Below, in pieces: positions 1-64,000 of a stretch of 64,000 bases of DNA. The stretch is from a virus. The DNA is taken from the IMG/VR virus record IMGVR_UViG_3300018080_000131, positions 1 to 64,000 of that record. The stretch is one strand, 5' to 3'. How positions within the stretch are numbered: the stretch's first letter is position 1; each line of letters starts with the position of its first letter. The translations under genes were made by a program, and so were the position numbers. The notes below the pieces were generated by a model. The model made no database searches. It worked only from the letters and a program-made list of their open reading frames with translations, and was not told the origin of the DNA.

Positions 1-528
1 ACAGAAGCACAAGAAGATGAATTAAGTAGACAAGAGAAGATGTTTGAAAAGTTCTTTGGTGAGAATGGTACTATGGCTGGAATATTTGATAGTTTTGGAA
101 AGAAGCTAGAGAGTATTTTTGGAAACACTTTTGGTAATATTGTTGATAATGCTGAAGGTGTTTTAAAAGCTTCAACAAGGCATATGAATTCTTGGTGGGA
201 GAAAAATCCATTTAGTCCCAGATTTGAAGAAGGTGGGGATGGTGGTGGAGGTGGTGGTACACCAGCACAACATGGTTTTCATGGTACTGTAACTGGACCA
301 AGACAGTTTAACATTGAGCCAGGAAGGACAGAGAGAGTGGATATAAATCCTATTAGACCTGGAAGACCACAAGAAGAAGGTGGTGCATCTCCAGTTGTTG
401 TGGTTCAAGAAAAGAAGATTGAACCTGTATTTATTCCAGTTGAAGAGCTTGGTGGGTTTATGATTAAATTTTTAGAGACAGCTAGTGATGATGAAAGATT
501 TAAAACTAAGAGTAAAAGTTTGAGGTAA
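1..528 (+). CDS. Tail tape measure protein, C-terminal end (partial)
   Basis: The reading frame is open from the first base of the window, so this is the 3' end of a longer gene whose start lies upstream. The visible 175 residues contain a Gly-rich linker and then a segment of the form HGFHGTVTGPRQFNIEPG followed by R-x-E-R-V-x-I-x-P. Phage tape measure proteins commonly end this way (Gly-rich linker, then 'EPG..E.V.I.P'). The tape measure sets tail length and helps DNA ejection. The next gene starts 6 bp downstream and looks like a distal tail protein, the expected order for a siphovirus- or myovirus-type tail operon. The identity rests on context and this C-terminal pattern, because the long helical body is outside the window. 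Confidence 0.7.
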   Translation, partial: TEAQEDELSRQEKMFEKFFGENGTMAGIFDSFGKKLESIFGNTFGNIVDNAEGVLKASTRHMNSWWEKNPFSPRFEEGGDGGGGGGTPAQHGFHGTVTGPRQFNIEPGRTERVDINPIRPGRPQEEGGASPVVVVQEKKIEPVFIPVEELGGFMIKFLETASDDERFKTKSKSLR

Positions 529-534
529 TGAAAA

Positions 535-1641
535 ATGACTAATGCTTCTTTTTTATATAATAATCTTTGGGATGGTTCAGGAACTTTAACTTATTCATCC
601 AAGCATAGTAACTTTCCAGCAACACAAACAAGAAATAGGTGGTTTACTAAAAGTTGGAGAAGTAGATATGGTTCTGGTTCTGGTTGGGGTAGGTTTGTTA
701 TATCTACTGGTGTAAATGATGCTATTGATTTTGATGAAGGTGGTGCAGAAATAAATGCTACTCTTACAGCAGGAACATATACAGCAGATACTTTATGTAC
801 TGAGATTAAAACTCAATTAGATGCTGGTGGTGCTTTAACATATACAGTTGATTATGATGATGCTAATAATAAATTTGTTATTTCTGCTACTGGTAATTTT
901 ACTTTAAGATGGAATACAGGAACTAATAAAACTACAAGTGTTGCTAGTACTATTGGTTATAGTGATTCTGCTGATGATAATGGTGGAGCAGATTCTTTTA
1001 CAGCAGATAATATGAGGATTCATAGTGAAGAATGGTTGAAATTTGATTTTGGTTCAGCTAAAAGTATTACCAGTTTTGCTATAAGGTATCATAATCTTTC
1101 AAGTTCAGCTACTTTAAAACTACAAGGTCATACTGCTGATTCTTGGAGTTCACCAGATGTTGATGAAACTATTTCTATTACTGATGATGTTATTTTTAAG
1201 TTTTTATCATCTGCTCAGAGTAAAAGATGGTGGAGAATTTATATAAATGATGTTGATAATTCAGATGGGTATGTTGAATTAGGTAGGGTGTTTCTTGGTA
1301 CTTATTTTGCTCCTACTGTTAATTGCAGAAGAGATTATAGTGTTGATTGGGTAGACCCATCTACAATTATGTTTTCTGATGGTGGTCAATTGTCTTCAAA
1401 TAAAAAAACAAAATATGGTTATGAAAGTTATGTTTTTGAATATATTACTGATACAGATTTAGCTAATTTTAAAACTATGTGGGATTCTATTGGAATGACA
1501 GAGGATATATTTTTTGTGAGAGATAGGGATAATGCTTCTACAACAGGAATGTATTGTAGGGTTGCTACTCCTATTAGGTATAAACATTTTGTGAGAGAAT
1601 CTTTTTATACTCTTAATATTGATTTAGAGGAACTTAGGTAA
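535..1641 (+). CDS. Distal-tail-type structural protein with inserted galactose-binding-like domain
   Basis: 368 residues. The C-terminal 100 residues (aromatic beta strands, then F-V-R-D-R-D and ending with L-x-I-D-L-E-E) resemble the end of distal tail (Dit-like) or baseplate proteins. Residues about 70-160 form a small domain with INATLTAGTYTADTLC and GFxx-like strands that recurs in phage tail proteins. Residues about 165-230 (WLKFDFGSAKSITSF...LQGHTADSW) look like an F5/8 type C (discoidin) carbohydrate-binding fold. A tail-tip structural role with sugar binding is inferred. It lies between the tape measure end and the tail-tip gene. Its stop codon overlaps the start of an 80-bp repeated element. 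Confidence 0.65.
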   Translation: MTNASFLYNNLWDGSGTLTYSSKHSNFPATQTRNRWFTKSWRSRYGSGSGWGRFVISTGVNDAIDFDEGGAEINATLTAGTYTADTLCTEIKTQLDAGGALTYTVDYDDANNKFVISATGNFTLRWNTGTNKTTSVASTIGYSDSADDNGGADSFTADNMRIHSEEWLKFDFGSAKSITSFAIRYHNLSSSATLKLQGHTADSWSSPDVDETISITDDVIFKFLSSAQSKRWWRIYINDVDNSDGYVELGRVFLGTYFAPTVNCRRDYSVDWVDPSTIMFSDGGQLSSNKKTKYGYESYVFEYITDTDLANFKTMWDSIGMTEDIFFVRDRDNASTTGMYCRVATPIRYKHFVRESFYTLNIDLEELR

Positions 1642-1716
1642 TGCAATTATACTTGTGTGGTGGAGTTTTTGGCTTAGAAGGCTTCTTAGAGGCTTATACA
1701 GGTGTTTTATAAGGAT
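1641..1716 (+). repeat. Intergenic repeated element, copy A (+ orientation)
   Basis: A 75-bp intergenic sequence from the stop codon of the distal tail gene to just before the next start. It shares long blocks (ATACTTG, AGTTTTTGGCTTAGAA, CTTATACAGGT) with copies at 17077-17157 and, reverse-complemented, at 46998-47090 and 52061-52152. The AAGGA at its 3' end serves as the ribosome binding site for the tail-tip gene. Pairing of GGCTT with AGGCT is possible but the fold is not certain. Confidence 0.75.
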
Positions 1717-1722
1717 ATTTAG

Positions 1723-4707
1723 ATGCAGTTTGCTGATTTTATAAAACTAACAGATAGTTTCAAGTTGTTTCTTGTTGAAATTAATGTTGGTGATGAGATA
1801 GAAGATGCTACTTGGGTACAAGATGTAACTTATACTAATTGTTGGTATACTGAAAATTATGATGTTGGTGTTCCTAATAAAGTAACTGAAGATGGAAGTG
1901 AATATACTGAAAGATTTACTCTTACAGAATTAAATAGTAATGCAAGTGGGTTTTATTATGATTTTGAAAATCAGAAATTATATCTTCATACTTCAGGAAG
2001 TGATGACCCAGGAAGCCAAACTGGTGATGATTATGATTATAAGATTGTTGCTTTTTCTTATAGGTATATTTGTAATAGTCAATTTGGAGATGGTAATGAA
2101 GTTGTATTTGCAAGAGAACAAGAGGCTTTAACAGATGGTAGTTTTGAACTTTGGGATTCTTCTACTGATTTAACTAATTATACAGAAACTACTGCTGGAA
2201 CTTCTACAGTAAATAGAGACAGTAGTGTTGTTTATGCTGGTGGATATTCTGTAAGAATAGATATAGATGGAAGTGGAAACAATGCTAGTATTTTACAAAA
2301 TATTATTTTAAAACCAAGTGGTAAGTGCAAAATAACTTTTAGATACAGGCATGATGGTGCTGGAATTACTTCAGTTTTAAGAATAAAAGATTCAGCTAGT
2401 AATGTTTATCTTGATTCTAGTGGGGATTGGCAAGCTGGAGCTACTAATATATCTTTAGCTAATTCTAATGCTGAATGGACAGAATATGAACTTGAATTTT
2501 ATGCTCATGATGATTATACTAATTACACTATAGAGTTTGAGGGGACAGATGCTAATTCTTCTAATTGGTTTGATGATGCTTCTTTGACAATATATAGAGA
2601 AGATAATTATTATATTCCTTTTCTTTATTCTGGTTCTCTTCCTTCTATTCAACAGGCTGTTGATGATTATTATAATAGTTCTGTAAGAATGGAATTTGGA
2701 ACTATTAGATTTATAAATGATGGTTGGTGGTATTCTCAGATTCAGAATTATTTATGGTATAAGAAAGATATTACTATTAGGTATGGAGCTAAGGGTTCTG
2801 ACTATGAGGATTTTGAAACTATCTTTACAGGTAAAACTAGAAAACCTATGGTTGGTGATGAGTTTGCTTCAATAGATGTTACTGATGTTAAGGCTTTAAT
2901 CTATAAAGAAATACCTGCTACTAAATATTGGATAAGCAATTATGCTAATTTAGAAGCTGGTGCAGAAGGGTTGCCTATTCCTATTGCTTATGGTGAAATA
3001 TATGGAATTATTCCAATTTGTATAGATACTACAGCATATGAATATAAGATTGCTAATCATGAAATAGAAGATATTTTAGATGTTTATAAAGATGGTACTG
3101 CTCTTACTGGTGGTGGTGTTGATTATACAGTTGATTTGGCTAATGGTGAGTTTACTCTTTCTTCTGACCCAGGAGATTCATTAATAACTTGTGATATTCA
3201 AGGGAAGAAGTGTGATATAGAAGATGGAACTTATTCAGATAATGTTGCTGATATTCTTTATGATATTCTTGTTAATTATTCAGATATTGATGCTAGTCAA
3301 ATAGACCTTGAATCATTTCTTGATTTAAAAGGTGGAAGAACTCAATCCCATCAATTGTATATTAATGTTGGAAGGTCTTGTGTTGAGTATGTTAGGCTTC
3401 TTCAGCAATCATCTCTATTTCATGTTATTCCTTTGACTAATGGAAAAATAGGAGCTTTTAGGTATGTAACAGGAACAAGTTCTTCTACTCCTAGATTTGT
3501 TGATGAAGACTATAATGAGTTTTCTATTATTTATGATACTTCCAATATTCATAATAAAATAAAGGTTAGATATAATCATAATCCTGGTGATGAGTCTTAT
3601 GCAAAAACAGTGAGAACTGATAGTGATGTTGAATATAAGTATGATGAAGTTAACACAAAGACTATTACAACAACATTGAAAGATGAGGCTGATGCTGAAA
3701 ATTTAGGTGATTTTTATCTTGATTTATTGAATGAACCACAAAGGAAGGTTAGTGTGGTTCTTCCAACAAGGATATTTAATTTAAGACCTGCTGAAAAAAT
3801 TATATTCAATAAAACAAGATATATGAAGGAAGGAACTGTTACTGTTTTTGATGAAGAACCTTATAGGATATTAGAATTAAATAAAAGTTTGGCTGATGGT
3901 AAGGTTAAGGTTATTGCTATTGAAGACCTTCAATCTGCTGGTGAAGGGTTTTGTGAGGTATGTTATACCTGTCAATCCTGTAATGTGGAGCAAGATGGCT
4001 CATGTTCTTCATGTTATACCTGTGAAAAGTGTGATGCTGGTGAGTGTGATTCTTGTCAATCTTGTTATTATTGTCAAAAGTGTGATGCTGGTGAGTGTTC
4101 AAGTTGTGAGGTTTGTGATAGTTGTGAGGAGTGTGAATCTGGTCAGTGTGGGACTTGTGAAACTTGTGATTCTTGTCAAACCTGTAATACATGCCAGGAT
4201 TGTGATTCTGGGGAATGTGCTACATGCCAAACTTGTGATAGTTGTGAGGAATGTGATAGTTGTCAATTAGGATGTTATACTGGTCAGTGTACTTCTTGTG
4301 AATCTTGTGATTCTTGTGAAGGGTGTAATACATGCCAAAATTGTGATAGTTGCCAAAAATGTTATTCTGGAGAGTGTTCCAGTTGTGAATCTTGTGATTC
4401 TTGTCAAACCTGTAATACATGCCAAAATTGTGATACAGGTGAGTGTTCCAGTTGTCAAAGTTGTGATACATGCCAGGATTGTTATTCTAATGAATGTACT
4501 TTATGTGAATCTTGTGATTCTTGTCAAACCTGTAATACATGCCAAAATTGTGATACAGGAGAATGTTCTAGTTGTCAGGCTTGTAATACCTGTCAAACCT
4601 GTGATAGTTGTGAAAAGTGTAATACTGGTCAATGTACTTCTTGTCAAACCTGTAATACATGCCAAAATTGTTATACCTGTGAGGTATGTGATATTGTCCA
4701 AGGATAA
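1723..4707 (+). CDS. Tail-tip protein with a 250-residue Cys-hexad repeat tail
   Basis: 994 residues. Residues 1-130 are beta-rich. Residues about 136-285 look like a carbohydrate-binding module of the CBM4/9 type (G-S-F-E start, W-T-E-Y-E-L-E-F strand). Residues about 300-740 resemble tail hub/tip proteins. From C744 to the end the protein is a Cys array of about 74 Cys in 251 residues. The unit is the hexad C-[DNY]-[ST]-C-[EQ]-x, interrupted by C-x4-C turns of the type C-D-T-G-E-C. The blocks between turns hold 5, 7 or 9 Cys, always an odd number. It is likely exposed at the tail tip. The next two genes carry the same repeat and a radical SAM/SPASM enzyme, so I infer the array is chemically modified. 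Metal binding or plain disulfides are alternatives. Confidence 0.8.
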   Translation: MQFADFIKLTDSFKLFLVEINVGDEIEDATWVQDVTYTNCWYTENYDVGVPNKVTEDGSEYTERFTLTELNSNASGFYYDFENQKLYLHTSGSDDPGSQTGDDYDYKIVAFSYRYICNSQFGDGNEVVFAREQEALTDGSFELWDSSTDLTNYTETTAGTSTVNRDSSVVYAGGYSVRIDIDGSGNNASILQNIILKPSGKCKITFRYRHDGAGITSVLRIKDSASNVYLDSSGDWQAGATNISLANSNAEWTEYELEFYAHDDYTNYTIEFEGTDANSSNWFDDASLTIYREDNYYIPFLYSGSLPSIQQAVDDYYNSSVRMEFGTIRFINDGWWYSQIQNYLWYKKDITIRYGAKGSDYEDFETIFTGKTRKPMVGDEFASIDVTDVKALIYKEIPATKYWISNYANLEAGAEGLPIPIAYGEIYGIIPICIDTTAYEYKIANHEIEDILDVYKDGTALTGGGVDYTVDLANGEFTLSSDPGDSLITCDIQGKKCDIEDGTYSDNVADILYDILVNYSDIDASQIDLESFLDLKGGRTQSHQLYINVGRSCVEYVRLLQQSSLFHVIPLTNGKIGAFRYVTGTSSSTPRFVDEDYNEFSIIYDTSNIHNKIKVRYNHNPGDESYAKTVRTDSDVEYKYDEVNTKTITTTLKDEADAENLGDFYLDLLNEPQRKVSVVLPTRIFNLRPAEKIIFNKTRYMKEGTVTVFDEEPYRILELNKSLADGKVKVIAIEDLQSAGEGFCEVCYTCQSCNVEQDGSCSSCYTCEKCDAGECDSCQSCYYCQKCDAGECSSCEVCDSCEECESGQCGTCETCDSCQTCNTCQDCDSGECATCQTCDSCEECDSCQLGCYTGQCTSCESCDSCEGCNTCQNCDSCQKCYSGECSSCESCDSCQTCNTCQNCDTGECSSCQSCDTCQDCYSNECTLCESCDSCQTCNTCQNCDTGECSSCQACNTCQTCDSCEKCNTGQCTSCQTCNTCQNCYTCEVCDIVQG

Positions 4708-5535
4708 AAGAGGTAAATAATGGGTTGTGCTGTTTGTGAGTCATGTAATACTTGTGAAGTATGTGATTCTGTAGTTTGTGGAAGCTGTCAAGCTTGTAAT
4801 GCTTGTCAGGCTTGCTATACAGGGGAGTGTTCTACATGCCAGGATTGTGATAGCTGTCAAACAGCTTGTTATACTGGTCAATGTGCTAGTTGTCAGAATT
4901 GTTATACTTGTGAATCTTGTGATTCTGGTCAATGTGCTGTTTGTCAATCCTGTGATTCTTGTGAATCATGTAATACCTGTCAAACTTGTGATTCTTGTGA
5001 GGCTTGCTATACAGGTGAGTGTTCTACTTGTGAAACTTGTTATACTTGTGAAAAATGTGATGCTTGTCAAGTATGTGAAGCTGGTCAGTGTGCATCTTGT
5101 CAAACTTGTGTAGCTTGTGAAACCTGTGATAGTTGTGAAGGGTGTAATGTGTGTCAATCCTGTAATGCTTGTGAAGCTTGTTATACTGGTCAGTGTCCAA
5201 GTTGTCAATCCTGTGTAAGTTGTCAAACCTGTGATAGTTGTGAAACATCTTGTTATACTGGTCAGTGTTCATCCTGTCAGGTATGTGATAGTTGTCAGGA
5301 TTGTGTGGTAAAACAATGTGCTAGTTGTCAATCCTGTGATGCTTGTGAGTCATGTAATACATGCCAAAATTGTGATTCTTGTGAAGCTTGTTATACTGGT
5401 CAGTGTGCTACATGCCAGGATTGTAATGCTTGTCAAACCTGTGATAGCTGTCAAACAGCTTGTTATACTGGTCAGTGTGTTAATTGTCAAGTATGTGATG
5501 ATTGTCAGGAATGTGATACCTGTCAAAATTCTTAT
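3952..5535 (+). repeat. Cys-codon 18-bp repeat array spanning two genes
   Basis: Near-continuous DNA array of an 18-bp unit (two TGT codons spaced 9 bp apart) running through the 3' end of the tail-tip gene and all of the next gene, broken only by the 13-bp gap at 4707-4720. Several longer blocks are repeated almost exactly, for example the segment encoding DSCQTCNTCQNC near 4395, 4515 and 4645. Such an array can expand or contract by slippage or recombination. No mutational event is visible in a single sequence. Confidence 0.9.
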
Positions 5536-5550
5536 ATAATAGAACCATAA
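4720..5550 (+). CDS. Free-standing Cys-hexad repeat protein
   Basis: 276 residues with about 81 Cys (roughly 29 percent). After MGC the whole protein is the hexad C-[DNYVA]-x-C-[EQ]-x with C-x4-C turns, most often C-Y-T-G-Q-C. Cys counts per block between turns are 5, 5, 5, 5, 9, 7, 11, 7, 5, 9, 7 and a final 6. There is no signal peptide, and only QNSYIIEP follows the last Cys. The start has AGAGG upstream at ordinary spacing. It lies 12 bp after the tail-tip gene, which ends in the same repeat, and 16 bp before the radical SAM gene, so the three are probably co-translated. It may be a secondary tail appendage or a substrate of the SPASM enzyme. I know of no named family for it. Confidence 0.85.
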   Translation: MGCAVCESCNTCEVCDSVVCGSCQACNACQACYTGECSTCQDCDSCQTACYTGQCASCQNCYTCESCDSGQCAVCQSCDSCESCNTCQTCDSCEACYTGECSTCETCYTCEKCDACQVCEAGQCASCQTCVACETCDSCEGCNVCQSCNACEACYTGQCPSCQSCVSCQTCDSCETSCYTGQCSSCQVCDSCQDCVVKQCASCQSCDACESCNTCQNCDSCEACYTGQCATCQDCNACQTCDSCQTACYTGQCVNCQVCDDCQECDTCQNSYIIEP

Positions 5551-5566
5551 TAGGAGAAAATATAAA

Positions 5567-7066
5567 ATGAAAGAATGTGAAACTTGTGAAAGTTGTTATA
5601 CTTGTGAAAAAAGTGTTATTTCAAGTATAACAAAAGAACAATTAGATGAAGCAAAAAAGAAAGGTGGTATTCCTTCTGAATGGTTGAGAGATTTAGATTG
5701 TGAAAACTGTTTTTCTTGTCAGAAGTGTGATACAAGTCAAGAAGTTGACAAATGTGGAAACTGCTATGCTTGTCAGAAGTGTGATACTCACCAAGGAAAT
5801 GCTGGTGATGGGTTAAATAATTGTGAAAATTGTTTCTCTTGTCAGAAGTGTGTTTCTCAGCAAGCTAATTGTGAAAATTGCTATACCTGTCAGGTTGGTG
5901 ATGTTTCTAATGATTCTTGTAAAGGTGGTGTTTGTAAGGTAAAGAAGGATGAGGATTATGTTAATAATATAACCTATTTCTTATTTCCAACAAATAATTG
6001 TAACTTGAGATGTACTTATTGTTATGCTACAAAAACTCCTAAAGAAATGGATGCTGAAACCTTAGCTCAGGCTGGAGAATTTATACTTGGTCCAGAGGAA
6101 GAGAGGAATCCTGGGAGAAGGGTTAATATTCAGTTTTTTGGTGGAGAACCTATGTTGAAATGGAATATGCTAACTACATTTATTGATTGGATGAATGAGG
6201 AAGCAAGAAAAAGATTAGGAAGAAAGATTAATTGGGGTATGACCACAAATGGTACTCTTTTAAATGAAGAAAGAATTAAGTGGATGAAGGAGCATAATTT
6301 AAGACCTTTATTGAGTGTTGATGGTAGAAAGGAAACTCATAATAAGCATAGGATTTATGCTAATGGAAGAGGTTCTTTTGATGATATTCCTTTTGATACT
6401 TTTTTGAAATATTTTCCTAATCCAGAATTAAGACCAACAATTCTTCCTGATACTGTAGAAGGTTGGATTGAAGATTTGTATTGGTTTCATTCTAAGGGAT
6501 GTTATAATGTTGCTACAGAGGTTGCTTATGAGGCTGATTGGGATGATGAGGCTATGGCTAAGGCTTGGAGAACTTATGATAAGATGGGAGATATTTATAT
6601 TCAATTTAGGAAAGCTGGGAAGAAAGATTTTTGGATGAAGTTTATAATGGATGGTTTGAATACTTTAGGTATAGAAAGACAAACAGGAACAGTATGTGGA
6701 ATTGCAAGAAATACTGTAGCCATTGATGCTCATGGTTGGCTTTATGCTTGTCAGAGATATGCTGATTTTAATAATCCTGATTTGAAGATTGGAGATATTT
6801 GGGAAGGTTGGGATTATGACAAGTTGAAGGAATGGAGAAGTTTGAGAAGAGAACATATGTATCCTGACCCAAGAAGTGGTTTTGATTGTGAAACTTGTCC
6901 TGCTAGATGGAAATGCAGAGGTGGTTGTAATGCTATGAATTATCAATGTAATAATGATAGAAAAATGATATTGGAAAATCATTGTAAGTTTCAGAGAATG
7001 TGGGCTTTAATAACATTAAGAGTGTTGTCAGCAACAGGAGAGTTACATAGGAAAATTAGAAGATAA
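5567..7066 (+). CDS. Radical SAM/SPASM peptide-maturase-like enzyme with N-terminal Cys repeats
   Basis: 499 residues. Residues 1-135 carry about 21 Cys in repeats of the form C-E-N-C-F-S-C-Q-K-C, related to the repeats of the two preceding proteins. The radical SAM motif CNLRCTYC (C145, C149, C152) binds the 4Fe-4S cluster that cleaves S-adenosylmethionine. FFGGEP at about 189-194 is the glycine-rich SAM motif. The C-terminal SPASM region has C377, C395, C441, C444, C450 and C454 (C-x2-C-x5-C-x3-C), which bind auxiliary clusters. Relatives include anaerobic sulfatase maturases and sactipeptide, ranthipeptide and QhpD-type enzymes that form thioethers on Cys. I infer that it modifies the Cys arrays of its neighbours, perhaps also its own. 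Such enzymes are oxygen-sensitive. Confidence 0.88.
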   Translation: MKECETCESCYTCEKSVISSITKEQLDEAKKKGGIPSEWLRDLDCENCFSCQKCDTSQEVDKCGNCYACQKCDTHQGNAGDGLNNCENCFSCQKCVSQQANCENCYTCQVGDVSNDSCKGGVCKVKKDEDYVNNITYFLFPTNNCNLRCTYCYATKTPKEMDAETLAQAGEFILGPEEERNPGRRVNIQFFGGEPMLKWNMLTTFIDWMNEEARKRLGRKINWGMTTNGTLLNEERIKWMKEHNLRPLLSVDGRKETHNKHRIYANGRGSFDDIPFDTFLKYFPNPELRPTILPDTVEGWIEDLYWFHSKGCYNVATEVAYEADWDDEAMAKAWRTYDKMGDIYIQFRKAGKKDFWMKFIMDGLNTLGIERQTGTVCGIARNTVAIDAHGWLYACQRYADFNNPDLKIGDIWEGWDYDKLKEWRSLRREHMYPDPRSGFDCETCPARWKCRGGCNAMNYQCNNDRKMILENHCKFQRMWALITLRVLSATGELHRKIRR

Positions 7067-8463
7067 TGGATTTTATAACTAGTGAAGAGTATGAGAATAC
7101 TGTAAGAAATATTCTCAAAAGACTTGATGGAAAGATTGATAAATCAGGTGGTAGTATATCTGGTGATGTAGATATTACTGGAACATTAAGTATTAAATCT
7201 CAAAATGAATTAAGATTCTATGATAATGGAAATTATGTAGGGTTTGAAGCTCCTGCTTTATCTGGGAATCAGATTTGGGTTCTTCCTGATGCAGATGGAG
7301 GTGCTAATGAGGCTTTAGGCACAGATGGTGGTGGAAATCTGATATGGAGAAACCATGATGAACTTGCTGGGTATGTTGCTGATGAGCATATTGATTGGAC
7401 AAATGCTACTGATAATTTAAGCACAAGTGGAAATATATTTACAACTGGTGGTCATTACTATGCTCCAAATGATGCTAAAATTTATTTTAGAGATGTTGGT
7501 GATACTGGCTACATAAGAGCTTTAAATGTTAATACTAATGACCATACAACATTAAATGCTAGTTCTGGTAAAGATATAATTTTTATGGAGAATGTTAGTG
7601 CTAAGATGAGATTAGTTAGTGGGGATTTTGGAATAGGTACAAATACTCCTGCTACAGTTGCTTCTGCTTCTCTTGGTGGTACAGTTCTTCATGTTTTAGA
7701 TAGTAGTGCTGATGGTAGATTGGTTGCTTCAGGTGCTACAGGAGCTAATTTAAATCTTGTTGATACTGGTGGTGGCTCTAATGATAAATGGTTACAGCTA
7801 GATGTTGATGGTGGTATTGGAAAATTTGCTTCTGTTGCTGATGCTGGTACAAGTTTTGTATCTAATAATATTCTTGTTATGGATTTAGGAAATGGTAATG
7901 TTGGGATAGGTACAAATACTCCAGGTGATGAGCTTGAGGTTAATGGCAATATAATGGCTAATGGGATAGGGTTGGGGAAATCTCCTACTCAGTTAATTGA
8001 TATGCAAGCTGAGAGTGCTTTATGCCCTATTTATATGACAGCTATAACCTCAACTAGCCAATGGCAATCTCCTCAAATTTTAACAAGAAGAGCAAGAGGA
8101 ACTGTTGGCTCTATATCTGCTGTTGCAGATGGAGATTTACTTTATAGGAATGATATATATGCCTATGATGGAAGTGATTATGTCTTAGCTGGTCATATAA
8201 GATGCCAAATGCAAGATGACCCAACAGATGTAGGTAATATTACACCATGTTCTCTTGGTTTTGCTGTTCAAGACTCCTCGGGTAATTTAAGAATAGCTAC
8301 TCAATTTGGTGAGTATTTTTATCTTCAACATGGTGTTCTTGCTATGGCAGAAACTACAACTCCTTCTGCTATTGCAAGAGTTGGAAAATTGTATACAAAG
8401 AGTGATAATAAACTTTATTTCCAGGATGGTGGTGGTACTGAACATGAAATGGCTTATGCATAA
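7066..8463 (+). CDS. Tail fibre or tail-tip appendage protein
   Basis: 465 residues, starting on the last base of the radical SAM gene's stop codon. The N-terminus has SGGSISGDVDITGTLSI, a pattern common at fibre shaft starts. The motif GIGTNTP occurs twice (about residues 186 and 281), and the sequence is Gly/Asp/Asn-rich and beta-prone, as in trimeric fibres. The C-terminal part (ARVGKLYTKSDNKLYFQDG) resembles phage fibre tips. No intramolecular chaperone domain is evident. The role is inferred as host receptor binding or structural fibre. One of the six CpG dinucleotides of the window is at 8279. Confidence 0.7.
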   Translation: MDFITSEEYENTVRNILKRLDGKIDKSGGSISGDVDITGTLSIKSQNELRFYDNGNYVGFEAPALSGNQIWVLPDADGGANEALGTDGGGNLIWRNHDELAGYVADEHIDWTNATDNLSTSGNIFTTGGHYYAPNDAKIYFRDVGDTGYIRALNVNTNDHTTLNASSGKDIIFMENVSAKMRLVSGDFGIGTNTPATVASASLGGTVLHVLDSSADGRLVASGATGANLNLVDTGGGSNDKWLQLDVDGGIGKFASVADAGTSFVSNNILVMDLGNGNVGIGTNTPGDELEVNGNIMANGIGLGKSPTQLIDMQAESALCPIYMTAITSTSQWQSPQILTRRARGTVGSISAVADGDLLYRNDIYAYDGSDYVLAGHIRCQMQDDPTDVGNITPCSLGFAVQDSSGNLRIATQFGEYFYLQHGVLAMAETTTPSAIARVGKLYTKSDNKLYFQDGGGTEHEMAYA

Positions 8464-8480
8464 AATGGAGGAAAAATAAA

Positions 8481-8705
8481 ATGGCTTTAGAAGATGAAAG
8501 AAAATTGGAGATTGTTAAAAATGCTTTTAAAAGAAAAATTATGAGCTTTTCTGATTGGGAAGAGTTTAAAGATTTTCTTAGAAATTTAACAAGAGCAAGA
8601 ATTAAAACTTTTATTATTAATGCAGTTCAGAATAAAAAGAATATTAGTGATGAAGAATCTGAGTTATTAGATTCTTTACATAGTGAAATAGATAATGATT
8701 TATAA
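8481..8705 (+). CDS. Small helical protein, unknown
   Basis: 74 residues, charged and predicted helical, with no motif I recognise. It has a good ribosome binding site (GGAGG, then AAAAATAAA before ATG) 17 bp after the fibre gene, so it is probably the end of the tail operon. It could be a fibre chaperone or assembly factor by position only. Confidence 0.6.
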   Translation: MALEDERKLEIVKNAFKRKIMSFSDWEEFKDFLRNLTRARIKTFIINAVQNKKNISDEESELLDSLHSEIDNDL

Positions 8706-8720
8706 TGGGAGGCTTAAATA

Positions 8721-9011
8721 ATGGCAAAGAAAAAAACTAATGTTCCTAAAACAAAGGTAAATAAAGAAGAAGGGAAAATAGTTAAAAAAAAGGTTGAATT
8801 TAAAAAATCACAAAGAAGGCTTTTAAATGAACTTACAATTAAACATACAAGGGAAATTAATGAAGTGATTAATGAGATTCTAGAAGAAGAAGGTTTAAAG
8901 GGTGAAGTAATGAGTTCTGTAAAGACAGAATTGATGCCAAGATATGAAGGTGTAATTATATATATAAAGGAAGGAGAGAAGGAAAAGGATGAAGAAAACT
9001 CTAAGTCTTAA
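8721..9011 (+). CDS. Small basic/acidic helical protein, unknown
   Basis: 96 residues. The N-terminus MAKKKTNVPKTKVNKEE resembles that of the protein at 42413 (MSKNKVPKTKVKKE), a shared short motif in otherwise different proteins. The rest is helical with a Lys/Glu-rich tail. It overlaps the next gene by 23 bp. Function unknown. Confidence 0.6.
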   Translation: MAKKKTNVPKTKVNKEEGKIVKKKVEFKKSQRRLLNELTIKHTREINEVINEILEEEGLKGEVMSSVKTELMPRYEGVIIYIKEGEKEKDEENSKS

Positions 9012-9303
9012 TGATTATTTAGATAGTTCAAGGTTAGCTGATAATAAGTATAAATTACTTATTGAAAAGATTCAATCTGAGAGTTCTTTAGATAATAAGG
9101 TTGATGGATTGGCTACTTTGGTTTTTATGCTTATCAATAATGATATATCTTGTTTGGAAGCTGAAGTAAAAAGTGTTAAGAGTTTATTAAAAAAGCTTTA
9201 CAAGAGAATACTTATTTTTGGTATAGCTATTGTTATATTGTTTTTATTTTTTAATCCAGAGAGTTTGAATTTAATTCTACAGATTATTAAATTTTGTTTC
9301 TAA
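8989..9303 (+). CDS. Small protein with one C-terminal membrane segment
   Basis: 104 residues. Residues 1-70 are charged and helical. Residues about 72-88 (ILIFGIAIVILFLFF) are a strong transmembrane segment, followed by a second hydrophobic stretch to the end. A soluble N-terminal coiled coil with a C-terminal anchor can occur in holins or spanin-like proteins, but nothing here proves lysis function. Confidence 0.6.
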   Translation: MKKTLSLNDYLDSSRLADNKYKLLIEKIQSESSLDNKVDGLATLVFMLINNDISCLEAEVKSVKSLLKKLYKRILIFGIAIVILFLFFNPESLNLILQIIKFCF

Positions 9304-9318
9304 GGGAAAGGTGTAGTT

Positions 9319-9627
9319 ATGGATATAAACCTAATTCAAAAAGAGCAGATTATTTTAGACCAAGTTAAATTTTTAAATGTAATGTTAGAGCAATTGAGAA
9401 AGAGAAACAAATTATTAGAAAAGAAATTAGGTATGCATTATGCAAAGATGATAGGTTCAGGTACTCCTTATGAGAATCTGATTCATCATACAAGAAATAT
9501 AAAATCTGATTTTGATAATTATTTAAAAGTTGTCAGAGATGAGATAATAAAAATTGAGAAGGCTAAAGCTCAAGAGCAAAGAAAGAAGAGAAAGAAACAC
9601 AAGTATCAAAGTCATAACCAGGAATAA
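9319..9627 (+). CDS. Small coiled-coil protein, unknown
   Basis: 102 residues, helical throughout, with heptad-like Leu/Ile spacing at residues 10-40 and a very basic C-terminus (KKRKKHK). It is the last gene before a 180-bp non-coding gap. I see no strong terminator there: only an AT-rich inverted repeat ATTTTG/CAAAAT near 9647-9668 and T-runs to 9712. Confidence 0.6.
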   Translation: MDINLIQKEQIILDQVKFLNVMLEQLRKRNKLLEKKLGMHYAKMIGSGTPYENLIHHTRNIKSDFDNYLKVVRDEIIKIEKAKAQEQRKKRKKHKYQSHNQE

Positions 9628-9769
9628 TTCATTCCTTATTTTATGAAAATTTTGTAATTTTATCCAAAATCAAGGAATTTCTATAAATTTTTTTAAAAAT
9701 ATTTTTATACTTAAATCATTGTATAACAATAACTTAGCAAAAAAGTTGAAAAAAAGTTGAAAAAAAGAC

Positions 9770-9798
9770 TTGACAAATGACTAAAAATGGTTTATATT
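9770..9798 (+). promoter_or_regulatory. Strong sigma70-type promoter upstream of the ArdC-like gene
   Basis: TTGACA at 9770-9775 and TATATT at 9793-9798 with a 17-bp spacer. It is preceded by long A-tracts and by ATTGTATAACAATAACTTAG at about 9719-9738, which recurs upstream of the promoters at 56468 and 61905. An ATG at 9812 lies 13 bp after the -10 and is in frame with the gene. Confidence 0.85.
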
Positions 9799-9853
9799 AT
9801 AAGTAGAAACAATGAGAAAAGAAAAAGAAACAAACAAAAAAGGAGAAAGAGAA

Positions 9854-10690
9854 ATGTTAGATGTTTCAAAACTTGGTTCTAAGGAAAGAAAAAAGGTTCT
9901 TCAGGAAAAACTCAATGAGTTAGCTTCTAATCTAATTACAGATGTTGAGAAGCTTAAAGAGTTTGCTAGAAATTGGAGTGCTGGGTTTCATCATTATTCA
10001 TTTTATAATCTTCTTCTCATCTGGTGTCAGAAACCTAAAGCTACTCTTTGTGCTGGTTTCAAACAGTGGATTAAAAAGCACAAAAGGTTTGTAAGAAAAG
10101 GTGAAAAGGCTCTTTGGATTCTTGCTCCTATTTTCAAAAAAGAAAAGAAGGTTGAAGAGATTAAAGATGCTGATGGAAATGTGGTTGAGACAAAAGAGAA
10201 AGAGATTGATAAGCTGGTTGGTTTCACTTCAGTTCCAGTTTTTGATGTTTCACAAACAGAAGGAGAAGCTTTGGATATTGGTGGTAATAATGTAAAGGCA
10301 AATGGTGAGCTTCCTAATGTTGAAGAGATTGGCAAAAAGTTTGGTTTTCCAGTAAGAATCTCTCAGGGTGTTGCTGATGGTTGGACAAATGGTAAAGAGA
10401 TTGTACTTTGTGAAAGAAAAAATAAAGCTCAAATGGTTGCTTGTTTCTTTCATGAATTAGGTCATAATCTTTGTGGTCATCTTAAAGACAGAAAAGATGT
10501 TTCAAGAGAAAGAGCAGAATTAGAAGCTGAAGCTGTTAGTTTTTTGGTTTGCTCCTGCTTGAATATTGAGAATAATAATAGTGCTTCTTATATCTCTTGC
10601 TGGAAAGGTGATAGGGAAAAGATTGAGCAAAGTGCTTATAAGGTTTTAGGTGCTTCTGAAAAAATCTTGAAAAAAGTACTTGACAAATAA
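9854..10690 (+). CDS. ardC: ArdC-like antirestriction protein (ssDNA-binding N-domain plus zincin)
   Basis: 278 residues from the ATG preceded by AAGGAGAAAGAGAA. An in-frame ATG at 9812 would add 14 residues. The N-terminal half (FARNWSAGFHHYSFYNLLLI, then GFKQWIKKHKRFVRKGEKA) matches the ArdC/DUF1738 N-domain that binds single-stranded DNA. The C-terminal half has the zinc protease motif HELGH, followed by a downstream Glu in RAELEAEAVSF. ArdC proteins protect incoming DNA against restriction. Its strong promoter suggests expression soon after DNA entry. A promoter for the next gene is embedded in its last codons (10680-10685). The specific target is unknown. Confidence 0.82.
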   Translation: MLDVSKLGSKERKKVLQEKLNELASNLITDVEKLKEFARNWSAGFHHYSFYNLLLIWCQKPKATLCAGFKQWIKKHKRFVRKGEKALWILAPIFKKEKKVEEIKDADGNVVETKEKEIDKLVGFTSVPVFDVSQTEGEALDIGGNNVKANGELPNVEEIGKKFGFPVRISQGVADGWTNGKEIVLCERKNKAQMVACFFHELGHNLCGHLKDRKDVSRERAELEAEAVSFLVCSCLNIENNNSASYISCWKGDREKIEQSAYKVLGASEKILKKVLDK

Positions 10691-10707
10691 GGAATGTATG
10701 ATACAAT
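10680..10707 (+). promoter_or_regulatory. Sigma70-type promoter overlapping the ArdC gene end
   Basis: TTGACA at 10680-10685 and TACAAT at 10702-10707 with a 16-bp spacer. The -35 lies in the last sense codons of the upstream gene and the stop codon lies in the spacer. ATGs at 10706, 10712 and 10730 are all in the frame of the next gene. Confidence 0.7.
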
Positions 10708-10729
10708 GAAAATGAAAAGAGAAAATAAA

Positions 10730-10936
10730 ATGAAAGATAAAACAATGATTGAAGGGTTTAAAGATAGGTTAAGTAAGCTTGGTACAGATTATGATGAGTA
10801 TGTGAGGTTTAGAGAAGATTTACTGGAATATAAAAAGAAACTTCAGGATGATGCTCAAATAAGAAAAGTAGATAAGCTTGTTTATCTGTCTTTGATTGTT
10901 TGGGATAGTAAAGCAGAAACAATTACACTTTATTAA
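10730..10936 (+). CDS. Small charged protein, unknown
   Basis: 68 residues from 10730, where the GAGAAAATAAA leader resembles other starts in this genome. In-frame ATGs at 10706 and 10712 are possible. Helical, with a DYDEYVRFREDLLEYKKKL segment. No family recognised. Confidence 0.6.
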   Translation: MKDKTMIEGFKDRLSKLGTDYDEYVRFREDLLEYKKKLQDDAQIRKVDKLVYLSLIVWDSKAETITLY

Positions 10937-10947
10937 AGGAGAATAAA

Positions 10948-11427
10948 ATGAAAACAAAACAAGAAGAGATTCAACAGTTAGAGGATTTCTTGGGTACTTT
11001 GGAAAAAGGTGGTTACCTTGATATGATGTTTAAAGGAATCATGGAACATGCAAGGTATATCATCAAGAATGATTTTGGGATTTCCATTATTGAGCAGATG
11101 AAAAATTACATGGATGAGATTGGAAGGTATGAAGCTGATAAGAAAAAGCTCCAAGATGAATTAAGAGATAGTAATGAAGATTGGCATCTTAGGTTGAAGA
11201 AGATTGGTAAGAAAGCTGGTGAGAAGATGAGAGTGATGAATAATAAGATGAACCATTATAAAGGTGTTAACAGTACTATAATTGAAAGTAGAGATGATGT
11301 GGTAAAGGAATTCAATGAACTTAGAGACAAGTACTGGAAACAGATAGAAGAGCTTGATAATGCTAAGGAAGAAATACTGAAACTGAAAGCTAGGTTGTAT
11401 GACCTTGAGCATAAAGAGGAGAAGTAA
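10948..11427 (+). CDS. Coiled-coil protein, unknown
   Basis: 159 residues with a good ribosome binding site (AAAGGAGAATAAA). Residues 45-155 are a long charged coiled coil. No enzymatic motif is visible. It sits in a block of small genes between promoters at 10680 and 11614. Confidence 0.65.
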   Translation: MKTKQEEIQQLEDFLGTLEKGGYLDMMFKGIMEHARYIIKNDFGISIIEQMKNYMDEIGRYEADKKKLQDELRDSNEDWHLRLKKIGKKAGEKMRVMNNKMNHYKGVNSTIIESRDDVVKEFNELRDKYWKQIEELDNAKEEILKLKARLYDLEHKEEK

Positions 11428-11428
11428 A

Positions 11429-11617
11429 ATGAGAACAGTTAAAATAAAGATTGATATTCCTATAATGACAGAAGAAGAGTATCATGATTTGGATGATTAT
11501 ACAAGAAGAGAGTTTGGAAAAACTCTTGAAGATAAGCTTGAAGATGTTGTTGATAATTGGTTGGAAAAAGCAAAGGCTACAGTTGAAGTTGAAAAAAAGT
11601 TTAAAAAAAGTGCTTGA
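11429..11617 (+). CDS. Small acidic protein, unknown
   Basis: 62 residues, starting after GAGGAGAAGTAAA. The N-terminus is a beta strand (TVKIKIDIPI) followed by an acidic helix and a Lys-rich end. The stop codon TGA is the TGA inside the next promoter's TTGACA. Confidence 0.6.
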   Translation: MRTVKIKIDIPIMTEEEYHDLDDYTRREFGKTLEDKLEDVVDNWLEKAKATVEVEKKFKKSA

Positions 11618-11642
11618 CAAACTTTATGATTTATGATATGAT
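11614..11642 (+). promoter_or_regulatory. Sigma70-type promoter sharing bases with a stop codon
   Basis: TTGACA at 11614-11619 and TATGAT at 11637-11642, 17-bp spacer. The -35 hexamer supplies the TGA stop of the preceding gene. Confidence 0.75.
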
Positions 11643-11660
11643 GAAATTAAGGAGTAAGAA

Positions 11661-12002
11661 ATGACTAAATCAGAAAGAATGAAAGAGAGATGGAAAGACC
11701 CAGAGTTTAGGAAGAAACATGCAGAAGCTATTAAGAACAGAAGACCAAGAGGAGAGGTTAAAGCTGAGAAGGCTGAGAAAGCCAGGAGAAAGGCTGTAAG
11801 GAAAGAACACCAGGAGATGAAGGCTAAGGCTAGGGAAGAGAAGAAAAGGAAGAAGGAAGTGGTTGAGAAATACATTAAGGATACCAGCAGTAAGAGAGTT
11901 GAAATGAATAACTCATGGAGAACCTGTTTGTGTTGTGATAAGATTCTTCCTATTAATATGATTGTGGATAAGAGATTTAATATCTGCATTGATTGTAAAT
12001 AA
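11661..12002 (+). CDS. Basic protein with C-terminal zinc-binding Cys pairs
   Basis: 113 residues. Residues 1-85 are Lys/Arg/Glu-rich and helical. The last 25 residues have C-L-C-C and C-I-D-C pairs, a likely zinc-binding knuckle. Ribosome binding site AAGGAG. Function unknown; nucleic-acid binding would fit the charge. Confidence 0.6.
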   Translation: MTKSERMKERWKDPEFRKKHAEAIKNRRPRGEVKAEKAEKARRKAVRKEHQEMKAKAREEKKRKKEVVEKYIKDTSSKRVEMNNSWRTCLCCDKILPINMIVDKRFNICIDCK

Positions 12003-12014
12003 AGGAGCTAGGAA

Positions 12015-12677
12015 ATGAAACTTTATAATCACACAAGATTCAGTGATAGGGTTTTAAGGGATATGTTGGAACATGCATCTAAGGCTATTGGTGGTGTTAG
12101 AACTGATGATGTTGTTATTAAGGTTTCTGCTGGTAGGTCTTATTCAATCAGTGGTAAGGTTTTTAGGTCAAACCAAGTTTCTAATTTTTGGACAGAAGGA
12201 GCAAGGAAATTTAAAAGTAAGAATATTCCTTTTGATTTTATTGAGACAGATAAAGCTTATATGCAATTGATTATTCCTTATAGAAAATGGGATGTTGCAG
12301 GTTTTGTTAAATCAGTTTTTAAAATTATGGCTCATGAATGGAAGCATATAAAGGATGCTCAGGAAGGAGCTAGATTTGATTCTCATGATATTCCTTATAA
12401 GAAAAGGATTCAAGAAATAAGAGCTTTCCAAGCTGAACAAGATGCTATAAAATATTATAATGAATTTAATCCTGAATTTGATAATGTGATTCATATGTTT
12501 GTTAGAGAAATATTGAAAATTGTTGAGAAAAAGATTGATGCAAGAAAGAAAGCAGAAGAGAGGATGAGGAAACAAATGATGGAAAGGTTTCAAGCTAAGA
12601 AGAAATTAGAAGAACAAATAAATGAACTTAAACAGATAAGAAAAGAGTTAGAGGAAACTGAGGGAATTTATGTCTAA
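12015..12677 (+). CDS. Zincin-like metallopeptidase domain protein with coiled-coil tail
   Basis: 220 residues. The segment IMAHEWKH at about residue 110 has the HExxH zinc motif, and a following acidic helix (E-x-x-A-F-Q-A-E-Q-D-A) could give the third ligand. Residues 165-215 are a basic coiled coil. The phage carries several other HExxH proteins (9854, 39728, 58087). Substrate unknown. Confidence 0.6.
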   Translation: MKLYNHTRFSDRVLRDMLEHASKAIGGVRTDDVVIKVSAGRSYSISGKVFRSNQVSNFWTEGARKFKSKNIPFDFIETDKAYMQLIIPYRKWDVAGFVKSVFKIMAHEWKHIKDAQEGARFDSHDIPYKKRIQEIRAFQAEQDAIKYYNEFNPEFDNVIHMFVREILKIVEKKIDARKKAEERMRKQMMERFQAKKKLEEQINELKQIRKELEETEGIYV

Positions 12678-12861
12678 GAAAAAGAGAAGAGGAAGGCTTC
12701 CTTCAGTAAAGAAAATTGAGTTTAGCAGGTGTAAGAATTGTCCATTAAAATATTATGGTGTAGAAAAGGATGCTAAAACTGGTAAGATTCTCAGAGTTTT
12801 TGATTGCAGAAAAGATTGTATTTTGTTAAAAAAGACAAAACCAGAAGGTTTGGAATTATGA
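12670..12861 (+). CDS. Small Cys-containing basic protein
   Basis: 63 residues overlapping the previous stop. C-K-N-C at about residue 21 and two later Cys (D-C, D-C) suggest a zinc site. The N-terminus is very basic. No family recognised. The 34-codon frame after it (12858-12962) runs through a promoter and is probably not a gene. Confidence 0.55.
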   Translation: MSKKKRRGRLPSVKKIEFSRCKNCPLKYYGVEKDAKTGKILRVFDCRKDCILLKKTKPEGLEL

Positions 12862-12920
12862 AATTGAATAAATTTTCAAAAAAGTTTTACAGAGGTAACT
12901 TACCAAAAGTAGGTTGTTTT

Positions 12921-12963
12921 AACCAAAACTTGGTTGACAAGCTACTACTTTTTATGGTATAAT
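12921..12963 (+). promoter_or_regulatory. Promoter with a perfect dyad over the -35 (operator candidate)
   Basis: TTGACA at 12934-12939 and TATAAT at 12958-12963 with an 18-bp spacer. A perfect inverted repeat AACCAA-AAC-TTGGTT at 12921-12935 overlaps the first two bases of the -35, and GGTT-GTTTT-AACC overlaps it on the left. There is no T-run, so an operator is more likely than a terminator. Confidence 0.65.
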
Positions 12964-12985
12964 AATAATGAAAGGAGAAAGAACT

Positions 12986-13222
12986 ATGATGATTTATCCA
13001 ACAAAGCAAGGAGCTTTAAGACCAGGAAACTATTGGAGAGTGGTCTTCAAGTTCCAAAAGAATGAAAAGGAATGGTTTCCAACAATTCATCTATTTGATG
13101 ATGAGGAAGAAGCTAAGGCTAAGGTTGAGGAGTTGAATGAATTTACTGGAATGGTGCATAGTTTAGGGACAGTAACTATTCAGAAACAGGTGAGGTGGGG
13201 AGATGTTGTGCAAAAAGTGTAA
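12986..13222 (+). CDS. Small protein, unknown
   Basis: 78 residues from the ATG after AAAGGAGAAAGAACT. An in-frame ATG at 12968 sits at the predicted transcription start. Mixed alpha/beta (NYWRVVFKFQ..WFPTIHLFDDEEEAKAKVEEL), with no named family. It overlaps the next gene by 20 bp. Confidence 0.6.
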   Translation: MMIYPTKQGALRPGNYWRVVFKFQKNEKEWFPTIHLFDDEEEAKAKVEELNEFTGMVHSLGTVTIQKQVRWGDVVQKV

Positions 13223-13454
13223 GAAAGAAATTAGGTTGAAAGGTCTTTTCTTTGCAAACAAGCTTTCAATAGACAAAGGATATTGCAGTTGGGCTTGTAT
13301 GCTGGCTGATTTAGGAGAAGATGCTTGGGAAATTCTAAGGAAGTACATTAAAGATTCAGATGAGGAATTTAAAAAGAATAGGAAAGAGTTTGAAGAGTGG
13401 AAGAAAAGGAGATTTCAGGAAATGCAGGAGAAAAAAAATGAAAGAAATGATTAG
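13203..13454 (+). CDS. Small zinc-finger-like protein
   Basis: 83 residues. M-L-C-K-K-C near the start and Y-C-S-W-A-C at about residue 28 form a probable CxxC...CxxxC zinc site like those in treble-clef stubs. The rest is a charged helix. Overlaps both neighbours. Confidence 0.55.
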   Translation: MLCKKCKKEIRLKGLFFANKLSIDKGYCSWACMLADLGEDAWEILRKYIKDSDEEFKKNRKEFEEWKKRRFQEMQEKKNERND

Positions 13455-13617
13455 TAAGGATAGGTCTAATTACAAAATTAGAAAGGTTATAGCCAAAACT
13501 GAAGCTAGAACAAAGGCTCTTATGGATAAAGTTAATGAGTATAGAAGTATTATTCATGAGTTACAGGTTAAGCTTCATGAGGCTGAGAAGAGGTTAGAAG
13601 AATGTCAAAAGAAATAG
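13438..13617 (+). CDS. Small coiled-coil protein, unknown
   Basis: 59 residues from the ATG after GCAGGAGAAAAAAA. Helical with heptad spacing (IHELQVKLHEAEKRLEE). Starts inside the end of the previous gene. No motif. Confidence 0.5.
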   Translation: MKEMISKDRSNYKIRKVIAKTEARTKALMDKVNEYRSIIHELQVKLHEAEKRLEECQKK

Positions 13618-13775
13618 ATGAAGGAATGGAAAGGTTTATTAAGTGGAAGAAGGATTGTTTTATGTCTTGGTTTAACAGTTTGTCAAAAAGGAAACAGTTG
13701 TATTATAAATGGTGGATGGAGAATAGTCATAAAATTCCTATAGAAGACTTAGAAAAAATGGGAAAGACAAATTGA
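13602..13775 (+). CDS. Small aromatic/basic protein, unknown
   Basis: 57 residues, starting 16 bp before the previous stop. Rich in Lys and Trp (FIKWKKDCF, YYKWWMENS). The stop is read from TTGA, whose TTG can start the next small gene. Confidence 0.5.
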   Translation: MSKEIDEGMERFIKWKKDCFMSWFNSLSKRKQLYYKWWMENSHKIPIEDLEKMGKTN

Positions 13776-13891
13776 GATTCATAGCTGGTTTGTGTTTACT
13801 TTGGTTTTTCATTTGGGTATGGACAGTACTTGATTTAATGGATGCTGAAGGAACAGGTGAAATAAGAATTTTTAAAAGGAGAAGAAAATGA
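13772..13891 (+). CDS. Tiny membrane protein with TTG start
   Basis: 39 residues if TTG at 13772 is used. Residues 4-21 (IAGLCLLWFFIWVWTVL) form one transmembrane segment, followed by a basic tail. It overlaps the previous stop as TTGA and the next start as ATGA, which suggests translational coupling at both ends. Without expression data the start codon is uncertain. Confidence 0.4.
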   Translation: MRFIAGLCLLWFFIWVWTVLDLMDAEGTGEIRIFKRRRK

Positions 13892-14334
13892 AACAAAGAA
13901 GGTTTGACCAAAAGAATTTAATTAGGTTGGCTGAGGAGTATGTGAATACTTCTGATGATACTGTATTTGAGAGATTAATGGCTGAGGAGCTAGATGCTTT
14001 AATTGGAATACAGTTGGGAAAGAATTATATGAGTGTAAGGGAGTTTTGGGAAGATATGAAGCAGGAAGTTATGATGTACTTGTGGAAGAATAGGGAAACA
14101 GTGAAGAGTACAAAGAGTAGAAGTTATTATCAGTTTTATTATATTAGAATTAGAGGTAGATTAAATCATATTGTAACTAACCAAAATAGGACAAATAGAA
14201 ACTCTTATAAAACAGGAATGAAAATATCATCTTATGATTCTCAAAATGATGCTGTAATAGCATTTGATAATTTATCATTAAAAGATAAAAAAGACTTAGG
14301 ATTGCCAGAATATTCTGATGAAATTGATATGTAA
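13888..14334 (+). CDS. Sigma-factor region-2-like protein
   Basis: 148 residues. The core DMKQEVMMYLWKNR followed by YYQFYYIRIRGRLNHIV has the shape of sigma70 region 2 (acidic-Gln helix, then F-x-x-Y-x-x-x-I-R-x-R). The C-terminal half of the GIY-YIG protein at 48534 is clearly a paralogue (shared LGKNY, DxxxW..DM+Q(D/E)V, LWKNR.TV). There is no obvious region 4. It may act as a phage transcription factor, perhaps on the repeated 28-bp element just downstream. This is inference from pattern similarity only. Confidence 0.5.
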   Translation: MKQRRFDQKNLIRLAEEYVNTSDDTVFERLMAEELDALIGIQLGKNYMSVREFWEDMKQEVMMYLWKNRETVKSTKSRSYYQFYYIRIRGRLNHIVTNQNRTNRNSYKTGMKISSYDSQNDAVIAFDNLSLKDKKDLGLPEYSDEIDM

Positions 14335-14360
14335 ATGTGGTACTATATAGATGAAAGGAG
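14333..14360 (+). promoter_or_regulatory. 28-bp repeated element, copy 1 (core GTGGTACTATATAGATGA)
   Basis: Begins in the stop codon of the sigma-like gene and ends with AAGGAG. Near-identical copies occur at 26406-26433 and 54436-54463, always directly after a stop codon. TACTATATAG could be a phage-specific promoter core. Confidence 0.6.
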
Positions 14361-14375
14361 AACAAGACACAAAAA

Positions 14376-14461
14376 TGGGAGAAGCAAGTGAGCAAGGAGA
14401 AAAGTTTAGAAGAGTGGGTTTTACTCCTTTTCCTGCTCTGATAAATGTTCCTTGCTTCTCC
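14376..14461 (+). ncRNA. Structured intergenic RNA or leader
   Basis: GGAGAAGCAAG at 14378-14388 pairs perfectly with CTTGCTTCTCC at 14451-14461 (11 bp). Inside, GAGCA at 14390-14394 pairs with TGCTC at 14434-14438 and the stem continues through GGA/TCC. The segment lies between the 28-bp element and the next gene's ribosome binding site. It could be a small RNA or a regulatory leader. No convincing tRNA fold. Confidence 0.55.
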
Positions 14462-14481
14462 TACATTAAAGGAAATATAAA

Positions 14482-14772
14482 ATGACAAAAGAACAAGCTA
14501 TTAAATTAGCAGAAAGTAGGTTTTGGGAAGATATGACAAATTATGATATTGCTAAGTTTCAATTATTTGAAGATAAGCTTTGTATGCCTTTTGAAATATT
14601 TCATAAAGCAATTGAAGAAGTATTAGGAAGACCAGTGTTTATTCATGAATTTGGTCTTAATAGAGAAGGTCTTAAAAAAGAGCTATTGGGAGAAAAAGAA
14701 TCTCCTTCTCTTGAAGATATAATTAATCTTATTCCAAAAAATAAGAGAGTTATTGTTATTAAAGGAAAATAA
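14482..14772 (+). CDS. Small protein, unknown
   Basis: 96 residues, helical N-terminal half (KEQAIKLAESRFWEDM, EIFHKAIEEVLGRPV), C-terminus ending in a beta strand (RVIVIKGK). Ribosome binding site AAAGGAAATATAAA. No named family. Confidence 0.6.
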   Translation: MTKEQAIKLAESRFWEDMTNYDIAKFQLFEDKLCMPFEIFHKAIEEVLGRPVFIHEFGLNREGLKKELLGEKESPSLEDIINLIPKNKRVIVIKGK

Positions 14773-14774
14773 AA

Positions 14775-14918
14775 ATGAAAAAATGGAATATTAAACTTAA
14801 TCTTATTGCTCCAATTCAAATAATTGTTTCTTTGATTTTAGGATTTACTGGTTTGGTTAATTGGTGGGTTATTGCATTTGTTTGGTTAATGCATACAAGT
14901 TTTGATATAGAAATATGA
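14775..14918 (+). CDS. Small two-helix membrane protein
   Basis: 47 residues with two hydrophobic segments (residues 10-27 and 29-40). Starts 3 bp after the previous stop and ends in an ATGA overlap with the helicase gene. Function unknown. Confidence 0.5.
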   Translation: MKKWNIKLNLIAPIQIIVSLILGFTGLVNWWVIAFVWLMHTSFDIEI

Positions 14919-16318
14919 TTAAAGACAAAGTTACAATAGCAGTAGGTAATGTTTATTCTATGCTGTCAGATTATACTGAAGAGCTTGAGAAAAAACTTAC
15001 TTGTGCTTATGAAAACTATTGGTTTTCACCAAAATATAAATCTGGTCTTTGGGATGGTATGTATCACTTCTTAAAGATACCCAGCTTGAAGTTTCCAACA
15101 GGTTTAATGTTTCTGGTTACAGAATATCTTAAAGAGAATGGTATTGAGTATGAGTTTATTGATAATAGGAAGGTTGTTAATCCTAGTGCTTTTATACTAT
15201 CTGATGATATGTTGGAAGGAATAACTCTGAGAGACTATCAAAAAGATGCTGTCAGAGAGGCTGTAGTCAATTCTAGAGGTATTTTAGAGCTTCCTACAGG
15301 TTCAGGCAAGACAGAGATAGCAATTGCTGTTACAAAGGCTCTAAGGCTTAAAACATTATTCCTGGTTAATACAAAAGACCTTCTTCATCAAACAAGAGAA
15401 AGATTCAAGAAGAGGTTGGGTTGTGATGTTGGTATTGTTGGTGATAGTTTGATTATTGGTGATGATGAAAATATTACAATTGCTACAGTTCAAACAGTTA
15501 ATTCATTGATGAAAAGTAATTTAAAAGAAACCAAAAAATGGTTGAACAAGTTTGAGGTAATATTCTTTGATGAATGTCATCATGCAAGTTCACAAACATT
15601 CTATAAGGTTGGGATGTTTTGTCATGGTGCTTATTACAGGTTTGGTCTTTCTGGTACTGCATTGAGAAGAGACAGGCTTTCTAATCTAAAGCTTATGGCT
15701 TTAACAGGTGAGCAAATTTATAAGCTTCCTGCTCAGGAGCTTATTGATAAAGGTGATATTAGTGATATTGAGATTAAGATTTTCAATTACCCAGGATTAG
15801 AATATTATGGTGAGAAGTGGTTGGAGATTTATGATAAAGGAATTGTAAGGAATGAACAAAGAAATGATGTTATTGCTAATATTGCTTGTAAGGATTTTGC
15901 TTTTGGTAAGAGAGTTATGATTCTTGTGAGATATATAGAACATGGAGAGATATTGGAAAACAAACTACAAAATGAGTATAAGCTTCCTTGTGTTTTTATT
16001 CATGGTTCTCATACCAGTAAAGAAAGAAAGGAAGTAAAGGAGATGTTTGATAAGGATGGTGATTTTATTCTTATAGCTTCTCCTATATATAATGAAGGTG
16101 TTGATATTCCTACAGTGAATAGTTTAATTATTGGTGCTGGTGGTAAATCAGAAGTTAGAACAATTCAGCAGGTAGGAAGAGGATTAAGGAAAAAGGATGA
16201 TGGAAGTAAGCTGATTGTATATGATTTTCAGGATACAGGAAAGTTTCTCACTAAACATAGTGAGAAAAGAATTGAGATATATAAGAAGGAATTTAATTAC
16301 AAAGGAGATGTAAAATGA
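14915..16318 (+). CDS. SF2 DNA helicase, UvsW/RAD25-like
   Basis: 467 residues. Walker A ELPTGSGKTE at about 127-136, DEAH-box variant DECHH at about 217, motif III SGTA, and motif VI QQVGRGLRK near the C-terminus give a complete SF2 helicase core. Residues 1-100 form an N-terminal domain like that of UvsW (F-S-P-K-Y-K-S-G-L-W-D-G is typical). UvsW-like enzymes unwind branched DNA and recombination intermediates. The recombination genes UvsX, SbcC and SbcD are present elsewhere in the window, which fits a T4-like recombination-dependent replication scheme. Confidence 0.85.
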   Translation: MIKDKVTIAVGNVYSMLSDYTEELEKKLTCAYENYWFSPKYKSGLWDGMYHFLKIPSLKFPTGLMFLVTEYLKENGIEYEFIDNRKVVNPSAFILSDDMLEGITLRDYQKDAVREAVVNSRGILELPTGSGKTEIAIAVTKALRLKTLFLVNTKDLLHQTRERFKKRLGCDVGIVGDSLIIGDDENITIATVQTVNSLMKSNLKETKKWLNKFEVIFFDECHHASSQTFYKVGMFCHGAYYRFGLSGTALRRDRLSNLKLMALTGEQIYKLPAQELIDKGDISDIEIKIFNYPGLEYYGEKWLEIYDKGIVRNEQRNDVIANIACKDFAFGKRVMILVRYIEHGEILENKLQNEYKLPCVFIHGSHTSKERKEVKEMFDKDGDFILIASPIYNEGVDIPTVNSLIIGAGGKSEVRTIQQVGRGLRKKDDGSKLIVYDFQDTGKFLTKHSEKRIEIYKKEFNYKGDVK

Positions 16319-16713
16319 CAAAAGTAACTAAAGTGTTTTTATGGATTTTTGGTATTCTTGGGATTTTGATTATTACAGGTGTTTTTTTATCAGGATATTT
16401 TGATGGAAGGAAGTATGTTCCTTATGAAAAACCAACAAAATCTGAAGGTGAAAAGATGAGAACTTGGGAAGGTTTTGAATATGCTCAAACTGGTCAAACA
16501 TGGAAAATCTATGGTGAGTATACTCCAGTTTGGAGTTCACCTGATGGTAACAGAATTTTAGAGACTACTTTAGGTGATGGTATTAAGGTTAGGATTATCA
16601 GTGTTACAAGAACAGAGTATGATATTTGGTATTTTTGTGAAGCTGATACTTTTCCTATTGTAAAAGGCTATATTTGTGTTGCTCAGGTTGATGATGCAAG
16701 GAGAATAAAATGA
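16315..16713 (+). CDS. Membrane-anchored SH3-like protein
   Basis: 132 residues, ATGA overlap with the helicase gene. Residues 7-27 are a transmembrane segment or uncleaved signal anchor (VFLWIFGILGILIITGVFL). Residues 55-130 are beta-rich and SH3b-like (WKIYGEYTPVWSSPDG ... WYFCEADTFPIVKGYICV). The domain is probably outside the inner membrane and could bind cell wall or interfere with superinfection. That role is inference. Confidence 0.6.
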   Translation: MTKVTKVFLWIFGILGILIITGVFLSGYFDGRKYVPYEKPTKSEGEKMRTWEGFEYAQTGQTWKIYGEYTPVWSSPDGNRILETTLGDGIKVRIISVTRTEYDIWYFCEADTFPIVKGYICVAQVDDARRIK

Positions 16714-17075
16714 AAAAAGTTGTTATAACTATTCTTATGATGCTTGTTTTTATGGTTGGATGCAGTACATTAGGTATCAAAACATGGAAACAGGTTAGGC
16801 TTGATTATTGTGAAGCTAATATAGGAACAAGACCAGCATCTATTCTGAAGGCTATGAGAAGTAATAAGCTTGCTGAAGGAATGACAGAGAGAGAAGCATA
16901 CCTTGTTTCTGGTCATTATTATGATGGAGAAAGATACATTTCTAATTATCATGTTGGTGGAGTAGAATATAAAACAAAGATTTTATATAATTCAAGTGGA
17001 ACAAGTTCTATTACATTGATATTTAGGAATGGGTATCTTGAATCTTGGGATAGAAGCCATTATAGGATTTATTAA
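16710..17075 (+). CDS. Lipoprotein with SmpA/OmlA-like domain
   Basis: 121 residues. The N-terminus MKKVVITILMMLVFMVGCS is a type II signal peptide with lipobox ending at Cys18. The mature part has L-A-E-G-M-T-E-R-E-A followed by Y-Y-D-G and a final hydrophobic strand, like SmpA/OmlA (BamE-type) domains. It overlaps the SH3-like gene by 4 bp, so the two envelope proteins are co-expressed. Possible roles are lysis or superinfection exclusion in a Gram-negative envelope. Neither is demonstrated. Confidence 0.65.
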   Translation: MKKVVITILMMLVFMVGCSTLGIKTWKQVRLDYCEANIGTRPASILKAMRSNKLAEGMTEREAYLVSGHYYDGERYISNYHVGGVEYKTKILYNSSGTSSITLIFRNGYLESWDRSHYRIY

Positions 17076-17076
17076 G

Positions 17077-17157
17077 GTTGATTAATGGTTTTATACTTGG
17101 ATGGTAGAGTTTTTAGCTCTATGGGCTTCTCAGAGGCTTATAGATGGTATTTAGAAG
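17077..17157 (+). repeat. Intergenic repeated element, copy B (+ orientation)
   Basis: Shares TTTTATACTTGG, TAGAGTTTTTAGCT, GGGCTTCTCAGAGGCTTATA and the terminal TTTAGAAGG with copy A at 1641-1716. CTCT...AGAG can form a short hairpin. Like copy A it ends in the ribosome binding site of the next gene. Confidence 0.7.
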
Positions 17158-17166
17158 GAGAAACTG

Positions 17167-17397
17167 GTGCAAATAAACAGAAGTAATGAATGGATAAAGG
17201 AAAAAGCTTTTGAAATTACTCAAATTACTATGATTGAAACTGCTACCAAATTTATGTTAACTCTGCTGGCTGATATAAAATTTGGTGAAATAAAAACAAA
17301 GGATGAGGAATCTAGAGATGCAATTAAAAATCTTAAAAGAGTATTGGAATGTGATAAGAGGAAAGGTAAGGAGTCTAGTTTATTATCCAGAATCTGA
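17167..17397 (+). CDS. Small helical protein with GTG start
   Basis: 76 residues from a GTG preceded by GAAGGAGAAACTG. Helical and charged. Its 3' third overlaps the sigma-like gene in another frame. It may be translated mainly to couple expression of that gene. No motif recognised. Confidence 0.5.
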   Translation: MQINRSNEWIKEKAFEITQITMIETATKFMLTLLADIKFGEIKTKDEESRDAIKNLKRVLECDKRKGKESSLLSRI

Positions 17398-17842
17398 AGA
17401 TATATTTAGTGAAATACTTCTTGCATTACATGAGATTGAGTTTAAAGGTAATAGTGATGTTGGTACTCTTATTTACAAAATAACAAAGAATAAAATTACT
17501 GACTATTTAAGAAGGAAGTATAAAATGAAAGAAGTTCAATATGATAGTTATTTTATGAAAAATTATGATGATGATTTTTATTGGTCAGAACCAGAACATA
17601 ACAGAGTATTATATTACAATGAAAAGGATGGAATTAAAGAGATTGAAGACAGGTTGCATGTTCAGTACTTACTCAGTTTGATTAAGAATGAGAAATATAG
17701 AAAGGCTATTATATTAAGATATTTTAATGAATGGGAAACAGAAGAGATAGCTAAATATTTTTCTGTTACATCAAAAACAGTTAATGATTATGTCAGAAAA
17801 GGCATAAATCAAATAAGAAAAATGGAGGGATTAAATGGTTGA
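17318..17842 (+). CDS. Sigma-70-like phage RNA polymerase sigma factor
   Basis: 174 residues from the ATG with GAGGA 8 bp upstream. ATG 17303 and GTG 17351 are alternatives. Residues 30-75 (DIFSEILLALHEIEF...LIYKITKNKITDYLRRKY) match sigma region 2. Residues 125-170 (EWETEEIAKYFSVTSKTVNDYVRKGINQIRK) match the region 4 helix-turn-helix that reads the -35. Length fits an ECF-like two-domain sigma. It probably directs host RNA polymerase to middle or late phage promoters, for which the repeated elements in this window are candidates. Confidence 0.75.
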   Translation: MQLKILKEYWNVIRGKVRSLVYYPESEDIFSEILLALHEIEFKGNSDVGTLIYKITKNKITDYLRRKYKMKEVQYDSYFMKNYDDDFYWSEPEHNRVLYYNEKDGIKEIEDRLHVQYLLSLIKNEKYRKAIILRYFNEWETEEIAKYFSVTSKTVNDYVRKGINQIRKMEGLNG

Positions 17843-18173
17843 AGATTCTGCAACAATTACTTTTAATGTATTAGCTCCTGCTGATATAAAAGTAGTTCCT
17901 AATCTGACAGAAGCAATTGTTAGGCTTGGAGATTGGGCTTATATTGCTTTTGAGGTTCAGAAGATTGAGAATTTTGCTGGAGAAGTTTATTTTGAAGCAT
18001 TAAACTTACCAGCAGGTGTTGAGGTTGTTTATAAACCACAAGAACAGCATCTTACAGTTGGTGGAGAACAGCAACAAGGTTTTATGATTGATTTCTTTTT
18101 TCCAAATGATGTTAATCTTCTTGGTCAACATGAAATTACTGTTAGGATTTGGGGAGAACATACAGGTGCATAA
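17835..18173 (+). CDS. Ig-like (NEW3/CARDB-type) beta-sandwich protein
   Basis: 112 residues, overlapping the sigma gene by 8 bp. The pattern F-N-V-L-A-P..V-P-N-L-T..E-N-F-A-G-E-V-Y-F..L-P-A-G-V-E-V and a final EITVRIWGEHTGA resembles Ig-like NEW3 domains. The beta strand pattern continues in the +1 frame (AEDTVIVRFTV) and leads to a membrane-anchor-like helix, so the gene may be split or read by frameshifting into the next frame. Confidence 0.6.
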   Translation: MVEDSATITFNVLAPADIKVVPNLTEAIVRLGDWAYIAFEVQKIENFAGEVYFEALNLPAGVEVVYKPQEQHLTVGGEQQQGFMIDFFFPNDVNLLGQHEITVRIWGEHTGA

Positions 18174-18285
18174 AGCTGAGGATACAGTTATTGTGAGATT
18201 CACAGTGAGGAATCTCACTCTCATAGAAAAGATTCTCAGGTTCTTCAAGAAGATTTGGAAGTGGACAAAGGAGTTGTTTAAATGA
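18166..18285 (+). CDS. Short C-terminal anchor ORF (separate gene or +1 frameshift product)
   Basis: 39 codons from GTG at 18166, overlapping the previous stop by 8 bp. Encodes a beta strand (DTVIVRFTV) and an amphipathic basic/hydrophobic helix (EKILRFFKKIWKWTKELF). GGGGAG 10 bp upstream could start it. Equally, it reads as the natural end of the preceding Ig-like protein if one base is skipped near 18165. Confidence 0.4.
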   Translation: MHKAEDTVIVRFTVRNLTLIEKILRFFKKIWKWTKELFK

Positions 18286-18845
18286 AATTCTTTACAGCAG
18301 ACACTCATTTCAATCATAAAAGTATTATTGAAGCTTGTTATAGACCTTTTAAGAATGTTTGGGCTATGAACAGTTTTATGGTTGAGAAATGGAATGAGGT
18401 TGTTTCCAAGGGAGATGTAGTTTATCATCTTGGGGATTTTGCTCTTCCTAATAAAGGTGATGGTCATGAGATTGAAGATATTATTGACAAGTTGGCTGGT
18501 ACTATAATTCTAATTCTTGGGAATCATGATGAGAGGAATTTAAGAAAAAAGCATTTAGAGAAGTTTGCTAAGGTGGTTGATTTAGATTATATTAAGCTTG
18601 TTGATAATGGAAATAGTTATAGAGCTATGTTATGCCATTATCCTATGAAAACCTGGAGAGCTTCTTGTCATGGAAGCTGGCATCTACATGGTCATAGTCA
18701 TGGTAACTTACCAGATTATGGTTTTGCTATGGATGTTGGTGTTGATGTTCATAATTTTTATCCTATTAGTGAGAGAGAAATTATTGATATAATGCTTGAG
18801 AGGAAAGAAAGAAAAGAAAAAAACTTAAATGGAGTGAAAAAATGA
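18282..18845 (+). CDS. Calcineurin-like metallophosphoesterase
   Basis: 187 residues with the full metal-binding set: D-T-H at residues 6-8, GDFA near residue 51, GNHDE near 83, CHYP near 117 and H-G-H-S-H-G near 134-139. This is the small phosphoesterase family (YfcE/MJ0936-like) often found in phages. Substrate could be a nucleotide or phosphodiester. It overlaps both neighbours by 4 bp. Confidence 0.85.
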   Translation: MKFFTADTHFNHKSIIEACYRPFKNVWAMNSFMVEKWNEVVSKGDVVYHLGDFALPNKGDGHEIEDIIDKLAGTIILILGNHDERNLRKKHLEKFAKVVDLDYIKLVDNGNSYRAMLCHYPMKTWRASCHGSWHLHGHSHGNLPDYGFAMDVGVDVHNFYPISEREIIDIMLERKERKEKNLNGVKK

Positions 18846-19573
18846 AAGAAACAAAACTATTAGAAGAATTATTTCCAAAAGAGGAATATATCCTTCTTAA
18901 TAATATTCCTTCTGAATTAAAAACATTATTTAAAAACACAGATGCTCATCTTGCTGGTGGAGCTATTACTTCAGTATTTAGTAGAAGCTTTATTAAAGAT
19001 TATGATTTATATTTCAGGAATATTTCAAGTTTTGCAATGGCTAAATCTTGGTTTGAAAAAGAAGCAGAGCTTATTGTTAGAACTGAATCAGCAGATACTT
19101 ACAAATATAAAGATAAAATATATCAATTAATTTGCCATAGTAATTTTATAAATAAACCTATTTCTGATATTATTAGTGGTTTTGATTTTACTATCTGCAT
19201 GGGAGTTTATTCTTTCAGATATAAATTATTTACTATTCATGAGGATTTCATGAGGCATCTTGCTGAGAAGATATTGGTTTTTAATTCTAAATGCAAATAC
19301 CCATTTTCATCTTTAATCAGAACAATAAAGTATCAGAAAAAGGGGTTTAAGATTTCTGGAACTGAAATGACCAGATTAGCTTTAAAAATACATTCTATTA
19401 AAATGGAAACTCTTGGGGATTTGAAAAGACAATTGATGGGAGTTGATGTTGTACTTTTACAAGAGCTTTGGGATTCTATTAATCCAGAAGATAAATATGA
19501 TTTTGAAAAATTTCTAGAATTAATGGAACAGTATATTAAACAAAGATATAATATAGAGGAAGAAGAGGTATGA
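18842..19573 (+). CDS. Nucleotidyltransferase-fold protein
   Basis: 243 residues. H-L-A-G-G-A-I-T-S at about residue 37 and D-Y-D-L-Y-F at about 55 match the G-G/S...DxD motif of pol-beta-type nucleotidyltransferases. F-D-F-T-I at about residue 115 could supply the third acidic residue. Phage members of this fold are common but mostly uncharacterised. The acceptor substrate cannot be read from sequence. Confidence 0.65.
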   Translation: MKETKLLEELFPKEEYILLNNIPSELKTLFKNTDAHLAGGAITSVFSRSFIKDYDLYFRNISSFAMAKSWFEKEAELIVRTESADTYKYKDKIYQLICHSNFINKPISDIISGFDFTICMGVYSFRYKLFTIHEDFMRHLAEKILVFNSKCKYPFSSLIRTIKYQKKGFKISGTEMTRLALKIHSIKMETLGDLKRQLMGVDVVLLQELWDSINPEDKYDFEKFLELMEQYIKQRYNIEEEEV

Positions 19574-19827
19574 AACAATTAATATTAGCTGGTGATACTT
19601 ACCAGTATAAACTTTATATTGTCTACAACAAGTTAAAAGAAGAGAATTGTGTTTGTGTTTATGCTCTTCCTGATTTGCTTGGTAGACCTAAAGAAGAGTT
19701 AGAGAATATGGTTTTGGTTGGTACTTGGTATAAAAGACCTTATTCTATTATTTATCATATTCAAAACTTTCTTGAAAATCAAGGAATAAGTTTTGAAACT
19801 TTAGAACAAAAGATTATTAGTAAATAA
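19570..19827 (+). CDS. Small protein, unknown
   Basis: 85 residues, ATGA overlap with the nucleotidyltransferase gene. Mixed alpha/beta, with a GRPKEELENMVLVGTWYKRP segment. No family recognised. Confidence 0.6.
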   Translation: MKQLILAGDTYQYKLYIVYNKLKEENCVCVYALPDLLGRPKEELENMVLVGTWYKRPYSIIYHIQNFLENQGISFETLEQKIISK

Positions 19828-19838
19828 GGAATAAGAGG

Positions 19839-20141
19839 ATGGATGTAACATTCAATGAGGAATTTTTGAGAGGTCTTGAAGGATTAAATCTATCTTATTT
19901 TAGAAAGATTCATTCTTCTGCTCTTCCAGTTTTTATAGTACTTTGTGGGTTTCTTGAAAATGGTAAAGATGCAGTTTCTATATCATTAAAAGATTTAAGC
20001 AAGTATACTGGTTTGTCAAAAAGAACAGTTTATAATGCTTTAAGTGCTTTAGATGGTGTTTTAATAGATAAAGTAGGTAAAACTTCTACAAGAGGAAATG
20101 CTGTTTTTATTATCAGGGCTAGTAAACATACCAAAGTATAG
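19839..20141 (+). CDS. Winged helix-turn-helix DNA-binding protein
   Basis: 100 residues. Residues 45-75 (SLKDLSKYTGLSKRTVYNALSAL) form a clear helix-turn-helix with a following wing (GVLIDKVGKTSTRGNAVFII), as in replication-initiator and GntR-like domains. Direct repeats and an AT-rich palindrome lie at and after its 3' end. It could be a regulator or an origin-binding protein. Confidence 0.7.
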   Translation: MDVTFNEEFLRGLEGLNLSYFRKIHSSALPVFIVLCGFLENGKDAVSISLKDLSKYTGLSKRTVYNALSALDGVLIDKVGKTSTRGNAVFIIRASKHTKV

Positions 20142-20223
20142 AAAATGCATTTTGACTAAGTAGTTATCAAAGTATAGAAAGTGCGACATTGAAAGACTTA
20201 TATATATACTGTAAAGTATATAT
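20132..20223. other. Direct repeats plus AT-rich palindrome (possible replication origin or operator)
   Basis: A 17-bp repeat CAAAGTATAGAAAATGC (20132-20148) recurs with one mismatch at 20168-20184. A perfect 9-bp dyad ATATATACT-GTAA-AGTATATAT follows at 20202-20223. This lies between the winged-HTH gene and the helicase operon. The second repeat holds one of the six CpGs of the window. Either an iteron-type origin or an operator for the HTH protein fits. Confidence 0.5.
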
Positions 20224-20262
20224 CTGTATGATTAATATAATAAGAGTATTTATGAGGCATAT

Positions 20263-21051
20263 ATGAAACATAAAATGAAAGGTTCATTAAATATTAATGA
20301 AACATCTATGAAGGATGAAGGAAAATTTGAAAAGTATCAAAATGGAGAGATGTATAAGAAAGTATGTAAGATTTATAGAGATTTGGTAGGAGAGTATTTT
20401 GGTTTAGATTCAAAGCTGTTTCCACCAAAAGAAGAAACAATGAATGAGAGATGGAAGAGAGACAGCAGAAAGTTGACAGCAAGAGCAAAGAAGGCTAGAA
20501 AAACAATGAAGAAAATAAAGAAGGTGGTTGAGGTATGTAGGAAGCTTGATGTTCCAGTTGAAACATATATGAAAACTCAGTTTAAGATTATCTATCCAGA
20601 TTTTATTAAATCTCATCCAAGAGGAGTAATAAGCTTGGGTTGGTTAACTTCTGTTAATGCTGTTGAGAGATTTAACCAAAAGGCTTCAGGAAAGGACAAG
20701 AAAATAAACATAGAAGGGGTTGTGAAGGCTTCTAAGGCAAAGAAAAGTGATATTGATAGGTCTATGCTGTCTTCAGTGAAAGCTTTGGAGAGAAGGCTTC
20801 TGGGAATAAAAGAGGTAATGGAGTTAAACAGAGATGTAGTTAATGAGGAACTTCAGAGGCTTTCAAGATTCAAAAAAATAAAAGCTCCATATATTTATTC
20901 TTCAAATTACATTAAGGAGCATGGAAGTAGAGTTCTGAAAGCAAAACAGAAAATTATTGGAGTAAAATTGACAGAAGAGGAGAAGGAGAAGATAAGAGAA
21001 TTTAAAGACAATTATAATTTTAATGAGGAAATTGCTGAATATGTCAGATAA
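20263..21051 (+). CDS. Helical basic protein upstream of the replicative helicase
   Basis: 262 residues, mostly charged helices, C-terminus L-T-E-E-E-K-E-K-I-R-E-F. No catalytic motif seen. It overlaps the start of the DnaB-like gene, so a helicase loader or accessory role is a guess from position. Starts at 20275 or 20311 are possible. Confidence 0.6.
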   Translation: MKHKMKGSLNINETSMKDEGKFEKYQNGEMYKKVCKIYRDLVGEYFGLDSKLFPPKEETMNERWKRDSRKLTARAKKARKTMKKIKKVVEVCRKLDVPVETYMKTQFKIIYPDFIKSHPRGVISLGWLTSVNAVERFNQKASGKDKKINIEGVVKASKAKKSDIDRSMLSSVKALERRLLGIKEVMELNRDVVNEELQRLSRFKKIKAPYIYSSNYIKEHGSRVLKAKQKIIGVKLTEEEKEKIREFKDNYNFNEEIAEYVR

Positions 21052-22405
21052 AGCTAAAAAGAGTACAACAGAAAAAGCTAAATTTGATTTTAGTGAAAGT
21101 GTTCAGATTAGAATAGTTGGGTTGTTGCTGTATGAATCTGATAGTATAGCACAGAATATAGATATTATCAAACCTGAATATTTTGATAATGTGATTCTTC
21201 AGGATATGGTTGAGATTGTTATTGAGTTTTATAAGAAGTACAAGAGAGGAATTATATTTGATGAATTTATGGAAGAGGTTGGGTTGCTTCTTGAGAAGAA
21301 TCCAAGGTTACCAGATGATGATTATTGGAAGATGGTTGAGACAATAGCTCAGGTTTGTGAAGAGGCTAAGTTTGAGTATGTCAGGGATAAGGTTGTTGAT
21401 TTTTCAAAGTATCAGGCTGTAAAAGAAGCTATGAAGAAAGGGGTTAATACTGTCAAGAAGAAAAGAGATTATTCCAGTGTGGTAAATGATATTAAAAATG
21501 CTATGATGATTGGTGAGGAACAGAAAGACTTAGGAACATTCTATTATGAGGAATTGGATGAGAGGTTGAAGCTGAGGAATGAAGGAACTTCTAGGAGAGA
21601 TTTGTGTATTCCAACAGGAATAGATTTACTTGATGAGCATTTGGATGGTGGTATTGGAAGGACAGAGTTAGGTATTTTGCTTGGTCCTATGAAGAGAGGT
21701 AAGTCAATTACAGCAGTTAATCTATCAGTAGGAGCTTTGTTGAATGGTTTCAATGTTGCTCATTATGTTATGGAATCAAGTGAGGTAAGAACAACAGTTC
21801 TTTATGATGCTTGTTTGTCAGGTATTCCAAGAGATGAATTGAAAGCAAGAGAAGCTGAGGTTAGGGAAGAGGTACAGTTGGCTTTGAAAGCTCCTAATAT
21901 GGGTAAGCTGGTTATTAAAGAGTATCCAGCTATGAAGGCTTCTGCTTTCACTATTGAATCTCATATACAGAAGTTGAAGCTTTTGAAGGGTATTAATATT
22001 GATTTGGTGATAATTGATTATCTTGGGTTGTTAAGACCAGCAGATAAGAGTATTAAAATTGAAGCTTCTGGTGGTGGTAAATATCATATGATGGGAGTAA
22101 TTACAAAGGAATTACTAGCATTAGCTCATCAATATAATGTTGCAATATGGCTTCTTCATCAAAGCACAAGAGCAAGTAAGGGTAGGAAGGTGGTTGACCT
22201 TGAGCATAGTGGAGATAGTATTGAACCTATGAGAGATGCTGATTTAATTCTTACCTTGAATCAAGAAAAATCAGAGACAGAGAAAGAAGGTGTTCAGGAA
22301 ATGAATTTTTTTCTTGCAGGTGGTAGAGAGATGAAGGATAGGAGAATGATTAAGCTTTATGTTGATAAAGCAAAATGCATAATAACAGATGAAATGGAGG
22401 AATAA
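21041..22405 (+). CDS. dnaB: DnaB-type replicative DNA helicase
   Basis: 454 residues from 21041. Walker A GPMKRGKSITA at about 217-227, Walker B region LVIIDYLGLL at about 322-331 and HQSTRASKG at about 371 match the RecA-like core of DnaB/gp41 helicases. The N-terminal 170 residues are the expected helical domain. It unwinds DNA at the fork. The primase is a separate gene at 47361. Confidence 0.85.
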   Translation: MSDKAKKSTTEKAKFDFSESVQIRIVGLLLYESDSIAQNIDIIKPEYFDNVILQDMVEIVIEFYKKYKRGIIFDEFMEEVGLLLEKNPRLPDDDYWKMVETIAQVCEEAKFEYVRDKVVDFSKYQAVKEAMKKGVNTVKKKRDYSSVVNDIKNAMMIGEEQKDLGTFYYEELDERLKLRNEGTSRRDLCIPTGIDLLDEHLDGGIGRTELGILLGPMKRGKSITAVNLSVGALLNGFNVAHYVMESSEVRTTVLYDACLSGIPRDELKAREAEVREEVQLALKAPNMGKLVIKEYPAMKASAFTIESHIQKLKLLKGINIDLVIIDYLGLLRPADKSIKIEASGGGKYHMMGVITKELLALAHQYNVAIWLLHQSTRASKGRKVVDLEHSGDSIEPMRDADLILTLNQEKSETEKEGVQEMNFFLAGGREMKDRRMIKLYVDKAKCIITDEMEE

Positions 22406-22406
22406 A

Positions 22407-22583
22407 ATGGGACAAATTATTTATGCTGATGATTGGTTTATAGGTTTTGTTTGTAATTGTGGTAAAGGAATTGTATTTGATTGTGATAAAGATGGTGAAA
22501 AAAATATTATTACTTGTCCTGAATGTGGTATAAAATGGGAAGCTGGTTTTACAGTTTATGTAAAGGAGATAAAAAATGACTAG
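22407..22583 (+). CDS. Small zinc-ribbon protein
   Basis: 58 residues from the ATG after GGAGGAATAAA. C-N-C-G near residue 17 and C-P-E-C near residue 39 form a likely zinc ribbon. Function unknown. Confidence 0.6.
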   Translation: MGQIIYADDWFIGFVCNCGKGIVFDCDKDGEKNIITCPECGIKWEAGFTVYVKEIKND

Positions 22584-22791
22584 AAGATGTAATATGTGTG
22601 ATAATAAAATTGACAAATGTGAAAATTGTGGTGATAAGTTTGGAAAAGAAAATGAACAGATTTTTTGTTATACTGATGATATAGATAATATTGAGAGGCA
22701 TTTCTGTTCAACTAGTTGTTTTGAAAATTGGTTGATAGTTAAGGAAAATGATAATTTATGGGAAGCTATGGTTGTAATTGAAAATGAATAG
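22576..22791 (+). CDS. Small Cys-rich zinc-binding protein
   Basis: 71 residues. C-N-M-C, C-E-N-C and a later F-C-S-T-S-C-F (FCS/MYM-type treble clef) can bind one or two zinc ions. Overlaps the sulfotransferase gene by 8 bp. Confidence 0.6.
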   Translation: MTRRCNMCDNKIDKCENCGDKFGKENEQIFCYTDDIDNIERHFCSTSCFENWLIVKENDNLWEAMVVIENE

Positions 22792-23488
22792 AAATAGATT
22801 TATAGTAAGTTACCCAAGAAGTGGTAGTACTTGGTTAAGGTATCTTTTAACAAGTATTGTCTATCCAAATGAGGAATTAACAGTGGATAATGTGGATAGA
22901 TTAGCTCCAGATATTCATGAGATGGGAAAATGGAATGAGTTAGGTGTTAAGAATCCATTTATAATTAAGAGCCATTTCAGGGATAATGTTGATTATGAAA
23001 ATTCATATATCATATATCTTTATAGAGATTTTAGAGATGTTGCTGTATCTTATTATTTTTTTAGAGAAGAACAGGAAGATTTTCATGATTATTTAACAAA
23101 TCTTGTTATGAATGGTATGCAGTTTGGTAAATGGGAAAATCATATTGATTATTGGTTGTTTGGTGGTGAGAATCCATATTACTTTTATTCTGTTAGTTAT
23201 GAGAAGCTTTATAATGATACTAGGTTTGAATTAAAAAGTATTGCTAGATTTCTTGGTTTGGATGCTTCAATTGATGTTATTACTGAAGCTATTAAAAGAT
23301 GTAAGTTTGGTAAGATGAGAAGGATTGCTGAAAGAGATGGTTTGAAAGAGAGGTTTCTTGGATATAGAGGAAGACCTGGAAGATGGAAAGAAATGTTTAC
23401 AACAGAAGATTTAGATTATGTTTGGTATAAGTATAAATATTTTTTGAAACATCTTGGTTATGAGGAAGGTAATATTAAAAATGAATAA
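22784..23488 (+). CDS. PAPS-dependent sulfotransferase
   Basis: 234 residues from ATG 22784. SYPRSGSTWL at residues 9-18 is the 5'-phosphosulfate loop. K-S-H-F at 62-65 matches the catalytic K-T-H segment. YRDFRDVAVSY at 80-90 is the 3'-phosphate-binding motif, and RGRPGRWKEMF at 195-205 matches the C-terminal R-x-G-x-x-G-x-W-K motif. The length fits the core of cytosolic-type sulfotransferases (Sulfotransfer_1). It would transfer sulfate from PAPS to a hydroxyl or amine. The phage target is unknown. No PAPS synthesis gene is in the window, so the host would supply PAPS. Confidence 0.85.
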   Translation: MNRNRFIVSYPRSGSTWLRYLLTSIVYPNEELTVDNVDRLAPDIHEMGKWNELGVKNPFIIKSHFRDNVDYENSYIIYLYRDFRDVAVSYYFFREEQEDFHDYLTNLVMNGMQFGKWENHIDYWLFGGENPYYFYSVSYEKLYNDTRFELKSIARFLGLDASIDVITEAIKRCKFGKMRRIAERDGLKERFLGYRGRPGRWKEMFTTEDLDYVWYKYKYFLKHLGYEEGNIKNE

Positions 23489-24035
23489 TTTAATAGATAA
23501 TTTATTTAGTGATGATTTGGGAAATGATATTAATAGAATTTTTGAACAGATAGACTCTGTTGAAATGTTAATTGAATTGGAAAAAAAGCATAAAAATTTT
23601 AATTATATTAATGCTTCTATTTTATCATATAAATCTGAAATTTTATCTAGAAGAAGTTTGCCTTTGTGGATATTTACAAACCATGTTAAGGAAGTAATTT
23701 CTAGATTTAAACAAATAATAGGTGATGAGAAAAAAGATGATATTAAAAAATTATTTTTTCCTTTAACAAGAGCAGAATTAGTACTTTGTTTAAGTGATAC
23801 TTCTTTTGTTGCTCCAATTCATTATCCTTATAGTCATTATATGATTGTAATTTTTAACCAGATATGTAAAGAAGAAAGAATGTATAATTGTGTTATTGAG
23901 ATTGATTATAACATTGATAAAAATGAAATTAATAATTTAGAGAGTTTATATTCTTCAAAAATTAATAATATTTGTAATAAAAGAGTAGAGCTAATTTGGA
24001 AAATATTTATGGAGGTTAGAAAAAATAATGACTAA
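23481..24035 (+). CDS. Protein of unknown function next to the sulfotransferase
   Basis: 184 residues from ATG 23481, ATGA-type overlaps with both neighbours. Mixed helical with a hydrophobic centre (ELVLCLSDTSFVAPIHYPYSHYMIVIF). More A/T-rich than the flanking polymerase gene. No family recognised. Confidence 0.6.
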   Translation: MNNLIDNLFSDDLGNDINRIFEQIDSVEMLIELEKKHKNFNYINASILSYKSEILSRRSLPLWIFTNHVKEVISRFKQIIGDEKKDDIKKLFFPLTRAELVLCLSDTSFVAPIHYPYSHYMIVIFNQICKEERMYNCVIEIDYNIDKNEINNLESLYSSKINNICNKRVELIWKIFMEVRKNND

Positions 24036-26406
24036 AAAGAAAGATTATTGTGAAACTTGTGCTTTAAACAGGTACAATAGGAATAGGGTTCATTCTCAGG
24101 GAGATTTTAAAACAGCTAAAGTAATATTTGTTGGTGAAGCTCCTGGTAGAAGAGAGGATGAGGAAGGGCTTCCTTTTGTTGGTCAGGCTGGTCAGGTTTT
24201 GAGAGAATGTTTAGAAGAGGTTGGAATAGAAGAGAAAGATGTAGTTTTTTCTAATGTTTGTAGATGTAGACCACCATCAAACAGAAATCCATCTCAGAAG
24301 GAAATGAACAGGTGTATTAAGTATTTGAAGGAAGAGCTTGAAGAGTTTGATGGGTTGATTGTATTGCTTGGTGCTGTTCCTATGAAGGCTTTTTTAAACA
24401 AGAAAGGAGTTTTGAATAATAGAGGTTATGGGTTTATGAAGGATGGTAGGCATTTCTTTGTTACATACCATCCATCTTATGTATTGAGAAATAGAGGTAA
24501 TAAGGAAATAAGAGATGAGTTTGTAGAGGATTTAGGTAAGGTTAGAACATGGATGAATGGAATTGAGTATGTTCCTTTTACAAAGATTGAAAATTGGGAA
24601 GGGCTTGATAAATTTATAGAGAAGGCTAAGAAGGCTAAGTACATTTCATTTGATATTGAGACTAATGGTTTAGACCCATATGCTGAAGGAGCTAAGATTC
24701 TATCAATTGCTTTTTCTTGGGGTAAGGAGAAGGATGAGAATTATTTTATTCCTTTAGCTTATCCAGGTTCACCATTTGAATATAAGGTTGCTGTTCTTTT
24801 AACTAGATTGGAATTTTTGTTTAATGACCAGGATAAGTGTCTTATAGGACAGAATCCAGGTTTTGATATTAAGTGGATAAAAAAACATGCTATGATTGAG
24901 GTTACTAATCTCTGGTTTGATACCAAGTTTGCAAGTTATTTGATAAATGGGAAATGGAAACCACAGAACTTAAAGAGTATGGTTTGGAAGTATCTTGATT
25001 ATGGTGGATATGGAATTGATAGAGATGGTTTAGAGAATGAGGATATAGAAAGACTTGCTAAATATAATGTTATGGATGCTTTTTGTACTCTAGAGCTTGT
25101 GAAGGTGTTTATGGATAAGCTTTCTGATAAGCAGTTTTCTTTAATGACAGAAACAATGAGTGGTGCTATTTCTGCTTTGGCTGAGATGGAAGCTGTTGGG
25201 TTGACAATAGCAAAAGAAGAGCTTGAGGAAATGAGTAATGAATATTATGAGAAGTTAACAGAGTTGGAAGAAAAAATGCACAAGTATCCTAAGATTCAAG
25301 AGTATGAGAGGAAGAATAAGGAGTTGATTAACTTCAATTCAACTAAGCAGTTGGTAAAGGTGTATGATATTCTTGGTATTCATCCAGATAAGAAAACATT
25401 AAAAACAGATGAGTTTTCTACAGATGTAGAAGCTTTGAATCAGGTGAAAGGAAAGCATAAGTTTTTTGATGATTTACTTGAGTATAGGAAGGCTGTAAAG
25501 ATTTATAGTACTTATCTTCATCCATATATGGAAGAGAAGGCTGAGGCTGTTAGAACTTCTTATAATACTACATTTACTGTTACTGGTAGGTTGAGTTCTA
25601 ATAATCCTAATCTTCAGAATATTCCATATGGGGTAAGACCAGTGTTTACAGCTAGTCAGGATTTTCTGGTTGAGATTGATTATAGCCAGTTGGAGCTTAG
25701 GGTTTTGGCTATGTATTCCAAGGATGAGGCTTTAATTGATGCATTTAGAACAGGTAAAGATATTCATGAGGTTACAAGATTTGAGATTTATGGGGATAAT
25801 TCAAAGTTACCAGATGATAAGCAGGTGGAGCAGAGAGTACAGGCTAAAACAGTGAATTTTGGAATTGTGTATGGAATAAGTGAATATGGGTTAGCACACA
25901 GGTTGGAGTTGACAGAAGAGAAAGCTGGGGAAATGATTAAAATTTTCTTGAATAAGTATAAAGGTGTTGCTGAATTTAACAAGAGTGTGAAAAAGTTTGT
26001 AAGGGAAAATGGATATTATGAAACTTTCTTTGGTAGGGTTAGGGAGTTTGATTTTAATAATCCTGCATTGAGAAGGGTTGCTGGTCATTCTAAAAGAAAG
26101 ATGATAGATAGTTTGTATAGAGAAGCTGTTAATTTTCCTATTCAGAGTACAGCTAGGGATTTGGTGTTTGATGCTCAGGGGAGATTATGGAAAGAGATGA
26201 GGAAGAGGGAAATGGATTCAAGAATGATTGCTGATGTTCATGATAGTATCCTGTTTGATGTTAGAGATAAGGAGCTAGAGGAGCTTTTGGTGTTGGCTAA
26301 AGGGGTTATGGAAGATTTTAGTGAGTTTGATTTTGTTAATGTTCCAGTGAAGATTGATATAAAAATTGGTGAGTTTTGGGGTAAATTGGAAGAATTTGAG
26401 ATATGA
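24028..26406 (+). CDS. Fusion of family 4-type uracil-DNA glycosylase domain and family A DNA polymerase
   Basis: 792 residues. Residues 1-180: C8-x2-C11, C80-x15-C96, GEAPGRREDEEG (36-47), PFVGQAG and a TYHPS motif match Fe-S family 4/5 UDGs. Residues about 205-370: SFDIETNG and later acidic motifs of a 3'-5' exonuclease. Residues about 400-792: polymerase motif A VEIDYSQLELR (about 549), motif B KTVNFGIVYG (about 603) and motif C VHDS (about 737). This is the phage replicative polymerase. The fused glycosylase could edit uracil or sense modified bases. Similar fusions are known in some large phages. All key residues appear intact. Confidence 0.9.
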   Translation: MTKKKDYCETCALNRYNRNRVHSQGDFKTAKVIFVGEAPGRREDEEGLPFVGQAGQVLRECLEEVGIEEKDVVFSNVCRCRPPSNRNPSQKEMNRCIKYLKEELEEFDGLIVLLGAVPMKAFLNKKGVLNNRGYGFMKDGRHFFVTYHPSYVLRNRGNKEIRDEFVEDLGKVRTWMNGIEYVPFTKIENWEGLDKFIEKAKKAKYISFDIETNGLDPYAEGAKILSIAFSWGKEKDENYFIPLAYPGSPFEYKVAVLLTRLEFLFNDQDKCLIGQNPGFDIKWIKKHAMIEVTNLWFDTKFASYLINGKWKPQNLKSMVWKYLDYGGYGIDRDGLENEDIERLAKYNVMDAFCTLELVKVFMDKLSDKQFSLMTETMSGAISALAEMEAVGLTIAKEELEEMSNEYYEKLTELEEKMHKYPKIQEYERKNKELINFNSTKQLVKVYDILGIHPDKKTLKTDEFSTDVEALNQVKGKHKFFDDLLEYRKAVKIYSTYLHPYMEEKAEAVRTSYNTTFTVTGRLSSNNPNLQNIPYGVRPVFTASQDFLVEIDYSQLELRVLAMYSKDEALIDAFRTGKDIHEVTRFEIYGDNSKLPDDKQVEQRVQAKTVNFGIVYGISEYGLAHRLELTEEKAGEMIKIFLNKYKGVAEFNKSVKKFVRENGYYETFFGRVREFDFNNPALRRVAGHSKRKMIDSLYREAVNFPIQSTARDLVFDAQGRLWKEMRKREMDSRMIADVHDSILFDVRDKELEELLVLAKGVMEDFSEFDFVNVPVKIDIKIGEFWGKLEEFEI

Positions 26407-26433
26407 AATGTGGTACTATATAGATGAGAGGAG
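26406..26433 (+). promoter_or_regulatory. 28-bp repeated element, copy 2
   Basis: Overlaps the stop of the polymerase gene and differs from copies 1 and 3 by a single base in the 3' part (GATGAGAGGAG). It supplies the ribosome binding site of a 13-codon leader ORF. Confidence 0.6.
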
Positions 26434-26439
26434 TAAGAT

Positions 26440-26481
26440 ATGAAAATACAAATAATAACTACAAGGGAGAATGAAAAATGA
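26440..26481 (+). CDS. 13-residue leader peptide ORF (MKIQIITTRENEK)
   Basis: Starts after GAGGAGTAAGAT and ends in an ATGA overlap with the next gene. Good initiation context and tight coupling suggest it is translated as a leader. It may be a coupling device rather than a functional peptide. Confidence 0.4.
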   Translation: MKIQIITTRENEK

Positions 26482-27680
26482 GTAAAAAGAAAAATAAAAA
26501 TAAAAAAGGAAATATTAAACCTACAAAAGAAAAACTGAATAATGTTTTTAATAATCCAAATGGTGATTATGATTGTGGTAAAAAAAACATTTATTTTCTT
26601 TATAATCCAAGAGAAATTTCTTATTCTTTAAAAATTGGTGGTACAGATAAAGATATTGATGCACAAATAAAGAGATATTCAACACAAACTCCAGATATTA
26701 AATCTGTTGGTGATAAGAGAGTATATCCTTCTAATCTTTTAAGTGAATGGTTAGTAAAAATTTTATTTAAGGAATATCATGATAGGGGGGAAAAATATAA
26801 TTTAACTGATGAAATTAAAGAAAGGGTAAGAATTTTAGATAAATTTTTATCAGATGAATCTTATAATTTTGATAATGAATTTAAAGAAGATGAAGTTCTT
26901 GAATTGAATAGAAGAAAAACTTTAGATTATAACAGGTTTTGGTATCTTTCTACTAATAGAACTTTTACAGAGAATGATATTACTAACTTGAAAAAAAATT
27001 TTTATGATAAATTCAAAGAACATTTATCTCTATCTTCAGAAGATTTTCCAATTAGGGTTATTAAATATAGAGGTTTGTTTTTTATTGTTGATGGTCAAAA
27101 ACAATTTATATTAAAAAAAAGGGAAAAATTGCCAATTGTATATACTATAGAAAAGATAGCAGATTCATTAGAAGATGCAAATGAACATATTATTTTTTTT
27201 ATTTTACAAAGTGAAATGCAAAAATCTTGGAAAGCAGATGAGCTTATTTATTCATTAGCTAAAATGGGTAATTATACCCATAAACAGTTAGTAAGTATAA
27301 TGAAAGAATTAGGTTTAACAAGAAGTATTTTAAATGAATTAATACCAAGTTTACCAAAAAAACCTTCAGATTTAATTAAATATAATAATATTCCAAAAAA
27401 AGAACAAGAAGAATTTAAAAAAAATGTTATGTTTTTTCATAGTCTTAAGGAATATATACCTACATTTTGGAATAGTGCAAATTGGATTTGTGGTTGTATG
27501 ATGGCAAAAAAAGAGTTGGAAAAAAAAGGAATGAAAGATTTTTTCAATTCTCTAAAATTTACTTTAGAAAATTTTTCTTCTTTAGAAAATATTTCTCCTG
27601 ATAAATTAGAGTTTACTGATAGTCATGCCAAGGGTTATATTAGGGATGAGATTATTAAGATTTTAACTCATAGTTATTAA
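26478..27680 (+). CDS. T5orf172-like (GIY-YIG-fold) domain fused to a ParB-like region
   Basis: 400 residues. Residues 35-105 (NIYFLYNPREISYSLKIGGT..QIKRYS..) resemble T5orf172/MUG113 domains of the GIY-YIG fold. Residues 195-225 (VIKYRGLFFIVDGQKQFIL) resemble the ParB/Srx catalytic segment, followed by helices like a ParB HTH (HKQLVSIMKELGLTRSILNEL). It is AT-richer than its neighbours and lies behind the 28-bp element with a radical SAM gene, so the pair looks like an inserted cassette. A role in DNA modification, nicking or defence is possible; none is shown. Confidence 0.5.
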   Translation: MSKKKNKNKKGNIKPTKEKLNNVFNNPNGDYDCGKKNIYFLYNPREISYSLKIGGTDKDIDAQIKRYSTQTPDIKSVGDKRVYPSNLLSEWLVKILFKEYHDRGEKYNLTDEIKERVRILDKFLSDESYNFDNEFKEDEVLELNRRKTLDYNRFWYLSTNRTFTENDITNLKKNFYDKFKEHLSLSSEDFPIRVIKYRGLFFIVDGQKQFILKKREKLPIVYTIEKIADSLEDANEHIIFFILQSEMQKSWKADELIYSLAKMGNYTHKQLVSIMKELGLTRSILNELIPSLPKKPSDLIKYNNIPKKEQEEFKKNVMFFHSLKEYIPTFWNSANWICGCMMAKKELEKKGMKDFFNSLKFTLENFSSLENISPDKLEFTDSHAKGYIRDEIIKILTHSY

Positions 27681-27690
27681 GGAAAGCAAT

Positions 27691-28683
27691 ATGAATAAAT
27701 ATATAGGTATGTATTCTTTTGATGCTGAACAGCAATCAAGAAGAAAGAAAAATAAAAAGAAACAGTTTCCTAATTTAGCATTAATGAAATTATCAACATA
27801 TTTTAAAAATAAAGATTATAGAGTTGAGCTTTATAATGAAGAGAAAGATAAAAATGGTTATTATGATAAAGTTTTTGTAAGTGTTGTGTTTGATTGGTCA
27901 TTAAAAAAATTACCAAAAAATATTCCTAGTCATTGGGAAGTTGGTGGTTATGCTTATGATATTAATAAAAAATTACCTATTAATGCTGAACATTTAGTTC
28001 CAGATTATGATTTATTTGATTGTGATTCTTATTATGGTTTTACAACAAGAGGGTGTTTTAGAAATTGCTCATTTTGTTTTGTGCCAAAAGCAGAAGGAAA
28101 GTTTAGGAGATATGTTGAAGATATTAATGAATTTTGTCCATCTGATAAAGGATTTACAAAAATAACATTACTTGATAATAATATATTATATGATAAAGAA
28201 CATTTCATTAATATATCAAATCAGATTATAGATAAAAATTTGTTAGTTGATTTTAATCAAGGCTTGGACCATAGATTGGTATGTGATGATGATATATTAA
28301 ATATTTTAACCAAATTGAAACATAGAGAATATAGATTTTCATTTGATTTTATTGAATATAAAAATAATGTTATTAAAACTATTGAGTGTTTAAAAAAACA
28401 TGGATTAAAGAAAAATTTTTGGTATGTTTTAGTTGGGTATAATACAACAATAGAAGAGGATTTAGAAAGATTAAAAATTTTAAGAGATTATAAGCAGGTT
28501 GTTTATGTTCAAAGATATAATAAAAGTAAAGATAGATTGTTAATACCTTTAGCTCAATGGGCTAATCAACCTTGGATTTTTTATAGTTATACATGGAATG
28601 ATTTTATTACTCATCCAAGTAAAGAAAGATACAGAAAATTATATGAAGAAAATAATTTACCATTAAGTTTAGAATCTATATAA
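27691..28683 (+). CDS. Radical SAM enzyme (second in window)
   Basis: 330 residues. The motif GCFRNCSFC (C122, C126, C129) preceded by YGFTTR and followed by VPKAEGKFR fits a family of radical SAM proteins common in bacteria and phages. DFNQGLDHRL near residue 190 is another hallmark of that family. The N-terminal 115 residues may be a degenerate B12-binding-like domain. No SPASM cysteines are visible. It starts 10 bp after the ParB-like gene and shares its AT-rich composition. Substrate unknown. Confidence 0.75.
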   Translation: MNKYIGMYSFDAEQQSRRKKNKKKQFPNLALMKLSTYFKNKDYRVELYNEEKDKNGYYDKVFVSVVFDWSLKKLPKNIPSHWEVGGYAYDINKKLPINAEHLVPDYDLFDCDSYYGFTTRGCFRNCSFCFVPKAEGKFRRYVEDINEFCPSDKGFTKITLLDNNILYDKEHFINISNQIIDKNLLVDFNQGLDHRLVCDDDILNILTKLKHREYRFSFDFIEYKNNVIKTIECLKKHGLKKNFWYVLVGYNTTIEEDLERLKILRDYKQVVYVQRYNKSKDRLLIPLAQWANQPWIFYSYTWNDFITHPSKERYRKLYEENNLPLSLESI

Positions 28684-28696
28684 TTTAGGAGTAAAA

Positions 28697-29158
28697 ATGA
28701 TTAACTTAAAGAAAACAGAAATCCTCATTGATGAGGAAGAGTATATCCTTGACCCAGAGGATTTGAAGGCTTCAGAAGATACAATTAATGAAGACCTAGT
28801 AAACCAACCTTCATTATATGTCTGGTACTCAGTATTAAAAGAAGAGGCTGAATCAGAATATCAGATTAAGAAAATGGAGTTGGATTTATTGGAAGCTGAA
28901 TTGGACAAAGAGTACAGAGAGGAAATGGAAAAAACTACAGAAGCCAAGATTGCTAAAGCTATTATGAGAGATGAGAGATATATGAAAGCTAAGATGGAGC
29001 TTATCCAGGCTAAAAGAGCATATGGCATCTTAAGAGCTTGGGAAGAAGGAGCAAGACAGAGGAAGGAAACTCTTATTGCTTTTGCCAGTAATCTAAGGGC
29101 TTCAATGGATGTTGATTTGACTATAAAAAAAGAACAAGTAAAGAAAAGGAGAGGATAA
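28697..29158 (+). CDS. Coiled-coil protein, UvsY-like recombination mediator candidate
   Basis: 153 residues: an acidic N-terminus, then W-Y-S-V-L-K-E-E-A-E-S-E and a long coiled coil ending in R-A-W-E-E-G-A-R-Q-R-K-E-T-L. Many phages with UvsX and gp32-like proteins encode a protein of this size and pattern proposed to load the recombinase. The assignment is by resemblance only. Confidence 0.45.
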   Translation: MINLKKTEILIDEEEYILDPEDLKASEDTINEDLVNQPSLYVWYSVLKEEAESEYQIKKMELDLLEAELDKEYREEMEKTTEAKIAKAIMRDERYMKAKMELIQAKRAYGILRAWEEGARQRKETLIAFASNLRASMDVDLTIKKEQVKKRRG

Positions 29159-29159
29159 A

Positions 29160-29591
29160 GTGAAAAAAGTTTATATTGTTTCTCATGGTACTTATTCAGA
29201 TTATTGTATTGATGGTGTTTTTTCTACTAAAGAAAAAGCTGAGGCTTTTATAGAAACTTTTCCAAGAGACAGCATGTATGCTAAAGAAATTGAAGTATGG
29301 AAATTAGATGCATTTGATGATGTTATTAAAGCTGTTGAAGGAAAAAAAGTTTTTCAGGTGGAAATGGATATTGTTACAGGAGATGTTTCAAAGAATGGTA
29401 TAAAAGAATATACTGGTGAATTATGGGAGTCTCAGTTGGCTTTAGAAAGAAAGTATATTATAAACAAAGGTTTTATTGAAGCTTATGTATTTGCTGATGA
29501 TAAAGAACATGCAGTTAAGATTGTTGGAGAACAGAGAACTAGAATAATTCTTAAAATGGATGAAGAAAAAAATAGAGAAAAAGGAGAATAA
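29160..29591 (+). CDS. Small protein with GTG start, unknown
   Basis: 143 residues. The N-terminus VYIVSHGTYSDYCIDGVFST, followed by K-E-K-A-E-A-F, is a pattern seen in uncharacterised phage and bacterial proteins. A second copy of a similar alpha/beta unit may be present (EAYVFADDKEHAVKI). No catalytic role is visible. Confidence 0.6.
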   Translation: MKKVYIVSHGTYSDYCIDGVFSTKEKAEAFIETFPRDSMYAKEIEVWKLDAFDDVIKAVEGKKVFQVEMDIVTGDVSKNGIKEYTGELWESQLALERKYIINKGFIEAYVFADDKEHAVKIVGEQRTRIILKMDEEKNREKGE

Positions 29592-29592
29592 A

Positions 29593-29805
29593 ATGTTTAT
29601 TCATGTTATTTTGGCTTTTGTGTTTTTGTCTTTAGCTATTTGGTGTTCTGGAATCTCTATTGGATTTTATAATAGAGGTTATTTTGGAAGTAATGAAATA
29701 AAAGACCTTCTTTTTTCTGTAATTATGCTTATTTTTAGCATGTTCAATTTTATTATGTTTGGTCTTAAAATTTTTCTTGCAGTAGAAAAGCTTTTAGGAG
29801 TTTAA
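29593..29805 (+). CDS. Small membrane protein, two segments
   Basis: 70 residues from the ATG after AAAGGAGAATAAA. Hydrophobic residues 4-24 and 38-62 form two transmembrane helices. It is followed 1 bp later by another small membrane protein. Holin-like topology is possible but not provable. Confidence 0.55.
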   Translation: MFIHVILAFVFLSLAIWCSGISIGFYNRGYFGSNEIKDLLFSVIMLIFSMFNFIMFGLKIFLAVEKLLGV

Positions 29806-29806
29806 G

Positions 29807-30019
29807 ATGAGTATAGAGCTAGGTTTTAAGATTCTTCTAACAAGTATTTTGGTATTATGTTTGTTAGGTTTGCTGGCAAAACTTGGTATGATGCTTGATG
29901 ATGATGCAATCTTTAATCCATTAAGGTTTATTATGGTGATAGTATTTGGTTTTATGTTTGGTTTGAGTATTATTACTATGATTGCATCTGCAATTTATAT
30001 TGTATGGAATATTTTCTAA
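29807..30019 (+). CDS. Small membrane protein, two segments
   Basis: 70 residues, hydrophobic at 7-29 and 40-68 with a short D-D-D loop between. Ribosome binding site AGGAG overlaps the previous gene's end. Unknown function. Confidence 0.55.
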   Translation: MSIELGFKILLTSILVLCLLGLLAKLGMMLDDDAIFNPLRFIMVIVFGFMFGLSIITMIASAIYIVWNIF

Positions 30020-30043
30020 AAAAATTAAATGAGGAGAAGTAAA

Positions 30044-30277
30044 ATGGATTTTATTAAAGAATTGAAAAATAAGGTTAAGGAATTTGAAAAGTTTGAAAAG
30101 TTTGAGAATGCTTATAGTAGAAAATTTGATGAATTAAATGATGCTCTTAGCTTGATTAATGTAGGTGTGTTTATGGAAGTTTATAATGATGAGGATTTAA
30201 AAACTTTTATAGATGATTTTTATAATGCTAGAGAAAAAGTTAAAGAATTTTTCAATATTGTGGAGAAGAAAAAATGA
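30044..30277 (+). CDS. Small helical protein, unknown
   Basis: 77 residues from ATG after GAGGAGAAGTAAA. Charged helices (KNKVKEFEKFEKFEN, ALSLINVGVFMEVY). ATGA overlap with the next gene. Confidence 0.55.
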   Translation: MDFIKELKNKVKEFEKFEKFENAYSRKFDELNDALSLINVGVFMEVYNDEDLKTFIDDFYNAREKVKEFFNIVEKKK

Positions 30278-30504
30278 AATTATTTAAAAGAATAAGATTT
30301 GGGTTGCCAAAGATTTATACTGGAGAGCCTTGTGTTGAGATTATTCCTTTTGGTTTACATATGAATGATGGTGAAGGTCAGAAGTTTGGTATTAATTCTC
30401 AGGTGAATATTGGTGGATTTTTTCTTTGGCAATTATATTTTGAAAGTGGTTGGTGTTTTAATCTAATTGTTTGTGGATTTGAGTTAATTATTGATTTGGA
30501 TTAG
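30274..30504 (+). CDS. Small beta-rich protein, unknown
   Basis: 76 residues, hydrophobic beta strands (CVEIIPFGLHM, FFLWQLYFESG, FNLIVCGFELII). The motif V-E-I-I-P-F-G also occurs at the start of the protein at 48287, although the rest differs. No family recognised. Confidence 0.5.
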   Translation: MKLFKRIRFGLPKIYTGEPCVEIIPFGLHMNDGEGQKFGINSQVNIGGFFLWQLYFESGWCFNLIVCGFELIIDLD

Positions 30505-30507
30505 AAA

Positions 30508-30600
30508 ATGAAAGATTGGTTAAAGTATAACAAAGAATACCTTATTTTTATAGGGTTATTCCTACTGATTTGGATATTATCCTTATTCAGAGGAAAATAA
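30508..30600 (+). CDS. 30-residue single-span membrane protein
   Basis: MKDWLKYNKEY followed by one strong transmembrane helix (LIFIGLFLLIWILSLF) and R-G-K. Starts 3 bp after the previous stop. Too short for family assignment. Confidence 0.4.
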   Translation: MKDWLKYNKEYLIFIGLFLLIWILSLFRGK

Positions 30601-30622
30601 AAATTTATTTGGAGGTTATTTA

Positions 30623-31675
30623 ATGGCAAAAGCTAAATTCAGAAAACCAGATGTTGAGGAAGACCAGGAACTTCTAAAAAAAGAAGATAGTAGAGGTCAA
30701 AGAACAGATTATTCTGAGAGATTTTGGAAACCAGAACCTGGAGAAAATTTAATTAGGGTTCTTCCTGCAAGGGGAGAAACAAATGCTTCTTACCATATGA
30801 TAGCAGGTAAGCATTTCATTAAGCACAAGGACAGAATAGAATCCTTTGTTTGTCCTAAAGAAACATTTGGAGAAGAGTGTCCTGCTTGTGAGAAATTTTT
30901 AGAGCTAGTTAAGAAAGGTAAAAAGCAAGAAGCTAATAGGTACAGGGTGAAGAGAATTGGTGTTTTTAATGTGATTGATAGAACAGAAGAAGAACCAGTT
31001 GTAAAGCTGTATGAAGCTCCTAGAAAAGCAGTATGGCATAGGGTTGTGAAGATTGTTACTTCTAAAAGAAAACAATCTCATATTCTTGATGAAATTAATT
31101 CTAAGTTTGAAGTAACAAAACCTGGAAGAGATATTTTTATTGATTTTGACCCAGATGCAGACCCACAATCTATGTATACTGTTTATCCTACTGATGCTGA
31201 AGAGTTAGGTACTCCTGAAGAAATTCAGAAGTGGTATGAAGAAATTGTAGACCTTCTTCCTGAGAATGTTTATACCTTAATTTCCTATGAAGATGCTGAG
31301 ATTAAGATGGATGGAACTAAAGAAGAAAGAGAAGAGTTGAGAGAAAGATGGGCTAGAGAAAGAGAAGAGGATGAAGAGGAAGAGGATGAAGAGGAAGAGG
31401 ATGAAGAGGAAGTTGAGGAAGATGATGATGAGGAAGAAGAGGAGAAACCTAAAAAGAAAAAGCTGAAAAAGAAAGTTAAAAGGAAACAAAAAGAAGAGGA
31501 TGAAGAAGAAGAGGTTGAGGAAGAGGAAGATTCTGAAGAGGAAGATTCTGAAGAGGAAGAAGAGGTTGAGGAAGAGGAAGAGGAAGATTCTGAAGAGGAA
31601 GAAGAGGATTTATCAGCTAAGGTGAGAAAGAGAGTTTCAGAGTACAAGAAGAAAAAAAAGAAAAGTAAGAAATAG
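30623..31675 (+). CDS. gp32-like single-stranded DNA-binding protein with long acidic tail
   Basis: 350 residues. Residues 30-210 form an OB-like core (PGENLIRVLPARG) with a zinc site H-F-I-K-H..C-P-x8-C-P-A-C, as in T4 gp32-type SSBs of large phages. Residues 240-335 are low-complexity Glu/Asp with Lys blocks, followed by a basic C-terminus (KKKKKKSKK). An acidic tail is typical of SSBs and recruits partners. The basic end after it is unusual. Acts with UvsX, helicase and polymerase at forks and recombination sites. Confidence 0.75.
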   Translation: MAKAKFRKPDVEEDQELLKKEDSRGQRTDYSERFWKPEPGENLIRVLPARGETNASYHMIAGKHFIKHKDRIESFVCPKETFGEECPACEKFLELVKKGKKQEANRYRVKRIGVFNVIDRTEEEPVVKLYEAPRKAVWHRVVKIVTSKRKQSHILDEINSKFEVTKPGRDIFIDFDPDADPQSMYTVYPTDAEELGTPEEIQKWYEEIVDLLPENVYTLISYEDAEIKMDGTKEEREELRERWAREREEDEEEEDEEEEDEEEVEEDDDEEEEEKPKKKKLKKKVKRKQKEEDEEEEVEEEEDSEEEDSEEEEEVEEEEEEDSEEEEEDLSAKVRKRVSEYKKKKKKSKK

Positions 31676-31708
31676 GTATTAATCAGAGGTTAGCTGGTGA
31701 GGTGTTTG

Positions 31709-31771
31709 ATGGATGAGGTTAGAAAGAATCTGAAAGTACTGTAAATACTTTAGGCTTGAATCCTCATCCAT
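31709..31771 (+). ncRNA. Structured intergenic RNA with tRNA-Tyr-like anticodon arm
   Basis: GATGGATGAGG (31709-31719) pairs perfectly with CCTCATCCATC (31761-31771). Inside, AAAGTA-CTGTAAA-TACTTT forms a stem with a 7-nt loop reading GTA at the anticodon position, and GGCTTGAATCC resembles a T-loop. At about 60 nt it lacks room for full D and T arms, so it is not a normal tRNA. TTTTTT follows 5 bases after the stem, so terminator activity is also possible. Confidence 0.45.
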
Positions 31772-31796
31772 CTCCAAATTTTTTAAGGAGAATAAA

Positions 31797-32069
31797 ATGA
31801 ATTACAAAGAAGTAAAAGAGCATTTGAAAACATCTAAAGATTTTTTAACAAGTGCTAAGAATTTTGTTGATTATCAGGGTGATTCAAGGATAATGCTTGC
31901 AGTTATATCAATAGCAGAGTCTTTGTTTGTCTTGTCTTCAATTGTTTCAGATGTTGAGTTTGAGGATGAAAAGAGAGATATAGAGTTGAGAGAAAGGTGG
32001 AACAAAGAAGAAGAAAATAAAGGTGATTATCTTCCAGAAGATTTAGCTTCTGTTGGAGAGAGGAGATAA
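31797..32069 (+). CDS. Small helical protein, unknown
   Basis: 90 residues. A helical bundle pattern with residues 30-50 moderately hydrophobic (MLAVISIAESLFVLSSIVS), acidic C-terminus. Good ribosome binding site AAGGAGAATAAA after the structured RNA. Confidence 0.6.
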   Translation: MNYKEVKEHLKTSKDFLTSAKNFVDYQGDSRIMLAVISIAESLFVLSSIVSDVEFEDEKRDIELRERWNKEEENKGDYLPEDLASVGERR

Positions 32070-32071
32070 AT

Positions 32072-32356
32072 ATGGGGTTATATAATTGTTTTGGTGAAAG
32101 AGGTATCCAGTTAAAGGCTGAGGATTATGATGAACTGATGATAAAGAGTTATAAGATTGGAGATAAAATTAATCTTCCTGATGGTGTTTATGTTGCTAAT
32201 GAAGGAATTGTAGTTATTTATAGAGGTACATTTGTTGCTGAGGTAGATTCTATATATGATAAATATGGTGGAATTATTAATCTTAGTAATGAACTGGAAA
32301 AAAGAAATCCCATAGCACAGGTTATTAAGGAATTTAATAATGAAAATAAGGAATGA
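32072..32356 (+). CDS. Small beta-rich protein, unknown
   Basis: 94 residues (MGLYNCFGERGIQLKAED..., VYVANEGIVVIYRGTFVAEVDSI). SH3-like beta pattern. Its last codons and stop form one arm of a 12-bp stem with sequence before the UvsX gene. Confidence 0.55.
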   Translation: MGLYNCFGERGIQLKAEDYDELMIKSYKIGDKINLPDGVYVANEGIVVIYRGTFVAEVDSIYDKYGGIINLSNELEKRNPIAQVIKEFNNENKE

Positions 32357-32407
32357 GATTAAAAATTGCTTATCAGAAATGATTATGAGAAAAGTATCTC
32401 ATTCCTT
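32348..32407 (+). promoter_or_regulatory. 12-bp stem leader before the recombinase gene
   Basis: AAGGAATGAGAT (32348-32359) pairs perfectly with ATCTCATTCCTT (32396-32407). Inside, ATCA-GAAA-TGAT forms a GNRA-capped hairpin. It spans the stop codon of the preceding gene and ends 21 bp before the UvsX/RecA start. It may be a translational or termination control element. Confidence 0.5.
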
Positions 32408-32428
32408 TACTAAATATTTGGAGTTATT

Positions 32429-33379
32429 ATGATTAGTAAAGATGCAAAAAAGAAGATGAAGGTGATTGATTTGAAATCCAGGTTTGATAAGCTTGTGAAG
32501 TATAGAGTGAGTACAGGGATAGTTGCTTTTGATAAAGTAATAGGTGGTGGTATTCCTTCTGGTAGATATACAGAGTTCTTTGGTGGTGAGTCTACAGCTA
32601 AGAGCAGGTTGTGTGGTCATATTCTAGCAGAGACACAGAAGATTGGTGGTATAGCAGTTTTGGTTGATACAGAAAAGAGTATGGGAGAAGGGTTGATTGA
32701 GTTAACAGGAATTGATTTAGAGAATTTGATATATCCTGACCCAGAAGAGATAGTTACTATTGAAGATGTTTTTGAGCTTGTTGAGTATGTATCAACAGAA
32801 ATGAGAGAAGAGTTCCCAGATGTTCCTATTACTTTTGTATGGGATTCTTTGGCTTCTTCTCCAGGTATGGAAGATATGGAAAAAGAAATTGGTAGGAATG
32901 AAGCTGGTATGAGAAGAGCTAAGATTATTGGTGAAGGATTGAAAAAGTATATGCCTATGGTTTATAAGAATCAGATATGTCTTATTATTGTAAATCAGGT
33001 TAGAGACAAAATGAATGTGATGTTTGGGGATAAGACAGATGTTCCTGGTGGTAGGCAAGTGAAACATTGGGCTTCATTAAGATTAGGGATGAAGGTAATT
33101 GGCTCAGTTAAGGACAAAGATACTAAAGAGCAGGTATCAACTAAGGTTCAGTTGCTGGTTAGGAAAAGTAGGGTATGTAAACCTTTTGGAATTGTTAACC
33201 TTGATATTCCTGTTGATGAACCTATTAATAAATATAGTGGTTTGTTGGATTATTTAAAGAGGCATGGGGAGATTGATAATAAAGGTAAATATTATTTCTT
33301 TACAGATAATCCAGAAACTACATTTCTGAAAGATGATTTTCCAAAGATTTATGAGGAAAGAAATGGAAGAAAAAAATAA
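32429..33379 (+). CDS. uvsX: UvsX/RecA-like recombinase
   Basis: 316 residues. Walker A FFGGESTAKSR at about 49-59 (the phage variant of GPESSGKTT), AVLVDTEKSM at about 75-84, FVWDSLASSP Walker B at about 130-139, IIVNQVRD at about 189-196, and PGGRQVKHWAS. These are the conserved elements of RecA-family strand-exchange proteins. Forms filaments on ssDNA and works with the SSB, SbcCD and UvsW-like proteins of this window. The C-terminal 60 residues are divergent. Confidence 0.85.
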   Translation: MISKDAKKKMKVIDLKSRFDKLVKYRVSTGIVAFDKVIGGGIPSGRYTEFFGGESTAKSRLCGHILAETQKIGGIAVLVDTEKSMGEGLIELTGIDLENLIYPDPEEIVTIEDVFELVEYVSTEMREEFPDVPITFVWDSLASSPGMEDMEKEIGRNEAGMRRAKIIGEGLKKYMPMVYKNQICLIIVNQVRDKMNVMFGDKTDVPGGRQVKHWASLRLGMKVIGSVKDKDTKEQVSTKVQLLVRKSRVCKPFGIVNLDIPVDEPINKYSGLLDYLKRHGEIDNKGKYYFFTDNPETTFLKDDFPKIYEERNGRKK

Positions 33380-33599
33380 CAAAAGAATAAGAAGAAAGAA
33401 AAAGATTGATAAGAATGTTCTTGAGGATATTGAGAATATTTGGAAGTTTATTCAAAGTGATGAATATGAAAGAGGAGATATAAATTTTAGGTTGGTTTTT
33501 ATAAATAGATTAGAGGAGTTAACTGGTTTGGAATTTAAAGGTACTCAGGATATGAAAGAAAAGATGGAAGTGTATTTAGAATCTCAGAGAGAAAAATAA
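33363..33599 (+). CDS. Small charged protein, unknown
   Basis: 78 residues from ATG 33363, overlapping the recombinase gene end. Very basic N-terminus (NNKRIRRKKKIDK), then acidic helices. No family. Confidence 0.55.
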   Translation: MEEKNNKRIRRKKKIDKNVLEDIENIWKFIQSDEYERGDINFRLVFINRLEELTGLEFKGTQDMKEKMEVYLESQREK

Positions 33600-33600
33600 T

Positions 33601-34506
33601 ATGAAAAAAATACTTATTGTAGATGGTAATAATTTAAGCTGGAGAGGTTTAGGGCAAGCTCCTTTAACTCATGAAGGTGAAAGAGTAGAAATGGTGTATA
33701 CTGGTTTGGCTATGTTGAGAAGTTATTTAAATAAGTTTGAATCAGATGAATGTTTTGTGGTATGGGATTATGGTAGAGACAAAAGAAGAACTTCAGTATA
33801 TCCAGAATACAAAAAGAAGAAGAGAGAATTAACTAAGGTTGAAAAAAAAGAAAGAGAGTCTTTTTATAAGCAGATTAATAATTTAAAGTATTGTATTGAA
33901 TTACTTGGAATACCACAATATGCTTGTTTTGGAAGGGAAGCTGATGATTTGATTTATAATATTATCAAAGCTAATCCTAATCAGGAATATGTGGTTGTTT
34001 CCACAGATAAAGATATGTTCCAGTTGATGGAGCTTAGCCATACTGTTTTTATTTATAATCCCATTAAGAAGGTCATAGACAATAGACAAACAGTAGAGGA
34101 AAGGTTTGGTATTCCTATTAAGTTTTTTGCTGTCTATAAGGCTCTAATGGGGGATAAGAGTGATAATATAGGTGGTATGAGAGGTGTTGGACCAGTTACA
34201 GCAGTTAAGTTGGTGGAAGCTATTACAGATGGTGAGAAGTATATGGAGTTGTCAGATAAAGAGCAGAGATTTTTTAGAAAAATGGCTTCAGCTAAGTTTA
34301 AAGAGATTCATGGGTTGGTGAAGTTTAAAGGTATTAAGGATGAAGAAATACAAGAAGGTTTAAAATGGAATCCACCAGAATCTAGGGAAGAATTGAATGA
34401 GAGGATAATGGTAATGTGTGAAACATTTGGGTTTCAGAAGTTTCTAGATACTTTTGAAAGTTGGGTTGCTCCTTTTGAGGAGTTGTTTAGGAAGAGTAAA
34501 AAATGA
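33601..34506 (+). CDS. 5'-3' exonuclease/FEN-type nuclease (T5 D15/T4 RNase H-like)
   Basis: 301 residues. IVDGNNLSWRG at the start, FVVWDYGRDKRR, G-R-E-A-D-D-L-I, VVSTDKDMFQL and GDKSDNIGGMRGVGPVTA are the conserved metal-binding and helix-hairpin-helix motifs of flap endonucleases. Removes RNA primers and flaps during lagging-strand synthesis. The polymerase gene at 24028 lacks this domain, so it is supplied here. Confidence 0.88.
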   Translation: MKKILIVDGNNLSWRGLGQAPLTHEGERVEMVYTGLAMLRSYLNKFESDECFVVWDYGRDKRRTSVYPEYKKKKRELTKVEKKERESFYKQINNLKYCIELLGIPQYACFGREADDLIYNIIKANPNQEYVVVSTDKDMFQLMELSHTVFIYNPIKKVIDNRQTVEERFGIPIKFFAVYKALMGDKSDNIGGMRGVGPVTAVKLVEAITDGEKYMELSDKEQRFFRKMASAKFKEIHGLVKFKGIKDEEIQEGLKWNPPESREELNERIMVMCETFGFQKFLDTFESWVAPFEELFRKSKK

Positions 34507-34718
34507 TTGATGATGAGAGAGTTCCTGGTTGGTTGAATTTTATTTTATTAATTGTCTTTTATTCTGTAGTTTTTTATGGTATGATATTGTTTTGGGATTT
34601 AGCAGAGAGGTTTTTAGGTGAAACAGCAGTAAGAGTTATTGTACTTTTTGCTGGTGCTTATTTAGCAAAGAGAAAATTTTATTGGTCAGATGGAAAATGG
34701 ATAAGGAGATTTTTCTAA
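34503..34718 (+). CDS. Small membrane protein
   Basis: 71 residues. Hydrophobic helices at 12-30 and 43-55, basic C-terminus (RKFYWSDGKWIRRFF). ATGA overlap with the nuclease gene. Unknown. Confidence 0.55.
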   Translation: MIDDERVPGWLNFILLIVFYSVVFYGMILFWDLAERFLGETAVRVIVLFAGAYLAKRKFYWSDGKWIRRFF

Positions 34719-34719
34719 A

Positions 34720-35043
34720 ATGAAAATAAATTTATCAAGTGGATATATAAAATTATTAAATGGTAAAAAAGCTCATAATGATAAAATAATTAGATTATAT
34801 CCAGCAGGAATTCAACTAACATATGAAGAAATATATAAATTAAATATTCTTTTTTCTTTAAATGAAGAGCATATTTACCCAAAGAAATATGGTTGTGATG
34901 GTGGTGATAGGTTTCAAGAGTTATTAATACTTTCTATGATTGCTTATGAGGAATTATTAGAAAAATATAAAGAAAAATTTATGAGTAGTATTAATAAGGA
35001 TTTAGATAATAAATGGGAAGAGGATAGAAAAAAATTATGGTAG
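34720..35043 (+). CDS. Small protein, unknown
   Basis: 107 residues, Lys/Asn-rich and AT-rich relative to neighbours. The end is helical (ALxxx-like EELLEKYKEKFMSSINKDLDN). No family. Confidence 0.55.
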   Translation: MKINLSSGYIKLLNGKKAHNDKIIRLYPAGIQLTYEEIYKLNILFSLNEEHIYPKKYGCDGGDRFQELLILSMIAYEELLEKYKEKFMSSINKDLDNKWEEDRKKLW

Positions 35044-35053
35044 GAAAATTAAA

Positions 35054-36094
35054 ATGAAACATTTAATATTTTCAGATTTACATTCACATAATTACAAAGA
35101 GTTTTCATCTTATGATGAGGAAGGAATTAATAGTAGGTTATGGGATGTTATAGAAGTACTTGATAGAATTGATAATAGTGCTAAAAAACATGAAGTTGAT
35201 ACTGTATGGTTTTTAGGTGATTTGTTTCATTTGAAAAATAATGTAGATAGTAAAGTTATTAAATTAACTATGGAAAGAATGGTTTCTCTTTCAGAATATT
35301 TTACTATTTATATTATACCAGGAAATCATGACCTAAGAAGTTGGACAAAAGACCCAACATTATTAGAGGTTATTTCTCAGGTTGCAAAAGTAAATATTTT
35401 TGTTTGTGATAGAGAAAATGTTATGACTAATTTTATTACTGCTCCTTTTACCAGAAAAGTAAAAGAGTTAGAGGAGTGGATTGATGGTTTGAAAACTAAT
35501 CCAGATAAAGATATATTTCTTGGTCATCAATATTTAAAAGGAACTAAGTTTGGAAGTTATGAAGTTACAACAGATGGTCTATCACCAGAACTTTTAATGA
35601 GGAAGTTTAAGATGAGCTTCCTTGGTCATTGTCATACCATGTTTAAGTTAAAAAATAAGGACAGAGATTCTAGAATCATTTCTGTTGGTTCTCCTTTACA
35701 ACATAATTTTGGTGATGAAGGAAGTAAGAGAGGATGGTGGATATTAGATGATGAGACTTGGGATTTGAAATATATTAAAAATTCATTCTCACCAAGATTC
35801 ATCACAATAAAAATAAAAGAGGATTGGGATATTGAGAAGGTTTGGGAGAATGATGAAGAGGCTAAATTTGATAAGGATTTTTTTAGGATTAAGGTTATTG
35901 GAAGGAAGATACCTAAAGGATTGGAGAATATAAGGTGGAAGAGGGTTACATATGAGCTTCAGGATGCTGGGAAGAAGAGGTCAACTATTTCATTCTCTGA
36001 TAAAGCTGATGATATTCTTGATAAATATGTTAGTGCTAAGAAGGGTGATTTGGATAAGGATAAGTTGCTTGAGATAGGGAGAAAATTCTTATGA
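35054..36094 (+). CDS. sbcD: SbcD/Mre11-like nuclease subunit (T4 gp47-like)
   Basis: 346 residues. FSDLHSHN (metal ligands D, H), FLGDLFH, IPGNHDLR, LGHQYL and LGHCHT are the five phosphoesterase motifs of Mre11/SbcD. The C-terminal 100 residues are the cap/partner-binding part. It overlaps the SbcC-like gene by 4 bp, as expected for a two-subunit complex that processes DNA ends for recombination-dependent replication. Confidence 0.88.
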   Translation: MKHLIFSDLHSHNYKEFSSYDEEGINSRLWDVIEVLDRIDNSAKKHEVDTVWFLGDLFHLKNNVDSKVIKLTMERMVSLSEYFTIYIIPGNHDLRSWTKDPTLLEVISQVAKVNIFVCDRENVMTNFITAPFTRKVKELEEWIDGLKTNPDKDIFLGHQYLKGTKFGSYEVTTDGLSPELLMRKFKMSFLGHCHTMFKLKNKDRDSRIISVGSPLQHNFGDEGSKRGWWILDDETWDLKYIKNSFSPRFITIKIKEDWDIEKVWENDEEAKFDKDFFRIKVIGRKIPKGLENIRWKRVTYELQDAGKKRSTISFSDKADDILDKYVSAKKGDLDKDKLLEIGRKFL

Positions 36095-38010
36095 AAATAA
36101 AAATGCTTGATGCTGAGAACTTTTTATCTTTTAAGAAGCTTGAGTATGTATTTCCAGAATCAGGCTTGGTGTTTATAGGTGGTAAAAAGATTGATTCATA
36201 TATATCATCTAGTAATGGTGCTGGGAAGAGTGCATTTATAGAGGCTTTATGTTGGGGTTTATTTGGAAATACTATTAGAAATGCTGGTGCTGATGATGTT
36301 GTGAATAGAGATAAGGGTGAAAATTGTTATGTTTCTATTTTGTTTGAAGATGATTCTGGTCAAGAGTATTTAGTGTATAGGTCAAGGAAAGATTCTAATC
36401 ATGGAAATAATTTAACATTATTTAAAGGAAATGATGAGCTTAGTTTCTCTGGTATGAAAGAAACACAGGAGCAGATTGATAGGGTTCTTGGGATGAATTG
36501 GCAGGTGTTTTCTTCAGCAGTAGTATTTGGGGAGAAAGCACAAAGATTTTCTCAGGCAACAGATAAGGAGAAAAAGGAAATTTTTGAAGATATTTTAGCA
36601 TTATATTCTTATTCAGAGGCACAGGCTGAGGTGAAGAAAACACTAAAAGATATACTCAGTGATTATTATGGTTGTGAAAGTGATTTAAAATCAAAGAATG
36701 AATTAAAAGATTCTATTGAAGATGAGCTTGATGAATTGCAGGAAAAGTTAGAGCAAGCAAAGGAAGAAGGAAAGAAAGCAGATAGTGAAATAAAAAAACT
36801 ACAAACTGAAATAAAGAAATGGAATGATGAAAAAAATGTGGTTGAAAAAGAGTTGAAGAATTTGGAAAATGATACAAAGGATTTGCTTGAAGATAAGAAT
36901 GATATTCATGCAGAGATTCAGAAACTTGAGAAGGATAAGATAAAGGATTTGGAAGAGGCTGAGAATAGTTTGAAAACTGCTCAGTTGGAATTGAAGGGTA
37001 TTGATTCAGATATAAACAGAATAGGTATGGCTATAAAGGATTTGGTAAATCTAGATGAAGGTTCTTTCTGTCCTACTTGTGGAAGAAAAGTAACAGAGAA
37101 ATCAGTAGAAGATGTTAAGAAAAGATATAAAGAGGATTTGAAACCTTTGCTTTTAAAACAAAAGAAATGGAATGAAGAGGTTGTTAAATTTAATAAAGAA
37201 AAAGAAGATAAGAAAGTAAAATGGGATAAGAAAATAGATGAACTTATTAAGGCTGAGGATGAGCTTCTTGATGCTGTAGAAGATTTTGAAAAAGAGAAGA
37301 AAGGGTTTGAGGATAAGATAAGAAGATTTGAGGATGATATTAAAGATAATAAAAGAGAGATTAAGGGTTTAGAAGATAAGAAAGATTTAGCAGAAGGATA
37401 TGCTCAGGAAGCTATTGATAAGAAGAAAGAGGGTTTAAAGAAGGTTGAAAATGGTATTAAGGATATTAAAAAAGCTATGAAGAAGTTAGAGATTGATATT
37501 CCTTATTATGAATTTTGGGTTGAAGGGTTTGGTAATAAGGGTATTAAGAGCTTCTTGATTGATGAGGTAGTTCCAGTGTTGAATAACAAAGTTAGTGAGT
37601 TTGCATCTGCTCTTATGGATGATAGTGTTCAGGTTCAGTTTGATACTCAAAGTAAATTGAAGAGTGGGGAGTATAGAGAGAAGTTTGATGTTAAAATGGT
37701 AGTTGGTGATGAGGAAATTAATTATAGTAGTTTCTCAGCAGGAGAGAAAAGGAAGATTGATGTTGCAATTCTATTAGCATTACAGAATCTTATCTTTCAG
37801 AGAAGTGCTAGTGGTTGTAATTTGGTTGTTTTTGATGAGGTGTTTGATGCTTTAGATAGAGTTGGAATTGAAAGGGTTGTTAATTTACTTAGTGAAGAAT
37901 CTAAAGAGAAATCTATTTTTGTGATAAGCCATATTCAAGAGCTTCAGGATTATTTTGATAAAGTGATTATAGTAAAAAATAAAAATGGAATAAGTGAATT
38001 GGAGGCATAA
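36091..38010 (+). CDS. sbcC: SbcC/Rad50-like ATPase (T4 gp46-like)
   Basis: 639 residues. Walker A SSNGAGKSAFIEAL at about 41-54, a long coiled coil from about 190 to 470 interrupted by the zinc hook CPTCGRK at about 327-333, the signature FSAGEKRKIDVA at about 549-560, and Walker B NLVVFDEVFDAL at about 579-590. Holds and processes DNA ends with the SbcD-like subunit. Length is close to phage gp46 proteins. Confidence 0.88.
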   Translation: MKIKMLDAENFLSFKKLEYVFPESGLVFIGGKKIDSYISSSNGAGKSAFIEALCWGLFGNTIRNAGADDVVNRDKGENCYVSILFEDDSGQEYLVYRSRKDSNHGNNLTLFKGNDELSFSGMKETQEQIDRVLGMNWQVFSSAVVFGEKAQRFSQATDKEKKEIFEDILALYSYSEAQAEVKKTLKDILSDYYGCESDLKSKNELKDSIEDELDELQEKLEQAKEEGKKADSEIKKLQTEIKKWNDEKNVVEKELKNLENDTKDLLEDKNDIHAEIQKLEKDKIKDLEEAENSLKTAQLELKGIDSDINRIGMAIKDLVNLDEGSFCPTCGRKVTEKSVEDVKKRYKEDLKPLLLKQKKWNEEVVKFNKEKEDKKVKWDKKIDELIKAEDELLDAVEDFEKEKKGFEDKIRRFEDDIKDNKREIKGLEDKKDLAEGYAQEAIDKKKEGLKKVENGIKDIKKAMKKLEIDIPYYEFWVEGFGNKGIKSFLIDEVVPVLNNKVSEFASALMDDSVQVQFDTQSKLKSGEYREKFDVKMVVGDEEINYSSFSAGEKRKIDVAILLALQNLIFQRSASGCNLVVFDEVFDALDRVGIERVVNLLSEESKEKSIFVISHIQELQDYFDKVIIVKNKNGISELEA

Positions 38011-38190
38011 ATGCTTAATTTATTAATTGGTTTGAAACATCCAGATAAGGTTTTTAATGTTGATAATTATCAGGAGTTTCAACATAAGAAGTTTGGAAAT
38101 CAGTTATGGATTCAAATGAAATTAGCTGATGGTGGAAAAGCAGAAGTTCCAGCAGAGAATGTTGCTTTTATAATAGAGGCTAAGAAATAA
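38011..38190 (+). CDS. Small protein, unknown
   Basis: 59 residues, beta-rich (NLLIGLKHPDKVFNVDNYQEF ends, QLWIQMKLADGGKAEVPAENVAFI parts read as strands). Starts on the base after the SbcC stop and overlaps the next start by one base. Unknown. Confidence 0.55.
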   Translation: MLNLLIGLKHPDKVFNVDNYQEFQHKKFGNQLWIQMKLADGGKAEVPAENVAFIIEAKK

Positions 38191-38759
38191 TGGCAAAAGA
38201 TTGGAAAGGATTTGAAAGAGAAGTAGCAAGATTGCTAACTGTAGTTTACTATCCTGATGGTGATGGAGAATTTAGAAGAGTTCCACAATCTGGTGGTTGG
38301 GATAAGAAGGTTGTTACAGGTGATATAATGGCATTGAAAAAAACTTATGAAGATAGTTTTGTCTTTGATGTTACTTTTCCATTTTCTGTAGAATGTAAAA
38401 CACATAGAGATATTAAACATTTCTTTTCAGGATTGTATTCTAAAGATAGTGAATTATTTCAGTGGATGCAACAAGCTGAAGATGATTGTAGACATATTCC
38501 TAATAGAAGACCTATTGTTACTTTTAGATTGTATAGACAGAAGATTGTGAGTATGTTGAAAGCTGAAGATTTTAGTAAGTTGAAGGAGATGTTTGGAGAA
38601 CCAAAATTTAAGTATTATTTTCTTAGAAAGTATCCTACAGAATTTGAAGAGAATTTTGATATTAATCTTTTGGTATTGTGTTTATTCAGTGATTTTGTAG
38701 AATGGATTGATTGGGGTATTTATAAAATGAAATATATAAGGAGTATGGTGAGGAAATGA
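38190..38759 (+). CDS. Hjc-like Holliday-junction resolvase/PD-(D/E)XK nuclease
   Basis: 189 residues. W-K-G-F-E-R-E-V-A-R-L-L at the start (catalytic Glu), R-x-P-Q-S-G-G-W-D, V-T-G-D-I (catalytic Asp) and F-S-V-E-C-K-T-H (E-x-K) follow the archaeal Hjc-type resolvase layout. The C-terminal 90 residues are extra. It would resolve branched DNA before packaging, next to the SbcCD and UvsX genes. Confidence 0.7.
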   Translation: MAKDWKGFEREVARLLTVVYYPDGDGEFRRVPQSGGWDKKVVTGDIMALKKTYEDSFVFDVTFPFSVECKTHRDIKHFFSGLYSKDSELFQWMQQAEDDCRHIPNRRPIVTFRLYRQKIVSMLKAEDFSKLKEMFGEPKFKYYFLRKYPTEFEENFDINLLVLCLFSDFVEWIDWGIYKMKYIRSMVRK

Positions 38760-39088
38760 AACTTAAATACTGGTTAAAATACAAATGGCAAAGATTAACT
38801 AAAGGGTTTGGTGATGATGAAGTTTGGAATTTAGATGTTACAATAGCTGAATTTATTCTTCCAAGATTAAAGAGGCTTAGAGAGATTCAACATGGTTTTC
38901 CAGCTTGTTTAGATAAAGATGGAGAAGATTTAGGTGCAGTAGAATGGGATAGAAGATTGGATAGTATGATAGAGGCTTTTATAATAATTAGTAATGAGTG
39001 TTATTGGGATATGGATAGTGAAATGAATAAGGTTGTTAAGGAAGGTTTGAATTATTTCAGAGAGCATTTTTTTGATTTATGGGATTAA
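38756..39088 (+). CDS. Small protein, unknown
   Basis: 110 residues, ATGA overlap. Trp- and acid-rich helices (WNLDVTIAEFILPRLKRLREI). Similar W-x-x-D-x-x-I-A-E-x-I-L-P-R-L segments occur in uncharacterised phage proteins. No function known. Confidence 0.55.
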   Translation: MKLKYWLKYKWQRLTKGFGDDEVWNLDVTIAEFILPRLKRLREIQHGFPACLDKDGEDLGAVEWDRRLDSMIEAFIIISNECYWDMDSEMNKVVKEGLNYFREHFFDLWD

Positions 39089-39091
39089 GAA

Positions 39092-39301
39092 ATGAGAATG
39101 ATTTGTTTCTTTAGAGGCTTGTTGAGAACATTTATATATCCTGTTGGCTGTTGGGTTTCTGGTCATAATCTTGTTGAAACTTTTAATGATGGGTTTACTC
39201 AGGTGTTAACTTGTGAGACTTGTGGTTTTGAGTCAAAAGGTAAAAAAGAGGGATTTTTCAGAGAATTTACAGAAAAAAATGAAAAAAATTTTCATGTATA
39301 A
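39092..39301 (+). CDS. Small Cys-pair protein
   Basis: 69 residues. Hydrophobic N-terminus, then G-H-N-L-V-E and V-L-T-C-E-T-C-G-F, a pattern of small zinc-binding phage proteins. It is the last gene of the recombination block. Confidence 0.55.
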   Translation: MRMICFFRGLLRTFIYPVGCWVSGHNLVETFNDGFTQVLTCETCGFESKGKKEGFFREFTEKNEKNFHV

Positions 39302-39355
39302 CTTGTTTGTTTTTATGTACTTAGAAAAAAACTTTAAAAAACTTTAAAAAAAGAC

Positions 39356-39384
39356 TTGACAAACAAGAAAAAATGTTTTATATT
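39356..39384 (+). promoter_or_regulatory. Strong sigma70-type promoter
   Basis: TTGACA 39356-39361, TATATT 39379-39384, 17-bp spacer, with A-rich upstream tracts (AAACTTTAAAAAACTTT). An ATG at 39394 near the predicted start is in frame with the next gene. Confidence 0.85.
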
Positions 39385-39417
39385 ATAAGTACAATGACAA
39401 ATAAAAAGGAGCAAACA

Positions 39418-39726
39418 ATGAAACAAGCAAAGAGAAAAGGTATTATTGGTGAGTGTCCTTTGTGTTCCACAGAGGCACAGAGCAGAGTGCTTTATTACAC
39501 AGAGGTTACTGGTGTTTATGAATGTGCTTTTTGTGGTGCAATTCATGGACAGTGTTACAAAGGTGATTCTTATACCTTGGTGAAACCTTTCTTCCATCCT
39601 AATCCTAATGAGGTTGAGGCTGAGGATACAAGGTATTATGATTTAACAGTATTGGGTTCTGATGGAGTAACAAGAAGGCATGGTTGGTTTGACCCCAAAA
39701 CAAAGACAATTATCCAGGTTGGATAA
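39418..39726 (+). CDS. Small zinc-ribbon protein
   Basis: 102 residues from the ATG after AAAAAGGAGCAAACA. ATG 39394 in frame would add 8. C-P-L-C near residue 13 and C-A-F-C near residue 36 form a zinc ribbon. Unknown function. Confidence 0.65.
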   Translation: MKQAKRKGIIGECPLCSTEAQSRVLYYTEVTGVYECAFCGAIHGQCYKGDSYTLVKPFFHPNPNEVEAEDTRYYDLTVLGSDGVTRRHGWFDPKTKTIIQVG

Positions 39727-39727
39727 A

Positions 39728-40126
39728 ATGGTTGACAGAAAATATTATTCAACAATGATTCTTCCAATAGAAGTTTCACAAACAATAGCTGATTCTTTTT
39801 GTGGGATTTTTGGTCTTCCAAAAGTTGAAGTTATTTACAAAGATTTGTCTTATCTAAATGCTTGGGGATTGTATGAAGGAACTAAAGTGTTTCTGGAAAA
39901 AACAAGACCAAGGCTTGCTACTCTTCTTCATGAGATTGCCCATCATGTTCAGAATGAAGAGAATCCTAATTACAGATGTTTTGAATCTGTTCATGGTGCT
40001 TCTTATCAGAAAGCAATCAGAAAGGTTGTTAAGGTTTTTAGAGAAGCTTATGGTTGTGAAAGGTTTATATACTTTTCAGGTAAACAAATTTTAGAACCTA
40101 AAAGGAGAAAGAAAAATGGGTTATGA
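39728..40126 (+). CDS. Small zinc metallopeptidase (HExxH)
   Basis: 132 residues from ATG 39728. L-L-H-E-I-A-H-H-V at about 72-80 is a zincin motif, followed by E-S-V-H-G-A-S-Y as a possible third ligand. The family resembles SprT-like or unassigned phage peptidases. It starts 1 bp after the previous stop. Confidence 0.65.
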   Translation: MVDRKYYSTMILPIEVSQTIADSFCGIFGLPKVEVIYKDLSYLNAWGLYEGTKVFLEKTRPRLATLLHEIAHHVQNEENPNYRCFESVHGASYQKAIRKVVKVFREAYGCERFIYFSGKQILEPKRRKKNGL

Positions 40127-40544
40127 TGTAACATTGTATTTAGGAAATCTTTGGTCAACTGACAGTTGGAGAGAGGAAATCACAAATAGTAAAGGGGAGA
40201 GTATGCAGAGTTATGAGCAAGTTGCTGAAGTAGATTTGTGTTGTGTTGATAATTCTCTTCATAAACTTATGAATGAAATGCCAGTTAGTAGGTATTACAT
40301 TTGGCAAAAATCTGATGATATTGAGAATGAACCAAAAGTTACTAATGATGGTTACAATGATTTTAAGATGTTTACTGGTAATGATGTTAAAAAATTGTAT
40401 GCTTTGATAATGGCTGAACAGGCTAAAGATATGCATGAGTATCAAGGTAGCCAAGGCTATAGAAGATATGATATGGCACTTGGTATGCTTAGGAATCTTA
40501 TGGAGAATTTTAATAATCCTATTGTTATTTGGTATGGTAGTTAA
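40116..40544 (+). CDS. Protein of unknown function
   Basis: 142 residues. Contains W-S-T-D-S-W-R-E-E, a central acidic/aromatic region and a helical C-terminus (ALGMLRNLMENFNNP). Ribosome binding site AAAAGGAGAAAGAAAA. No family recognised. Confidence 0.6.
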   Translation: MGYDVTLYLGNLWSTDSWREEITNSKGESMQSYEQVAEVDLCCVDNSLHKLMNEMPVSRYYIWQKSDDIENEPKVTNDGYNDFKMFTGNDVKKLYALIMAEQAKDMHEYQGSQGYRRYDMALGMLRNLMENFNNPIVIWYGS

Positions 40545-40568
40545 GAAAATAAGAAAGAAGTAAGTAAA

Positions 40569-40781
40569 ATGATTTGGGTTTTAATGGAATGGCTTTACAC
40601 AGTATTGGGATTAGTAGGATGTTATTTAGTTGTGAAGAAAAAGAGAATAGGATGGTTGATTTGGCTTTTATCTTGTCCAATTATGGTAGGTGTTTTGATT
40701 CATAAACAAAGTTACCCAATTATTTTAGTGTTTATTGCTTATGGAATTTTAAACATTAAAGGATGGATAGAATGGAAATGA
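40569..40781 (+). CDS. Small multi-span membrane protein
   Basis: 70 residues with three hydrophobic segments (4-22, 28-44, 50-64) and a K-K-K-R-I-G loop. Resembles small phage-encoded membrane proteins of PnuC-like shape but is too short to assign. Confidence 0.5.
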   Translation: MIWVLMEWLYTVLGLVGCYLVVKKKRIGWLIWLLSCPIMVGVLIHKQSYPIILVFIAYGILNIKGWIEWK

Positions 40782-40921
40782 TTAAAACTAAGTGTTGTAA
40801 AAAAGCAGTAAATTATCATGTACAAGATAATTGCATACATGATTTTTTAACTTGTAGAGATTGTGGGAGAGAAGTAAATTTTAAAGGAAATATAATAAAA
40901 AAAGGAGAAAAAAATGAGTAG
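40772..40921 (+). CDS. Small zinc-finger protein
   Basis: 49 residues. K-C-C near the start, H-V-x-D-N-C and L-T-C-R-D-C-G-R form a likely zinc knuckle. Overlaps the previous stop by 10 bp and the next start by 8 bp. Confidence 0.5.
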   Translation: MEMIKTKCCKKAVNYHVQDNCIHDFLTCRDCGREVNFKGNIIKKGEKNE

Positions 40922-41606
40922 AAAGAATGGTTTTAATGTTTGGATGACTATTTTAACATCTATGGTTTTAGGATTAATTGGTGGTTTTGTTGCTGAGATT
41001 CATAGTGATAAAAAGATTATAAAGACCTTGAATGAAAGATTGGCTGAGGTTGAGATTGAGCTTAAAGCTAATTCAAAGCAGATACCACACATAGCAAAGT
41101 ATATGACAGTGGTTAGGAATCTTACTGAAGCTGTTGGTGATAATATGACAGCATATGAGATTGTAGAAGTTTCAAAGATTATTGTTACTCAGTGTCAGAT
41201 TCATGAAGATATTGAGTTGACACCAGATTTGATTTTTGGGCTTATTGAAAGAGAGAGTGGGTTTAATCCTAATGCTGTTAGTTCAGCTAATGCTTATGGA
41301 TTAATGCAAATAACTAGAAGCTGTTTTGCAATTCATCTTTCAGAACTTGGATATGAGTTTTCAAAAGAGGTTGCTTTAAATCCAGTGGTAAATATTCAGG
41401 TTGGTATAATGGAATTGATTAGGTTGAGAAGGCTTTATTTGGAAGAAGGTTTTGAAGGTTGGAGTATTCCTTTACATTCTTATTTTTGGGGTGAGAGATA
41501 TACAAGAACACTGTTAACCACAAAGAATAGGGTTAATGTTCCTGGTTTGGAATATTCAAAAGGAATAATAGACCTTGCAAAAGGATGGAAGGAGAAGGGA
41601 GTATGA
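40914..41606 (+). CDS. Lytic transglycosylase (SLT domain), membrane-anchored
   Basis: 230 residues. Residues 8-27 are a transmembrane or signal-anchor helix (VWMTILTSMVLGLIGGFV). Residues 90-220 hold the SLT motif IERESGFNPNAVSSANAYG with catalytic Glu, followed by L-M-Q-I. This cleaves peptidoglycan and is a strong candidate for the endolysin, exported by its N-terminal anchor (SAR-type possible). No separate holin is certain. Confidence 0.8.
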   Translation: MSRKNGFNVWMTILTSMVLGLIGGFVAEIHSDKKIIKTLNERLAEVEIELKANSKQIPHIAKYMTVVRNLTEAVGDNMTAYEIVEVSKIIVTQCQIHEDIELTPDLIFGLIERESGFNPNAVSSANAYGLMQITRSCFAIHLSELGYEFSKEVALNPVVNIQVGIMELIRLRRLYLEEGFEGWSIPLHSYFWGERYTRTLLTTKNRVNVPGLEYSKGIIDLAKGWKEKGV

Positions 41607-41797
41607 AAAAAGAAGAAAAAATTAAAATAGTTAAGGATTTTCATAAAGGTGTAGAATTACAAAGACAAGCTGATAATTTGATGTATGGGGTTTCTTCTAT
41701 ATCTCATGAGATTAAAGAAGGGGAAAGAATAATTATTTCTTTTATATATAAAGGTAAGGGTTATAAGATTTTTGGAGAGGATTTAATAAATGGGTAA
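41603..41797 (+). CDS. Small protein, unknown
   Basis: 64 residues, charged N-terminus and a beta C-terminus (ERIIISFIYKGKGYKIFG). ATGA overlap with the lysis gene. Confidence 0.5.
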   Translation: MKKEEKIKIVKDFHKGVELQRQADNLMYGVSSISHEIKEGERIIISFIYKGKGYKIFGEDLING

Positions 41798-42002
41798 GTT
41801 AAAGGTAACAGAAGAGCTTATTAGAAAGGCTGAGAGAGTGATTGGTAATGGTAGTATACCAACTAATAGGGGATTAAGTAGAAAGGAGCTTAGAAGCCTT
41901 GAGAGAGCTAATATAGTAAAGAAAACTAAGGTATTTGAGAAGAAGAAATACTCAGATGCTAATCCTCAGTATTATTATATATGGGAGATGGTTGAAAAAT
42001 GA
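41790..42002 (+). CDS. Small winged-helix-like protein
   Basis: 70 residues. L-S-R-K-E-L-R-S-L-E-R-A-N-I-V followed by a basic wing and Y-Y-Y-I-W suggests a small winged-helix DNA-binding fold. Low confidence in function. Confidence 0.5.
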   Translation: MGKLKVTEELIRKAERVIGNGSIPTNRGLSRKELRSLERANIVKKTKVFEKKKYSDANPQYYYIWEMVEK

Positions 42003-42253
42003 AACAAAAAAAGGAAAAACATTTAGTTAATCCAGACAGATTTTATGTTATTCAAAAGCTTGAAGATTTAGGTGGGAAAACTAATGATTTAACTTTAATT
42101 TGTTGTGATTGTGGTTTGGTTCATGATGTTTGGTTTAAAGTTAAAAATGAAAAGTTGTATTTTAAAATAGATAGAAATGAATATGAAACTGAATATTGGA
42201 GAAAATATGGAAAGTTACCAGATAGGAGAAAGAAGAGAGGTATTTTTAAATGA
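41999..42253 (+). CDS. Small protein with Cys pair
   Basis: 84 residues. I-C-C-D-C-G-L-V-H resembles half of a zinc ribbon. Basic C-terminus. ATGA overlaps on both sides. Confidence 0.55.
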   Translation: MKQKKEKHLVNPDRFYVIQKLEDLGGKTNDLTLICCDCGLVHDVWFKVKNEKLYFKIDRNEYETEYWRKYGKLPDRRKKRGIFK

Positions 42254-42426
42254 GTAAAAATTTTTATATGAATGATTATAATGAGGCTGAAGGTGTTTTT
42301 GTTGATACAGCTATTAATGAAATTTGTGATATTATGTTGTATAGGGGTAATATGATGGAAGAAGGAAGACTAAGAGAGATTCTTGGTAAATTGATTTTAA
42401 GGGTGATAAAAGATGAGCAAAAATAA
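42250..42426 (+). CDS. Small acidic helical protein
   Basis: 58 residues (MSKNFYMNDYNEAEG...). Helical C-terminus (GRLREILGKLILRVIK). Overlaps the next gene by 14 bp. Confidence 0.5.
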   Translation: MSKNFYMNDYNEAEGVFVDTAINEICDIMLYRGNMMEEGRLREILGKLILRVIKDEQK

Positions 42427-42841
42427 AGTTCCTAAAACAAAGGTAAAAAAAGAGAGAATAGATTTACTTGATTTTGCTGTTATGAATGTTGTGATGTATA
42501 TGGAAATTGAAAGAGATGCTAGAAATGTTCTTATTAGAACAAAAAGACTTACTCAGTTTCTTGATTTGAAGTTGAAAATAGAAATGGCTTTTTGTGAGAA
42601 TGTTTTGATTAATCTGTTTGGGGTTTCAAAAGCTGAGATTATAAGAATAGCTGAAGGATTTAGAGCAGATAAAAATTGGGAAAAAGAGGTTGAGAGGTTT
42701 GTTGATGCTGTTGCTCCAGGTGGAACAAAGAAGGTTCAGTTATTTAATGAGAATGATTTTAAGAATGAGGTTATTAATCAAGATAGAACTAAAAAGGAAG
42801 AAAAGAAAATAAAAACAGGTGGTGGGTTGATAATATCATGA
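42413..42841 (+). CDS. Protein sharing a VPKTKVKK N-terminus with the protein at 8721
   Basis: 142 residues. After MSKNKVPKTKVKKE the protein is helical, with K-L-K-I-E-M-A-F-C-E-N-V-L and a Gly-rich basic end (KKIKTGGGLIIS). No known domain. The shared N-terminal motif may be a localisation or processing signal. Confidence 0.55.
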   Translation: MSKNKVPKTKVKKERIDLLDFAVMNVVMYMEIERDARNVLIRTKRLTQFLDLKLKIEMAFCENVLINLFGVSKAEIIRIAEGFRADKNWEKEVERFVDAVAPGGTKKVQLFNENDFKNEVINQDRTKKEEKKIKTGGGLIIS

Positions 42842-43239
42842 AAGAAAAAAGATTAAAAAGAAGTGAAAAAAGAAAACATAGTAATATGGTTGTTGCTGTT
42901 GATTTGGATGGCACTATTATTAAAGATTGGTCAGGAAGTATATTTGAATTTGGTGAGCTTCAGAAAGGTGCAGTTGATTATATGAAGAAGATAAGAAAAG
43001 CTGGTTATACTATTATGATTCATACATGCAGATTAACTCCAAGTGTTTATAAGTATGCTAATGATACACAAGAGCTTGCATTAGTGAGAATAGAAAAGTT
43101 TCTTGATGATAATGATATTCCTTATGATGCTTTTTGGGTAGGAGAAGGGAAACCAGTTGCAGATTTTTATATTGATGATAGAGGAATAAGATTTGAAACA
43201 TGGAAACAGGTTTGGAGAGAGATGAATGAAAGAATGTGA
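42838..43239 (+). CDS. HAD-superfamily phosphatase
   Basis: 133 residues. VAVDLDGTI (nucleophile Asp, DxDGT) at about 18-26, MIHTCRL at about 60 (motif II Thr/Arg) and DFYIDDRG at about 110 (motif III/IV) give a complete small HAD fold. Phage members often act on nucleotides. Substrate not determined. Confidence 0.75.
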   Translation: MKEKRLKRSEKRKHSNMVVAVDLDGTIIKDWSGSIFEFGELQKGAVDYMKKIRKAGYTIMIHTCRLTPSVYKYANDTQELALVRIEKFLDDNDIPYDAFWVGEGKPVADFYIDDRGIRFETWKQVWREMNERM

Positions 43240-43495
43240 GTTGTGTGATTTGGAAAAGAAAACTAAGTGGTATTATGAAGATTCTGAATTTGTAGTTTGT
43301 GATTGTGAAACTTGTAAAATTCCTATGATTGTTAGTAAAGACCATAATTTTAGGTTAAAGGATTTTCCTGGTCATGGTGCAGATAGAATTTTTAAGATAG
43401 TTCAAAAAGTGTTTCCAGGTAGAGATTTTTATTTTAGAACTGAGCAAAGAAAGGTAAAGAATCATTGGCATTGGCACATAATTTTTGAGGAGTAA
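43226..43495 (+). CDS. HIT-like protein
   Basis: 89 residues. The start C-E-L-C-D-L-E-K-K-T-K-W-Y-Y-E-D and the end HWHWHIIFEE match the layout of HIT-fold hydrolases/transferases (H-x-H-x-H), with an added zinc-like C-x2-C. Possibly a nucleotide hydrolase. It overlaps the HAD gene by 14 bp. Confidence 0.65.
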   Translation: MKECELCDLEKKTKWYYEDSEFVVCDCETCKIPMIVSKDHNFRLKDFPGHGADRIFKIVQKVFPGRDFYFRTEQRKVKNHWHWHIIFEE

Positions 43496-43499
43496 AATA

Positions 43500-44036
43500 A
43501 TGTTATATGAATTTTCAAAACAGTTTGAATCTTTTGTTAAAGCTTGTAAGAGTCAGTGGGTTTGTGGTGGTGATAGATATGCTTTAGAAGAGAATAAAGA
43601 GTTCACTGATTTGGTTTGTGAGATTGCTGGTAATATTTGGATAGGTGGAAATATTATTAAGTATTCAGGTGAGATTTGGAATTCAAAAAGGCATGGAGAA
43701 CCTATTGTTGAAGTTAACTTTTTCAAAATTGCTGTTTATTCTTATATTTGGTGGTTGAAAGAGGTAAAACACCCAACAACAGGAATTGCATTGAAGAAGA
43801 AATATTGGTATGAGTTTGTTGTAGGAATGTGGAAAGCTCATTGTGGTTTAGATAAGTTAGGAGAAATTGGAACAGATACATTTATTGAGTTGATAGATTG
43901 GTTGAAAATGCTTGGTCCAAAGAAAATAGAATATTGGGATATTTTGTTTACAGTAGGAGCAAGAGCTTATGAATGGTGGTTATTAGAACAGCATAATTTA
44001 ACTGATAGAGATAAAGGTGAGGAATTTGAGAAATGA
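43500..44036 (+). CDS. Protein of unknown function
   Basis: 178 residues from ATG after GAGGAGTAAAATA. Helical and Trp-rich (YSYIWWLKEVK, YEWWLLEQHN), with G-G-D-R-Y-A-L-E-E-N-K-E near residue 25, faintly like phage nucleotide pyrophosphohydrolase helices. Not assignable. Confidence 0.6.
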   Translation: MLYEFSKQFESFVKACKSQWVCGGDRYALEENKEFTDLVCEIAGNIWIGGNIIKYSGEIWNSKRHGEPIVEVNFFKIAVYSYIWWLKEVKHPTTGIALKKKYWYEFVVGMWKAHCGLDKLGEIGTDTFIELIDWLKMLGPKKIEYWDILFTVGARAYEWWLLEQHNLTDRDKGEEFEK

Positions 44037-44563
44037 AAATTAGATTTATAATAGAAATTTATAATAAATATGATTATTTTGGTAAAGATGAGTTTAGAAC
44101 TTTTAGAGTTGTTGATGATACAGATGTTAATTCTATTGAAACTGCTGAAATAGAAATTAAAAAATTGATTGATAAATTTAATGAAGAAGAAAAAAATAAT
44201 TATGGAGAAAAGGCTGGAAGTAGAAAATTATTAAGAATTATTGATGAAGAAAAATTAAAAAAGTGTCCAACTGAATTAATATGGGATTCTTATATGAGAC
44301 AGGAATTACAGGGTGAGTGTTCTGAATGTGGGTATAAGTTTATTGATTTTTTTAATAGAGGAAAACAAAAACCAGAAAATTTTAAACATTGTTTGGGTTT
44401 TGGTCAATCAAGAGTTAAAAATTTTGATAGAGTTATTGTTTTTGAGTGTCCAAAATGTTTTTTAAAATCACAATTTCATTGTAATGATAATTGGTATGAT
44501 TTATATGGTGAATGGATTGTTGATAATTCTATATTTTTGAAAGATGAGAAAAATAATGAGTAA
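44033..44563 (+). CDS. Zinc-finger protein, unknown
   Basis: 176 residues. C-S-E-C-G near residue 97 and C-P-K-C near residue 140 make a zinc ribbon. The N-terminal half is alpha/beta (IRFIIEIYNKYDYFGKDEF). ATGA overlap upstream, and it overlaps the RNR start by 8 bp. Confidence 0.6.
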   Translation: MKIRFIIEIYNKYDYFGKDEFRTFRVVDDTDVNSIETAEIEIKKLIDKFNEEEKNNYGEKAGSRKLLRIIDEEKLKKCPTELIWDSYMRQELQGECSECGYKFIDFFNRGKQKPENFKHCLGFGQSRVKNFDRVIVFECPKCFLKSQFHCNDNWYDLYGEWIVDNSIFLKDEKNNE

Positions 44564-46229
44564 AGCTGTGTGTGATTTAAAAGGTGGTTCTTGTGTTGCA
44601 GAAGCAAGGTATTATAGTGAAGGAGAAGATTGGGATAAGTTGGCTATGAGAGTTTCACAGGCTATTGGTGTTAATGAAAGTGATATTGTGGTAGCTCAAA
44701 CATATGATATAATAAATAGAAAAGAGTTTATTCCTGGTGGTAGGATTCTTAGAAATGCAGGAAAGCTAAAAAGAAATCTTTTAAACTGTTTTGTTATTCC
44801 TATTGATGATAGTATAGAGGCTATTGCTAATTGTATGAGAGATTCATTAATAACTTGGTCTTCTGGTGGTGGAGTAGGTGTTAATTTTTCTCCATTAAGA
44901 CCAGTAGGAGAAGAGATTAAAGGGAAAGGTGGTGAGTCTTCAGGATTGGTATCTTTCCTAGAGGCTATGGATGCTGTTGCTAATACTATTGAGTGTGGTG
45001 GTCAAAGAAGGAGTGCTTGTATTGCTATTGTTGATATTTCTCATCCAGAGATAGAAGAGTTTATTGATGCAAAGTTGAAGCATGGGAAGTTGAAAAACTT
45101 TAATATATCAGTTGGTATTAATGATGCATTTCTTGAAGCAGTAGAAAGAGGGAATGGCTGGAATTTAGAGTTTAGGCAAAAGGTATATAAAGAGGTAATG
45201 GCTAGAGATTTGTGGGATAAGATTCTAAAAAACATGATTAATTCAGCAGAACCAGGATTGTTGAATATGAGTAATTTGACTAAAGCTAATAGTTATTACT
45301 TTTCTCCTATTATTGCTACTAATCCTTGTGGAGAACTTCCTTTGAGTGCTTATGGTTCTTGTGATTTAGGAGCTTTGAATTTACCTTTATTTGTTACTCC
45401 AGGTGGTTATACTAATTGGAAATCTTTGGAAGATGTTATAAAATTAGCTGTTAGGTTTTTGGATAATGTTATAGATATAACTACATACCCAATTCCACAA
45501 ATGAAAGAAGTTGCAGAAAAAGGAAGAAGAGTTGGTTTGGGGATAATGGGATTAGCTGATTATTTATTTCTGAAGAAAATAAGATATGGTTCTGAAAAGG
45601 CTAATAATGAGATTGAACATTTGTTTAAGTTTATTAGAAATACAGCATATGAAACAAGTATAAAGCTTGCAAAAGAAAAAGAACCTTTCCCAGCATTTGA
45701 TTCAGTGGATTATGGTAAGGCTAGTTTTGTTAGGAAGCTTCCTGCTAAGATAAGAAAGGCTATAAAGGAAAATGGTATTAGGAATTCTTCTCTTTTAACA
45801 GTTGCTCCTACAGGTACAACAAGTATGGTAGGAGAAGTTACAAGTGGAATTGAGCCTTTGTTTTCTAAAGCACATAGAAGAAAGGATGCTTTAGGTGAGA
45901 GAGTTATTATTCATCCTATGTATATAGAATTTTTGAAAGATGGGAAGATTCCTGATTGGTTTGTTGATGCTCATGATTTGAAACCAGAAGAGCATTTTGA
46001 AACACAGGCTTTGATTCAGAAATATGTGGATGGAAGTATAAGCAAAACAATTAATCTTCCTGCTAATACAACAGTTAAGCAGTTGTCAGAATGGCTTCTT
46101 GAATATGCTTATGAGTTGAAGGGAGTTACAGTGTATGTTGATAAAAGTAGGAAGGAGCAGGTTTTGTATCCTATGAGTAAAAAGGAAGTAAAAGAATATT
46201 TGAAGGAGAAGGAAAATGAAAGCAAGTAA
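44556..46229 (+). CDS. nrdJ: Class II (B12-dependent) ribonucleotide reductase
   Basis: 557 residues. F-I-P-G-G-R-I-L-R-N, L-N-C-F-V-I-P, GGGVGVNFSPLRP, ATNPCGELPLSAYGSCDLG (active-site N-x-C-x-E, with Cys as the radical site) and TVAPTGTTSMVGEV are hallmarks of adenosylcobalamin-dependent NrdJ. It reduces ribonucleotides to deoxyribonucleotides without oxygen, which fits an anaerobic host. No NrdB/NrdG partner is present or needed. The usual Cys-rich C-terminal tail is missing: the protein ends after L-Y-P-M plus a Lys/Glu tail, so another reductant may be used. Confidence 0.88.
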   Translation: MSKAVCDLKGGSCVAEARYYSEGEDWDKLAMRVSQAIGVNESDIVVAQTYDIINRKEFIPGGRILRNAGKLKRNLLNCFVIPIDDSIEAIANCMRDSLITWSSGGGVGVNFSPLRPVGEEIKGKGGESSGLVSFLEAMDAVANTIECGGQRRSACIAIVDISHPEIEEFIDAKLKHGKLKNFNISVGINDAFLEAVERGNGWNLEFRQKVYKEVMARDLWDKILKNMINSAEPGLLNMSNLTKANSYYFSPIIATNPCGELPLSAYGSCDLGALNLPLFVTPGGYTNWKSLEDVIKLAVRFLDNVIDITTYPIPQMKEVAEKGRRVGLGIMGLADYLFLKKIRYGSEKANNEIEHLFKFIRNTAYETSIKLAKEKEPFPAFDSVDYGKASFVRKLPAKIRKAIKENGIRNSSLLTVAPTGTTSMVGEVTSGIEPLFSKAHRRKDALGERVIIHPMYIEFLKDGKIPDWFVDAHDLKPEEHFETQALIQKYVDGSISKTINLPANTTVKQLSEWLLEYAYELKGVTVYVDKSRKEQVLYPMSKKEVKEYLKEKENESK

Positions 46230-46527
46230 ATATTTAAAAGGTGAGATTCTTTATGAGATTTTTGAAGAAATGTGTAAAAGGGTTGGAGCTAGTCTTGATG
46301 ATATTGAGCTTGTGGAGAATAATGGTAAATATGAGTTTCCATATTATGCTTATGAATGGACAGAAGAAGAAGAATCTGATTTTAGGAAATGGTTGACAAA
46401 CTATCTATATAAAAACAGAAAGAAGTTTGGAATGTCATATATGACAAAGAAGAGGATTGATATTTATGAGACTCCATTATTTTTGTTAATGTATGGATGG
46501 AAATATAAGCAAGGAGAAGAAAAATGA
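46216..46527 (+). CDS. Small protein, unknown
   Basis: 103 residues, overlapping the RNR stop by 14 bp. Aromatic and acidic (YYAYEWTEEEESDFRKWL). No family. Confidence 0.55.
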   Translation: MKASKYLKGEILYEIFEEMCKRVGASLDDIELVENNGKYEFPYYAYEWTEEEESDFRKWLTNYLYKNRKKFGMSYMTKKRIDIYETPLFLLMYGWKYKQGEEK

Positions 46528-46691
46528 ATAAAACTATTTCATTTGAAATTGAATGTATTCTTGGTCAGGGTTATATTCTTACTTATGAAAGTAATGATTT
46601 TTCTTGTAGTGGTGAAGAAAAGCATATTTTTATGAGTAGACAAGAGCTTTATGATTTTATTGAAAAGAAATTTGAAGAGGAAAATGTTTAA
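46524..46691 (+). CDS. Small acidic protein, unknown
   Basis: 55 residues. Ends F-E-E-E-N-V, the same end as the next protein, and the boundary sequence around both stop codons (AATGTTTAAATGAGA) is duplicated. No motif. Confidence 0.5.
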   Translation: MNKTISFEIECILGQGYILTYESNDFSCSGEEKHIFMSRQELYDFIEKKFEEENV

Positions 46692-46832
46692 ATGAGATTA
46701 GAAGAAGCTGAAGATAAGGCATATGAGTTATTGGAAGCAGGTTATGTTTGCTCTGATTGGACAATTGAAGTAGATAGTTTTTTAGAGTGGTTGAGGGAGA
46801 ATGGGATAAAATTTGAAGAGGAGAATGTTTAA
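46692..46832 (+). CDS. Small acidic protein, unknown
   Basis: 46 residues (RLEEAEDKAYELLEAGYV, then F-L-E-W-L). Ends F-E-E-E-N-V like the previous protein. Starts directly after the previous stop. Confidence 0.5.
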   Translation: MRLEEAEDKAYELLEAGYVCSDWTIEVDSFLEWLRENGIKFEEENV

Positions 46833-46997
46833 ATGAGAATGTGTTTATGGCTTATTCAGTTAGGTGTTTGGTTTATTGTAACAAGATTGGATAATAGTTT
46901 AAATATTACTATTCTTGCTGTAGTTAGCTTGTTTATTTCATTATTGGCTTTAGGAGTTGATTGGGGTAATAAAGAAGGAGCTAGGTGGAAAAAATAG
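46833..46997 (+). CDS. Small two-span membrane protein
   Basis: 54 residues with hydrophobic helices at 3-18 and 24-42. Starts immediately after the previous stop. Ends one base before a repeated intergenic element. Confidence 0.5.
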   Translation: MRMCLWLIQLGVWFIVTRLDNSLNITILAVVSLFISLLALGVDWGNKEGARWKK

Positions 46998-47090
46998 GTT
47001 GAAATATGGGTAAAATATACCTGTATAAGGGTGTTAGAGGCTTTCTAAGAGAAGAACTATATAATAGTAATATGTTTACATTAGTAGAAA
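46998..47090 (-). repeat. Intergenic repeated element, copy C (- orientation)
   Basis: Matches copy D (52061-52152) along its length (AAATATG-GTAAAATATACC, TGTATAAGG, TCTAAG, TATAATA, TATGTTTACATTA). Its reverse complement matches copies A and B. In element orientation TTAGA-AAGCC-TCTAA forms a hairpin. Confidence 0.75.
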
Positions 47091-47097
47091 TAGAAAG

Positions 47098-47364
47098 ATG
47101 CTTAGGATTGGTCTAATGAAAAGAATAAGTGGTATTGATATTAGTAAATGGGGTATTTGGTTTAATTATCAGTTTTGGATTGACAAAGAAAAAAGAATAA
47201 ATGAGGAAGACGGTTTGCTTTATGTGTGGATATGGAAAAGAAAGAAAAAATATAGAAGATTCAAATACTGTTCTTCTATATCTCAGGGTTTGTTTAAGAG
47301 CTTGAAAGAGGTAAGGGAATTTTGGGTTGATTATAATAAATTTGTAAGATGGTATAAAACATGA
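47098..47364 (+). CDS. Small basic aromatic protein, unknown
   Basis: 88 residues from 47098. An internal ATG at 47116 has AGGA 9 bp upstream and may be the true start. Trp/Tyr/Lys-rich (IWFNYQFWIDKEKR, FWVDYNKFVRWYK). Contains a CpG at 47211, one of only six. Overlaps the primase start by 4 bp. Confidence 0.5.
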   Translation: MLRIGLMKRISGIDISKWGIWFNYQFWIDKEKRINEEDGLLYVWIWKRKKKYRRFKYCSSISQGLFKSLKEVREFWVDYNKFVRWYKT

Positions 47365-48275
47365 AAACAATAGATGAGATTTTTGAAGGTGTTTGGGTTA
47401 GTGATGGTGAGTTTTTAATTCAGTGTCCTTATTGTAATGACCATCCTACTCATAATCATTGTTATGTGAATATCAAAAAAAGTGTTTTTAATTGTTTTTA
47501 TTGTGGAGAATCAGGAACATTAAAAAAGCTGTTAAAGGATTTTGGTGATGATGAGAAGGTTAAGACGATAAGAAGAAGGCATGGGGTTAAAGAAAGACAA
47601 AAACATAAAGAAATATCAATTGATGAGTTTAATAGATTTAATCCAGTAACAGGAGCTAATGGTACTAATGATTTATTAGCATTGAAATATCTTGAGAATA
47701 GAGGATTAAGACCATTTGAGATTAGGAATTATGATATTAGGTATGCTTCTTCAGGTAAGTATTTTGGAAGGGTGATTATTCCTATTTATGAGGAAGGTGA
47801 TTTGGTTTGTTTTATTGCAAGAAGTTTCTTAGATATGATTGAACCTAAATATTTATTTCCAAAGCATGGAGAAACTAAATTAACTACAAATGAAGCATTA
47901 TTTGGGTATGAGAAATCAAGAGATTATTGGTCAAGCAATCATGTTATTGTAGAAGGTGTTTTTGATGCTATAAAGATAAATCAAACAGATAATTTTAAAG
48001 GTATAGCTATTATGAGCAAGCATTTAAGTGAAGGTCAGAAATATAAGCTGTTGAAGCTGGAAGGAACTTTTTATATAATGCTAGATTCAGATGCTAAGTT
48101 AGATTCTTTGAAGGTTGCTGGAGAATTATCTAAGTATGGAAAAATTGTGAAGGTTGCGTTTATTAAAAGTAAAGACCCAGGAGAAGCTAGTTTGAAGGAA
48201 ATAAGAAAGGCTTTGAGACAAGCTGAGCCTTTTTCTTATGAACTAGAAATGAGAATAAAAATGGAGGATTGGTAA
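47361..48275 (+). CDS. dnaG: DnaG-type primase (zinc finger plus TOPRIM)
   Basis: 304 residues. C-P-Y-C..H-P-T-H..F-N-C-F-Y-C-G at 22-50 is the CHC2-type zinc finger. V-I-V-E-G-V-F-D-A-I near 195 is the TOPRIM Glu motif and F-Y-I-M-L-D-S-D-A-K near 236 the TOPRIM DxD-like motif. Shorter than cellular DnaG and without a helicase-binding C-domain, like many phage primases. Makes RNA primers for the DnaB-type helicase fork. It contains CpGs at 47566 and 48157. Confidence 0.8.
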   Translation: MKTIDEIFEGVWVSDGEFLIQCPYCNDHPTHNHCYVNIKKSVFNCFYCGESGTLKKLLKDFGDDEKVKTIRRRHGVKERQKHKEISIDEFNRFNPVTGANGTNDLLALKYLENRGLRPFEIRNYDIRYASSGKYFGRVIIPIYEEGDLVCFIARSFLDMIEPKYLFPKHGETKLTTNEALFGYEKSRDYWSSNHVIVEGVFDAIKINQTDNFKGIAIMSKHLSEGQKYKLLKLEGTFYIMLDSDAKLDSLKVAGELSKYGKIVKVAFIKSKDPGEASLKEIRKALRQAEPFSYELEMRIKMEDW

Positions 48276-48286
48276 GGCAGGTAAAA

Positions 48287-48553
48287 ATGCTAAAAATAAC
48301 AGTTGAGATTATTCCTTTTGGAATAAAAGATATGAAGAAAAGGCTTGGCGAGATATATATTACTAATGATGGTACTGGAAATGAAGAAATAGGAAATTAT
48401 AATTATACAATTAAAACTGAAAGAAGACAAGATGAGAAGATTGGTGATGAGTTAAAAGGGAGAGTAGAGAACTTCCAAAGAAGAAAGTGTAATTTTTGGA
48501 AGCTGTTGTATTTGATTTTGAAGGGAGTTTATGATGGGAGAGAAAAAATATAA
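48287..48553 (+). CDS. Small protein, unknown
   Basis: 88 residues from ATG 48287. Begins L-K-I-T-V-E-I-I-P-F-G, a strand shared with the protein at 30274, and has a basic C-terminus (FQRRKCNFWKLLYL). CpG at 48349. Overlaps the GIY-YIG gene. Confidence 0.5.
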   Translation: MLKITVEIIPFGIKDMKKRLGEIYITNDGTGNEEIGNYNYTIKTERRQDEKIGDELKGRVENFQRRKCNFWKLLYLILKGVYDGREKI

Positions 48554-49358
48554 AATTTATTTGATTATAAATAAAATTAATGGAAAAACATATGTTGGAA
48601 TGACTAGTAGGACAGTTAAACAGAGAGTAGAGGGTGGTCATTTTACTAAAAATGCTAATATTCTGTTACAAAGAGCTTTAGATAAATATGGAAAAGATAA
48701 TTTTGAATATGGTACTTTAGAAGTTTGTGGTTGTGAAGAGGATGCTGTTGAAGCTGAAAAATTTTGGATTGCTACTTTTAATAGTATTTCTAATGGATAT
48801 AATATAGATGAAGGTGGTACTTTTCCAAGTGAATCTATGAGGGATAAAAGTAGTGAAGGACTTAGAGAATATTGGAAAAGAGTTACAGGTAAGAAATCAG
48901 TAAAAAGAATAAATATTAAGAAAATAAATGAATTAACACAGAAATATGTTGATACAAAGGATGAAAAAATTTGGGATGATTTAATTTCAGAATTGTATAT
49001 TATTATTGATATTTTACTTGGGAAAAATTATACAAGAATAAAAACTCTTTGGGATGATATGAGACAAGATGTAATAATTAACTTGTGGAAAAATAGAAGA
49101 ACTGTTGGTGATACCTGTTCTCATAGTTTTTATAATCATTATTATAATAGAATTAGAAAGGGGTTAAATAGAGCTATAAAAAAATATGAAGGTGAAAAAT
49201 ATGAAGAAAGTGATTATTTAATTTATAAGGAGAAAAAACAACCTATGTATGATTTTTTAGATATGAATGTTAAGTCTATAGAAGATTTAACTGATGAGGA
49301 AAAATTAGAAGTTGGTTTGGATACTGAAGGAAATATGTCAGAAGATTATGAAGAGTAA
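48534..49358 (+). CDS. GIY-YIG nuclease domain fused to a sigma-region-2-like domain
   Basis: 274 residues from the second of two adjacent ATGs. Residues 7-90: K-I-Y-L..K-T-Y-V-G-M-T-S-R..R and later acidic/Asn positions (E-A-E-K-F-W-I, G-Y-N) match a GIY-YIG nuclease, as in homing endonucleases. Residues 120-215: LLGKNY, LWDDMRQDVIINLWKNRR and HYYNRIRKGLNRAI are paralogous to the sigma-like protein at 13888. A free-standing homing enzyme may have been captured by a sigma-like gene, or this may be a new bifunctional protein. The sequence is open across the junction with no frameshift. Confidence 0.7.
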   Translation: MGEKKYKIYLIINKINGKTYVGMTSRTVKQRVEGGHFTKNANILLQRALDKYGKDNFEYGTLEVCGCEEDAVEAEKFWIATFNSISNGYNIDEGGTFPSESMRDKSSEGLREYWKRVTGKKSVKRINIKKINELTQKYVDTKDEKIWDDLISELYIIIDILLGKNYTRIKTLWDDMRQDVIINLWKNRRTVGDTCSHSFYNHYYNRIRKGLNRAIKKYEGEKYEESDYLIYKEKKQPMYDFLDMNVKSIEDLTDEEKLEVGLDTEGNMSEDYEE

Positions 49359-49938
49359 TATTGATAAACCTAATAAAGAAGCTATAGAGGCTTTTATAAA
49401 AGATTTTCCTAATTCTGTAGTTTCTGATTTACTTATGTATTTTGGAGAGGATGTTGTTGTGAGATTTGTGGAATTGTATTCTGGTCAAAAGATAAATATT
49501 CCTTCAGTGAATAGTATTTGGATAAGTTACAGAAATAGGAAGGTTGTTGAAGAGCTTGATAAAAAAAATACAAAAGAAGTTAGGGAGATGTTGGCTGATA
49601 ATTTTGGTTTGGAAGATAAAGAGGTAACAGATATATATGCATATTGTAAAGGAAAACATATAACAAGAGTTAAACATACTACTATAAATAGGATTGTTGA
49701 TGTTATATTTAGGAAGAATCTTAGGAAGTATCATAAAGCTGTTATGAAAATGACACAAGGAGCAAGTACTGATAGTACACAAGACCCAGAAATTTTGTAT
49801 TTAGTTGAAGAAGCTAAAAGAGAGTTTTTGTCTAATTGTATGGAAGATTTGAATGAACATTTGGTAATTTGTGGTAGAAAAGACAAGAGAGATAAATGTG
49901 TTGAGCTATTAATGAAGAAAATAGATGAAGATATTTGA
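49348..49938 (+). CDS. Mor-like DNA-binding protein upstream of terminase
   Basis: 196 residues from ATG 49348. Residues 18-65 (LLMYFGEDVVVRFVELYSGQ, then INIPSVNSIWISYRN) resemble the Mor/Mga-type phage activator N-region (L-G..F-G-G..I-Y-I-P). Helices follow. Position directly before terL makes a small-terminase (DNA-recognition) role possible. Both roles are inference. Confidence 0.5.
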   Translation: MKSNIDKPNKEAIEAFIKDFPNSVVSDLLMYFGEDVVVRFVELYSGQKINIPSVNSIWISYRNRKVVEELDKKNTKEVREMLADNFGLEDKEVTDIYAYCKGKHITRVKHTTINRIVDVIFRKNLRKYHKAVMKMTQGASTDSTQDPEILYLVEEAKREFLSNCMEDLNEHLVICGRKDKRDKCVELLMKKIDEDI

Positions 49939-49962
49939 TTTTACTAAGATTAGTTCAAAATA

Positions 49963-49996
49963 CTTGAAAAATCAAGCCTTCTACATTATTAGAAGG
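49963..49996 (+). promoter_or_regulatory. Two tandem hairpins before the terminase gene
   Basis: CTTGA-AAAA-TCAAG (49963-49976) and CCTTCTA-CATTAT-TAGAAGG (49977-49996) are directly adjacent perfect hairpins 12 bp before the terminase start. Could be a regulatory leader, a packaging-site structure or a weak terminator (no T-run follows). Confidence 0.45.
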
Positions 49997-50008
49997 GTAT
50001 AAGTTAAG

Positions 50009-50329
50009 ATGGAAAATTTAATAGAGAAAAAACCAAGAAATATCATACAAGCTTTTGAAGAAGAGGAGTTTTTTGGTAAGTCTTTTCCAGGTAAGAAGAA
50101 AGGAAGCTGGGATAAGTGGAAAAGCTTCTTGAAAATTGTATATGGTATCAGATTAAACAAAAGGGACAGGGAAGTTTATGAGAGATGTACTGGTAGAAGC
50201 ATTGATGATATTCCTAAAGGTGGTTTTGAAGAGTTTTATGGGATTGTAGGTAGAAGAGGTGGTAAAAGTACTATTTCTTCATTTATTGCTTCTTATGAGG
50301 CTTTATTTGGTGGTTGGGAAAAAGTATAA
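50009..50329 (+). CDS. terL: Terminase large subunit, N-terminal part (ends at in-frame TAA)
   Basis: 106 residues. The adenine/Walker A region F-Y-G-I-V-G-R-R-G-G-K-S-T at about 81-93 is typical of large terminases, as is the C-T-G-R-S before it. The frame stops at TAA 50327-50329 just where terminases continue with Y-L-A-P-G-E. The frame after the stop (A-P-G-E-T-G-S-V-F-I-V-A-P-D) continues terminase sequence without shift. Either a nonsense mutation, a sequencing or assembly error, or readthrough/reinitiation. Alone this piece cannot be a functional packaging motor. Confidence 0.8.
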   Translation: MENLIEKKPRNIIQAFEEEEFFGKSFPGKKKGSWDKWKSFLKIVYGIRLNKRDREVYERCTGRSIDDIPKGGFEEFYGIVGRRGGKSTISSFIASYEALFGGWEKV

Positions 50330-50350
50330 GCTCCTGGTGAAACAGGAAGT

Positions 50351-51565
50351 GTGTTTATTGTTGCTCCTGATAAAAAGCAAGCTGGAATTATTTTCAAATA
50401 TTGTAAAGCTATGATTGCTGATAATTTTAAAGATATGATTGTGAGAGATACTACAGAATTGATTAGCTTGAAAAATGGAATTGATATTGTGATAATGCCA
50501 GCTAGAATGACAGGTTTGAGAGGTTTTTCAACTATTTGTGTTATTCTTGATGAAATTGCTTTTTTGAAAACAGAGGATTATGCTAATCCAGCAGATGAGA
50601 TTATTACAGCATTAGAACCTTCTTTGAAGGCAAAAGCTAAGTTGATTGGGATTTCTACTCCTTATGGAAAATTTGGTTATTTCTATGATATGTTTAAAGA
50701 GCATTATGGAAAAAGAGGTTCTGAAATTTTAGTTTGGCAAGCTCCAACAACATATATGAATCCAAGGTATGATGTAAGTAAAATCAGAAGAGCTAAAAGA
50801 AGGGATTTGTCAAAGGCTACAGCAGAATATGAGGCTACATTTAGAGAAGATGTAAGTTCTTACATTTCAGAAGATGAGCTTTTGGGGTTAACAGAATTTG
50901 GTATAAAAGAAAGGTTACCAGAAGAGGATATGCCTTATTATGCTTTTGTTGATGTTTCTGGTGCTAGGAAAGATTCTTTTACTTTTGCAATTGCTCATGT
51001 TGAAGAGGATTTTGTAGTTTTAGATGTTATTTATGAAAAAGTTCCACCATATAATATTGAAAATCAGCAACAGATTTGTGCTGATTATTTGAAGAAATTT
51101 GGAATTAGGCATATTGTTGGTGATAAATATGGTGGTGATTTTCCAGTTCAAGGATTTAAGAGGAAGGAGATTCAGTATTATCAAAGCCAAAATCCTAAGT
51201 CTGATTTATATCTTGATTTTCAGATAGTTTGTAATTTGAAAAAAGTGAAATTGCTTGATAATGAAAGAATGAGAAAGCAGTTTATTATTTTAGAAAGGAA
51301 AACAGATGCTTCAGGAAAAGATTCTGTAATTAAGCCAAGAAATACTCATGATGATGTTGCTAATTCAGTTGCAGGAGCAGTAGTAATGGCATATAGGAGT
51401 ATTTCAACTAGACCTTCTGAGGAAGAGCTAAAAAGCAGGATGTTTAGGAAAGTGCATAAAAGAGGGTTGAATTATGATGAGGAATGGGCTAATATTTTGA
51501 AAGAAGCTGAAAAAGAAATGGAAGAGCAGTTAGCTAGAAGAAAAAAAGGAGAAGGAGAAAAATGA
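50351..51565 (+). CDS. terL: Terminase large subunit, remaining ATPase plus nuclease part
   Basis: 404 residues from GTG 50351, in the same frame as the preceding piece ((50351-50009) is 342, divisible by 3). V-I-L-D-E-I-A-F at about 75 is Walker B. Y-A-F-V-D-V-S-G near 195, V-G-D-K-Y-G-G-D near 255 and T-H-D-D-V-A-N-S near 335 are the RNase H-like nuclease acids. CAGGAAGT lies before GTG, so reinitiation is conceivable. Terminase cuts and packages phage DNA. The structure genes that normally follow are not in this window. Confidence 0.85.
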   Translation: MFIVAPDKKQAGIIFKYCKAMIADNFKDMIVRDTTELISLKNGIDIVIMPARMTGLRGFSTICVILDEIAFLKTEDYANPADEIITALEPSLKAKAKLIGISTPYGKFGYFYDMFKEHYGKRGSEILVWQAPTTYMNPRYDVSKIRRAKRRDLSKATAEYEATFREDVSSYISEDELLGLTEFGIKERLPEEDMPYYAFVDVSGARKDSFTFAIAHVEEDFVVLDVIYEKVPPYNIENQQQICADYLKKFGIRHIVGDKYGGDFPVQGFKRKEIQYYQSQNPKSDLYLDFQIVCNLKKVKLLDNERMRKQFIILERKTDASGKDSVIKPRNTHDDVANSVAGAVVMAYRSISTRPSEEELKSRMFRKVHKRGLNYDEEWANILKEAEKEMEEQLARRKKGEGEK

Positions 51566-51789
51566 AAGGTTTGATATATTACATAAACAAGATTTTAGGT
51601 AGAGTTCCAACAGAAACAGATAAGAGTTTTGCTAAAAAAGAGCTTGAGTATTTTATGAGAGGTAGAGGTGCTACTCATAGGTTTGTAAGACCAGGAGAAA
51701 GATTCAGAAAGCCTTGGAAAAAAAAGAAAAAGCTTAAAGTTGGTGAATCTGAGAGAATTGGAAGATTTTACAAATATGAGGAGAAATAA
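51562..51789 (+). CDS. Small basic protein, unknown
   Basis: 75 residues, ATGA overlap with the terminase. Very basic centre (RKPWKKKKKLKVG). No family recognised. Confidence 0.55.
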   Translation: MKGLIYYINKILGRVPTETDKSFAKKELEYFMRGRGATHRFVRPGERFRKPWKKKKKLKVGESERIGRFYKYEEK

Positions 51790-51793
51790 GAAT

Positions 51794-52054
51794 ATGGATA
51801 ATATTGGAAAAGAAATTATTTATTTTGAAGAATGGGTAGATAAGAGAATAAGACATATTGAAAGAAAGGAAAAGAGGAAACTTTTTATTAAATATTTAAA
51901 ATATTATCTTACTAAAATGGAAGAGGCTATGGAAAAAGATGATAAGGTTAAGGTTCTTTCATTACAAAGAAAGTTTAAAGAAGAAGATGTTGGTTTTTAT
52001 TATGTTTTTAAAATGGCAAGTTATTTTGCAAATAAACTATTTGATGAGGAGTAA
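51794..52054 (+). CDS. Small helical protein, unknown
   Basis: 86 residues from the ATG with GAGGAG upstream. Charged helices (KRIRHIERKEKRKLF..). Ends 6 bp before repeated element D. Confidence 0.55.
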   Translation: MDNIGKEIIYFEEWVDKRIRHIERKEKRKLFIKYLKYYLTKMEEAMEKDDKVKVLSLQRKFKEEDVGFYYVFKMASYFANKLFDEE

Positions 52055-52060
52055 TTTATA

Positions 52061-52152
52061 GGCTGAAATATGAGTAAAATATACCTGTATAAGGCTATTA
52101 GAGCTATTCTAAGCCAAAAACTTTATAATACAAGTATGTTTGCATTAATGGA
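52061..52152 (-). repeat. Intergenic repeated element, copy D (- orientation)
   Basis: Longest match to copy A after reverse complementing: ATACTTG, AGTTTTTGGCTTAGAA, CTTATACAGGT and ATGCAA are shared. In element orientation GGCTTAGA-ATAGC-TCTAATAGCC forms a hairpin (GGCT/AGCC and TAGA/TCTA). Confidence 0.75.
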
Positions 52153-52193
52153 GTTTTAATAAGGCTTAAAAATGATTTGGAGGTGATTAAATA

Positions 52194-52322
52194 ATGGCTA
52201 AAAGAGGTGTTCCTAAAAGAGATGGTTCTGGAAGAGGAACTAGAGCAAATAGAGGAAGAGGTGGATGTTCTTCAACTAAAGTTAGAGGACAGGGAAGAAG
52301 TGGAAACAGAGGAAGGAGATAA
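52194..52322 (+). CDS. Small Gly/Arg-rich protein (VPKRDGSGRG type)
   Basis: 42 residues: MAKRGVPKRDGSGRG followed by R-G-R-G-G-C-S. Short proteins with a PxRDGSGRG...GRGGC signature are frequent in phages but uncharacterised. Ribosome binding site GGAGGTGATTAAATA. Confidence 0.55.
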   Translation: MAKRGVPKRDGSGRGTRANRGRGGCSSTKVRGQGRSGNRGRR

Positions 52323-52323
52323 A

Positions 52324-52482
52324 ATGAATATTTTTGAGCTTAAATGTTATTACTGTGGAAACATTAATAAAATAAAGTATCTGGGTAATGAAGAACCAAA
52401 GAAAGTAAAGTTTCAGTGTAGAGAATGTAAGAGAGATATAAAGTATGAGGATGAGGTTGCTAGAAATTTTAGGTTTTACTAA
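52324..52482 (+). CDS. Small zinc-ribbon protein
   Basis: 52 residues from ATG 52324, one base after the previous stop. C-Y-Y-C-G near residue 9 and C-R-E-C near residue 34 form a zinc ribbon. Confidence 0.55.
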   Translation: MNIFELKCYYCGNINKIKYLGNEEPKKVKFQCRECKRDIKYEDEVARNFRFY

Positions 52483-52583
52483 TGCTAGTTGAATATTTAG
52501 AAGCTTTGGGTTTTATTGCTTTAATTTGGGTTCTTCTTTTTATTTGGGAAAGATTAGGAAGGAAGAAGAAGCTGAAATTGTAG
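52482..52583 (+). CDS. 33-residue membrane protein
   Basis: One transmembrane helix (ALGFIALIWVLLFIW) and a basic tail (GRKKKLKL). Start overlaps the previous stop by one base. Confidence 0.4.
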   Translation: MLVEYLEALGFIALIWVLLFIWERLGRKKKLKL

Positions 52584-52592
52584 TTTTTTGTC

Positions 52593-53063
52593 ATGAAACA
52601 TAGAACCAGAATTGAAAGAAAAAACAGAAAAAGCAAGAGATATATGACCTTGCATAAAAGTGGTTGGTTGTCTCAAAAGGACTTATCACAATTTTTGAAT
52701 ATCAGCATATGGACAATAAGAAGATGGAGTGGGTTAAGATATTGGAATACTTGGGATATTCCAGAAGGTTTTCCCAAACCAGTTGCAAAAGATGGAGAAT
52801 GGAGATGGAATCTGAAAGAGGTTTTGGTTTTTTGTGGATTTAAAAAAGAAGAGGATGAAATGAGCTATCATGAATTAACAGAGATTGAAAAATTGCTTAA
52901 AACAAATGAGGTTGCTGAAATGCTAAGATGTACTCATTATTGGGTTAGAAAATTGGCAATAAAAGGTGATTTGGATTATGTTAAGCTTGGTAACCAGTAC
53001 AGATTTAGGTATAAAGATGTACTAGATTTATTGAATAAAAAAAGGAAAAATTGTAGGATATAG
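52593..53063 (+). CDS. Protein with two excisionase/MerR-like HTH domains
   Basis: 156 residues. Residues 25-60 (WLSQKDLSQFLNISIWTIRRW) and 105-150 (LLKTNEVAEMLRCTHYWVRKLAIKG, ending in Y-V-K-L-G-N-Q-Y-R-F) are two helix-turn-helix units of the excisionase/AlpA-like type. Start context is weak. Probably a DNA-binding regulator. Confidence 0.65.
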   Translation: MKHRTRIERKNRKSKRYMTLHKSGWLSQKDLSQFLNISIWTIRRWSGLRYWNTWDIPEGFPKPVAKDGEWRWNLKEVLVFCGFKKEEDEMSYHELTEIEKLLKTNEVAEMLRCTHYWVRKLAIKGDLDYVKLGNQYRFRYKDVLDLLNKKRKNCRI

Positions 53064-53074
53064 GTGGTGAGAAA

Positions 53075-53191
53075 ATGAGCAAACATGCAGAATATTCTTT
53101 TACCAGAAAAGCTGTTTTGAAAAGGGATAAGAGGAATAAGAAAAGGAAGAAAAGAGGTAAGGGAAGTAAGCATGTAAGGAAAAGCAAGTAA
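53075..53191 (+). CDS. 38-residue very basic protein
   Basis: Lys/Arg-rich after MSKHAEYSFTRKAV. Ribosome binding site AGGTGG-GAGAAA. Could bind nucleic acid. No family. Confidence 0.4.
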   Translation: MSKHAEYSFTRKAVLKRDKRNKKRKKRGKGSKHVRKSK

Positions 53192-53192
53192 A

Positions 53193-53396
53193 ATGAACCA
53201 GTATATGAAAGAAGAGGAGCTTATAGAAGAGGCTTTGAAAAAATTGCATTTGTTAACTGGTGAAAAATGTCAGGAAAGGAAAGAAAAACAGGTTTTGAAA
53301 AAGTTGGTTGAAATAATAAAGAAAAAACAGATTAATCAATTGAAGAAAGATTTAAAAGGGGTAATAGACTATTTTACAGATAGGAGAGTAATATGA
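53193..53396 (+). CDS. Small helical protein, unknown
   Basis: 67 residues, charged helices (EEELIEEALKKLHLL, VIDYFTDRRVI end). Starts 1 bp after the previous stop. No motif. Confidence 0.5.
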   Translation: MNQYMKEEELIEEALKKLHLLTGEKCQERKEKQVLKKLVEIIKKKQINQLKKDLKGVIDYFTDRRVI

Positions 53397-53524
53397 GTAT
53401 TATGATATTAAACAATATTTTGTATAGGTATAGAGATTTTATTAAACACAATAACTTATCATATATGAAAAGCAGGTATAATTTTTCTGATGATTTTGAT
53501 GAGTGGTGTAATAGAACAGAATAA
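53393..53524 (+). CDS. 43-residue protein, unknown
   Basis: ATGA overlap with the previous gene, preceded by AGGAG. MSIMILNNILYRYRDF and an acidic end (DDFDEWCNRTE). No family. Confidence 0.4.
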   Translation: MSIMILNNILYRYRDFIKHNNLSYMKSRYNFSDDFDEWCNRTE

Positions 53525-53535
53525 AAATTAGGGGT

Positions 53536-53703
53536 ATGGGTATAAAAGAGAAGATAAGGAAAATGAGGTTGGCTATAATACCAGATATGCCTAATATAAT
53601 AACAGTAGATGATATAATGTTGTATATACCTAATGGTTGTATAGAATCTGATATATGGGATTATGTGGATTGGGAAAGAGAGATAAAAGAAAATAGGGAG
53701 TAG
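53536..53703 (+). CDS. 55-residue protein, unknown
   Basis: Start MGIKEKIRKMR after a G-rich AGGGGT. Uses ATA for Ile much more than its neighbours. The first 18 bases around its start (GGGTATGGGTATAAAAGA) recur at 53780-53797, where the frame closes after 17 codons. Confidence 0.4.
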   Translation: MGIKEKIRKMRLAIIPDMPNIITVDDIMLYIPNGCIESDIWDYVDWEREIKENRE

Positions 53704-54435
53704 GGTTGAAAAGAGAAGTAATGAAAATGCAGAGGATAGTATAGAAAGGAAACATACCTAAAATAGAGATATTTTTATAGGGTATGGGTATAAAAGAATG
53801 GTATATAGGAAAGAAAAAGGTAGTAGAAGGAAAGTAGATACATTGTATATACTTCATGAGGTGTCAAAAACTGCTCAATTTTTTGCAAGACAAAACCAAA
53901 ACCAAGGCAAAGAAAAAAGAAGGCTTACTCCAGGGGTAGACCTCAGTTGCAAAGTTGTTGGCACAGGAGAGTATGTTTTAGGTTATGAGGCTTTTTGAAG
54001 GGTATTATACCACAAATGAGGGGTGTATGTCAAGTAGGATGGTGCTGAAACAGGCTTGGGCTTCCAGAACAGCAGGGGTTTCTGATGAGCATGGTAGAAT
54101 CTGTAAAAAACCAGCATATACCACAATATATAGGGGTATTGATGCTGTATATACTAGTCAAAAAAGTTAAGTTGCAGAAAATAAAAGAGATATGGGTAGA
54201 AAAAAGTTTACATAATAAAAGTTATAAGACACAGGTGGGGTATATGATGCAGGATTCTGGTAGTGAAAGTAAAGTTCAGGTGCAGTTGCAGGAACATTTT
54301 GGTATCAAAAGCCAGCAGAAGTTCTCAGGAGTTGGGGATTTTTTTCTTGGAATATGCAGAAGACAACAAGTACACCAGTTATACAGTAACAGGGGTAGGA
54401 TTCCTTGGAATTGAGAAAAAGGATTGTTTACAGTG
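53704..54435. other. About 730 bp without a convincing gene
   Basis: Short overlapping frames exist, but none has a good ribosome binding site or recognisable protein pattern. Base composition shifts: more C and G, many GGGGTA and AGGGTA blocks (53780, 53931, 54014, 54073, 54128, 54233, 54391). There is a partial duplication of the 53536 gene start and a hairpin TTTTG-GTAT-CAAAA near 54297. It still has no CpG. It may be decayed genes or a second non-coding RNA. Confidence 0.5.
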
Positions 54436-54463
54436 AAATGTGGTACTATATAGATGAAAGGAG
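54436..54463 (+). promoter_or_regulatory. 28-bp repeated element, copy 3
   Basis: Identical to copy 1 over the core GTGGTACTATATAGATGA and the following AAGGAG. Here it follows the gene-poor region and provides the ribosome binding site of a zinc-ribbon gene. Confidence 0.6.
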
Positions 54464-54469
54464 AGAATA

Positions 54470-54646
54470 ATGAGTATTGTTTATGACCCTACAATAGAAG
54501 CCAAAGTGGTGCTTTGTCCTAAGTGTGAGGCTAATATGGAAGACTTGGAGTTTGAGATTGCTGGAGATGGTCTTTGGGAGTGGAAGTGTAATAAGTGTGG
54601 ATATAGTTGGACAATGACAGAAGAGGAGATGAAGGAGTTGAGATGA
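54470..54646 (+). CDS. Small zinc-ribbon protein
   Basis: 58 residues starting after AAGGAGAGAATA. C-P-K-C near residue 16 and C-N-K-C-G near residue 40, then Y-S-W, a standard zinc ribbon. ATGA overlap with the next gene. Confidence 0.6.
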   Translation: MSIVYDPTIEAKVVLCPKCEANMEDLEFEIAGDGLWEWKCNKCGYSWTMTEEEMKELR

Positions 54647-54870
54647 AAGAAAAGGTTTACTGTTGCAATTGTAAGTATTTTTATGGGTTTACTTCTCCAA
54701 ATAGCCAAAAGACTTGTTTGGCTAAGTGTTTTACCAGAAGTACTCCAATAGTTCCAAAAGAAATCTTTAATCAGGATGGTGAGTTGCTGGGGACAAGAAA
54801 TCCAGAAGAGGTTAATAGAAATAATGATTGCCCAGATTATAAAAGGAAATGGTGGAAGGTTTGGGTATGA
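54643..54870 (+). CDS. Cys-rich small protein
   Basis: 75 residues. C-C-N-C-K-Y-F near the start, C-L-A-K-C and N-D-C-P-D-Y resemble zinc-binding domains of uncharacterised phage proteins. ATGA overlaps both sides. Confidence 0.55.
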   Translation: MKEKVYCCNCKYFYGFTSPNSQKTCLAKCFTRSTPIVPKEIFNQDGELLGTRNPEEVNRNNDCPDYKRKWWKVWV

Positions 54871-55058
54871 AAGAAAAAGAGATTATACTACAATTAATGG
54901 AGGCTTGTAATACTTTAATGGATGAGGTTGTAGGAAAGAAAGCTACTAGATGGGGTGTTGTCAATAAGGCTCTTGTTGATGGAAGTAAGTATATAAAGGA
55001 AATAGAAAAAAAAGAGATGATACAAAAAATAAAAAAATTGGGGTATATTGATGATTAG
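54867..55058 (+). CDS. Small helical protein, unknown
   Basis: 63 residues from ATG 54867 (ATGA overlap). Helices with A-C-N-T-L-M-D-E-V-V. No motif. Confidence 0.5.
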   Translation: MKEKEIILQLMEACNTLMDEVVGKKATRWGVVNKALVDGSKYIKEIEKKEMIQKIKKLGYIDD

Positions 55059-55323
55059 AAAACAGAAGAAAGCTTATAAGAAGCTAAAGAAACACTACAA
55101 AAAACATATTGAAAGCTGGGAAAAATGGTTAACACATATAGAGGAATACAGAATACCTTATTTTCAGGAAGAGCAGAGAAAGTATCATATACTGTTAAAG
55201 AATAAGAAAGAGATATTGGATTATTTAAGTGAGTATTATGGTTATTTAGCTGAATTGGAATACAAAAGAAAACAGATGGAAAAAGAAGAGGAAAGAAGAA
55301 TCTCTTTTATAGGATTAAGATGA
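55051..55323 (+). CDS. Small coiled-coil protein, unknown
   Basis: 90 residues, Lys/Tyr/Glu-rich helices throughout. Overlaps both neighbours. No family. Confidence 0.55.
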   Translation: MIRKQKKAYKKLKKHYKKHIESWEKWLTHIEEYRIPYFQEEQRKYHILLKNKKEILDYLSEYYGYLAELEYKRKQMEKEEERRISFIGLR

Positions 55324-55478
55324 AAGAATATTTTAATTGTCTTAAATGTGGTTCTTTGTGTGAGGTTGTTTTCAAGGATAATGATGAGTATTCTGGAGAA
55401 GAGGTTTGTGAGAAATGTGGTGCTTCTCATGAGGTGTATTTAGTAACAGAATTGAAAGTATCTTTAAATGAAGAATAG
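55320..55478 (+). CDS. Small zinc-ribbon protein
   Basis: 52 residues. C-L-K-C-G and C-E-K-C-G-A-S-H form a zinc ribbon. ATGA overlap with the previous gene. Confidence 0.55.
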   Translation: MKEYFNCLKCGSLCEVVFKDNDEYSGEEVCEKCGASHEVYLVTELKVSLNEE

Positions 55479-55482
55479 ATAA

Positions 55483-55514
55483 TTGTCAGAAATGAGGCTT
55501 CTCACTTCTGACAA
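55483..55514 (+). terminator. Strong hairpin after the zinc-ribbon gene
   Basis: TTGTCAGAA (55483-55491) pairs with TTCTGACAA (55506-55514), inner TGAG-GCTT-CTCA. It is followed by A-rather than T-rich sequence, so it is not a classic intrinsic terminator on the + strand. It could be a transcription pause or processing site. Confidence 0.4.
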
Positions 55515-55529
55515 AAAAGGTGATAAGTT

Positions 55530-55628
55530 ATGGAAAAAATTGAGAAAATGAAAAAAACTTTGCTGTATAAAATGCTTGTTTATAACAAGTTAAAAGAAAA
55601 AAGAAAAAAATTTCAAAAAAAGACTTGA
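55530..55628 (+). CDS. 32-residue Lys-rich ORF (doubtful)
   Basis: MEKIEKMKKTLLYKML followed by Lys-rich sequence. Stop TGA is inside the next promoter's TTGACA. Weak ribosome binding site (GGTGATAAGTT). May not be a gene. Confidence 0.3.
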   Translation: MEKIEKMKKTLLYKMLVYNKLKEKRKKFQKKT

Positions 55629-55653
55629 CAAATGATAAAAAATGTTTTATATT
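55625..55653 (+). promoter_or_regulatory. Promoter of the large structured RNA
   Basis: TTGACA 55625-55630, TATATT 55648-55653, 17-bp spacer. Unlike the sister promoters no ATG follows. Instead a hairpin TCTTC-AGTTA-GAAGA begins 7 bp after the -10. Confidence 0.8.
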
Positions 55654-55659
55654 GTGATT

Positions 55660-56400
55660 GTCTTCAGTTAGAAGATGTAAGTTCTTTAACAATTTAATTG
55701 ATTGTCTCTTCTGAGAGAAGGGAGTTAATCCACAGTTCATCTTGAGCTTGGGAAAAGTTCCTAGAGGATGGAAGATTCAACTAATCTGAGGATAGGTGTT
55801 GAAAACCTAGATGATTCACCTAGTTAGGAGTAGCTAACCTAATGATGATGGTGGTTGGGGTGTCCCCCCTGACAGTTGACCCTAGTTCTCCAAGGGTGTT
55901 CTTGTTACCAAGTGAGCTTAGTTGCAAGAGCTTGGTACTTCTCCCAGAAGAGACAATAAAATGTTTTCCTTCTAATGGGAAGGTCAACTAGACAGAAGAC
56001 TTACTCATTAGTGAAACAGGGAATTGATTAATGCTTTTAAGTAGGCATGGTCAGCATCTGAGTAGAACCATCTGTGGTAAGCAGAAAGACAAAAGGCTCT
56101 GTTGGCTGTCAGTTCTTTGTGAAGTATTAATGCTTCTTGCAGGTGGAATTCCTGCTCTTCCCATTAGAAGGAAAAATAAAAAATTCTCCTTAGAGTTTTT
56201 TCTGGGAGAATAGCTTAAGAAAGCTGTAATGCATTTAATAGGATGCTGGTGAGATGAGATGGTTATACTAGTTGCCATTTTATCTTCTCAATTCCAGCAC
56301 TATGACTATAGCATAGTTAGCATAATAACAGTTTAAAGCTCTGGTTCTTTGAATCAGGTAAATGTTGGTTATGAAATCCAACTTCTCCCAGAAAAAACTT
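55660..56400 (+). ncRNA. Large structured non-coding RNA (about 740 nt, three long-stem modules)
   Basis: No credible gene lies here, but three consecutive modules are each closed by a long perfect stem. Module 1: 55701-55713 pairs with 55945-55957 (ATTGTCTCTTCTG), then GAGAAG/CTTCTC. Module 2: 55968-55982 pairs with 56157-56171 (15 bp). Module 3: 56196-56210 pairs with 56383-56397 (15 bp, extendable). Internal hairpins include TACCAAG/CTTGGTA, GGGG-TGT-CCCC, GTTAG/CTAAC, GCAGG/CCTGC, TGCTGG/CCAGCA and CTATG/CATAG. A strong promoter sits just upstream. Size, phage context and complexity recall ornate large RNAs such as GOLLD and ROOL, but I cannot confirm family membership. Confidence 0.8.
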
Positions 56401-56467
56401 TGGTGAGTAAAGTATTGTATAACAATAACTTAGAAAAAAACTTTAAAAAAAAAATGAAAAAAAAGAC

Positions 56468-56496
56468 TTGACAAACACATAAAAATGTTTTATATT
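56468..56496 (+). promoter_or_regulatory. Strong promoter with ATG at the predicted start
   Basis: TTGACA 56468-56473, TATATT 56491-56496, 17-bp spacer, upstream ATTGTATAACAATAACTTAG. The following gene has ATG at 56503, 7 bp after the -10, and no ribosome binding site, so initiation may be leaderless. Confidence 0.85.
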
Positions 56497-56502
56497 ATAA
56501 GT

Positions 56503-56685
56503 ATGATGATAAACAAAGAAACAAGCAAAACAAAACAAAGCCTTCTTGATGAGCTTTCTATCATTAGAGAAGATATTAAAGATGTTCAGTTTTCTATCCA
56601 GAATGGCAACATTTCTGATGTTTCTATTCTTAAAGGTCTTCAGGAAGTTGAAACATCTCTCTTAAATCAAATAAAGGAGTTTTAA
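56503..56685 (+). CDS. Small helical protein, probably leaderless
   Basis: 60 residues from ATG 56503 (ATG ATG). Helical (QSLLDELSIIREDIKDV, LKGLQEVETSLLNQI). There is no purine-rich site before the start and the transcript would begin at about the first base. No family. Confidence 0.6.
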   Translation: MMINKETSKTKQSLLDELSIIREDIKDVQFSIQNGNISDVSILKGLQEVETSLLNQIKEF

Positions 56686-56686
56686 G

Positions 56687-57172
56687 ATGACAATTAAGTT
56701 TCATAGGCACTCAGGTTTTTATGGTGATGGCAATTCCAGGTATTTCTGGGAAGACAGAGAGTTGGATTTGTCAAAAGGTGTCATGAAGATTCATACTGTG
56801 GTTTCCAAGTATGGTCAGTTGGCTAGTAATGGTAACTTTCAGGAAGATACTGAGGATGAGGAAATTCAGGCTATTCCTTTTAATAAGGAAACAGAAGAGC
56901 AGATTTATGAGATTCTTCTTCCTCTTATTGAAACAAAAGAGAAGTATCCTCATCTTGTTAACTTCAGATTCTTTTCCTACAAACACAAATTGTTTGTTAC
57001 TGGTAGGATGAATAAAGCTGTTAAGATTGCTGTTAAGAGTGGTAGTCATTATTATGGTACAGATTGCAGTAAAAACATCTTTGTGCTTCAGAGAAAAGGG
57101 TTGGTTGTTACTACTTATTATGAAGATACCTTCAAACATTCCTTCTGGAAAATCAAAGTGGAGAAAATATAA
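56687..57172 (+). CDS. Protein of unknown function
   Basis: 161 residues, starting after AAAGGAGTTTTAAG. Beta/alpha mix (FHRHSGFYGDG, KLFVTGRMNKAVKIAVKSG). No known domain. Part of the promoter-rich accessory block. Confidence 0.6.
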   Translation: MTIKFHRHSGFYGDGNSRYFWEDRELDLSKGVMKIHTVVSKYGQLASNGNFQEDTEDEEIQAIPFNKETEEQIYEILLPLIETKEKYPHLVNFRFFSYKHKLFVTGRMNKAVKIAVKSGSHYYGTDCSKNIFVLQRKGLVVTTYYEDTFKHSFWKIKVEKI

Positions 57173-57207
57173 GTTGAAAAAAACTTTAAAAAAAATGAAA
57201 AAAAGAC

Positions 57208-57236
57208 TTGACAAATGACTAAAAAAGTGTTATATT
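57208..57236 (+). promoter_or_regulatory. Strong sigma70-type promoter
   Basis: TTGACA 57208-57213, TATATT 57231-57236, 17-bp spacer. In-frame ATG at 57246, 10 bp after the -10, and the ribosome-binding-site ATG at 57273 (27 bp later). Confidence 0.85.
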
Positions 57237-57272
57237 ATAAGTAGAATGAGAAACAAAAAAGGAGAAACAAGG

Positions 57273-58085
57273 ATGAAACAAACAATTTATTACTTTGGTG
57301 AGAAACTTAGCTTCATGATTGAGACAGATTCTTCAGATGAGGCTCAGGCTCTTTTAGACTCTGAAAGAGCTAAAGGAAGAGCTTGTTGCTGTCTTCATGA
57401 AAATGGGAAACATCAGATTTATTCCCAGATTCCAGAAGAAGCAGTTAGGTTTCAGGTAGCCAACATTGACACTGAGGAAATTTATTTTGTCAGTGGTTGG
57501 GAAGAAGGTAGAGATAGTACTGACAAGTCAGCAATTCAGGAAGCAATCAAACTCAATGATACAATCACAATGGGTAAGGTGATTGTAACTCCAATTAGGT
57601 TTACTGATATTCTTGATGAACTGAATAAAGAGGCTCAGAAGGATGATTTACCTCTTGATGCTTCTAGGGAAGGCTCAGTGATGCATGGTATCCTAAAAGA
57701 CTCTCAGAAGGCTTCTAATGAGCTTAAAGAGGTATTTGGTGATGTTATTAGTAAGTATACTGATGATGAGGCTGTAGATGATGGGCTTTTAGTTCCAGTT
57801 GAAGACCTTTTGCCAATTACTTATATGACAGCAGGTGTTTATGCAAAGTGTATTGAACCTTTTGTTTTAAAGGATGTTATTACTGGTAGGACAATTAAGG
57901 GTACTTCTCCAAAAGCTTTGACAAAGAAGCTTATCACAAGAATCATTTCTGCTGTGAGTCTTCAGATAAGTGATGGTTCTGCTCCTTCTGATGATTGGAT
58001 GTATAAAGTTGATGCTTCAGGTTGGGAATTCTTTGTGGTTGAAAACCAGACAGGTTTTACAGTGATGTTTCCAGAGGAGTATTAA
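57273..58085 (+). CDS. Accessory protein with a DUF6573-like C-terminal region
   Basis: 270 residues from 57273 (AAGGAGAAACAAGG before it). ATG 57246 in frame adds 9. A segment VFGDVISKYTDDEAVDDGLLV near residues 150-170 resembles DUF6573-like plasmid and phage proteins. The rest is unassigned. Function unknown. Confidence 0.6.
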   Translation: MKQTIYYFGEKLSFMIETDSSDEAQALLDSERAKGRACCCLHENGKHQIYSQIPEEAVRFQVANIDTEEIYFVSGWEEGRDSTDKSAIQEAIKLNDTITMGKVIVTPIRFTDILDELNKEAQKDDLPLDASREGSVMHGILKDSQKASNELKEVFGDVISKYTDDEAVDDGLLVPVEDLLPITYMTAGVYAKCIEPFVLKDVITGRTIKGTSPKALTKKLITRIISAVSLQISDGSAPSDDWMYKVDASGWEFFVVENQTGFTVMFPEEY

Positions 58086-58086
58086 G

Positions 58087-58518
58087 ATGACCTATAAAAA
58101 AGCACTTGGTTTGCTTATAGGAATTGCTAAGGATAATGGTATTAAGGTTTGTTTTCATGAGAGTGAATCTGAAATAAGAGGTTATTGTATACCATCTGAG
58201 AAAAAAATAGTTCTTAATAAAAAGGCTATTTTAGACAAGCATGGAGAAAGGATGTTTTACTCAAATGTTACAGCAGTTTTGGCACATGAAATTGGTCATA
58301 TTATGCTTCAGCATATTAGGCTTTGTGTAGATAGTTTTGATGAGATTATTGAGCAGGAAAAAGAGGCTTGGATGTATGCTAGTTTTCTTTTTAGTAGATT
58401 GGGTATAAGAATAACTAAAACATTTATAAATAGTATGGAAGAAGGTATTGAGAGTTATAGAATTGCTTATATGCAGAATATGGCTAAAGCATATAATAAA
58501 TCAAAAGGAGAAAAGTGA
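58087..58518 (+). CDS. ImmA/IrrE-type zinc metallopeptidase
   Basis: 143 residues. L-A-H-E-I-G-H-I-M-L at about 60-69 is HExxH, followed by E-K-E-A-W-M-Y-A, the typical third ligand and helix of ImmA/IrrE peptidases. Such enzymes cleave repressors in mobile elements. No partner repressor gene is obvious here. Confidence 0.7.
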   Translation: MTYKKALGLLIGIAKDNGIKVCFHESESEIRGYCIPSEKKIVLNKKAILDKHGERMFYSNVTAVLAHEIGHIMLQHIRLCVDSFDEIIEQEKEAWMYASFLFSRLGIRITKTFINSMEEGIESYRIAYMQNMAKAYNKSKGEK

Positions 58519-58519
58519 A

Positions 58520-58696
58520 ATGAAAAAAACTACAATTTCTGATTTATTTAACAAGAAGGTTGAGTATGGTGGTGAGATTAGGACTTATGGAAGTGTCAGG
58601 AAGGAGCTTGAAGAAAAGGAGTTTCCATCACAATTGATTGACTATTATATGATGGGTTTACTTACTATGATGGAGAGGAAGGATTCTTCAAAGTAA
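58520..58696 (+). CDS. Small protein, unknown
   Basis: 58 residues from ATG after AAAGGAGAAAAGTGAA. I-S-D-L-F-N-K-K-V-E-Y-G-G-E resembles the start of small phage regulators. No certain function. Confidence 0.5.
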   Translation: MKKTTISDLFNKKVEYGGEIRTYGSVRKELEEKEFPSQLIDYYMMGLLTMMERKDSSK

Positions 58697-58732
58697 AAGT
58701 GTATAACAAAAAAATTTGAATGAGGTGTTTTT

Positions 58733-58933
58733 ATGGGTAAGAGATATGTTAAGCATATGGAATGGAAGAGTAAGAGTTGGTTGGAGAAAGAGTATATAGA
58801 GAAACAAAAGAGTGTTAGAGAAATTGCTAAGGAATGTGGGGTTGCTGTTAGGACAATTGCTTATTGGCTAGAAAAGTTTGATATAAAAACAAGAGATATT
58901 TCTAAGAGTCTAGAGGTTAAATATAGGAGATAA
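58733..58933 (+). CDS. HTH protein (homing-endonuclease-associated type)
   Basis: 66 residues. W-L-E-K-E-Y-I-E-K-Q-K-S-V-R-E-I-A followed by C-G-V-A-V-R-T-I-A-Y-W-L is the DNA-binding HTH often found beside HNH or GIY-YIG homing enzymes. It may be a remnant of one. Confidence 0.6.
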   Translation: MGKRYVKHMEWKSKSWLEKEYIEKQKSVREIAKECGVAVRTIAYWLEKFDIKTRDISKSLEVKYRR

Positions 58934-58935
58934 TA

Positions 58936-59130
58936 TTGTTATTTAAAAACAAGATGAAACAAAAATTAGGTAAAGATGATTATGGATTTGTGATTAATGG
59001 AGAAACTGGAAATTTGGAAATGTCTCTTCCTAAGAAGGAAGAGTATACAATAAAAGAATTAAGCATTGTTTTAGCTGGTCTTGAAAAATTTAAAAAAGCT
59101 TTCAAGATATTAGTGGAAAATGGAGAGTAA
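58936..59130 (+). CDS. Small protein with TTG start
   Basis: 64 residues from TTG 58936 after AGGAGATAATA (or ATG 58954). Lys-rich, K-E-L-S-I-V-L-A-G-L-E-K-F near the end. Unknown. Confidence 0.45.
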   Translation: MLFKNKMKQKLGKDDYGFVINGETGNLEMSLPKKEEYTIKELSIVLAGLEKFKKAFKILVENGE

Positions 59131-59133
59131 ATA

Positions 59134-59346
59134 ATGACAAAAAGAATATCAAGTAATATAACAAAATCAAGTAAAAAGAAACAGTGGACTTGTAAAAAAT
59201 GTGGTAAAAAAGGTATTGTAGGTGAGTATACACAATCCTTAATCTGTGGTGATTGTGGAAATGTGATTAGTGAATTTAAACAGGTTGAGATTATTACAGA
59301 ACCTTGGATTGGGAAACAAGAAGAGATTATGGAAAGTGATAAATAA
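59134..59346 (+). CDS. Small zinc-ribbon protein
   Basis: 70 residues. C-K-K-C-G near residue 19 and C-G-D-C-G near residue 37. Standard zinc ribbon with a basic N-terminus. Confidence 0.6.
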   Translation: MTKRISSNITKSSKKKQWTCKKCGKKGIVGEYTQSLICGDCGNVISEFKQVEIITEPWIGKQEEIMESDK

Positions 59347-59372
59347 AATTACATTTTTTGAAGGAGATTGAA

Positions 59373-59996
59373 ATGCTAAGTAATTTTAAATTTACAGAAC
59401 CTTTGGTATTTGATAATATTTATAATATTCCTGTTATAGAGAAGCAGGAGTTTAAGTTTGATGTTAATAAGGTTATGGGTTTTAATTATTGTCTAAGTAA
59501 GAAGGAATTGATTGAGAATACAATTCATTTTTTCTTAGATGATTATCAGTTTGAGAGGGTTTGGAATAAACCTGAAAGATATTTGAAGATTCTGAAGGAG
59601 TTTAATGGTTGTTTTTCTCCAGATTTTTCAATATTTAGAGATGCTCCTTATCCAATTCAGCTATTTAATGTTTTTAGAAACAGAATAGTTGGGTTATATT
59701 GGCAAAGGAATGGTATTAATGTTATTCCTACAGTTGGTTGGGGTGATGTTGATACTTGGGATTTTTGCTTTGAAGGAGTAGAGGAAGGTTCTTGGGTTGC
59801 TATTTCAACAAGAGGAGCAATTCATAGAAATGAAGATAAAGAGTTGTTTAAAGAGGGTTATAATCAGATGTTAGAGGTTATTAAACCTGAGAAGATTATT
59901 GTCTATGGTAGGAAGTTGGAAGGTCTTGATGGAAACATTGAGTGGATTCCTTGGGACTATTATAGAACAGAAAAATTAAATAGTGAGGAGAATTAA
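59373..59996 (+). CDS. DUF4417-type phage protein
   Basis: 207 residues from ATG after AAGGAGATTGAA. The layout, with W-N-K-P-E-R-Y..G-C-F-S-P-D-F-S, N-x-I-P-T-V-G-W-G and I-V-Y-G, matches the DUF4417 family common in phages and plasmids. Function of the family is unknown to me. Confidence 0.65.
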   Translation: MLSNFKFTEPLVFDNIYNIPVIEKQEFKFDVNKVMGFNYCLSKKELIENTIHFFLDDYQFERVWNKPERYLKILKEFNGCFSPDFSIFRDAPYPIQLFNVFRNRIVGLYWQRNGINVIPTVGWGDVDTWDFCFEGVEEGSWVAISTRGAIHRNEDKELFKEGYNQMLEVIKPEKIIVYGRKLEGLDGNIEWIPWDYYRTEKLNSEEN

Positions 59997-59997
59997 T

Positions 59998-60264
59998 ATG
60001 GGAGGAAGAGGTTCAGGTTCAGGTGGTGGAGCAGGTGGTGGTGGAGGTGGTGCATCTCCAGAAACACCAGCACAAGCTCAGGCTATGATTGATTCAATTG
60101 ATAGTAGAATGGATGGTTTGAGAACTAGGATTAGGTATCATATTGAGAGAGGTGCTACTTCTCAAGCTACTGCTTTACAGAGAAGATTAAGAAGGCTACA
60201 ACAAAGAAAAAAAGCTTTACAAGCTTTAATGAAGAGGCTTCAAAAAGCTGGTGTTCCAACATAA
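59998..60264 (+). CDS. Gly-rich N-terminus protein
   Basis: 88 residues from ATG 59998. MGGRGSGSGGGAGGGG, then helical, Arg/Gln-rich (LRTRIRYHIERGATSQ, LQRRLRRLQQRKKAL). Gly-rich starts of this type occur in phage head or scaffold-associated proteins. No certain role. Confidence 0.5.
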   Translation: MGGRGSGSGGGAGGGGGGASPETPAQAQAMIDSIDSRMDGLRTRIRYHIERGATSQATALQRRLRRLQQRKKALQALMKRLQKAGVPT

Positions 60265-60279
60265 TAATTAGGAGATATA

Positions 60280-61830
60280 ATGGATTTTAAAGGATTTTTC
60301 TATAGGGTTTGGTATGATTGGTTGAATCTAAGAAAGAATGTATTCTGTCCTTTGGCAAAAAAGAATAATTGGAAATGGTTATTTAATGTTTGTGATTGTC
60401 AGAGATATGAACCTAAATATATTTGGGTATGGGTATGTTCTGATTGTGGTAAGTTGACAGAAGAAGGAAAACCAAAAGCTATTTATAAAAAATTCCTTAA
60501 AGGAACAGAACCTACAGAGAAGTGTACTTGTGCAATTATACCACCAATAGAAAAAGTAGAAAGAACCATTTGTCTTGTTAGTGGATTGCTTGCTAGAGGT
60601 TTCTGTTTACATACAGAAGTGAGAGAATACAACAAAGGAACAGAACCTACAGAGAAGTGTGATGTTCATGATTTTGTAAAATCTAAAAGAGATGAAGAAA
60701 AATGTGCAGGTATGCTAGGTTTCTTTTTAAGCTTTATTAGACAAGCTTGGAATCCTAAAGACCAGATGAAAACTGTTGAGGAACACCAAGCTGTTTTTTC
60801 TGAGTTAGCAAGAAGAGGATATAAGTATGTTGATTGGTTTATGTGGTTATGTGATAATAAATATGAACATAAATATTTAAATGATAAGACTCCTTTTTAT
60901 CAATATAAAAATGCTGTTGGGAAAAGGATGTTTGATTTAATGAAATGGGATGAAAGATTTTGGGAATTGTTTGAGATATTTATTAAACTACATAAACAGT
61001 TTAATCTTGTCCCTGTTCCTCAGATTCTTATGGCTAGATATTGTGATTATCCTTTTGAGAATAATAGAAATAAAGTTAGAGGTTTTTGGGATAAAACAGC
61101 TAGAGATGTTCAGTATGATTTGATTGATAAAACTGTTAGCATTGTTAAAGGAATTGTTGGAAAAGATTTTCTTGTGAAGTTTGTAAATGAACCTCAGCAT
61201 GGTGGAAGTGATAGTAGGTTTCATACAATTGCTGAATGGCATCATGATATGTTTTGGCATGGTCTTTGCAAACATTTTGATACTGGAGAAGAGGCTTTGA
61301 GTCATTTGGTCATTGATAATTCTGGTTCTGAAGCTGGTCAATTGTTGTTGGTTTGGCATCATGGTGGTGAAGATGGTCAAAGGTGTCCTAAATGTGGTAA
61401 GCTTTTTAAAGATATATTTGGCTACAGTACTGAAGAATGGATGGGTAGGCTTAGAATTGGAGAACAGCACACTGTTAGTATTGTGGATGATTTGGAAGCT
61501 GGTCATAATTCTTTAAGAAAGTTTTTTGGTTCTGCTAATAGAAAGGTGAGATGGCATGAAGATGGTGGTGCAAGTGATTGTTCTAAAGCTCATGGTTACC
61601 ATAATGGATATTGTTTTGCTAATGCTGAAGAGTATGGTAAAATGTGTGCTAAGGTATGGAAGATGCAAGCTGAAAGAGGAAGAGGAAAGATATGTTATAT
61701 TTGTATATTTCCTGCTGAAACATTATTTTATATTGATAAGGTTTTCCTAGAAACTTACAGAGTAGATACTATTAATTGGGACAGATTTGATGAAATGGTG
61801 AAAATGCATAAAAAATATCTTGGAGATTGA
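60280..61830 (+). CDS. Large protein with PBP-like Cys segment and glycoside-hydrolase-like domain
   Basis: 516 residues. Residues 75-130 contain two copies of K-G-T-E-P-T-E-K-C (identical 27-bp DNA at about 60499 and 60634) around I-C-L-V-S-G-L-L-A-R-G-F-C, resembling the C-terminal region of penicillin-binding proteins. Residues 160-516 look like a TIM-barrel glycosidase: F-V-N-E-P-Q-H-G has the N-E-P acid/base of clan GH-A, with W-H-H-G and a CPKC zinc pair. Possible wall or capsule hydrolase. Function is inferred. Confidence 0.55.
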   Translation: MDFKGFFYRVWYDWLNLRKNVFCPLAKKNNWKWLFNVCDCQRYEPKYIWVWVCSDCGKLTEEGKPKAIYKKFLKGTEPTEKCTCAIIPPIEKVERTICLVSGLLARGFCLHTEVREYNKGTEPTEKCDVHDFVKSKRDEEKCAGMLGFFLSFIRQAWNPKDQMKTVEEHQAVFSELARRGYKYVDWFMWLCDNKYEHKYLNDKTPFYQYKNAVGKRMFDLMKWDERFWELFEIFIKLHKQFNLVPVPQILMARYCDYPFENNRNKVRGFWDKTARDVQYDLIDKTVSIVKGIVGKDFLVKFVNEPQHGGSDSRFHTIAEWHHDMFWHGLCKHFDTGEEALSHLVIDNSGSEAGQLLLVWHHGGEDGQRCPKCGKLFKDIFGYSTEEWMGRLRIGEQHTVSIVDDLEAGHNSLRKFFGSANRKVRWHEDGGASDCSKAHGYHNGYCFANAEEYGKMCAKVWKMQAERGRGKICYICIFPAETLFYIDKVFLETYRVDTINWDRFDEMVKMHKKYLGD

Positions 61831-61904
61831 AAAAAATTTTGATGTGTAAAGTATTGTATAATAATAACTTAGAAAAAAATTTAAAAAAAATGTTAAAAAA
61901 ACAC

Positions 61905-61933
61905 TTGACAAACAAGAAAAAATGTTGTATATT
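61905..61933 (+). promoter_or_regulatory. Strong sigma70-type promoter
   Basis: TTGACA 61905-61910, TATATT 61928-61933, 17-bp spacer, upstream GTATTGTATAATAATAACTTAG. ATG at 61943 is in frame with the gene start at 61967. Confidence 0.85.
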
Positions 61934-61966
61934 ATAAGTACAATGAGAAACAAAGGAGAAACAAAG

Positions 61967-62272
61967 ATGACAGAAACAAAAGAAAGACCAGAGGTTAAAG
62001 CTGGTGATTTTGTCAATCCTGATGGTTGGGGAAAGTGGAATGGTGAAATACTTCAGGAAGATGATGGTTTCAAAGATTCTTCTTTTCCTGGTTGCCAGTT
62101 CAGGCTTCCTTCTAATACCTGTCCTGATTGTAAGTTTGCTGTTAATGTCAGAATAACAGGTAAGGAAAGATGGGATAAAGGTTCTGGTTGGTTCAGGTGT
62201 GAAGTTGAGTTTGTTGGTGATGGAGAACCTTCAACATTCACCAGAGGCTGGCTTCATAAGAATGTTTGGTAA
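61967..62272 (+). CDS. Small Cys-containing protein, unknown
   Basis: 101 residues from 61967 (AAAGGAGAAACAAAG). ATG 61943 would add 8. Beta-rich with C-Q-F-R-L-P-S-N-T-C-P-D-C. Unknown. Confidence 0.55.
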   Translation: MTETKERPEVKAGDFVNPDGWGKWNGEILQEDDGFKDSSFPGCQFRLPSNTCPDCKFAVNVRITGKERWDKGSGWFRCEVEFVGDGEPSTFTRGWLHKNVW

Positions 62273-62286
62273 AAAGGAGAGATAAA

Positions 62287-62454
62287 ATGGCATTAGGAAG
62301 TAAGAAAAGAGATTATGTAACTTCAGCAAGATTGGTTGAAAAAAGGCTTGCTCTTCATTTTCAGTTTATGAATGAATATATTCAAAATGGAATGGAAAAA
62401 GATGAAGCAAGTAAGAAAGCTTTTAAGGATATTCAAGAAGGAAGGATAAAGTAA
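62287..62454 (+). CDS. Small helical protein, unknown
   Basis: 55 residues from ATG after AAGGAGAGATAAA. Helical, K-D-E-A-S-K-K-A-F. One-base overlap with the next start. Confidence 0.5.
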   Translation: MALGSKKRDYVTSARLVEKRLALHFQFMNEYIQNGMEKDEASKKAFKDIQEGRIK

Positions 62455-62870
62455 TGGTTGGTTACATTAGTTGGAAATATAATAATGCATGTTTACCAGA
62501 AGAAGGCTATATTGAAGTTGTGATTATGACAAAGAAAGAGAAGATTAGTAACTTCTATAAAATTAAAAGATTTGAAGGTGATGATTTGAGAGATGGTAAT
62601 ATTGCTGTATTCTACAATAGATTAATTACTGGTTCTTTTTGGAGAAGTGGTCAAACTATTTTTTATACTGATAATGTTCCTTGTAGAACTAATGTTGAAG
62701 AGTTAAAGAGTTATAAGGTTTGTGAGAATTGTATTCATCTTACACAAGGTTTCCACCAGATAAAGGGTAGAAAAACTTATACTTTTGAGTGTGGTAGTTT
62801 TGAAAGTAAGAAGAAAGGAAAGAAGGTTAGTTTATCAGATACCTGTGAAAAGTTTTTTTCAAAAAAATGA
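62454..62870 (+). CDS. Small protein with zinc-like Cys pair, unknown
   Basis: 138 residues. Beta-rich start (WKYNNACLPEEGYIEVVIM), then V-C-E-N-C-I-H and F-E-C-G-S-F-E. No named family. The promoter at 62880 follows directly. Confidence 0.55.
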   Translation: MVGYISWKYNNACLPEEGYIEVVIMTKKEKISNFYKIKRFEGDDLRDGNIAVFYNRLITGSFWRSGQTIFYTDNVPCRTNVEELKSYKVCENCIHLTQGFHQIKGRKTYTFECGSFESKKKGKKVSLSDTCEKFFSKK

Positions 62871-62879
62871 AAAAAAGAC

Positions 62880-62908
62880 TTGACAAATAAAATAAAATGT
62901 GTTATATT
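62880..62908 (+). promoter_or_regulatory. Strong sigma70-type promoter
   Basis: TTGACA 62880-62885, TATATT 62903-62908, 17-bp spacer. In-frame ATG at 62918, 10 bp after the -10, and ribosome-binding-site ATG at 62942. Confidence 0.85.
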
Positions 62909-62941
62909 ATAAGTAGAATGAGAAATAAAGGAGTAAAAAAG

Positions 62942-63325
62942 ATGAGTAGAGAAGAAAGTAATAGGCTTGAGAGGCTTATGAGTGGTTTGGAAGAAGTTAC
63001 TGGTCATAGGGCTTCTATGAGTCAGAAGGAGCTTTGGAATCTTGCTCCTAAAGAGGCTAAAAGAACTGTTAGGAAAATGAGAAGACTTGAAAAAAAAGCT
63101 AAAAGGCTTCCTAGTAGGAGTTCTCATCCTGAGCTTCAGAGTGTTACTGTTCCTAGATTGGCTGATGGTCTTATGAGATTGGTTGGTAATACTCTTAGGG
63201 TTGGAAATAAAGTTCTTGTTGGTGGAGAACCTGCTAGACAGCTTCATAAACATGGTGCTATGATGGAAAGTGATTATCAGAATTATAAAGCTAAAGATTC
63301 TAAAAATAAATCAAGGCATTTGTAA
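62942..63325 (+). CDS. Small basic protein, unknown
   Basis: 127 residues from 62942 (ATG 62918 adds 8). Basic helices (RKMRRLEKKAKRL). No family recognised. Confidence 0.55.
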   Translation: MSREESNRLERLMSGLEEVTGHRASMSQKELWNLAPKEAKRTVRKMRRLEKKAKRLPSRSSHPELQSVTVPRLADGLMRLVGNTLRVGNKVLVGGEPARQLHKHGAMMESDYQNYKAKDSKNKSRHL

Positions 63326-63343
63326 AAATGTGAGGTGATATGA

Positions 63344-63562
63344 ATGAGTAAATATAATGTTAGGGTTTTAAGTTTTCTATATGATATTAATAAGCTTGAT
63401 TCAGATATTGCTGGGTATCCTCATTATTTTACTGTAGAAGCAAAATCCAAAAAAGAAGCAGAAGAGAAAATGAGAAAGAAAATGGTTAAAAGATATGGAG
63501 AAAACTATTTTAAAATAACTGATGTTGAATTATATGATAAAGATTTTGCTTCTTATGATTAA
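63344..63562 (+). CDS. Small protein, unknown
   Basis: 72 residues. Beta-alpha-beta (YFTVEAKSKKEAEEKMRKKM, then ITDVELYD), like small phage alpha/beta proteins. Ribosome binding site GAGGTGATATGA. Confidence 0.55.
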   Translation: MSKYNVRVLSFLYDINKLDSDIAGYPHYFTVEAKSKKEAEEKMRKKMVKRYGENYFKITDVELYDKDFASYD

Positions 63563-63573
63563 AGGAGAATAAA

Positions 63574-64000
63574 ATGAGTGAGCTTCTAGAAAAATTCAAG
63601 AGTCTTTTAAAGAAAAGAGAAGGAATTGTACATGAAAGAAGCAAGCTTTATAAGTTGAAGTTTGATATGAGAGATGCAGATTATCAAGAGAGATATGATA
63701 AAACTAAGTTCCAGCTAAGAAAGTTTGATGATAGAGAGAGAAAGATTAACAAGCTTCTTGATGGTCTTGCTAAAGAGCTTCCTGTTCAGGTTAGTAAGAA
63801 TTGGAAGAAGTATGATTCAGTTTGGGAGTCAACATATTCTTCTCAAGGGTTTGGTTCTTATAAGTATGCTAAGGAAAGAGCAGAAAAAATAGCTGATGAT
63901 ATTAAAGTGAATGGTGTTCCAGTGAAGATAGAGATTGAAACAAAGAAGTTTGAAGGTTCTGGTTCTATATTTAGTAGTAGAAATTCTCATTCAACATTTA
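63574..64000 (+). CDS. Coiled-coil protein, 3' end outside window (partial)
   Basis: At least 142 residues, open to the window's end. Starts after AAAGGAGAATAAA. Helical and charged in the first 80 residues, then A-K-E-R-A-E-K-I-A-D-D-I-K-V-N and a beta segment. Function unknown. Confidence 0.55.
   Translation, partial: MSELLEKFKSLLKKREGIVHERSKLYKLKFDMRDADYQERYDKTKFQLRKFDDRERKINKLLDGLAKELPVQVSKNWKKYDSVWESTYSSQGFGSYKYAKERAEKIADDIKVNGVPVKIEIETKKFEGSGSIFSSRNSHSTF

What the first reader, a model, noticed from the sequence alone, without database searches (positions are those of the whole stretch)
3952..7066. Cys-hexad arrays in tail proteins next to a radical SAM/SPASM enzyme that carries the same repeat
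Seen: two adjacent proteins (tail-tip C-terminus and a 276-residue protein) consist of C-[DNYVA]-x-C-[EQ]-x hexads with C-x4-C turns. Between turns the Cys count is almost always odd (5, 7, 9, 11). The next gene has the radical SAM motif CxxxCxxC, SPASM cysteines and about 21 extra Cys in a related repeat at its N-terminus. Known: SPASM enzymes install thioethers on Cys in sactipeptides, ranthipeptides and QhpD substrates, usually encoded beside their precursor. Inference: the phage builds a cross-linked, rigid tail-tip element. In an extended strand, Cys three residues apart alternate faces, so each strand could bond on both sides. I know of no described phage system of this type.
Basis: partly seen in the sequence, partly recalled or inferred. 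Interest (0 to 1): 0.95.

Follow-up and report, generated by a model that had tools for sequence, protein, structure and literature searches.

The report
Phage tail cysteine arrays plus cross-linking enzyme
Many unrelated bacterial viruses carry virion-type proteins ending in long, regular runs of cysteine right beside a gene for a radical enzyme of the type that welds cysteine to neighbouring residues, which suggests that these viruses build chemically stitched tail parts; the weld itself has not been measured.

Summary
The tail-tip hub protein (1723-4707) ends in a 251-residue array with 74 Cys. The next gene (4720-5550) is nothing but array (81 Cys). The third (5567-7066) is a complete radical SAM/SPASM enzyme with 21 more Cys at its N-terminus.

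I tested the pairing in both directions. Of the 80 nearest viral relatives of the enzyme, 46 have a Cys array within 2.5 kb, all 57 arrays on the same strand; a 502-kb background held none. Starting from arrays alone, 17 of 26 contigs carry the enzyme (15 of 18 above 15 kb), against 1 of 49 controls. Array chemistry follows enzyme clade (4 changes on the tree, 15.1 expected; 0 of 200 shuffles as low). The pairing also occurs in cultured jumbo phages (SPN3US, EC001, CR5, ChrisDB).

New detail: 83 of 85 Cys not followed by Glu/Gln have Glu/Gln four residues on, even across register-changing turns. That is the Cys-X3-acidic spacing used by PapB, whose family is the enzyme's best match (213 bits, below the 340 cut-off).

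Most likely the enzyme installs Cys-to-Glu/Gln thioethers. No chemistry was measured. No description was found in the open-access library.

The parts
1..528 (+). C-terminal part of the tail tape measure protein (its start lies at the far end of the record, consistent with a circularly permuted contig)
   Evidence: reading frame open at the window start; 1069-aa frame open at the end of the 101,074-base record; same gene order in relatives L139, L141, L142
535..1641 (+). 368-aa conserved tail protein between tape measure and hub
   Evidence: phrog_8610, function unknown; same place in L138-L142, L039, L221, L235, L242
1723..3951 (+). tail-tip (baseplate) hub domain of the 994-aa protein, residues 1-743
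   Evidence: phrog_8917; Foldseek best match T5 tail tip pb3, E 1.1e-9, then NF5 tail-associated lysin, lambda and T1 tip, on a low-confidence model; 28-54% identity in six relatives
3952..4704 (+). C-terminal Cys array of the hub, 251 aa, 74 Cys, repeat C-[DNY]-x-C-[EQ]-x with C-x-x-G-[EQ]-C turns
4720..5550 (+). array-only protein, 276 aa, 81 Cys, same repeat; proposed second substrate
   Evidence: own start codon 12 bases after the hub stop codon, purine-rich stretch before it
5567..7066 (+). radical SAM/SPASM enzyme, 499 aa
   Evidence: Pfam PF04055 51.8 bits over cut-off 29.5; complete SPASM cysteine set; best NCBIfam match PapB 213.4 bits, cut-off 340; best solved relative 5wgg_A, E 2e-34
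5567..5941 (+). N-terminal Cys repeats of the enzyme (residues 1-125, 21 Cys); found in the window's own enzyme clade
5999..6022 (+). radical SAM cluster motif C145NLRCTYC152
6695..6985 (+). SPASM segment with two auxiliary cluster sites (C377 to C473)
   Evidence: invariant cysteines in 25 diverse phage enzymes and
7066..8463 (+). 465-aa fibre-like protein that follows the enzyme; overlaps its stop codon
   Evidence: a similarly placed gene in L139 and L142; function inferred from position only

Best explanation
The phage encodes its own protein-stitching system for the tail tip. The hub of the tail tip carries a Cys array at its distal end, and a second protein is a free-standing array. The radical SAM/SPASM enzyme next to them recognises the arrays and, in the reducing cytoplasm where disulfides do not form, joins the sulfur of one Cys per hexad to the side chain of the Glu/Gln four residues on (C-x-x-C-[EQ] and, at turns, C-x-x-G-[EQ]). 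The result would be a long ladder of small thioether rings, a stiff protease-resistant needle or spike below the hub. Many other phages use the same arrangement on other virion-type proteins, with sister enzymes suited to other array types (C-[ST]-G-x-C, C-x-C). Shown: the genes, the repeat grammar, the linkage in both directions, and the match of enzyme clade to array type. Inferred: that the arrays are the substrate (about 0.85), thioether chemistry (about 0.65), Glu/Gln at +4 as acceptor (about 0.5), and the mechanical role (about 0.5).
For: Linkage from the enzyme side: 46 of 80 viral enzyme loci with an array within 2.5 kb, 57 of 57 arrays on the same strand, none in 502 kb of background. 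Linkage from the array side: 17 of 26 array contigs carry the enzyme against 1 of 49 controls, Fisher p 2e-9. The nearest enzymes in bacterial genomes instead sit by SCIFF peptides (51 of 80) and have arrays in 3 of 80. Co-divergence: array type on a tree of 41 enzymes needs 4 changes, shuffled mean 15.1, 0 of 200 as low; all C-[ST]-G enzymes form one clade. Enzymes of that clade include one that passes the curated cut-off for TIGR04115, the CXXX-repeat peptide maturase family. Chemistry hint: best family match is PapB, which joins Cys to Asp/Glu in Cys-X3-Asp/Glu motifs, tolerates 0-6 residues between, and makes in-line and nested links (PMC9413430). In the window 83 of 85 Cys not followed by Glu/Gln have Glu/Gln at +4, including 18 of 19 at turns where the next Cys has moved. 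Tail placement. Same order hub-array, array, enzyme, with hub sequence conserved and array length variable. Recurrence in cultured jumbo phages beside virion genes.
Against: No mass spectrum or structure exists. The enzyme fails every curated peptide-maturase family cut-off. About half of the supposed acceptors are Gln, which PapB is not reported to use in the paper read. The other half of the Cys (those followed by Glu/Gln) have Asp, Asn, Tyr or Val at +4 and no clear partner. In the larger C-[EQ]-x-x-C class the spacing to the next Glu/Gln is 5, not 4. A leader-binding (RRE) domain, usual in relatives, was not recognised. 34 of 80 enzyme loci have no array by the strict rule, though several of these have other Cys-rich neighbours. 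Three longer array contigs show no enzyme.
Confidence: 0.68

Rival explanations
1. The enzyme modifies the arrays, but not by Cys-to-Glu/Gln thioethers: for example alpha-carbon thioethers (sactionine) to Ser/Thr, links to other residues, epimerisation, or another radical edit.
For: Ser/Thr fill 62-68% of +2 positions; the C-[ST]-G-x-C class has Thr/Ser at +1 instead of Glu/Gln; the second-best families act on Thr or other residues (SCIFF maturase, Nif11 maturase).
Against: Glu/Gln is the most strictly placed non-Cys residue and keeps its +4 place across turns; best family match is the Asp/Glu-using PapB.
Confidence: 0.17
2. The arrays are held together by disulfides or simply carry free thiols; the enzyme next door serves another substrate.
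For: Other (Cxx)n proteins in viruses have no such enzyme (0 of 11 contigs), so Cys repeats can exist without it; no chemistry was measured.
Against: Tight linkage in both directions and co-divergence of enzyme and array type; the enzyme-free repeats lack the tail domains and the Glu/Gln grammar.
Confidence: 0.08
3. The arrays bind iron-sulfur clusters, zinc or another metal (a metal-laden spike or electron relay), and the enzyme or its Cys-rich N-terminus helps load or use it.
For: CxxC pairs are common metal ligands (general knowledge); the enzyme carries the same repeat.
Against: No known ferredoxin or zinc-finger family was recognised in the arrays; metal sites do not explain the alternating Glu/Gln; SPASM relatives act on peptides.
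Confidence: 0.05
4. The array-only protein is a released peptide (for example an antibacterial or exclusion factor) and the array on the hub is a derived copy.
For: Array-only small proteins are common next to the enzyme and most known relatives make peptides with such roles (general knowledge).
Against: No transporter or protease gene was seen beside them; arrays are fused to hub, fibre-like, Ig-like decoration and amidase-like proteins, which fits virion parts.
Confidence: 0.02

Closest known systems
PapB / freyrasin ranthipeptide maturase (NF047865)
   Same: Best sequence match (213 bits over residues 139-465); [quoted passage not shown] spacing equals the Cys-to-Glu/Gln spacing of the arrays.
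   Different: Below the family cut-off of 340; substrate is a short leader peptide with six motifs, not a virion protein with about 40 motifs; Gln acceptors unreported there; this enzyme has an N-terminal Cys repeat and no recognised leader-binding domain.
CXXX-repeat peptide maturase (TIGR04115)
   Same: Enzyme predicted to act on proteins made of regular Cys repeats; the phage enzyme L196 passes this family's cut-off (444.6 against 350) beside a C-[ST]-G-x-C array.
   Different: The window enzyme scores 114 against a cut-off of 350; its repeat is C-x-x-C-[EQ]-x. L130, a related pair with a Tat-signal-like N-terminus, looks bacterial.
SCIFF maturase ScfB / CteB (TIGR03974; solved as 5wgg)
   Same: SPASM enzyme forming Cys thioethers; closest solved structure.
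   Different: 145.6 bits against 425; no SCIFF peptide nearby; SCIFF peptides accompany the bacterial relatives instead.
QhpD, quinohemoprotein amine dehydrogenase maturase (TIGR03906)
   Same: Links Cys to acidic side chains in a full-size protein subunit rather than in a peptide product (general knowledge).
   Different: 139.7 bits against 453; a few links in one enzyme subunit, not a repeat array; bacterial, not viral.
T5 pb3 and lambda gpJ tail-tip hubs
   Same: Fold of the hub domain and gene position after the tape measure.
   Different: Those hubs end in conventional tip or fibre domains, not in Cys arrays, and no modifying enzyme is known beside them (general knowledge).

Membership tests
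Radical SAM superfamily | CxxxCxxC cluster motif and Pfam PF04055 | tested here: met
   C145-x3-C149-x2-C152; 51.8 bits, cut-off 29.5
SPASM peptide-maturase group | seven-Cys C-terminal motif for two auxiliary clusters | tested here: met
   all seven Cys present, invariant or nearly so in 25 phage enzymes
PapB family (NF047865) | curated score cut-off 340 | tested here: not met
   213.4 bits; L138 230; L171 280.7
PapB-type substrate | serial Cys-X3-Asp/Glu motifs | tested here: inconclusive
   spacing met in 83 of 85 eligible Cys, but the acceptor is Glu or Gln in mixture
Ranthipeptides | Cys thioether to a non-alpha carbon | not testable with these tools
   needs mass spectrometry or NMR
Ranthipeptide and sactipeptide maturases | N-terminal leader-binding (RRE) domain | tested here: inconclusive
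   [quoted passage not shown] no dedicated search was made
SCIFF / ScfB (TIGR03974) | score cut-off 425 and a SCIFF peptide beside it | tested here: not met
   145.6 bits; no SCIFF peptide among the neighbouring genes
QhpD (TIGR03906) | score cut-off 453 | tested here: not met
   139.7 bits
CXXX-repeat maturase (TIGR04115) | score cut-off 350 | tested here: not met
   114.1 bits for the window enzyme; met by a member of the sister clade, L196 444.6
Tail-tip hub (T5 pb3 / lambda gpJ type) | hub fold and position after the tape measure | tested here: met
   Foldseek E 1.1e-9 to 7zhj_b and further phage tips, low-confidence model with TM about 0.2; gene order. A sequence profile found nothing in the PDB

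The most novel reading that the evidence does not exclude
A widespread and undescribed class of viral structural proteins is post-translationally cross-linked by virus-encoded radical enzymes. Tailed phages across many lineages build thioether-laddered tail spikes, fibres and decorations from Cys arrays, with enzyme clades matched to array chemistries, and in one clade the enzyme carries, and perhaps stitches, a copy of the array itself.
Probability: 0.6. Interest if true: 0.95.

Novelty: new variant of a known kind. Interest (0 to 1): 0.87.

Why it matters
Radical SAM thioether chemistry is known from small peptide products and one enzyme subunit; here it appears to serve as building material of virus particles, at dozens of links per chain. 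It would explain how virions assembled in a reducing, often anoxic cytoplasm can get covalently stiffened tips without disulfides. It would also give a function to a set of unexplained phage radical SAM genes (including those of SPN3US-like jumbo phages) and to Cys-rich phage families of unknown function (phrog_15341, phrog_6085). Because cultured phages carry the pair, the idea can be tested directly.

Tried and rejected
Close-relative search with the single enzyme sequence in IMG/VR found nothing; the alignment-based search was needed. A scan for any (Cxx)7 run mostly returned out-of-frame or antisense readings of collagen-like repeats, so later counts required the array frame to be the longest one open there. 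A second kind of (Cxx)n protein (N-terminus with WVDxxNNxW, loci L277, L279, L282, L283 and others) was considered as the same system and rejected: no Glu/Gln grammar, no tail domain, no enzyme. The neighbours L003, L004, L005 and L009 turned out to be SCIFF peptides, and L130 a CXXX-repeat pair with a Tat-like signal: ordinary bacterial systems. AlphaFold of the array protein gave pLDDT 46 and of the hub array about 25, so no geometry is claimed. A PDB sequence search with the hub profile gave no hit. BLAST with the array protein found nothing in phage records, perhaps because low-complexity filtering masks it. The 'odd Cys count' was dropped as an independent clue because it follows from the alternation. 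Campylobacter phage CP220 has a related enzyme but no array within 6 kb. Literature searches found no description; the library is open-access only. The published SPN3US virion proteome main text does not mention the array proteins or the enzymes under the gene numbers I expected; its supplement could not be read.

Full report
Observation. The window is bases 1-64,000 of a 101,074-base virus record. At its start lies a tail module: end of a tape measure protein, a 368-aa tail protein, a 994-aa protein, a 276-aa protein, a 499-aa radical SAM protein and a 465-aa fibre-like protein, all on the + strand. The 994-aa protein turns into a Cys array exactly at base 3952 and the 276-aa protein is array from end to end. 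Spacing between Cys is 3 (127 times), 5 (21), 4 (4) or 8 (1); Glu/Gln and other residues alternate after Cys in 124 of 127 neighbouring pairs. The odd counts follow from this alternation and are not a separate clue.

What the host protein is. Sequence families give only phrog_8917, function unknown. AlphaFold with seven relatives gave a weak model (pLDDT 43). Foldseek nevertheless ranked T5 tail tip pb3 first (E 1.1e-9), then NF5 tail-associated lysin and lambda, T1 and JBD30 tip or baseplate proteins. TM-scores are low (about 0.2), so I rely on the agreement among hits and on the gene order, not on the model itself. The array therefore most likely leaves the distal end of the tail-tip hub, where T5 attaches its central fibre (general knowledge).

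What the enzyme is. It has the radical SAM motif and all seven SPASM cysteines. The best curated family is PapB at 213 bits, below the cut-off of 340; SCIFF, Nif11, QhpD and CXXX-repeat maturases follow, all far below their cut-offs. It is thus a peptide-maturase type enzyme outside the named families. Residues 1-125 hold 21 Cys in a related repeat. Such an extension is present in the window's own clade (L138-L144, L039, L221, L229, L235) and absent from nearly all other phage enzymes examined.

Linkage from the enzyme side. An alignment of five enzymes found 384 relatives in IMG/VR; the best 80 were kept. With a strict rule (at least 7 Cys with 1-4 residues between, in the longest frame open at that place), 46 of 80 loci have an array within 2.5 kb. 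All 57 such arrays lie on the enzyme's strand, and 502 kb of other viral sequence gave none. Several loci that fail the rule have other Cys-rich neighbours. In bacterial genomes the nearest enzymes sit by SCIFF peptides in 51 of 80 loci and by arrays in 3 of 80; the difference has Fisher p 8e-15. Arrays beside these enzymes are thus mainly a viral matter. One of the three, L450, is a contig binned as a Bathyarchaeota archaeon; it may be viral, which I did not test.

Linkage from the array side. Two DNA patterns, one for the hexad and one for C-[EQ]-x-x repeats, found arrays without regard to the enzyme. After discarding frames that are not credible, 26 contigs with tail-type arrays were searched whole. 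17 hold the enzyme, 15 of 18 among contigs above 15 kb. One of the short misses (L221) ends inside the start of the enzyme gene, and another (L242) ends about 175 bases after its array gene. Controls: 1 of 49, including 0 of 11 contigs with a different (Cxx)n protein. Fisher p 2e-9. The array and control contigs were not matched for size or habitat.

Co-divergence. I sorted arrays by sequence into C-[EQ], C-[ST]-G-x-C and C-x-C types. On a tree of 41 enzymes with near-copies removed, the types need 4 changes (minimum 2), shuffled mean 15.1, 0 of 200 shuffles as low. All C-[ST]-G enzymes form one clade with support 97. The tree is a quick maximum-likelihood one with some long branches. This is what an enzyme-substrate relation predicts. 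The residue right after Cys is what chiefly differs between types: Glu/Gln, Thr/Ser, or Thr/Asp/Asn.

Where the arrays sit. Array-bearing proteins include hubs (window clade), an RCC1-repeat protein with a tail-protein match (L188), an Ig-domain protein matching Hoc-like head decoration (L145), an amidase-like protein (L155) and many small proteins with unknown N-termini. In cultured phages the pair is present in Erwinia phages ChrisDB and Phobos, Salmonella phage SPN3US, E. coli phage EC001 and Cronobacter phage CR5. Each has two arrays of 20-21 Cys and two radical SAM genes next to virion structural genes. The neighbouring 188-kDa gp168 of SPN3US is reported as a tail protein expected to be essential (I matched it by gene length and position). 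A distant pair also occurs in the code-15 gut phage phAss-1.

How it most likely works. PapB joins Cys to the beta carbon of Asp or the gamma carbon of Glu in Cys-X3-Asp/Glu motifs, accepts 0-6 residues between, and makes in-line and nested links (PMC9413430). In the window arrays, 83 of 85 Cys that are not themselves followed by Glu/Gln have Glu/Gln at +4. At the C-x4-C turns the next Cys has moved by two places, yet Glu/Gln stays at +4 in 18 of 19 cases. Register is thus kept relative to the Cys-to-Glu/Gln spacing rather than Cys to Cys. I infer one thioether per hexad, about 40 in the hub array and 45 in the array protein. The role of the other Cys in each hexad is open. Thioethers need no oxidising compartment, which suits a particle assembled in the cytoplasm (general chemistry). 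A stiff, protease-resistant spike below the hub is the most natural product, but that step is inference. The N-terminal repeat of the enzyme may be a built-in substrate or a docking piece; nothing here decides it.

Limits. No chemistry was measured. About half of the would-be acceptors are Gln, and in the larger C-[EQ]-x-x-C class the matching distance is 5. Nothing shows that the array-only protein is in the virion. The host of this phage is unknown. The literature search covered only open-access full text, plus what I know.

Verdict. The enzyme type and its likely chemistry belong to a known kind; using it on virion proteins, at this scale and breadth, is to my knowledge undescribed. I therefore rate it a new variant of a known kind with high interest.

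Noticed in passing
L135 (ChrisDB) 5088-5477; L530 (SPN3US) 5832-6230; L531 (CR5) 5237-5689; L532 (Phobos) 5462-6265: The Cys-array genes of cultured jumbo phages are unannotated or overlapped by hypothetical genes called on the opposite strand in several records, so their proteins would be missing from proteome search databases built on those annotations.
   Followed up: yes
L277, L279, L282, L259, L283, L286: A different viral protein kind with a short N-terminal part (often WVDxxNNxW) followed by a dense (Cxx)n run, without any radical SAM gene of this type on the contig. Function unknown.
   Followed up: partly
L164, L167, L176, L177 about 5880-5955; L215 3905-4792: Arrays with Cys at every second residue (CTCTCTCTC; CNCDYACTC) beside their own enzyme clades: a distinct chemistry worth its own look.
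   Followed up: partly
L450 3452-4534: A 10-kb contig binned as a Bathyarchaeota archaeon carries three Cys-array frames and the enzyme; possibly an archaeal virus.
   Followed up: partly
window 27691-28683; L137 1648-3090: Two further radical SAM-like proteins in the same phage, the second in a block of sugar or surface-modification-like genes.
   Followed up: no
window 1-528 and L137 14868-18074: The tape measure gene appears split across the two ends of the 101,074-base record, which suggests a circularly permuted, nearly complete genome.
   Followed up: no
PMC6143709 (Dickeya phages AD1 and Y3): These 'hairy' myoviruses share a radical SAM gene; whether they have Cys arrays behind their tail hairs was not checked.
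   Followed up: no
L007 (Campylobacter phage CP220) 2581-7062: Two radical SAM genes near baseplate genes but no Cys array within 6 kb; substrate unknown.
   Followed up: partly

Follow-up and report, generated by a model that had tools for sequence, protein, structure and literature searches.

We found that a single open reading frame of an uncultured virus encodes an I-TevI-type GIY-YIG domain, a linker of ~30 residues and a complete region-2-only sigma factor in one polypeptide. The frame lies at 48534-49358 on the + strand of the window, by which we mean the whole analysed stretch of 64,000 nucleotides from a contig of 101,074 bases. An earlier note made from the sequence had proposed a GIY-YIG nuclease fused to a sigma-region-2-like domain, and this is borne out by the single frame, by Pfam for the nuclease and by NCBIfam, hhalign and fold comparison for sigma region 2. 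The combination of a GIY-YIG nuclease and a complete miniature sigma factor in one protein was found nowhere else in the collections and papers searched. The paper searches yielded no GIY-YIG-sigma fusion, which does not by itself prove its absence elsewhere, and the word "sigma" is absent from the 2006 survey of GIY-YIG architectures (PMC1564403). If real and expressed, the fusion would point to a way in which selfish homing nucleases could attach themselves to a regulator that the phage cannot do without, and possibly to a transcription-targeted nuclease.

Gene structure and nuclease domain

The frame codes for 274 amino acids, or 275 if the alternative ATG at 48531 is used, and the sequence AAGGGAG precedes the ATGATG at its start. 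The linker covers residues 94-123 (48813-48902, + strand; GGTFPSESMRDKSSEGLREYWKRVTGKKSV). It looks NUMOD3-like by eye only, and no Pfam model matched it up to E=10. The whole protein had no match to Pfam NUMOD or HTH models up to E=1, while the same scan recovered NUMOD3 and HTH modules in L001, a related GIY-YIG homing enzyme. Inspection of the junction revealed no nearby in-frame start codon and no usable one out of frame, so a misread stop codon of a separate sigma gene cannot simply explain the fusion. The closest in-frame ATG (M102 at 48837) has no close Shine-Dalgarno sequence; translation may start internally at this codon.

The N-terminal 90 residues had been noted for their GIY-YIG layout, and Pfam placed PF01541 on residues 6-90 (48549-48803, + strand) with E=2.1e-11 and 44.4 bits against a cut-off of 22.6. 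The domain was also located by the whole-record scan, the I-TevI catalytic domain matched it in phmmer (E=2.9e-9), and Foldseek matched the fusion model to 1mk0/1ln0 with a probability of 1.00. Residues Y9, Y20, R31, E75 and N90 align with the catalytic positions of I-TevI, R31 being assigned by eye as the aligned solved I-TevI chain has a substitution there. The first nuclease motif reads KIY, not GIY. Judging from these alignments, the nuclease half is predicted to be an I-TevI-type GIY-YIG domain with intact catalytic residues.

The fusion thus shares the catalytic domain and matching catalytic residues with I-TevI and the T4 Seg enzymes, but their DNA-binding part is made of NUMODs, a zinc finger and HTH, whereas the fusion has a sigma-region-2 domain. 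We detected no group I intron around the gene with Rfam at the gathering threshold (one unrelated chance match, E 0.013), so an intron-encoded origin is unsupported. The T4 Seg genes are likewise free-standing and interspersed among the genes of the phage, some of them for head and replication functions (PMC2988022).

The sigma-like domain

The sigma-region-2-like domain spans residues 124-222 (48903-49199, + strand), as seen from BLASTP to the free-standing protein encoded at 13888, from TIGR02985, from hhalign and from the structural model. Together with the 13888 protein and two free-standing relatives from other phages it belongs to a family of four. Alignments place its motif WDDMRQDVIINLWKNRR (49050-49100, + strand) opposite DLTQDVLIKLWKNR of the ECF sigma factor L015, and the family motif W-[DE]-D-M-[KR]-Q-x-V-x-x-x-L-W-[KE]-N-R corresponds to region 2.2. 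In known sigma factors, region 2.2 is the part that binds the beta' coiled coil.

Among the NCBIfam models, TIGR02985 (sigma-70 family) was the top sigma match for all four members. The E-values were 2.3e-5 for the 13888 protein, 0.014 for the fusion half alone and 2.3e-4 and 0.0018 for the free-standing relatives, with all scores far below the model's cut-off of 126 bits, so none of the proteins belongs to the TIGR02985 subfamily itself. Pfam Sigma70_r2 hit the 13888 protein with E=0.0073, also below cut-off. Profile-profile comparison by hhalign linked the family to 31 genuine sigma factors, all from one Bacteroidota genome, with E=3e-6, or 6e-7 when the fusion was left out. Decoys failed in the same comparison, the reversed family reaching E 0.17 and 40 column-shuffled families at most ~6% probability.

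The nearest cellular relative is L015, an ECF sigma factor of Membranihabitans marinus encoded beside a FecR-like gene. It was the only cellular protein returned by a tblastn-confirmed scan of ~85,000 genomes, and other sigma factors of the same genome also match the family profile. ECF sigma factors (TIGR02985/TIGR02937; L015) resemble the family in the region 2.2 motif, where DLTQDVLIKLWKNR matches DMRQDVIINLWKNR, but they also possess region 4. No region 4 match was obtained for the fusion or the 13888 protein, as opposed to the protein encoded at 17303 (Sigma70_r4_2, 2.2e-8), and the family is therefore region-2-only.

Regarding structure, the AF2 model of the 13888 protein matched sigma region 2 structures almost exclusively in the fold search. 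Only one of its five models was confident (mean pLDDT 72.6 vs ~50, mostly 77-94 through residues 10-100), and the AF2 runs used four-sequence alignments. The first row of the re-alignment (VIA) was T4 gp55 from its open complex (7d7c_F; Z 8.6, 106 aligned residues, rmsd 2.8 A), level with other rows such as sigma-E and AlgU. Middling Z values of ~8 are only suggestive for helical proteins and may partly reflect a common helical arrangement. Among viral structure models, the matches were mainly phage sigma factors. The model of the full fusion was poor (pLDDT 58.2); its sigma-like half is formed by helices and has sigma structure matches. A sequence search of PDB with the family profile gave chance matches only, so the link to PDB rests on fold comparison.

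Both the profile-profile comparison and the structure prediction suggested in the earlier note thus came out on the side of sigma factors. The assignment to sigma region 2 is supported by the agreement of several lines: curated models, profile-profile comparison, fold and the cellular relative. It is very improbable that the C-terminal half is instead the helical part with which a homing enzyme binds DNA, only superficially like sigma factors, and the 13888 protein a derivative that lost its nuclease. PHROG families of homing endonucleases do align across most of the fusion (phrog_7168, residues 8-235), but no homing family was listed when the members, including the C-terminal half of the fusion, were scanned alone. 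Moreover, every family member matches sigma models, and the free-standing members of two phages have no nuclease. Rather than the ordinary homing-enzyme DNA-binding region that would have contradicted the note, with NUMOD3 or HTH modules, we found matches to sigma region 2.

The family is built like gp55, the late sigma factor of T4 (185 aa), and we do not claim that it is gp55. Both have a region-2-only architecture; regions 2.1-2.4 of gp55 correspond to residues 44-123 (PMC2988020). However, no sequence homology could be detected between them (hhalign probability 0.2% against the single gp55 sequence), gp55 is larger than the free-standing members (118-148 aa), and it is not fused to a nuclease, unlike the 48534-49358 protein. 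In 2010, gp55 was described as the smallest member of the sigma-70 family (PMC2988020). Uncultured phages that show no obvious relationship to T4 encode region-2-only sigma proteins shorter than gp55 beside their packaging genes, which makes gp55-style late transcription without region 4 testable outside the T4 group.

Paralogue and other sigma genes

The free-standing paralogue (13888-14334, + strand) encodes a region-2-only sigma-like protein of 148 aa, recognised by TIGR02985, by Sigma70_r2 below cut-off and by the AF2 model with fold search. The note had called the two proteins paralogous, and the relationship is far beyond chance: BLASTP aligned residues 124-215 of the fusion with residues 4-96 of the 13888 protein at 80.5 bits and E=1e-23, with 40 of 93 positions identical (43%). 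The shared motifs it had pointed out, LGKNY and D-M-[KR]-Q-[DE]-V...LWKNR, are present in both. As the match begins at residue 4 of the 13888 protein, a whole protein was fused and not a fragment. A search of the whole 101-kb record recovered only these two sigma-like copies. We rejected a recent duplication of the 13888 gene, as the DNA aligns over only ~157 bases with many mismatches.

A third sigma gene, at 17303-17842 (+ strand), encodes an ordinary ECF-type factor that has both region 2 and region 4; it matched TIGR02937 over the cut-off (1.3e-16) and Sigma70_r4_2.

We also noted an exact 20-mer, ATGTGGTACTATATAGATGA, present in three copies in the window (14335, 26408 and 54438), of which the one at 14335 abuts the stop codon of the 13888 gene. 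It can be read as a mini-ORF (MWYYIDER...) that overlaps with the Shine-Dalgarno sequence of the next gene.

Gene neighbourhood and relatives

The contig carries phage genes for a family A DNA polymerase, DnaB-type helicase, RecA, SbcC, ribonucleotide reductase and primase as well as for terminase, portal, prohead protease and major capsid protein. Around the fusion, the order is primase, small gene, fusion, Mor-like gene and large terminase, all on the + strand. The DNA primase (47361-48275; phrog_47, 1.2e-46) is followed by the small gene (48287-48553; phrog_8231), whose 3' end overlaps the start of the fusion. The Mor-like gene (49348-49938; weak matches to Mor/late transcription activators, phrog_836, 4.2e-5; Mor PF08765, 6e-4, below cut-off) overlaps the end of the fusion, and its product could be a late transcription activator or, by position, the small terminase. 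These overlaps on both sides fit an operon. The large terminase subunit (50009-51565) contains one in-frame TAA at 50327-50329, which may represent a sequencing error, damage or readthrough. The position of this codon is shortly downstream of the Walker A motif (...FGGWEKV*APGETGSVFIVAPDKK...).

The search for unfused homologues, also suggested in the note, yielded free-standing members in two other groups of uncultured phages. One, of 118 aa (L010:8004-8360), is encoded ahead of genes for an endolysin, a metallophosphoesterase-like protein and the terminase; the other, of 124 aa (L014:3783-4157; L013/L014), upstream of a portal gene. Neither has a nuclease attached. In our phage, the matching place ahead of the packaging genes is held by the fusion and not by the 13888 gene. 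This shared position is the main reason to regard the sigma domain as the original occupant, to which the nuclease was added, and synteny with free-standing members beside packaging genes favours such a putative capture.

Searches for further relatives were less productive. Two degenerate DNA patterns of the region 2.2 motif retrieved from IMG/VR the same two phage groups and chance matches only, and the full fusion protein retrieved from IMG/VR only the GIY-YIG halves of NUMOD-type homing enzymes. The sigma half had no significant match in GenBank phages and plasmids, and TerL and the downstream gene, used as anchors for related phages, had no match. In the searched collections we found neither a close relative of this phage nor a second fusion, and there is no second fusion in the 101-kb record.

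The fusion is thus known from one contig, and it might be a dead chimera, in which a homing gene and a sigma gene became joined by chance, or an artefact of misassembly, with the 13888 protein doing the work. The single record with no second copy would fit this, and the in-frame TAA of the adjacent terminase leaves room for sequence errors in the vicinity, or for recent damage. We nevertheless consider it decidedly unlikely. As shown above, a simple lost stop codon does not account for the junction, and the flanking overlaps fit an operon. Residues are conserved on both sides: next to the catalytic positions of the nuclease, the fused sigma domain retains 20 of 27 family-invariant residues, matching the free members (20 of 26-28), so it is not decaying. 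Third-position GC is similar in the two halves (0.10 and 0.15); the 13888 gene has 0.28.

Origin and possible function

The explanation to which we give about an even chance is that a homing nuclease joined a late-sigma gene, with the sigma domain still serving late transcription and the nuclease being a passenger. A free-standing homing nuclease gene would have landed directly 5' of a late-sigma gene which, as in two other phages, immediately preceded the packaging genes; both frames would then have become one, the sigma domain taking the place of the nuclease's own NUMOD/HTH tail. The fused sigma domain would dock on the beta' coiled coil of the host RNA polymerase and open a -10-like promoter of late genes without region 4, as T4 gp55 does, possibly with the product of the overlapping Mor-like gene as a partner. 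The passenger nuclease would cut alleles lacking it, by which the fused gene would spread. The phage retains the free-standing 13888 gene as well, and its product may be the working late sigma factor instead of the fusion.

Promoter searches bear on this account. We identified seven strong, near-identical promoter-like sequences of the TTGACA/TATAAT type, AAAAAAAGACTTGACAAA...TATATTATAAGTA, all on the + strand (window 9766, 39352, 55621, 56464, 57204, 61901 and 62876). None of this type was found in the structural region (63-101 kb), so the late genes probably use another promoter class. Matches to the T4-like late promoter TATAAATA were scattered over both strands with no pattern, and k-mer enrichment recovered host-type promoters only and no late motif. 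Regarding a sliding clamp, neither PF00712 nor PF02916 was detected in the 101-kb record, which is possibly a fragment, and the gp45 model stayed below cut-off in control genomes too.

The sigma domain might instead direct the nuclease by carrying the GIY-YIG domain to sites in a competing phage or satellite, either promoter DNA or RNA polymerase complexes. Similarly doubtful is a scheme in which the sigma module leads such an enzyme to RNA polymerase-promoter complexes, so that being transcribed would single out DNA for cutting, be it that of a competitor, a satellite or a fusion-less allele. We regard direction by the sigma domain as unlikely, yet as a serious rival since chimeric nucleases of the Odn type exist. 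Odn (ICP1 Gp88) is a direct precedent: like the fusion, it combines a domain of the GIY-YIG superfamily with a domain captured from another functional protein. Its DNA-binding domain is homologous to the replication initiator of a rival, and Odn cuts at the origin to which that initiator binds (PMC8263062). Odn differs in that it is of the T5orf172 type, has the reversed domain order and captured RepA_N rather than sigma; targeting has been proven for Odn, whereas targeting by the sigma domain is only a candidate role in the fusion. A directed nuclease would also agree with the missing Pfam matches to the usual NUMOD/HTH modules and with the second free-standing sigma copy, which frees the fused copy for another job. 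However, isolated sigma region 2 is a poor binder of double-stranded DNA and depends on the core polymerase, the location upstream of the terminase fits a late regulator, and there is no known target or rival element. For gp55, binding to RNAP is not highly specific (PMC2988020).

We see only a slim chance that the protein is a self-limiting homing enzyme, whose sigma domain would occupy or sense late promoters including its own, acting as an autorepressor or timing the enzyme's activity to late infection. I-TevI does repress its own late promoter via the DNA-binding part (PMC3943268, PMC2988022), but no promoter was identified beside the fusion gene and the parallel is one of analogy only.

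Other features of the phage record

An exact 15-mer, TATCAGAAATGATTA, occurs inside a predicted RNA fold in three copies just 5' of genes, at 32350-32412 of the window and at L083:12646-12714 and 17200-17272 (record 76146-76214 and 80700-80772). The genes that follow are recA, a spanin-like gene and the gene after the major capsid gene. The fold consists of an outer stem of 10-12 bp, which differs in sequence, an open stretch of ~12 nt on either side and, innermost, a hairpin of 4 bp capped by a GAAA loop; the window copy had no Rfam match. Short peptide-like frames are repeated in intergenic gaps (MGKIYLYKGVRGFLREELYNS..., MSKIYLYKAIRAILSQKLYNTSMFALMEF and MGKIYASKALRGFLS), at 46998-47097 and 52055-52206 of the window and at L083:1558-1661 (record 65058-65161). 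No tRNA was found in the 64-kb window, and a tRNA-Thr (anticodon TGT) lies just after the portal gene at L083:5729-5801. The phage also encodes radical SAM proteins and a glycosyltransferase-like protein (window 5567-7066; L084:1-4090).

Follow-up and report, generated by a model that had tools for sequence, protein, structure and literature searches.

A boxA-led, three-module structured RNA predicted in the genome of a tailed phage

Introduction

Why would a phage place a promoter of its own in front of some 740 nt of DNA in which no credible protein can be read? To our knowledge, the function of the large phage RNAs is not known, and they have been discovered family by family through covariation. 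Two of them, GOLLD and ROOL, form RNA-only cages (PMC12286853). The locus considered here belongs to a tailed phage (IMG/VR record IMGVR_UViG_3300018080_000131; 101,074 bp), of which the first 64,000 nt, hereafter the window, were analysed. We find that this locus very probably encodes a boxA-led structured noncoding RNA, whose transcription, processing, and function are deduced from its sequence.

Results

The region between positions 55661 and 56403 is promoter-led, untranslated, and strongly structured. An original prediction, made from the letters of the DNA, had proposed a promoter-driven RNA of about 740 nt, large and modular, with no credible protein, and each of these points was supported. 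TTGACA (55625-55630) and TATATT (55648-55653) are present with a 17-nt spacer and make up a strong promoter of the sigma-70 type (55625..55653, on the plus strand like all features of the unit), with a putative start site at about 55660. Upstream lies an A-tract-rich element (55587..55624) that resembles an UP element and presumably acts as one, in a layout common to six other promoters of the same class. The ORFs of the plus strand are all of at most 60 aa and cross the closing stems described below, and the predicted length and layout correspond to three adjacent modules within 55661-56403. In total, seven near-identical promoters with upstream A-tracts were found in the 101-kb record (9770, 39356, 55625, 56468, 57208, 61905, and 62880), three of which (9770, 56468, and 61905) are preceded by a conserved ATTGTATAAYAATAACTTAG element. 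Six of the seven drive protein genes and run into ATAAGTA near the start codon; the promoter of the RNA is the one without ATAAGTA.

On its 3' side the RNA unit is bounded by the promoter of the next transcription unit (56468..56496; genes 56485 onwards), from which it is separated by a flank (56404..56467) holding the A-rich upstream element of that promoter. The same arrangement bears on another reading, in which the RNA would not be separate but would form a lengthy structured 5' leader, or an attenuator, for the genes that follow. We found no intrinsic terminator in 56404..56467, that is, between the RNA and gene 56485, as such a leader would have it, but the downstream genes possess their own promoter copy at 56468, and we regard this explanation as quite improbable.

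The unit sits in an expanded accessory stretch, with the terminase about 4 kb away on one side and the gene at 67.6 kb on the other. There is no tRNA in the window, the nearest being a tRNA-Thr at record position ~69229. Other features of the phage were recorded along the way. The large terminase subunit (50009-51565) carries one in-frame TAA at 50327-50329, which could be an error, a pseudogene, or recoding, and the corresponding frame of the relative G023 is uninterrupted. A DNA polymerase A with a fused N-terminal uracil-DNA glycosylase domain is encoded at 24028-26406. Between 1723 and 7066 lie a tail-like protein with a long array of CxxC repeats at its end, a 276-aa protein made of CxxC repeats only, and a radical SAM protein (PF04055) carrying CxxC repeats; this trio, kept in the relative G018 (L206) with 53-60% identity, has the appearance of a Cys-rich tail decoration that is modified and encoded by the phage. 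An apparent gap at 46.5-47.1 kb, considered as a further structured RNA (fold z -3.8), was rejected, being a run of small ORFs.

In rRNA leaders, boxA is the site bound by NusB/S10. The beginning of the window RNA contains such an element, GTTCTTTAACA(ATTTAA) at 55681..55697, which matches perfectly the published consensus GYTCTTTAANA (PMC5725501), reads AGTTCTTTAACAATTTAATT in the RNA, and starts 28 nt past the -10 box, so that a boxA follows shortly after a promoter as in an rRNA-type antitermination unit. Directly upstream, in a boxB-like position, lies a hairpin (TCTTC-AGTTA-GAAGA, 55661..55675); boxB followed by boxA is the known order in rrn leaders (PMC10250234). Downstream, the leader strand of module 1 begins 3 nt past the extended boxA. 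With four occurrences in the 101-kb genome, the bare 11-mer consensus is not significant by itself; the case is made by its position, its extension, and its recurrence. Indeed, across 2.3 Mb of DNA retrieved without regard to boxA, the window RNA and one locus of the relative G001 are the only two occurrences of the extended form. Taken together, these features read as an rRNA-type antitermination signal, predicted to recruit NusB/S10.

The body of the RNA consists of three modules separated by short single-stranded linkers. Module 1 (55701..55957) is closed by a helix of 13+6 bp (55701-55713/55945-55957 and 55715-55720/55938-55943), module 2 (55964..56175) by a perfect helix of 19 bp (55964-55982/56157-56175), and module 3 (56190..56403), a likely paralogue of module 2, by a helix of 20 bp (56190-56209/56384-56403) that includes G-U pairing and 17 perfect Watson-Crick pairs. 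The three modules and the 13+6 stem had been correctly foreseen, while the other two stems, given as 15 bp each, are in fact longer. The minimum free energy is -259.9 kcal/mol, compared with -200.5 ± 7.6 in shuffled sequences (z -7.9), and a folding scan of the whole window has its extreme in a stretch over module 3. Pair probabilities reach 0.9-1.0 in the stem cores and are less certain in the internal helices, one helix of module 2 standing at 0.26. We also compared these stems with all other helices in 427 kb, a set comprising the window phage together with eleven records from its relatives. With arms within 300 nt, no perfect inverted repeat reaches 14 bp except the closing stems of modules 2 and 3, and with mismatches tolerated the module stems score 47.5, 46.5, and 42.0 against 43.5 for the best of the others, which places all three among the top five long-range helices. 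Two loops contain 6-nt palindromes (TAGCTA at 55831 and ACTAGT at 56267), a weak hint, and the one sign of oligomerisation, that they could form symmetric kissing contacts. In the homo-oligomers of ROOL, GOLLD, and OLE, which consist of RNA only, kissing loops and A-minor contacts hold the copies together.

Units of ~212-214 nt are bordered by perfect terminal inverted repeats (17-19 bp) that resemble MITE ends, and together with a terminase ~4 kb away they could indicate an element acting at the DNA level, such as a MITE or a site of replication or packaging, in which RNA folding would be incidental. However, no second copy, which a MITE would be expected to have, was found in the genome or in the collections, no GC-skew switch occurs at the site, the internal helices also fold beyond chance, and a dedicated promoter and boxA indicate an RNA. 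We consider this explanation very improbable, and the MITE and replication-origin readings are ranked low, as is the attenuator reading.

Modules 2 and 3 look like tandem paralogues. A covariance model built on module 3 by itself recovers the whole of module 2 at 27.6 bits, a match that default filters miss, compared with 12.7 bits for an opposite-strand control in which the closing helix is kept. In the alignment of the two modules, 22 pairs are changed on both sides and still pair. These changes favour a shared origin and are supportive rather than decisive, because the structure was used to fit the alignment, and it was for their stems that the two modules had been picked. Sequence similarity between modules 2 and 3 is weak (local p 0.048, global p 0.013); modules 1 and 3 show a local p of 0.009 and both contain ACTTCTCCCAGAA. 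A tandem duplication probably gave rise to modules 2 and 3, and perhaps to module 1 too.

This organisation could also be that of a precursor of three small RNAs, where RNase III would cut the helices of 19-20 bp and free RNAs of ~170-220 nt acting independently, for example as regulators or defence decoys. Each of the adjacent modules indeed has its own helix near the length used by RNase III, the linkers are short and single-stranded, and modules 2 and 3 are related. Yet pre-rRNA-like processing fits one functional RNA equally well, and we judge the three-RNA precursor unlikely.

We then asked whether the RNA belongs to a described family. A covariance search, which the original prediction had named as the way to tell a known RNA from a new one, was run on Rfam 15, and no family matched: there were no hits at the gathering thresholds, and at E<=10 the three hits obtained were at chance level, with scores well under the gathering cut-offs. 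The GOLLD (RF02032) and ROOL models in particular gave no match at E<=10 in the window RNA. For GOLLD this negative result is informative, since the same search finds GOLLD in other phages, the positive controls L327, L278, L270, and L372 being recognised with 185-329 bits. The suggested likeness to GOLLD holds in one respect that the prediction had no means of seeing, the leader of promoter, hairpin, and boxA, common to both, and fails for the covariance match. A divergent GOLLD or ROOL, beyond the reach of the covariance models, would agree with the similar size, the phage origin, and the GOLLD-type leader; the lack of a match at E<=10, set against 185-329 bits for the GOLLD RNAs of other phages, the three modules as opposed to two domains in GOLLD, and the absence of an adjacent tRNA make it improbable. 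The window RNA is recognised neither as GOLLD nor as ROOL or HEARO, and we propose it as a candidate new family within the kind of large phage RNA already known.

Homologues were sought in several ways. Searches of phages and plasmids found no sequence similar to the window RNA, no exact 20-mer of it was matched in IMG/VR, and neither the neighbouring proteins as single queries nor the genome_contigs collection yielded relatives. Alignment queries with PolA, class II RNR, and a structural protein did reveal a real, syntenic clade of phages, in whose genomes no sequence homologue of the window RNA was found; the module 3 model, run against these relatives and the boxA loci, gave no convincing match. 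Three of the relatives (G001, G003, and G017) are incomplete genomes, and the largest one fetched, G023, has ~7 kb in the equivalent stretch, with neither boxA nor such an RNA. In G001, a promoter, a hairpin, and a boxA precede ~560 nt of noncoding, structured sequence beside eight tRNA genes (L097, 7060-6440, minus strand). The boxA region reads AGTTCTTTGACAACTTAATA and lies ~30 nt past the -10 box, a promoter distance nearly equal to that of the window RNA; in both loci the box follows a 5-bp hairpin, and both lie upstream of homologues of gene 57246. The ~560-nt RNA has no Rfam match, a modest fold z of -2.0, and a single main closing helix instead of three modules. Leader and locus are common to the two, the bodies are not alignable, and the G001 RNA may be a diverged homologue or a different RNA in the same slot.

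The recurrence of the leader led to a broader view of promoter-boxA units across viruses. The pattern occurs in at least 119 IMG/VR contigs, with chance matches roughly estimated at a few to a few tens. Among the matches listed, a sense tRNA lies within 300 nt in 26 of 84 units, often 25-30 nt past boxA, a hairpin stands directly before boxA in 45 of 76 distinct units (10.6 ± 2.9 when shuffled), and three GOLLD RNAs were reached through the boxA pattern. A fourth GOLLD, in the 635-kb phage LR745206, came from a similarity search that made no use of boxA; it has a hairpin and the boxA-like GTTCTTTGAAATATTG ~510 nt before the conserved GOLLD domain, near the expected 5' start. The hairpin-boxA leader, which is not a published criterion, is thereby present in all four GOLLD RNAs inspected, three of which had been selected by boxA. 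The GOLLD pattern had no match in GTDB genomes, and a promoter-only pattern gave 39 single hits in IMG/VR, without evident kinship. In the part of the literature searched, we found no paper reporting a hairpin-boxA leader for phage tRNA arrays or GOLLD.

Five boxA loci (L266, L268, L271, L289, and L299) were considered as RNAs of ~450 nt and rejected as such, given that they enclose small genes. In L266, L268, L271/L292, L289, and L299, boxA is followed immediately by a helix of some 16 bp or longer, which closes ~430-470 nt holding one small gene, in the manner of a leader-trailer helix around a short mRNA.

Discussion

In rRNA operons, boxA loads Nus factors onto RNA polymerase, blocks Rho-dependent termination, and is thought to aid the pairing of the leader with a distant trailer, where 30S formation depends critically on a leader-trailer helix longer than 17 bp (PMC10250234). 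BoxA complexes protect both rRNA and CRISPR arrays from Rho (PMC12691694). The window RNA presents its parts in pre-rRNA order (promoter, hairpin, boxA, leader strand, domain, trailer, and two more domains), and on this ground we take early and strong transcription, protection by host antitermination, and the folding of one domain after another to be probable. According to the mechanism we propose, boxA would recruit host NusB/S10 and other Nus factors, and RNA polymerase could then cross ~740 nt of untranslated, hairpin-rich RNA without an early stop. The leader strand would be kept close to the polymerase and meet its complementary trailer strand as soon as the latter is made; each long closing helix would form, and the domain would fold as a unit, like the leader-trailer helices of the 16S and 23S precursors. 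The modules may be trimmed or cut apart by RNase III, and the product, probably abundant early in infection, would serve as a stable RNA or RNP scaffold, the role suggested for GOLLD and ROOL. Taken as a whole, we lean slightly towards this reading of an antitermination-protected large phage RNA with pre-rRNA-like maturation into a stable scaffold; that the product works as a GOLLD/ROOL-like assembly, by analogy, is a rather doubtful extension of it.

A wider proposal, possible but held tentatively, is that phages generally borrow host rRNA antitermination through a hairpin-boxA leader for stable untranslated RNAs, such as tRNA arrays, GOLLD, and others. If true, the common leader would give GOLLD, phage tRNA arrays, and the window RNA one expression logic, with a testable dependence on host NusB. 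It would also provide a sequence handle for finding phage RNA families, the triplicated-module RNA being one, including those too divergent or rare for covariance methods. With its three modules and compact size, the window RNA lends itself to both probing and cryo-EM.

Several known systems can be compared with it. We know of no protein partner of ROOL, an RNA that likewise comes from phages or prophages, measures several hundred nt, and is ornate; ROOL is frequently near tRNA islands, whereas the window RNA is not and has no covariance match to it. GOLLD (RF02032; ~800 nt), which phages or prophages encode, often near tRNA genes, is also untranslated and elaborately structured, with a promoter, hairpin, and boxA leader in L327, L278, and L270 and a hairpin and boxA in L372, but the window RNA has neither its two-part layout, nor its conserved 3' domain, nor a tRNA beside or inside it. 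The ICP1 noncoding transcript, abundant and of ~800 nt (PMC7567579), is alike by description in its size, its phage origin, its noncoding nature, and its lack of neighbouring tRNAs. Finally, although the window RNA has three short domains and no ribosomal sequence, it shares with the 16S and 23S precursors a strong promoter, a hairpin, a boxA, and a long helix closing a structured domain.
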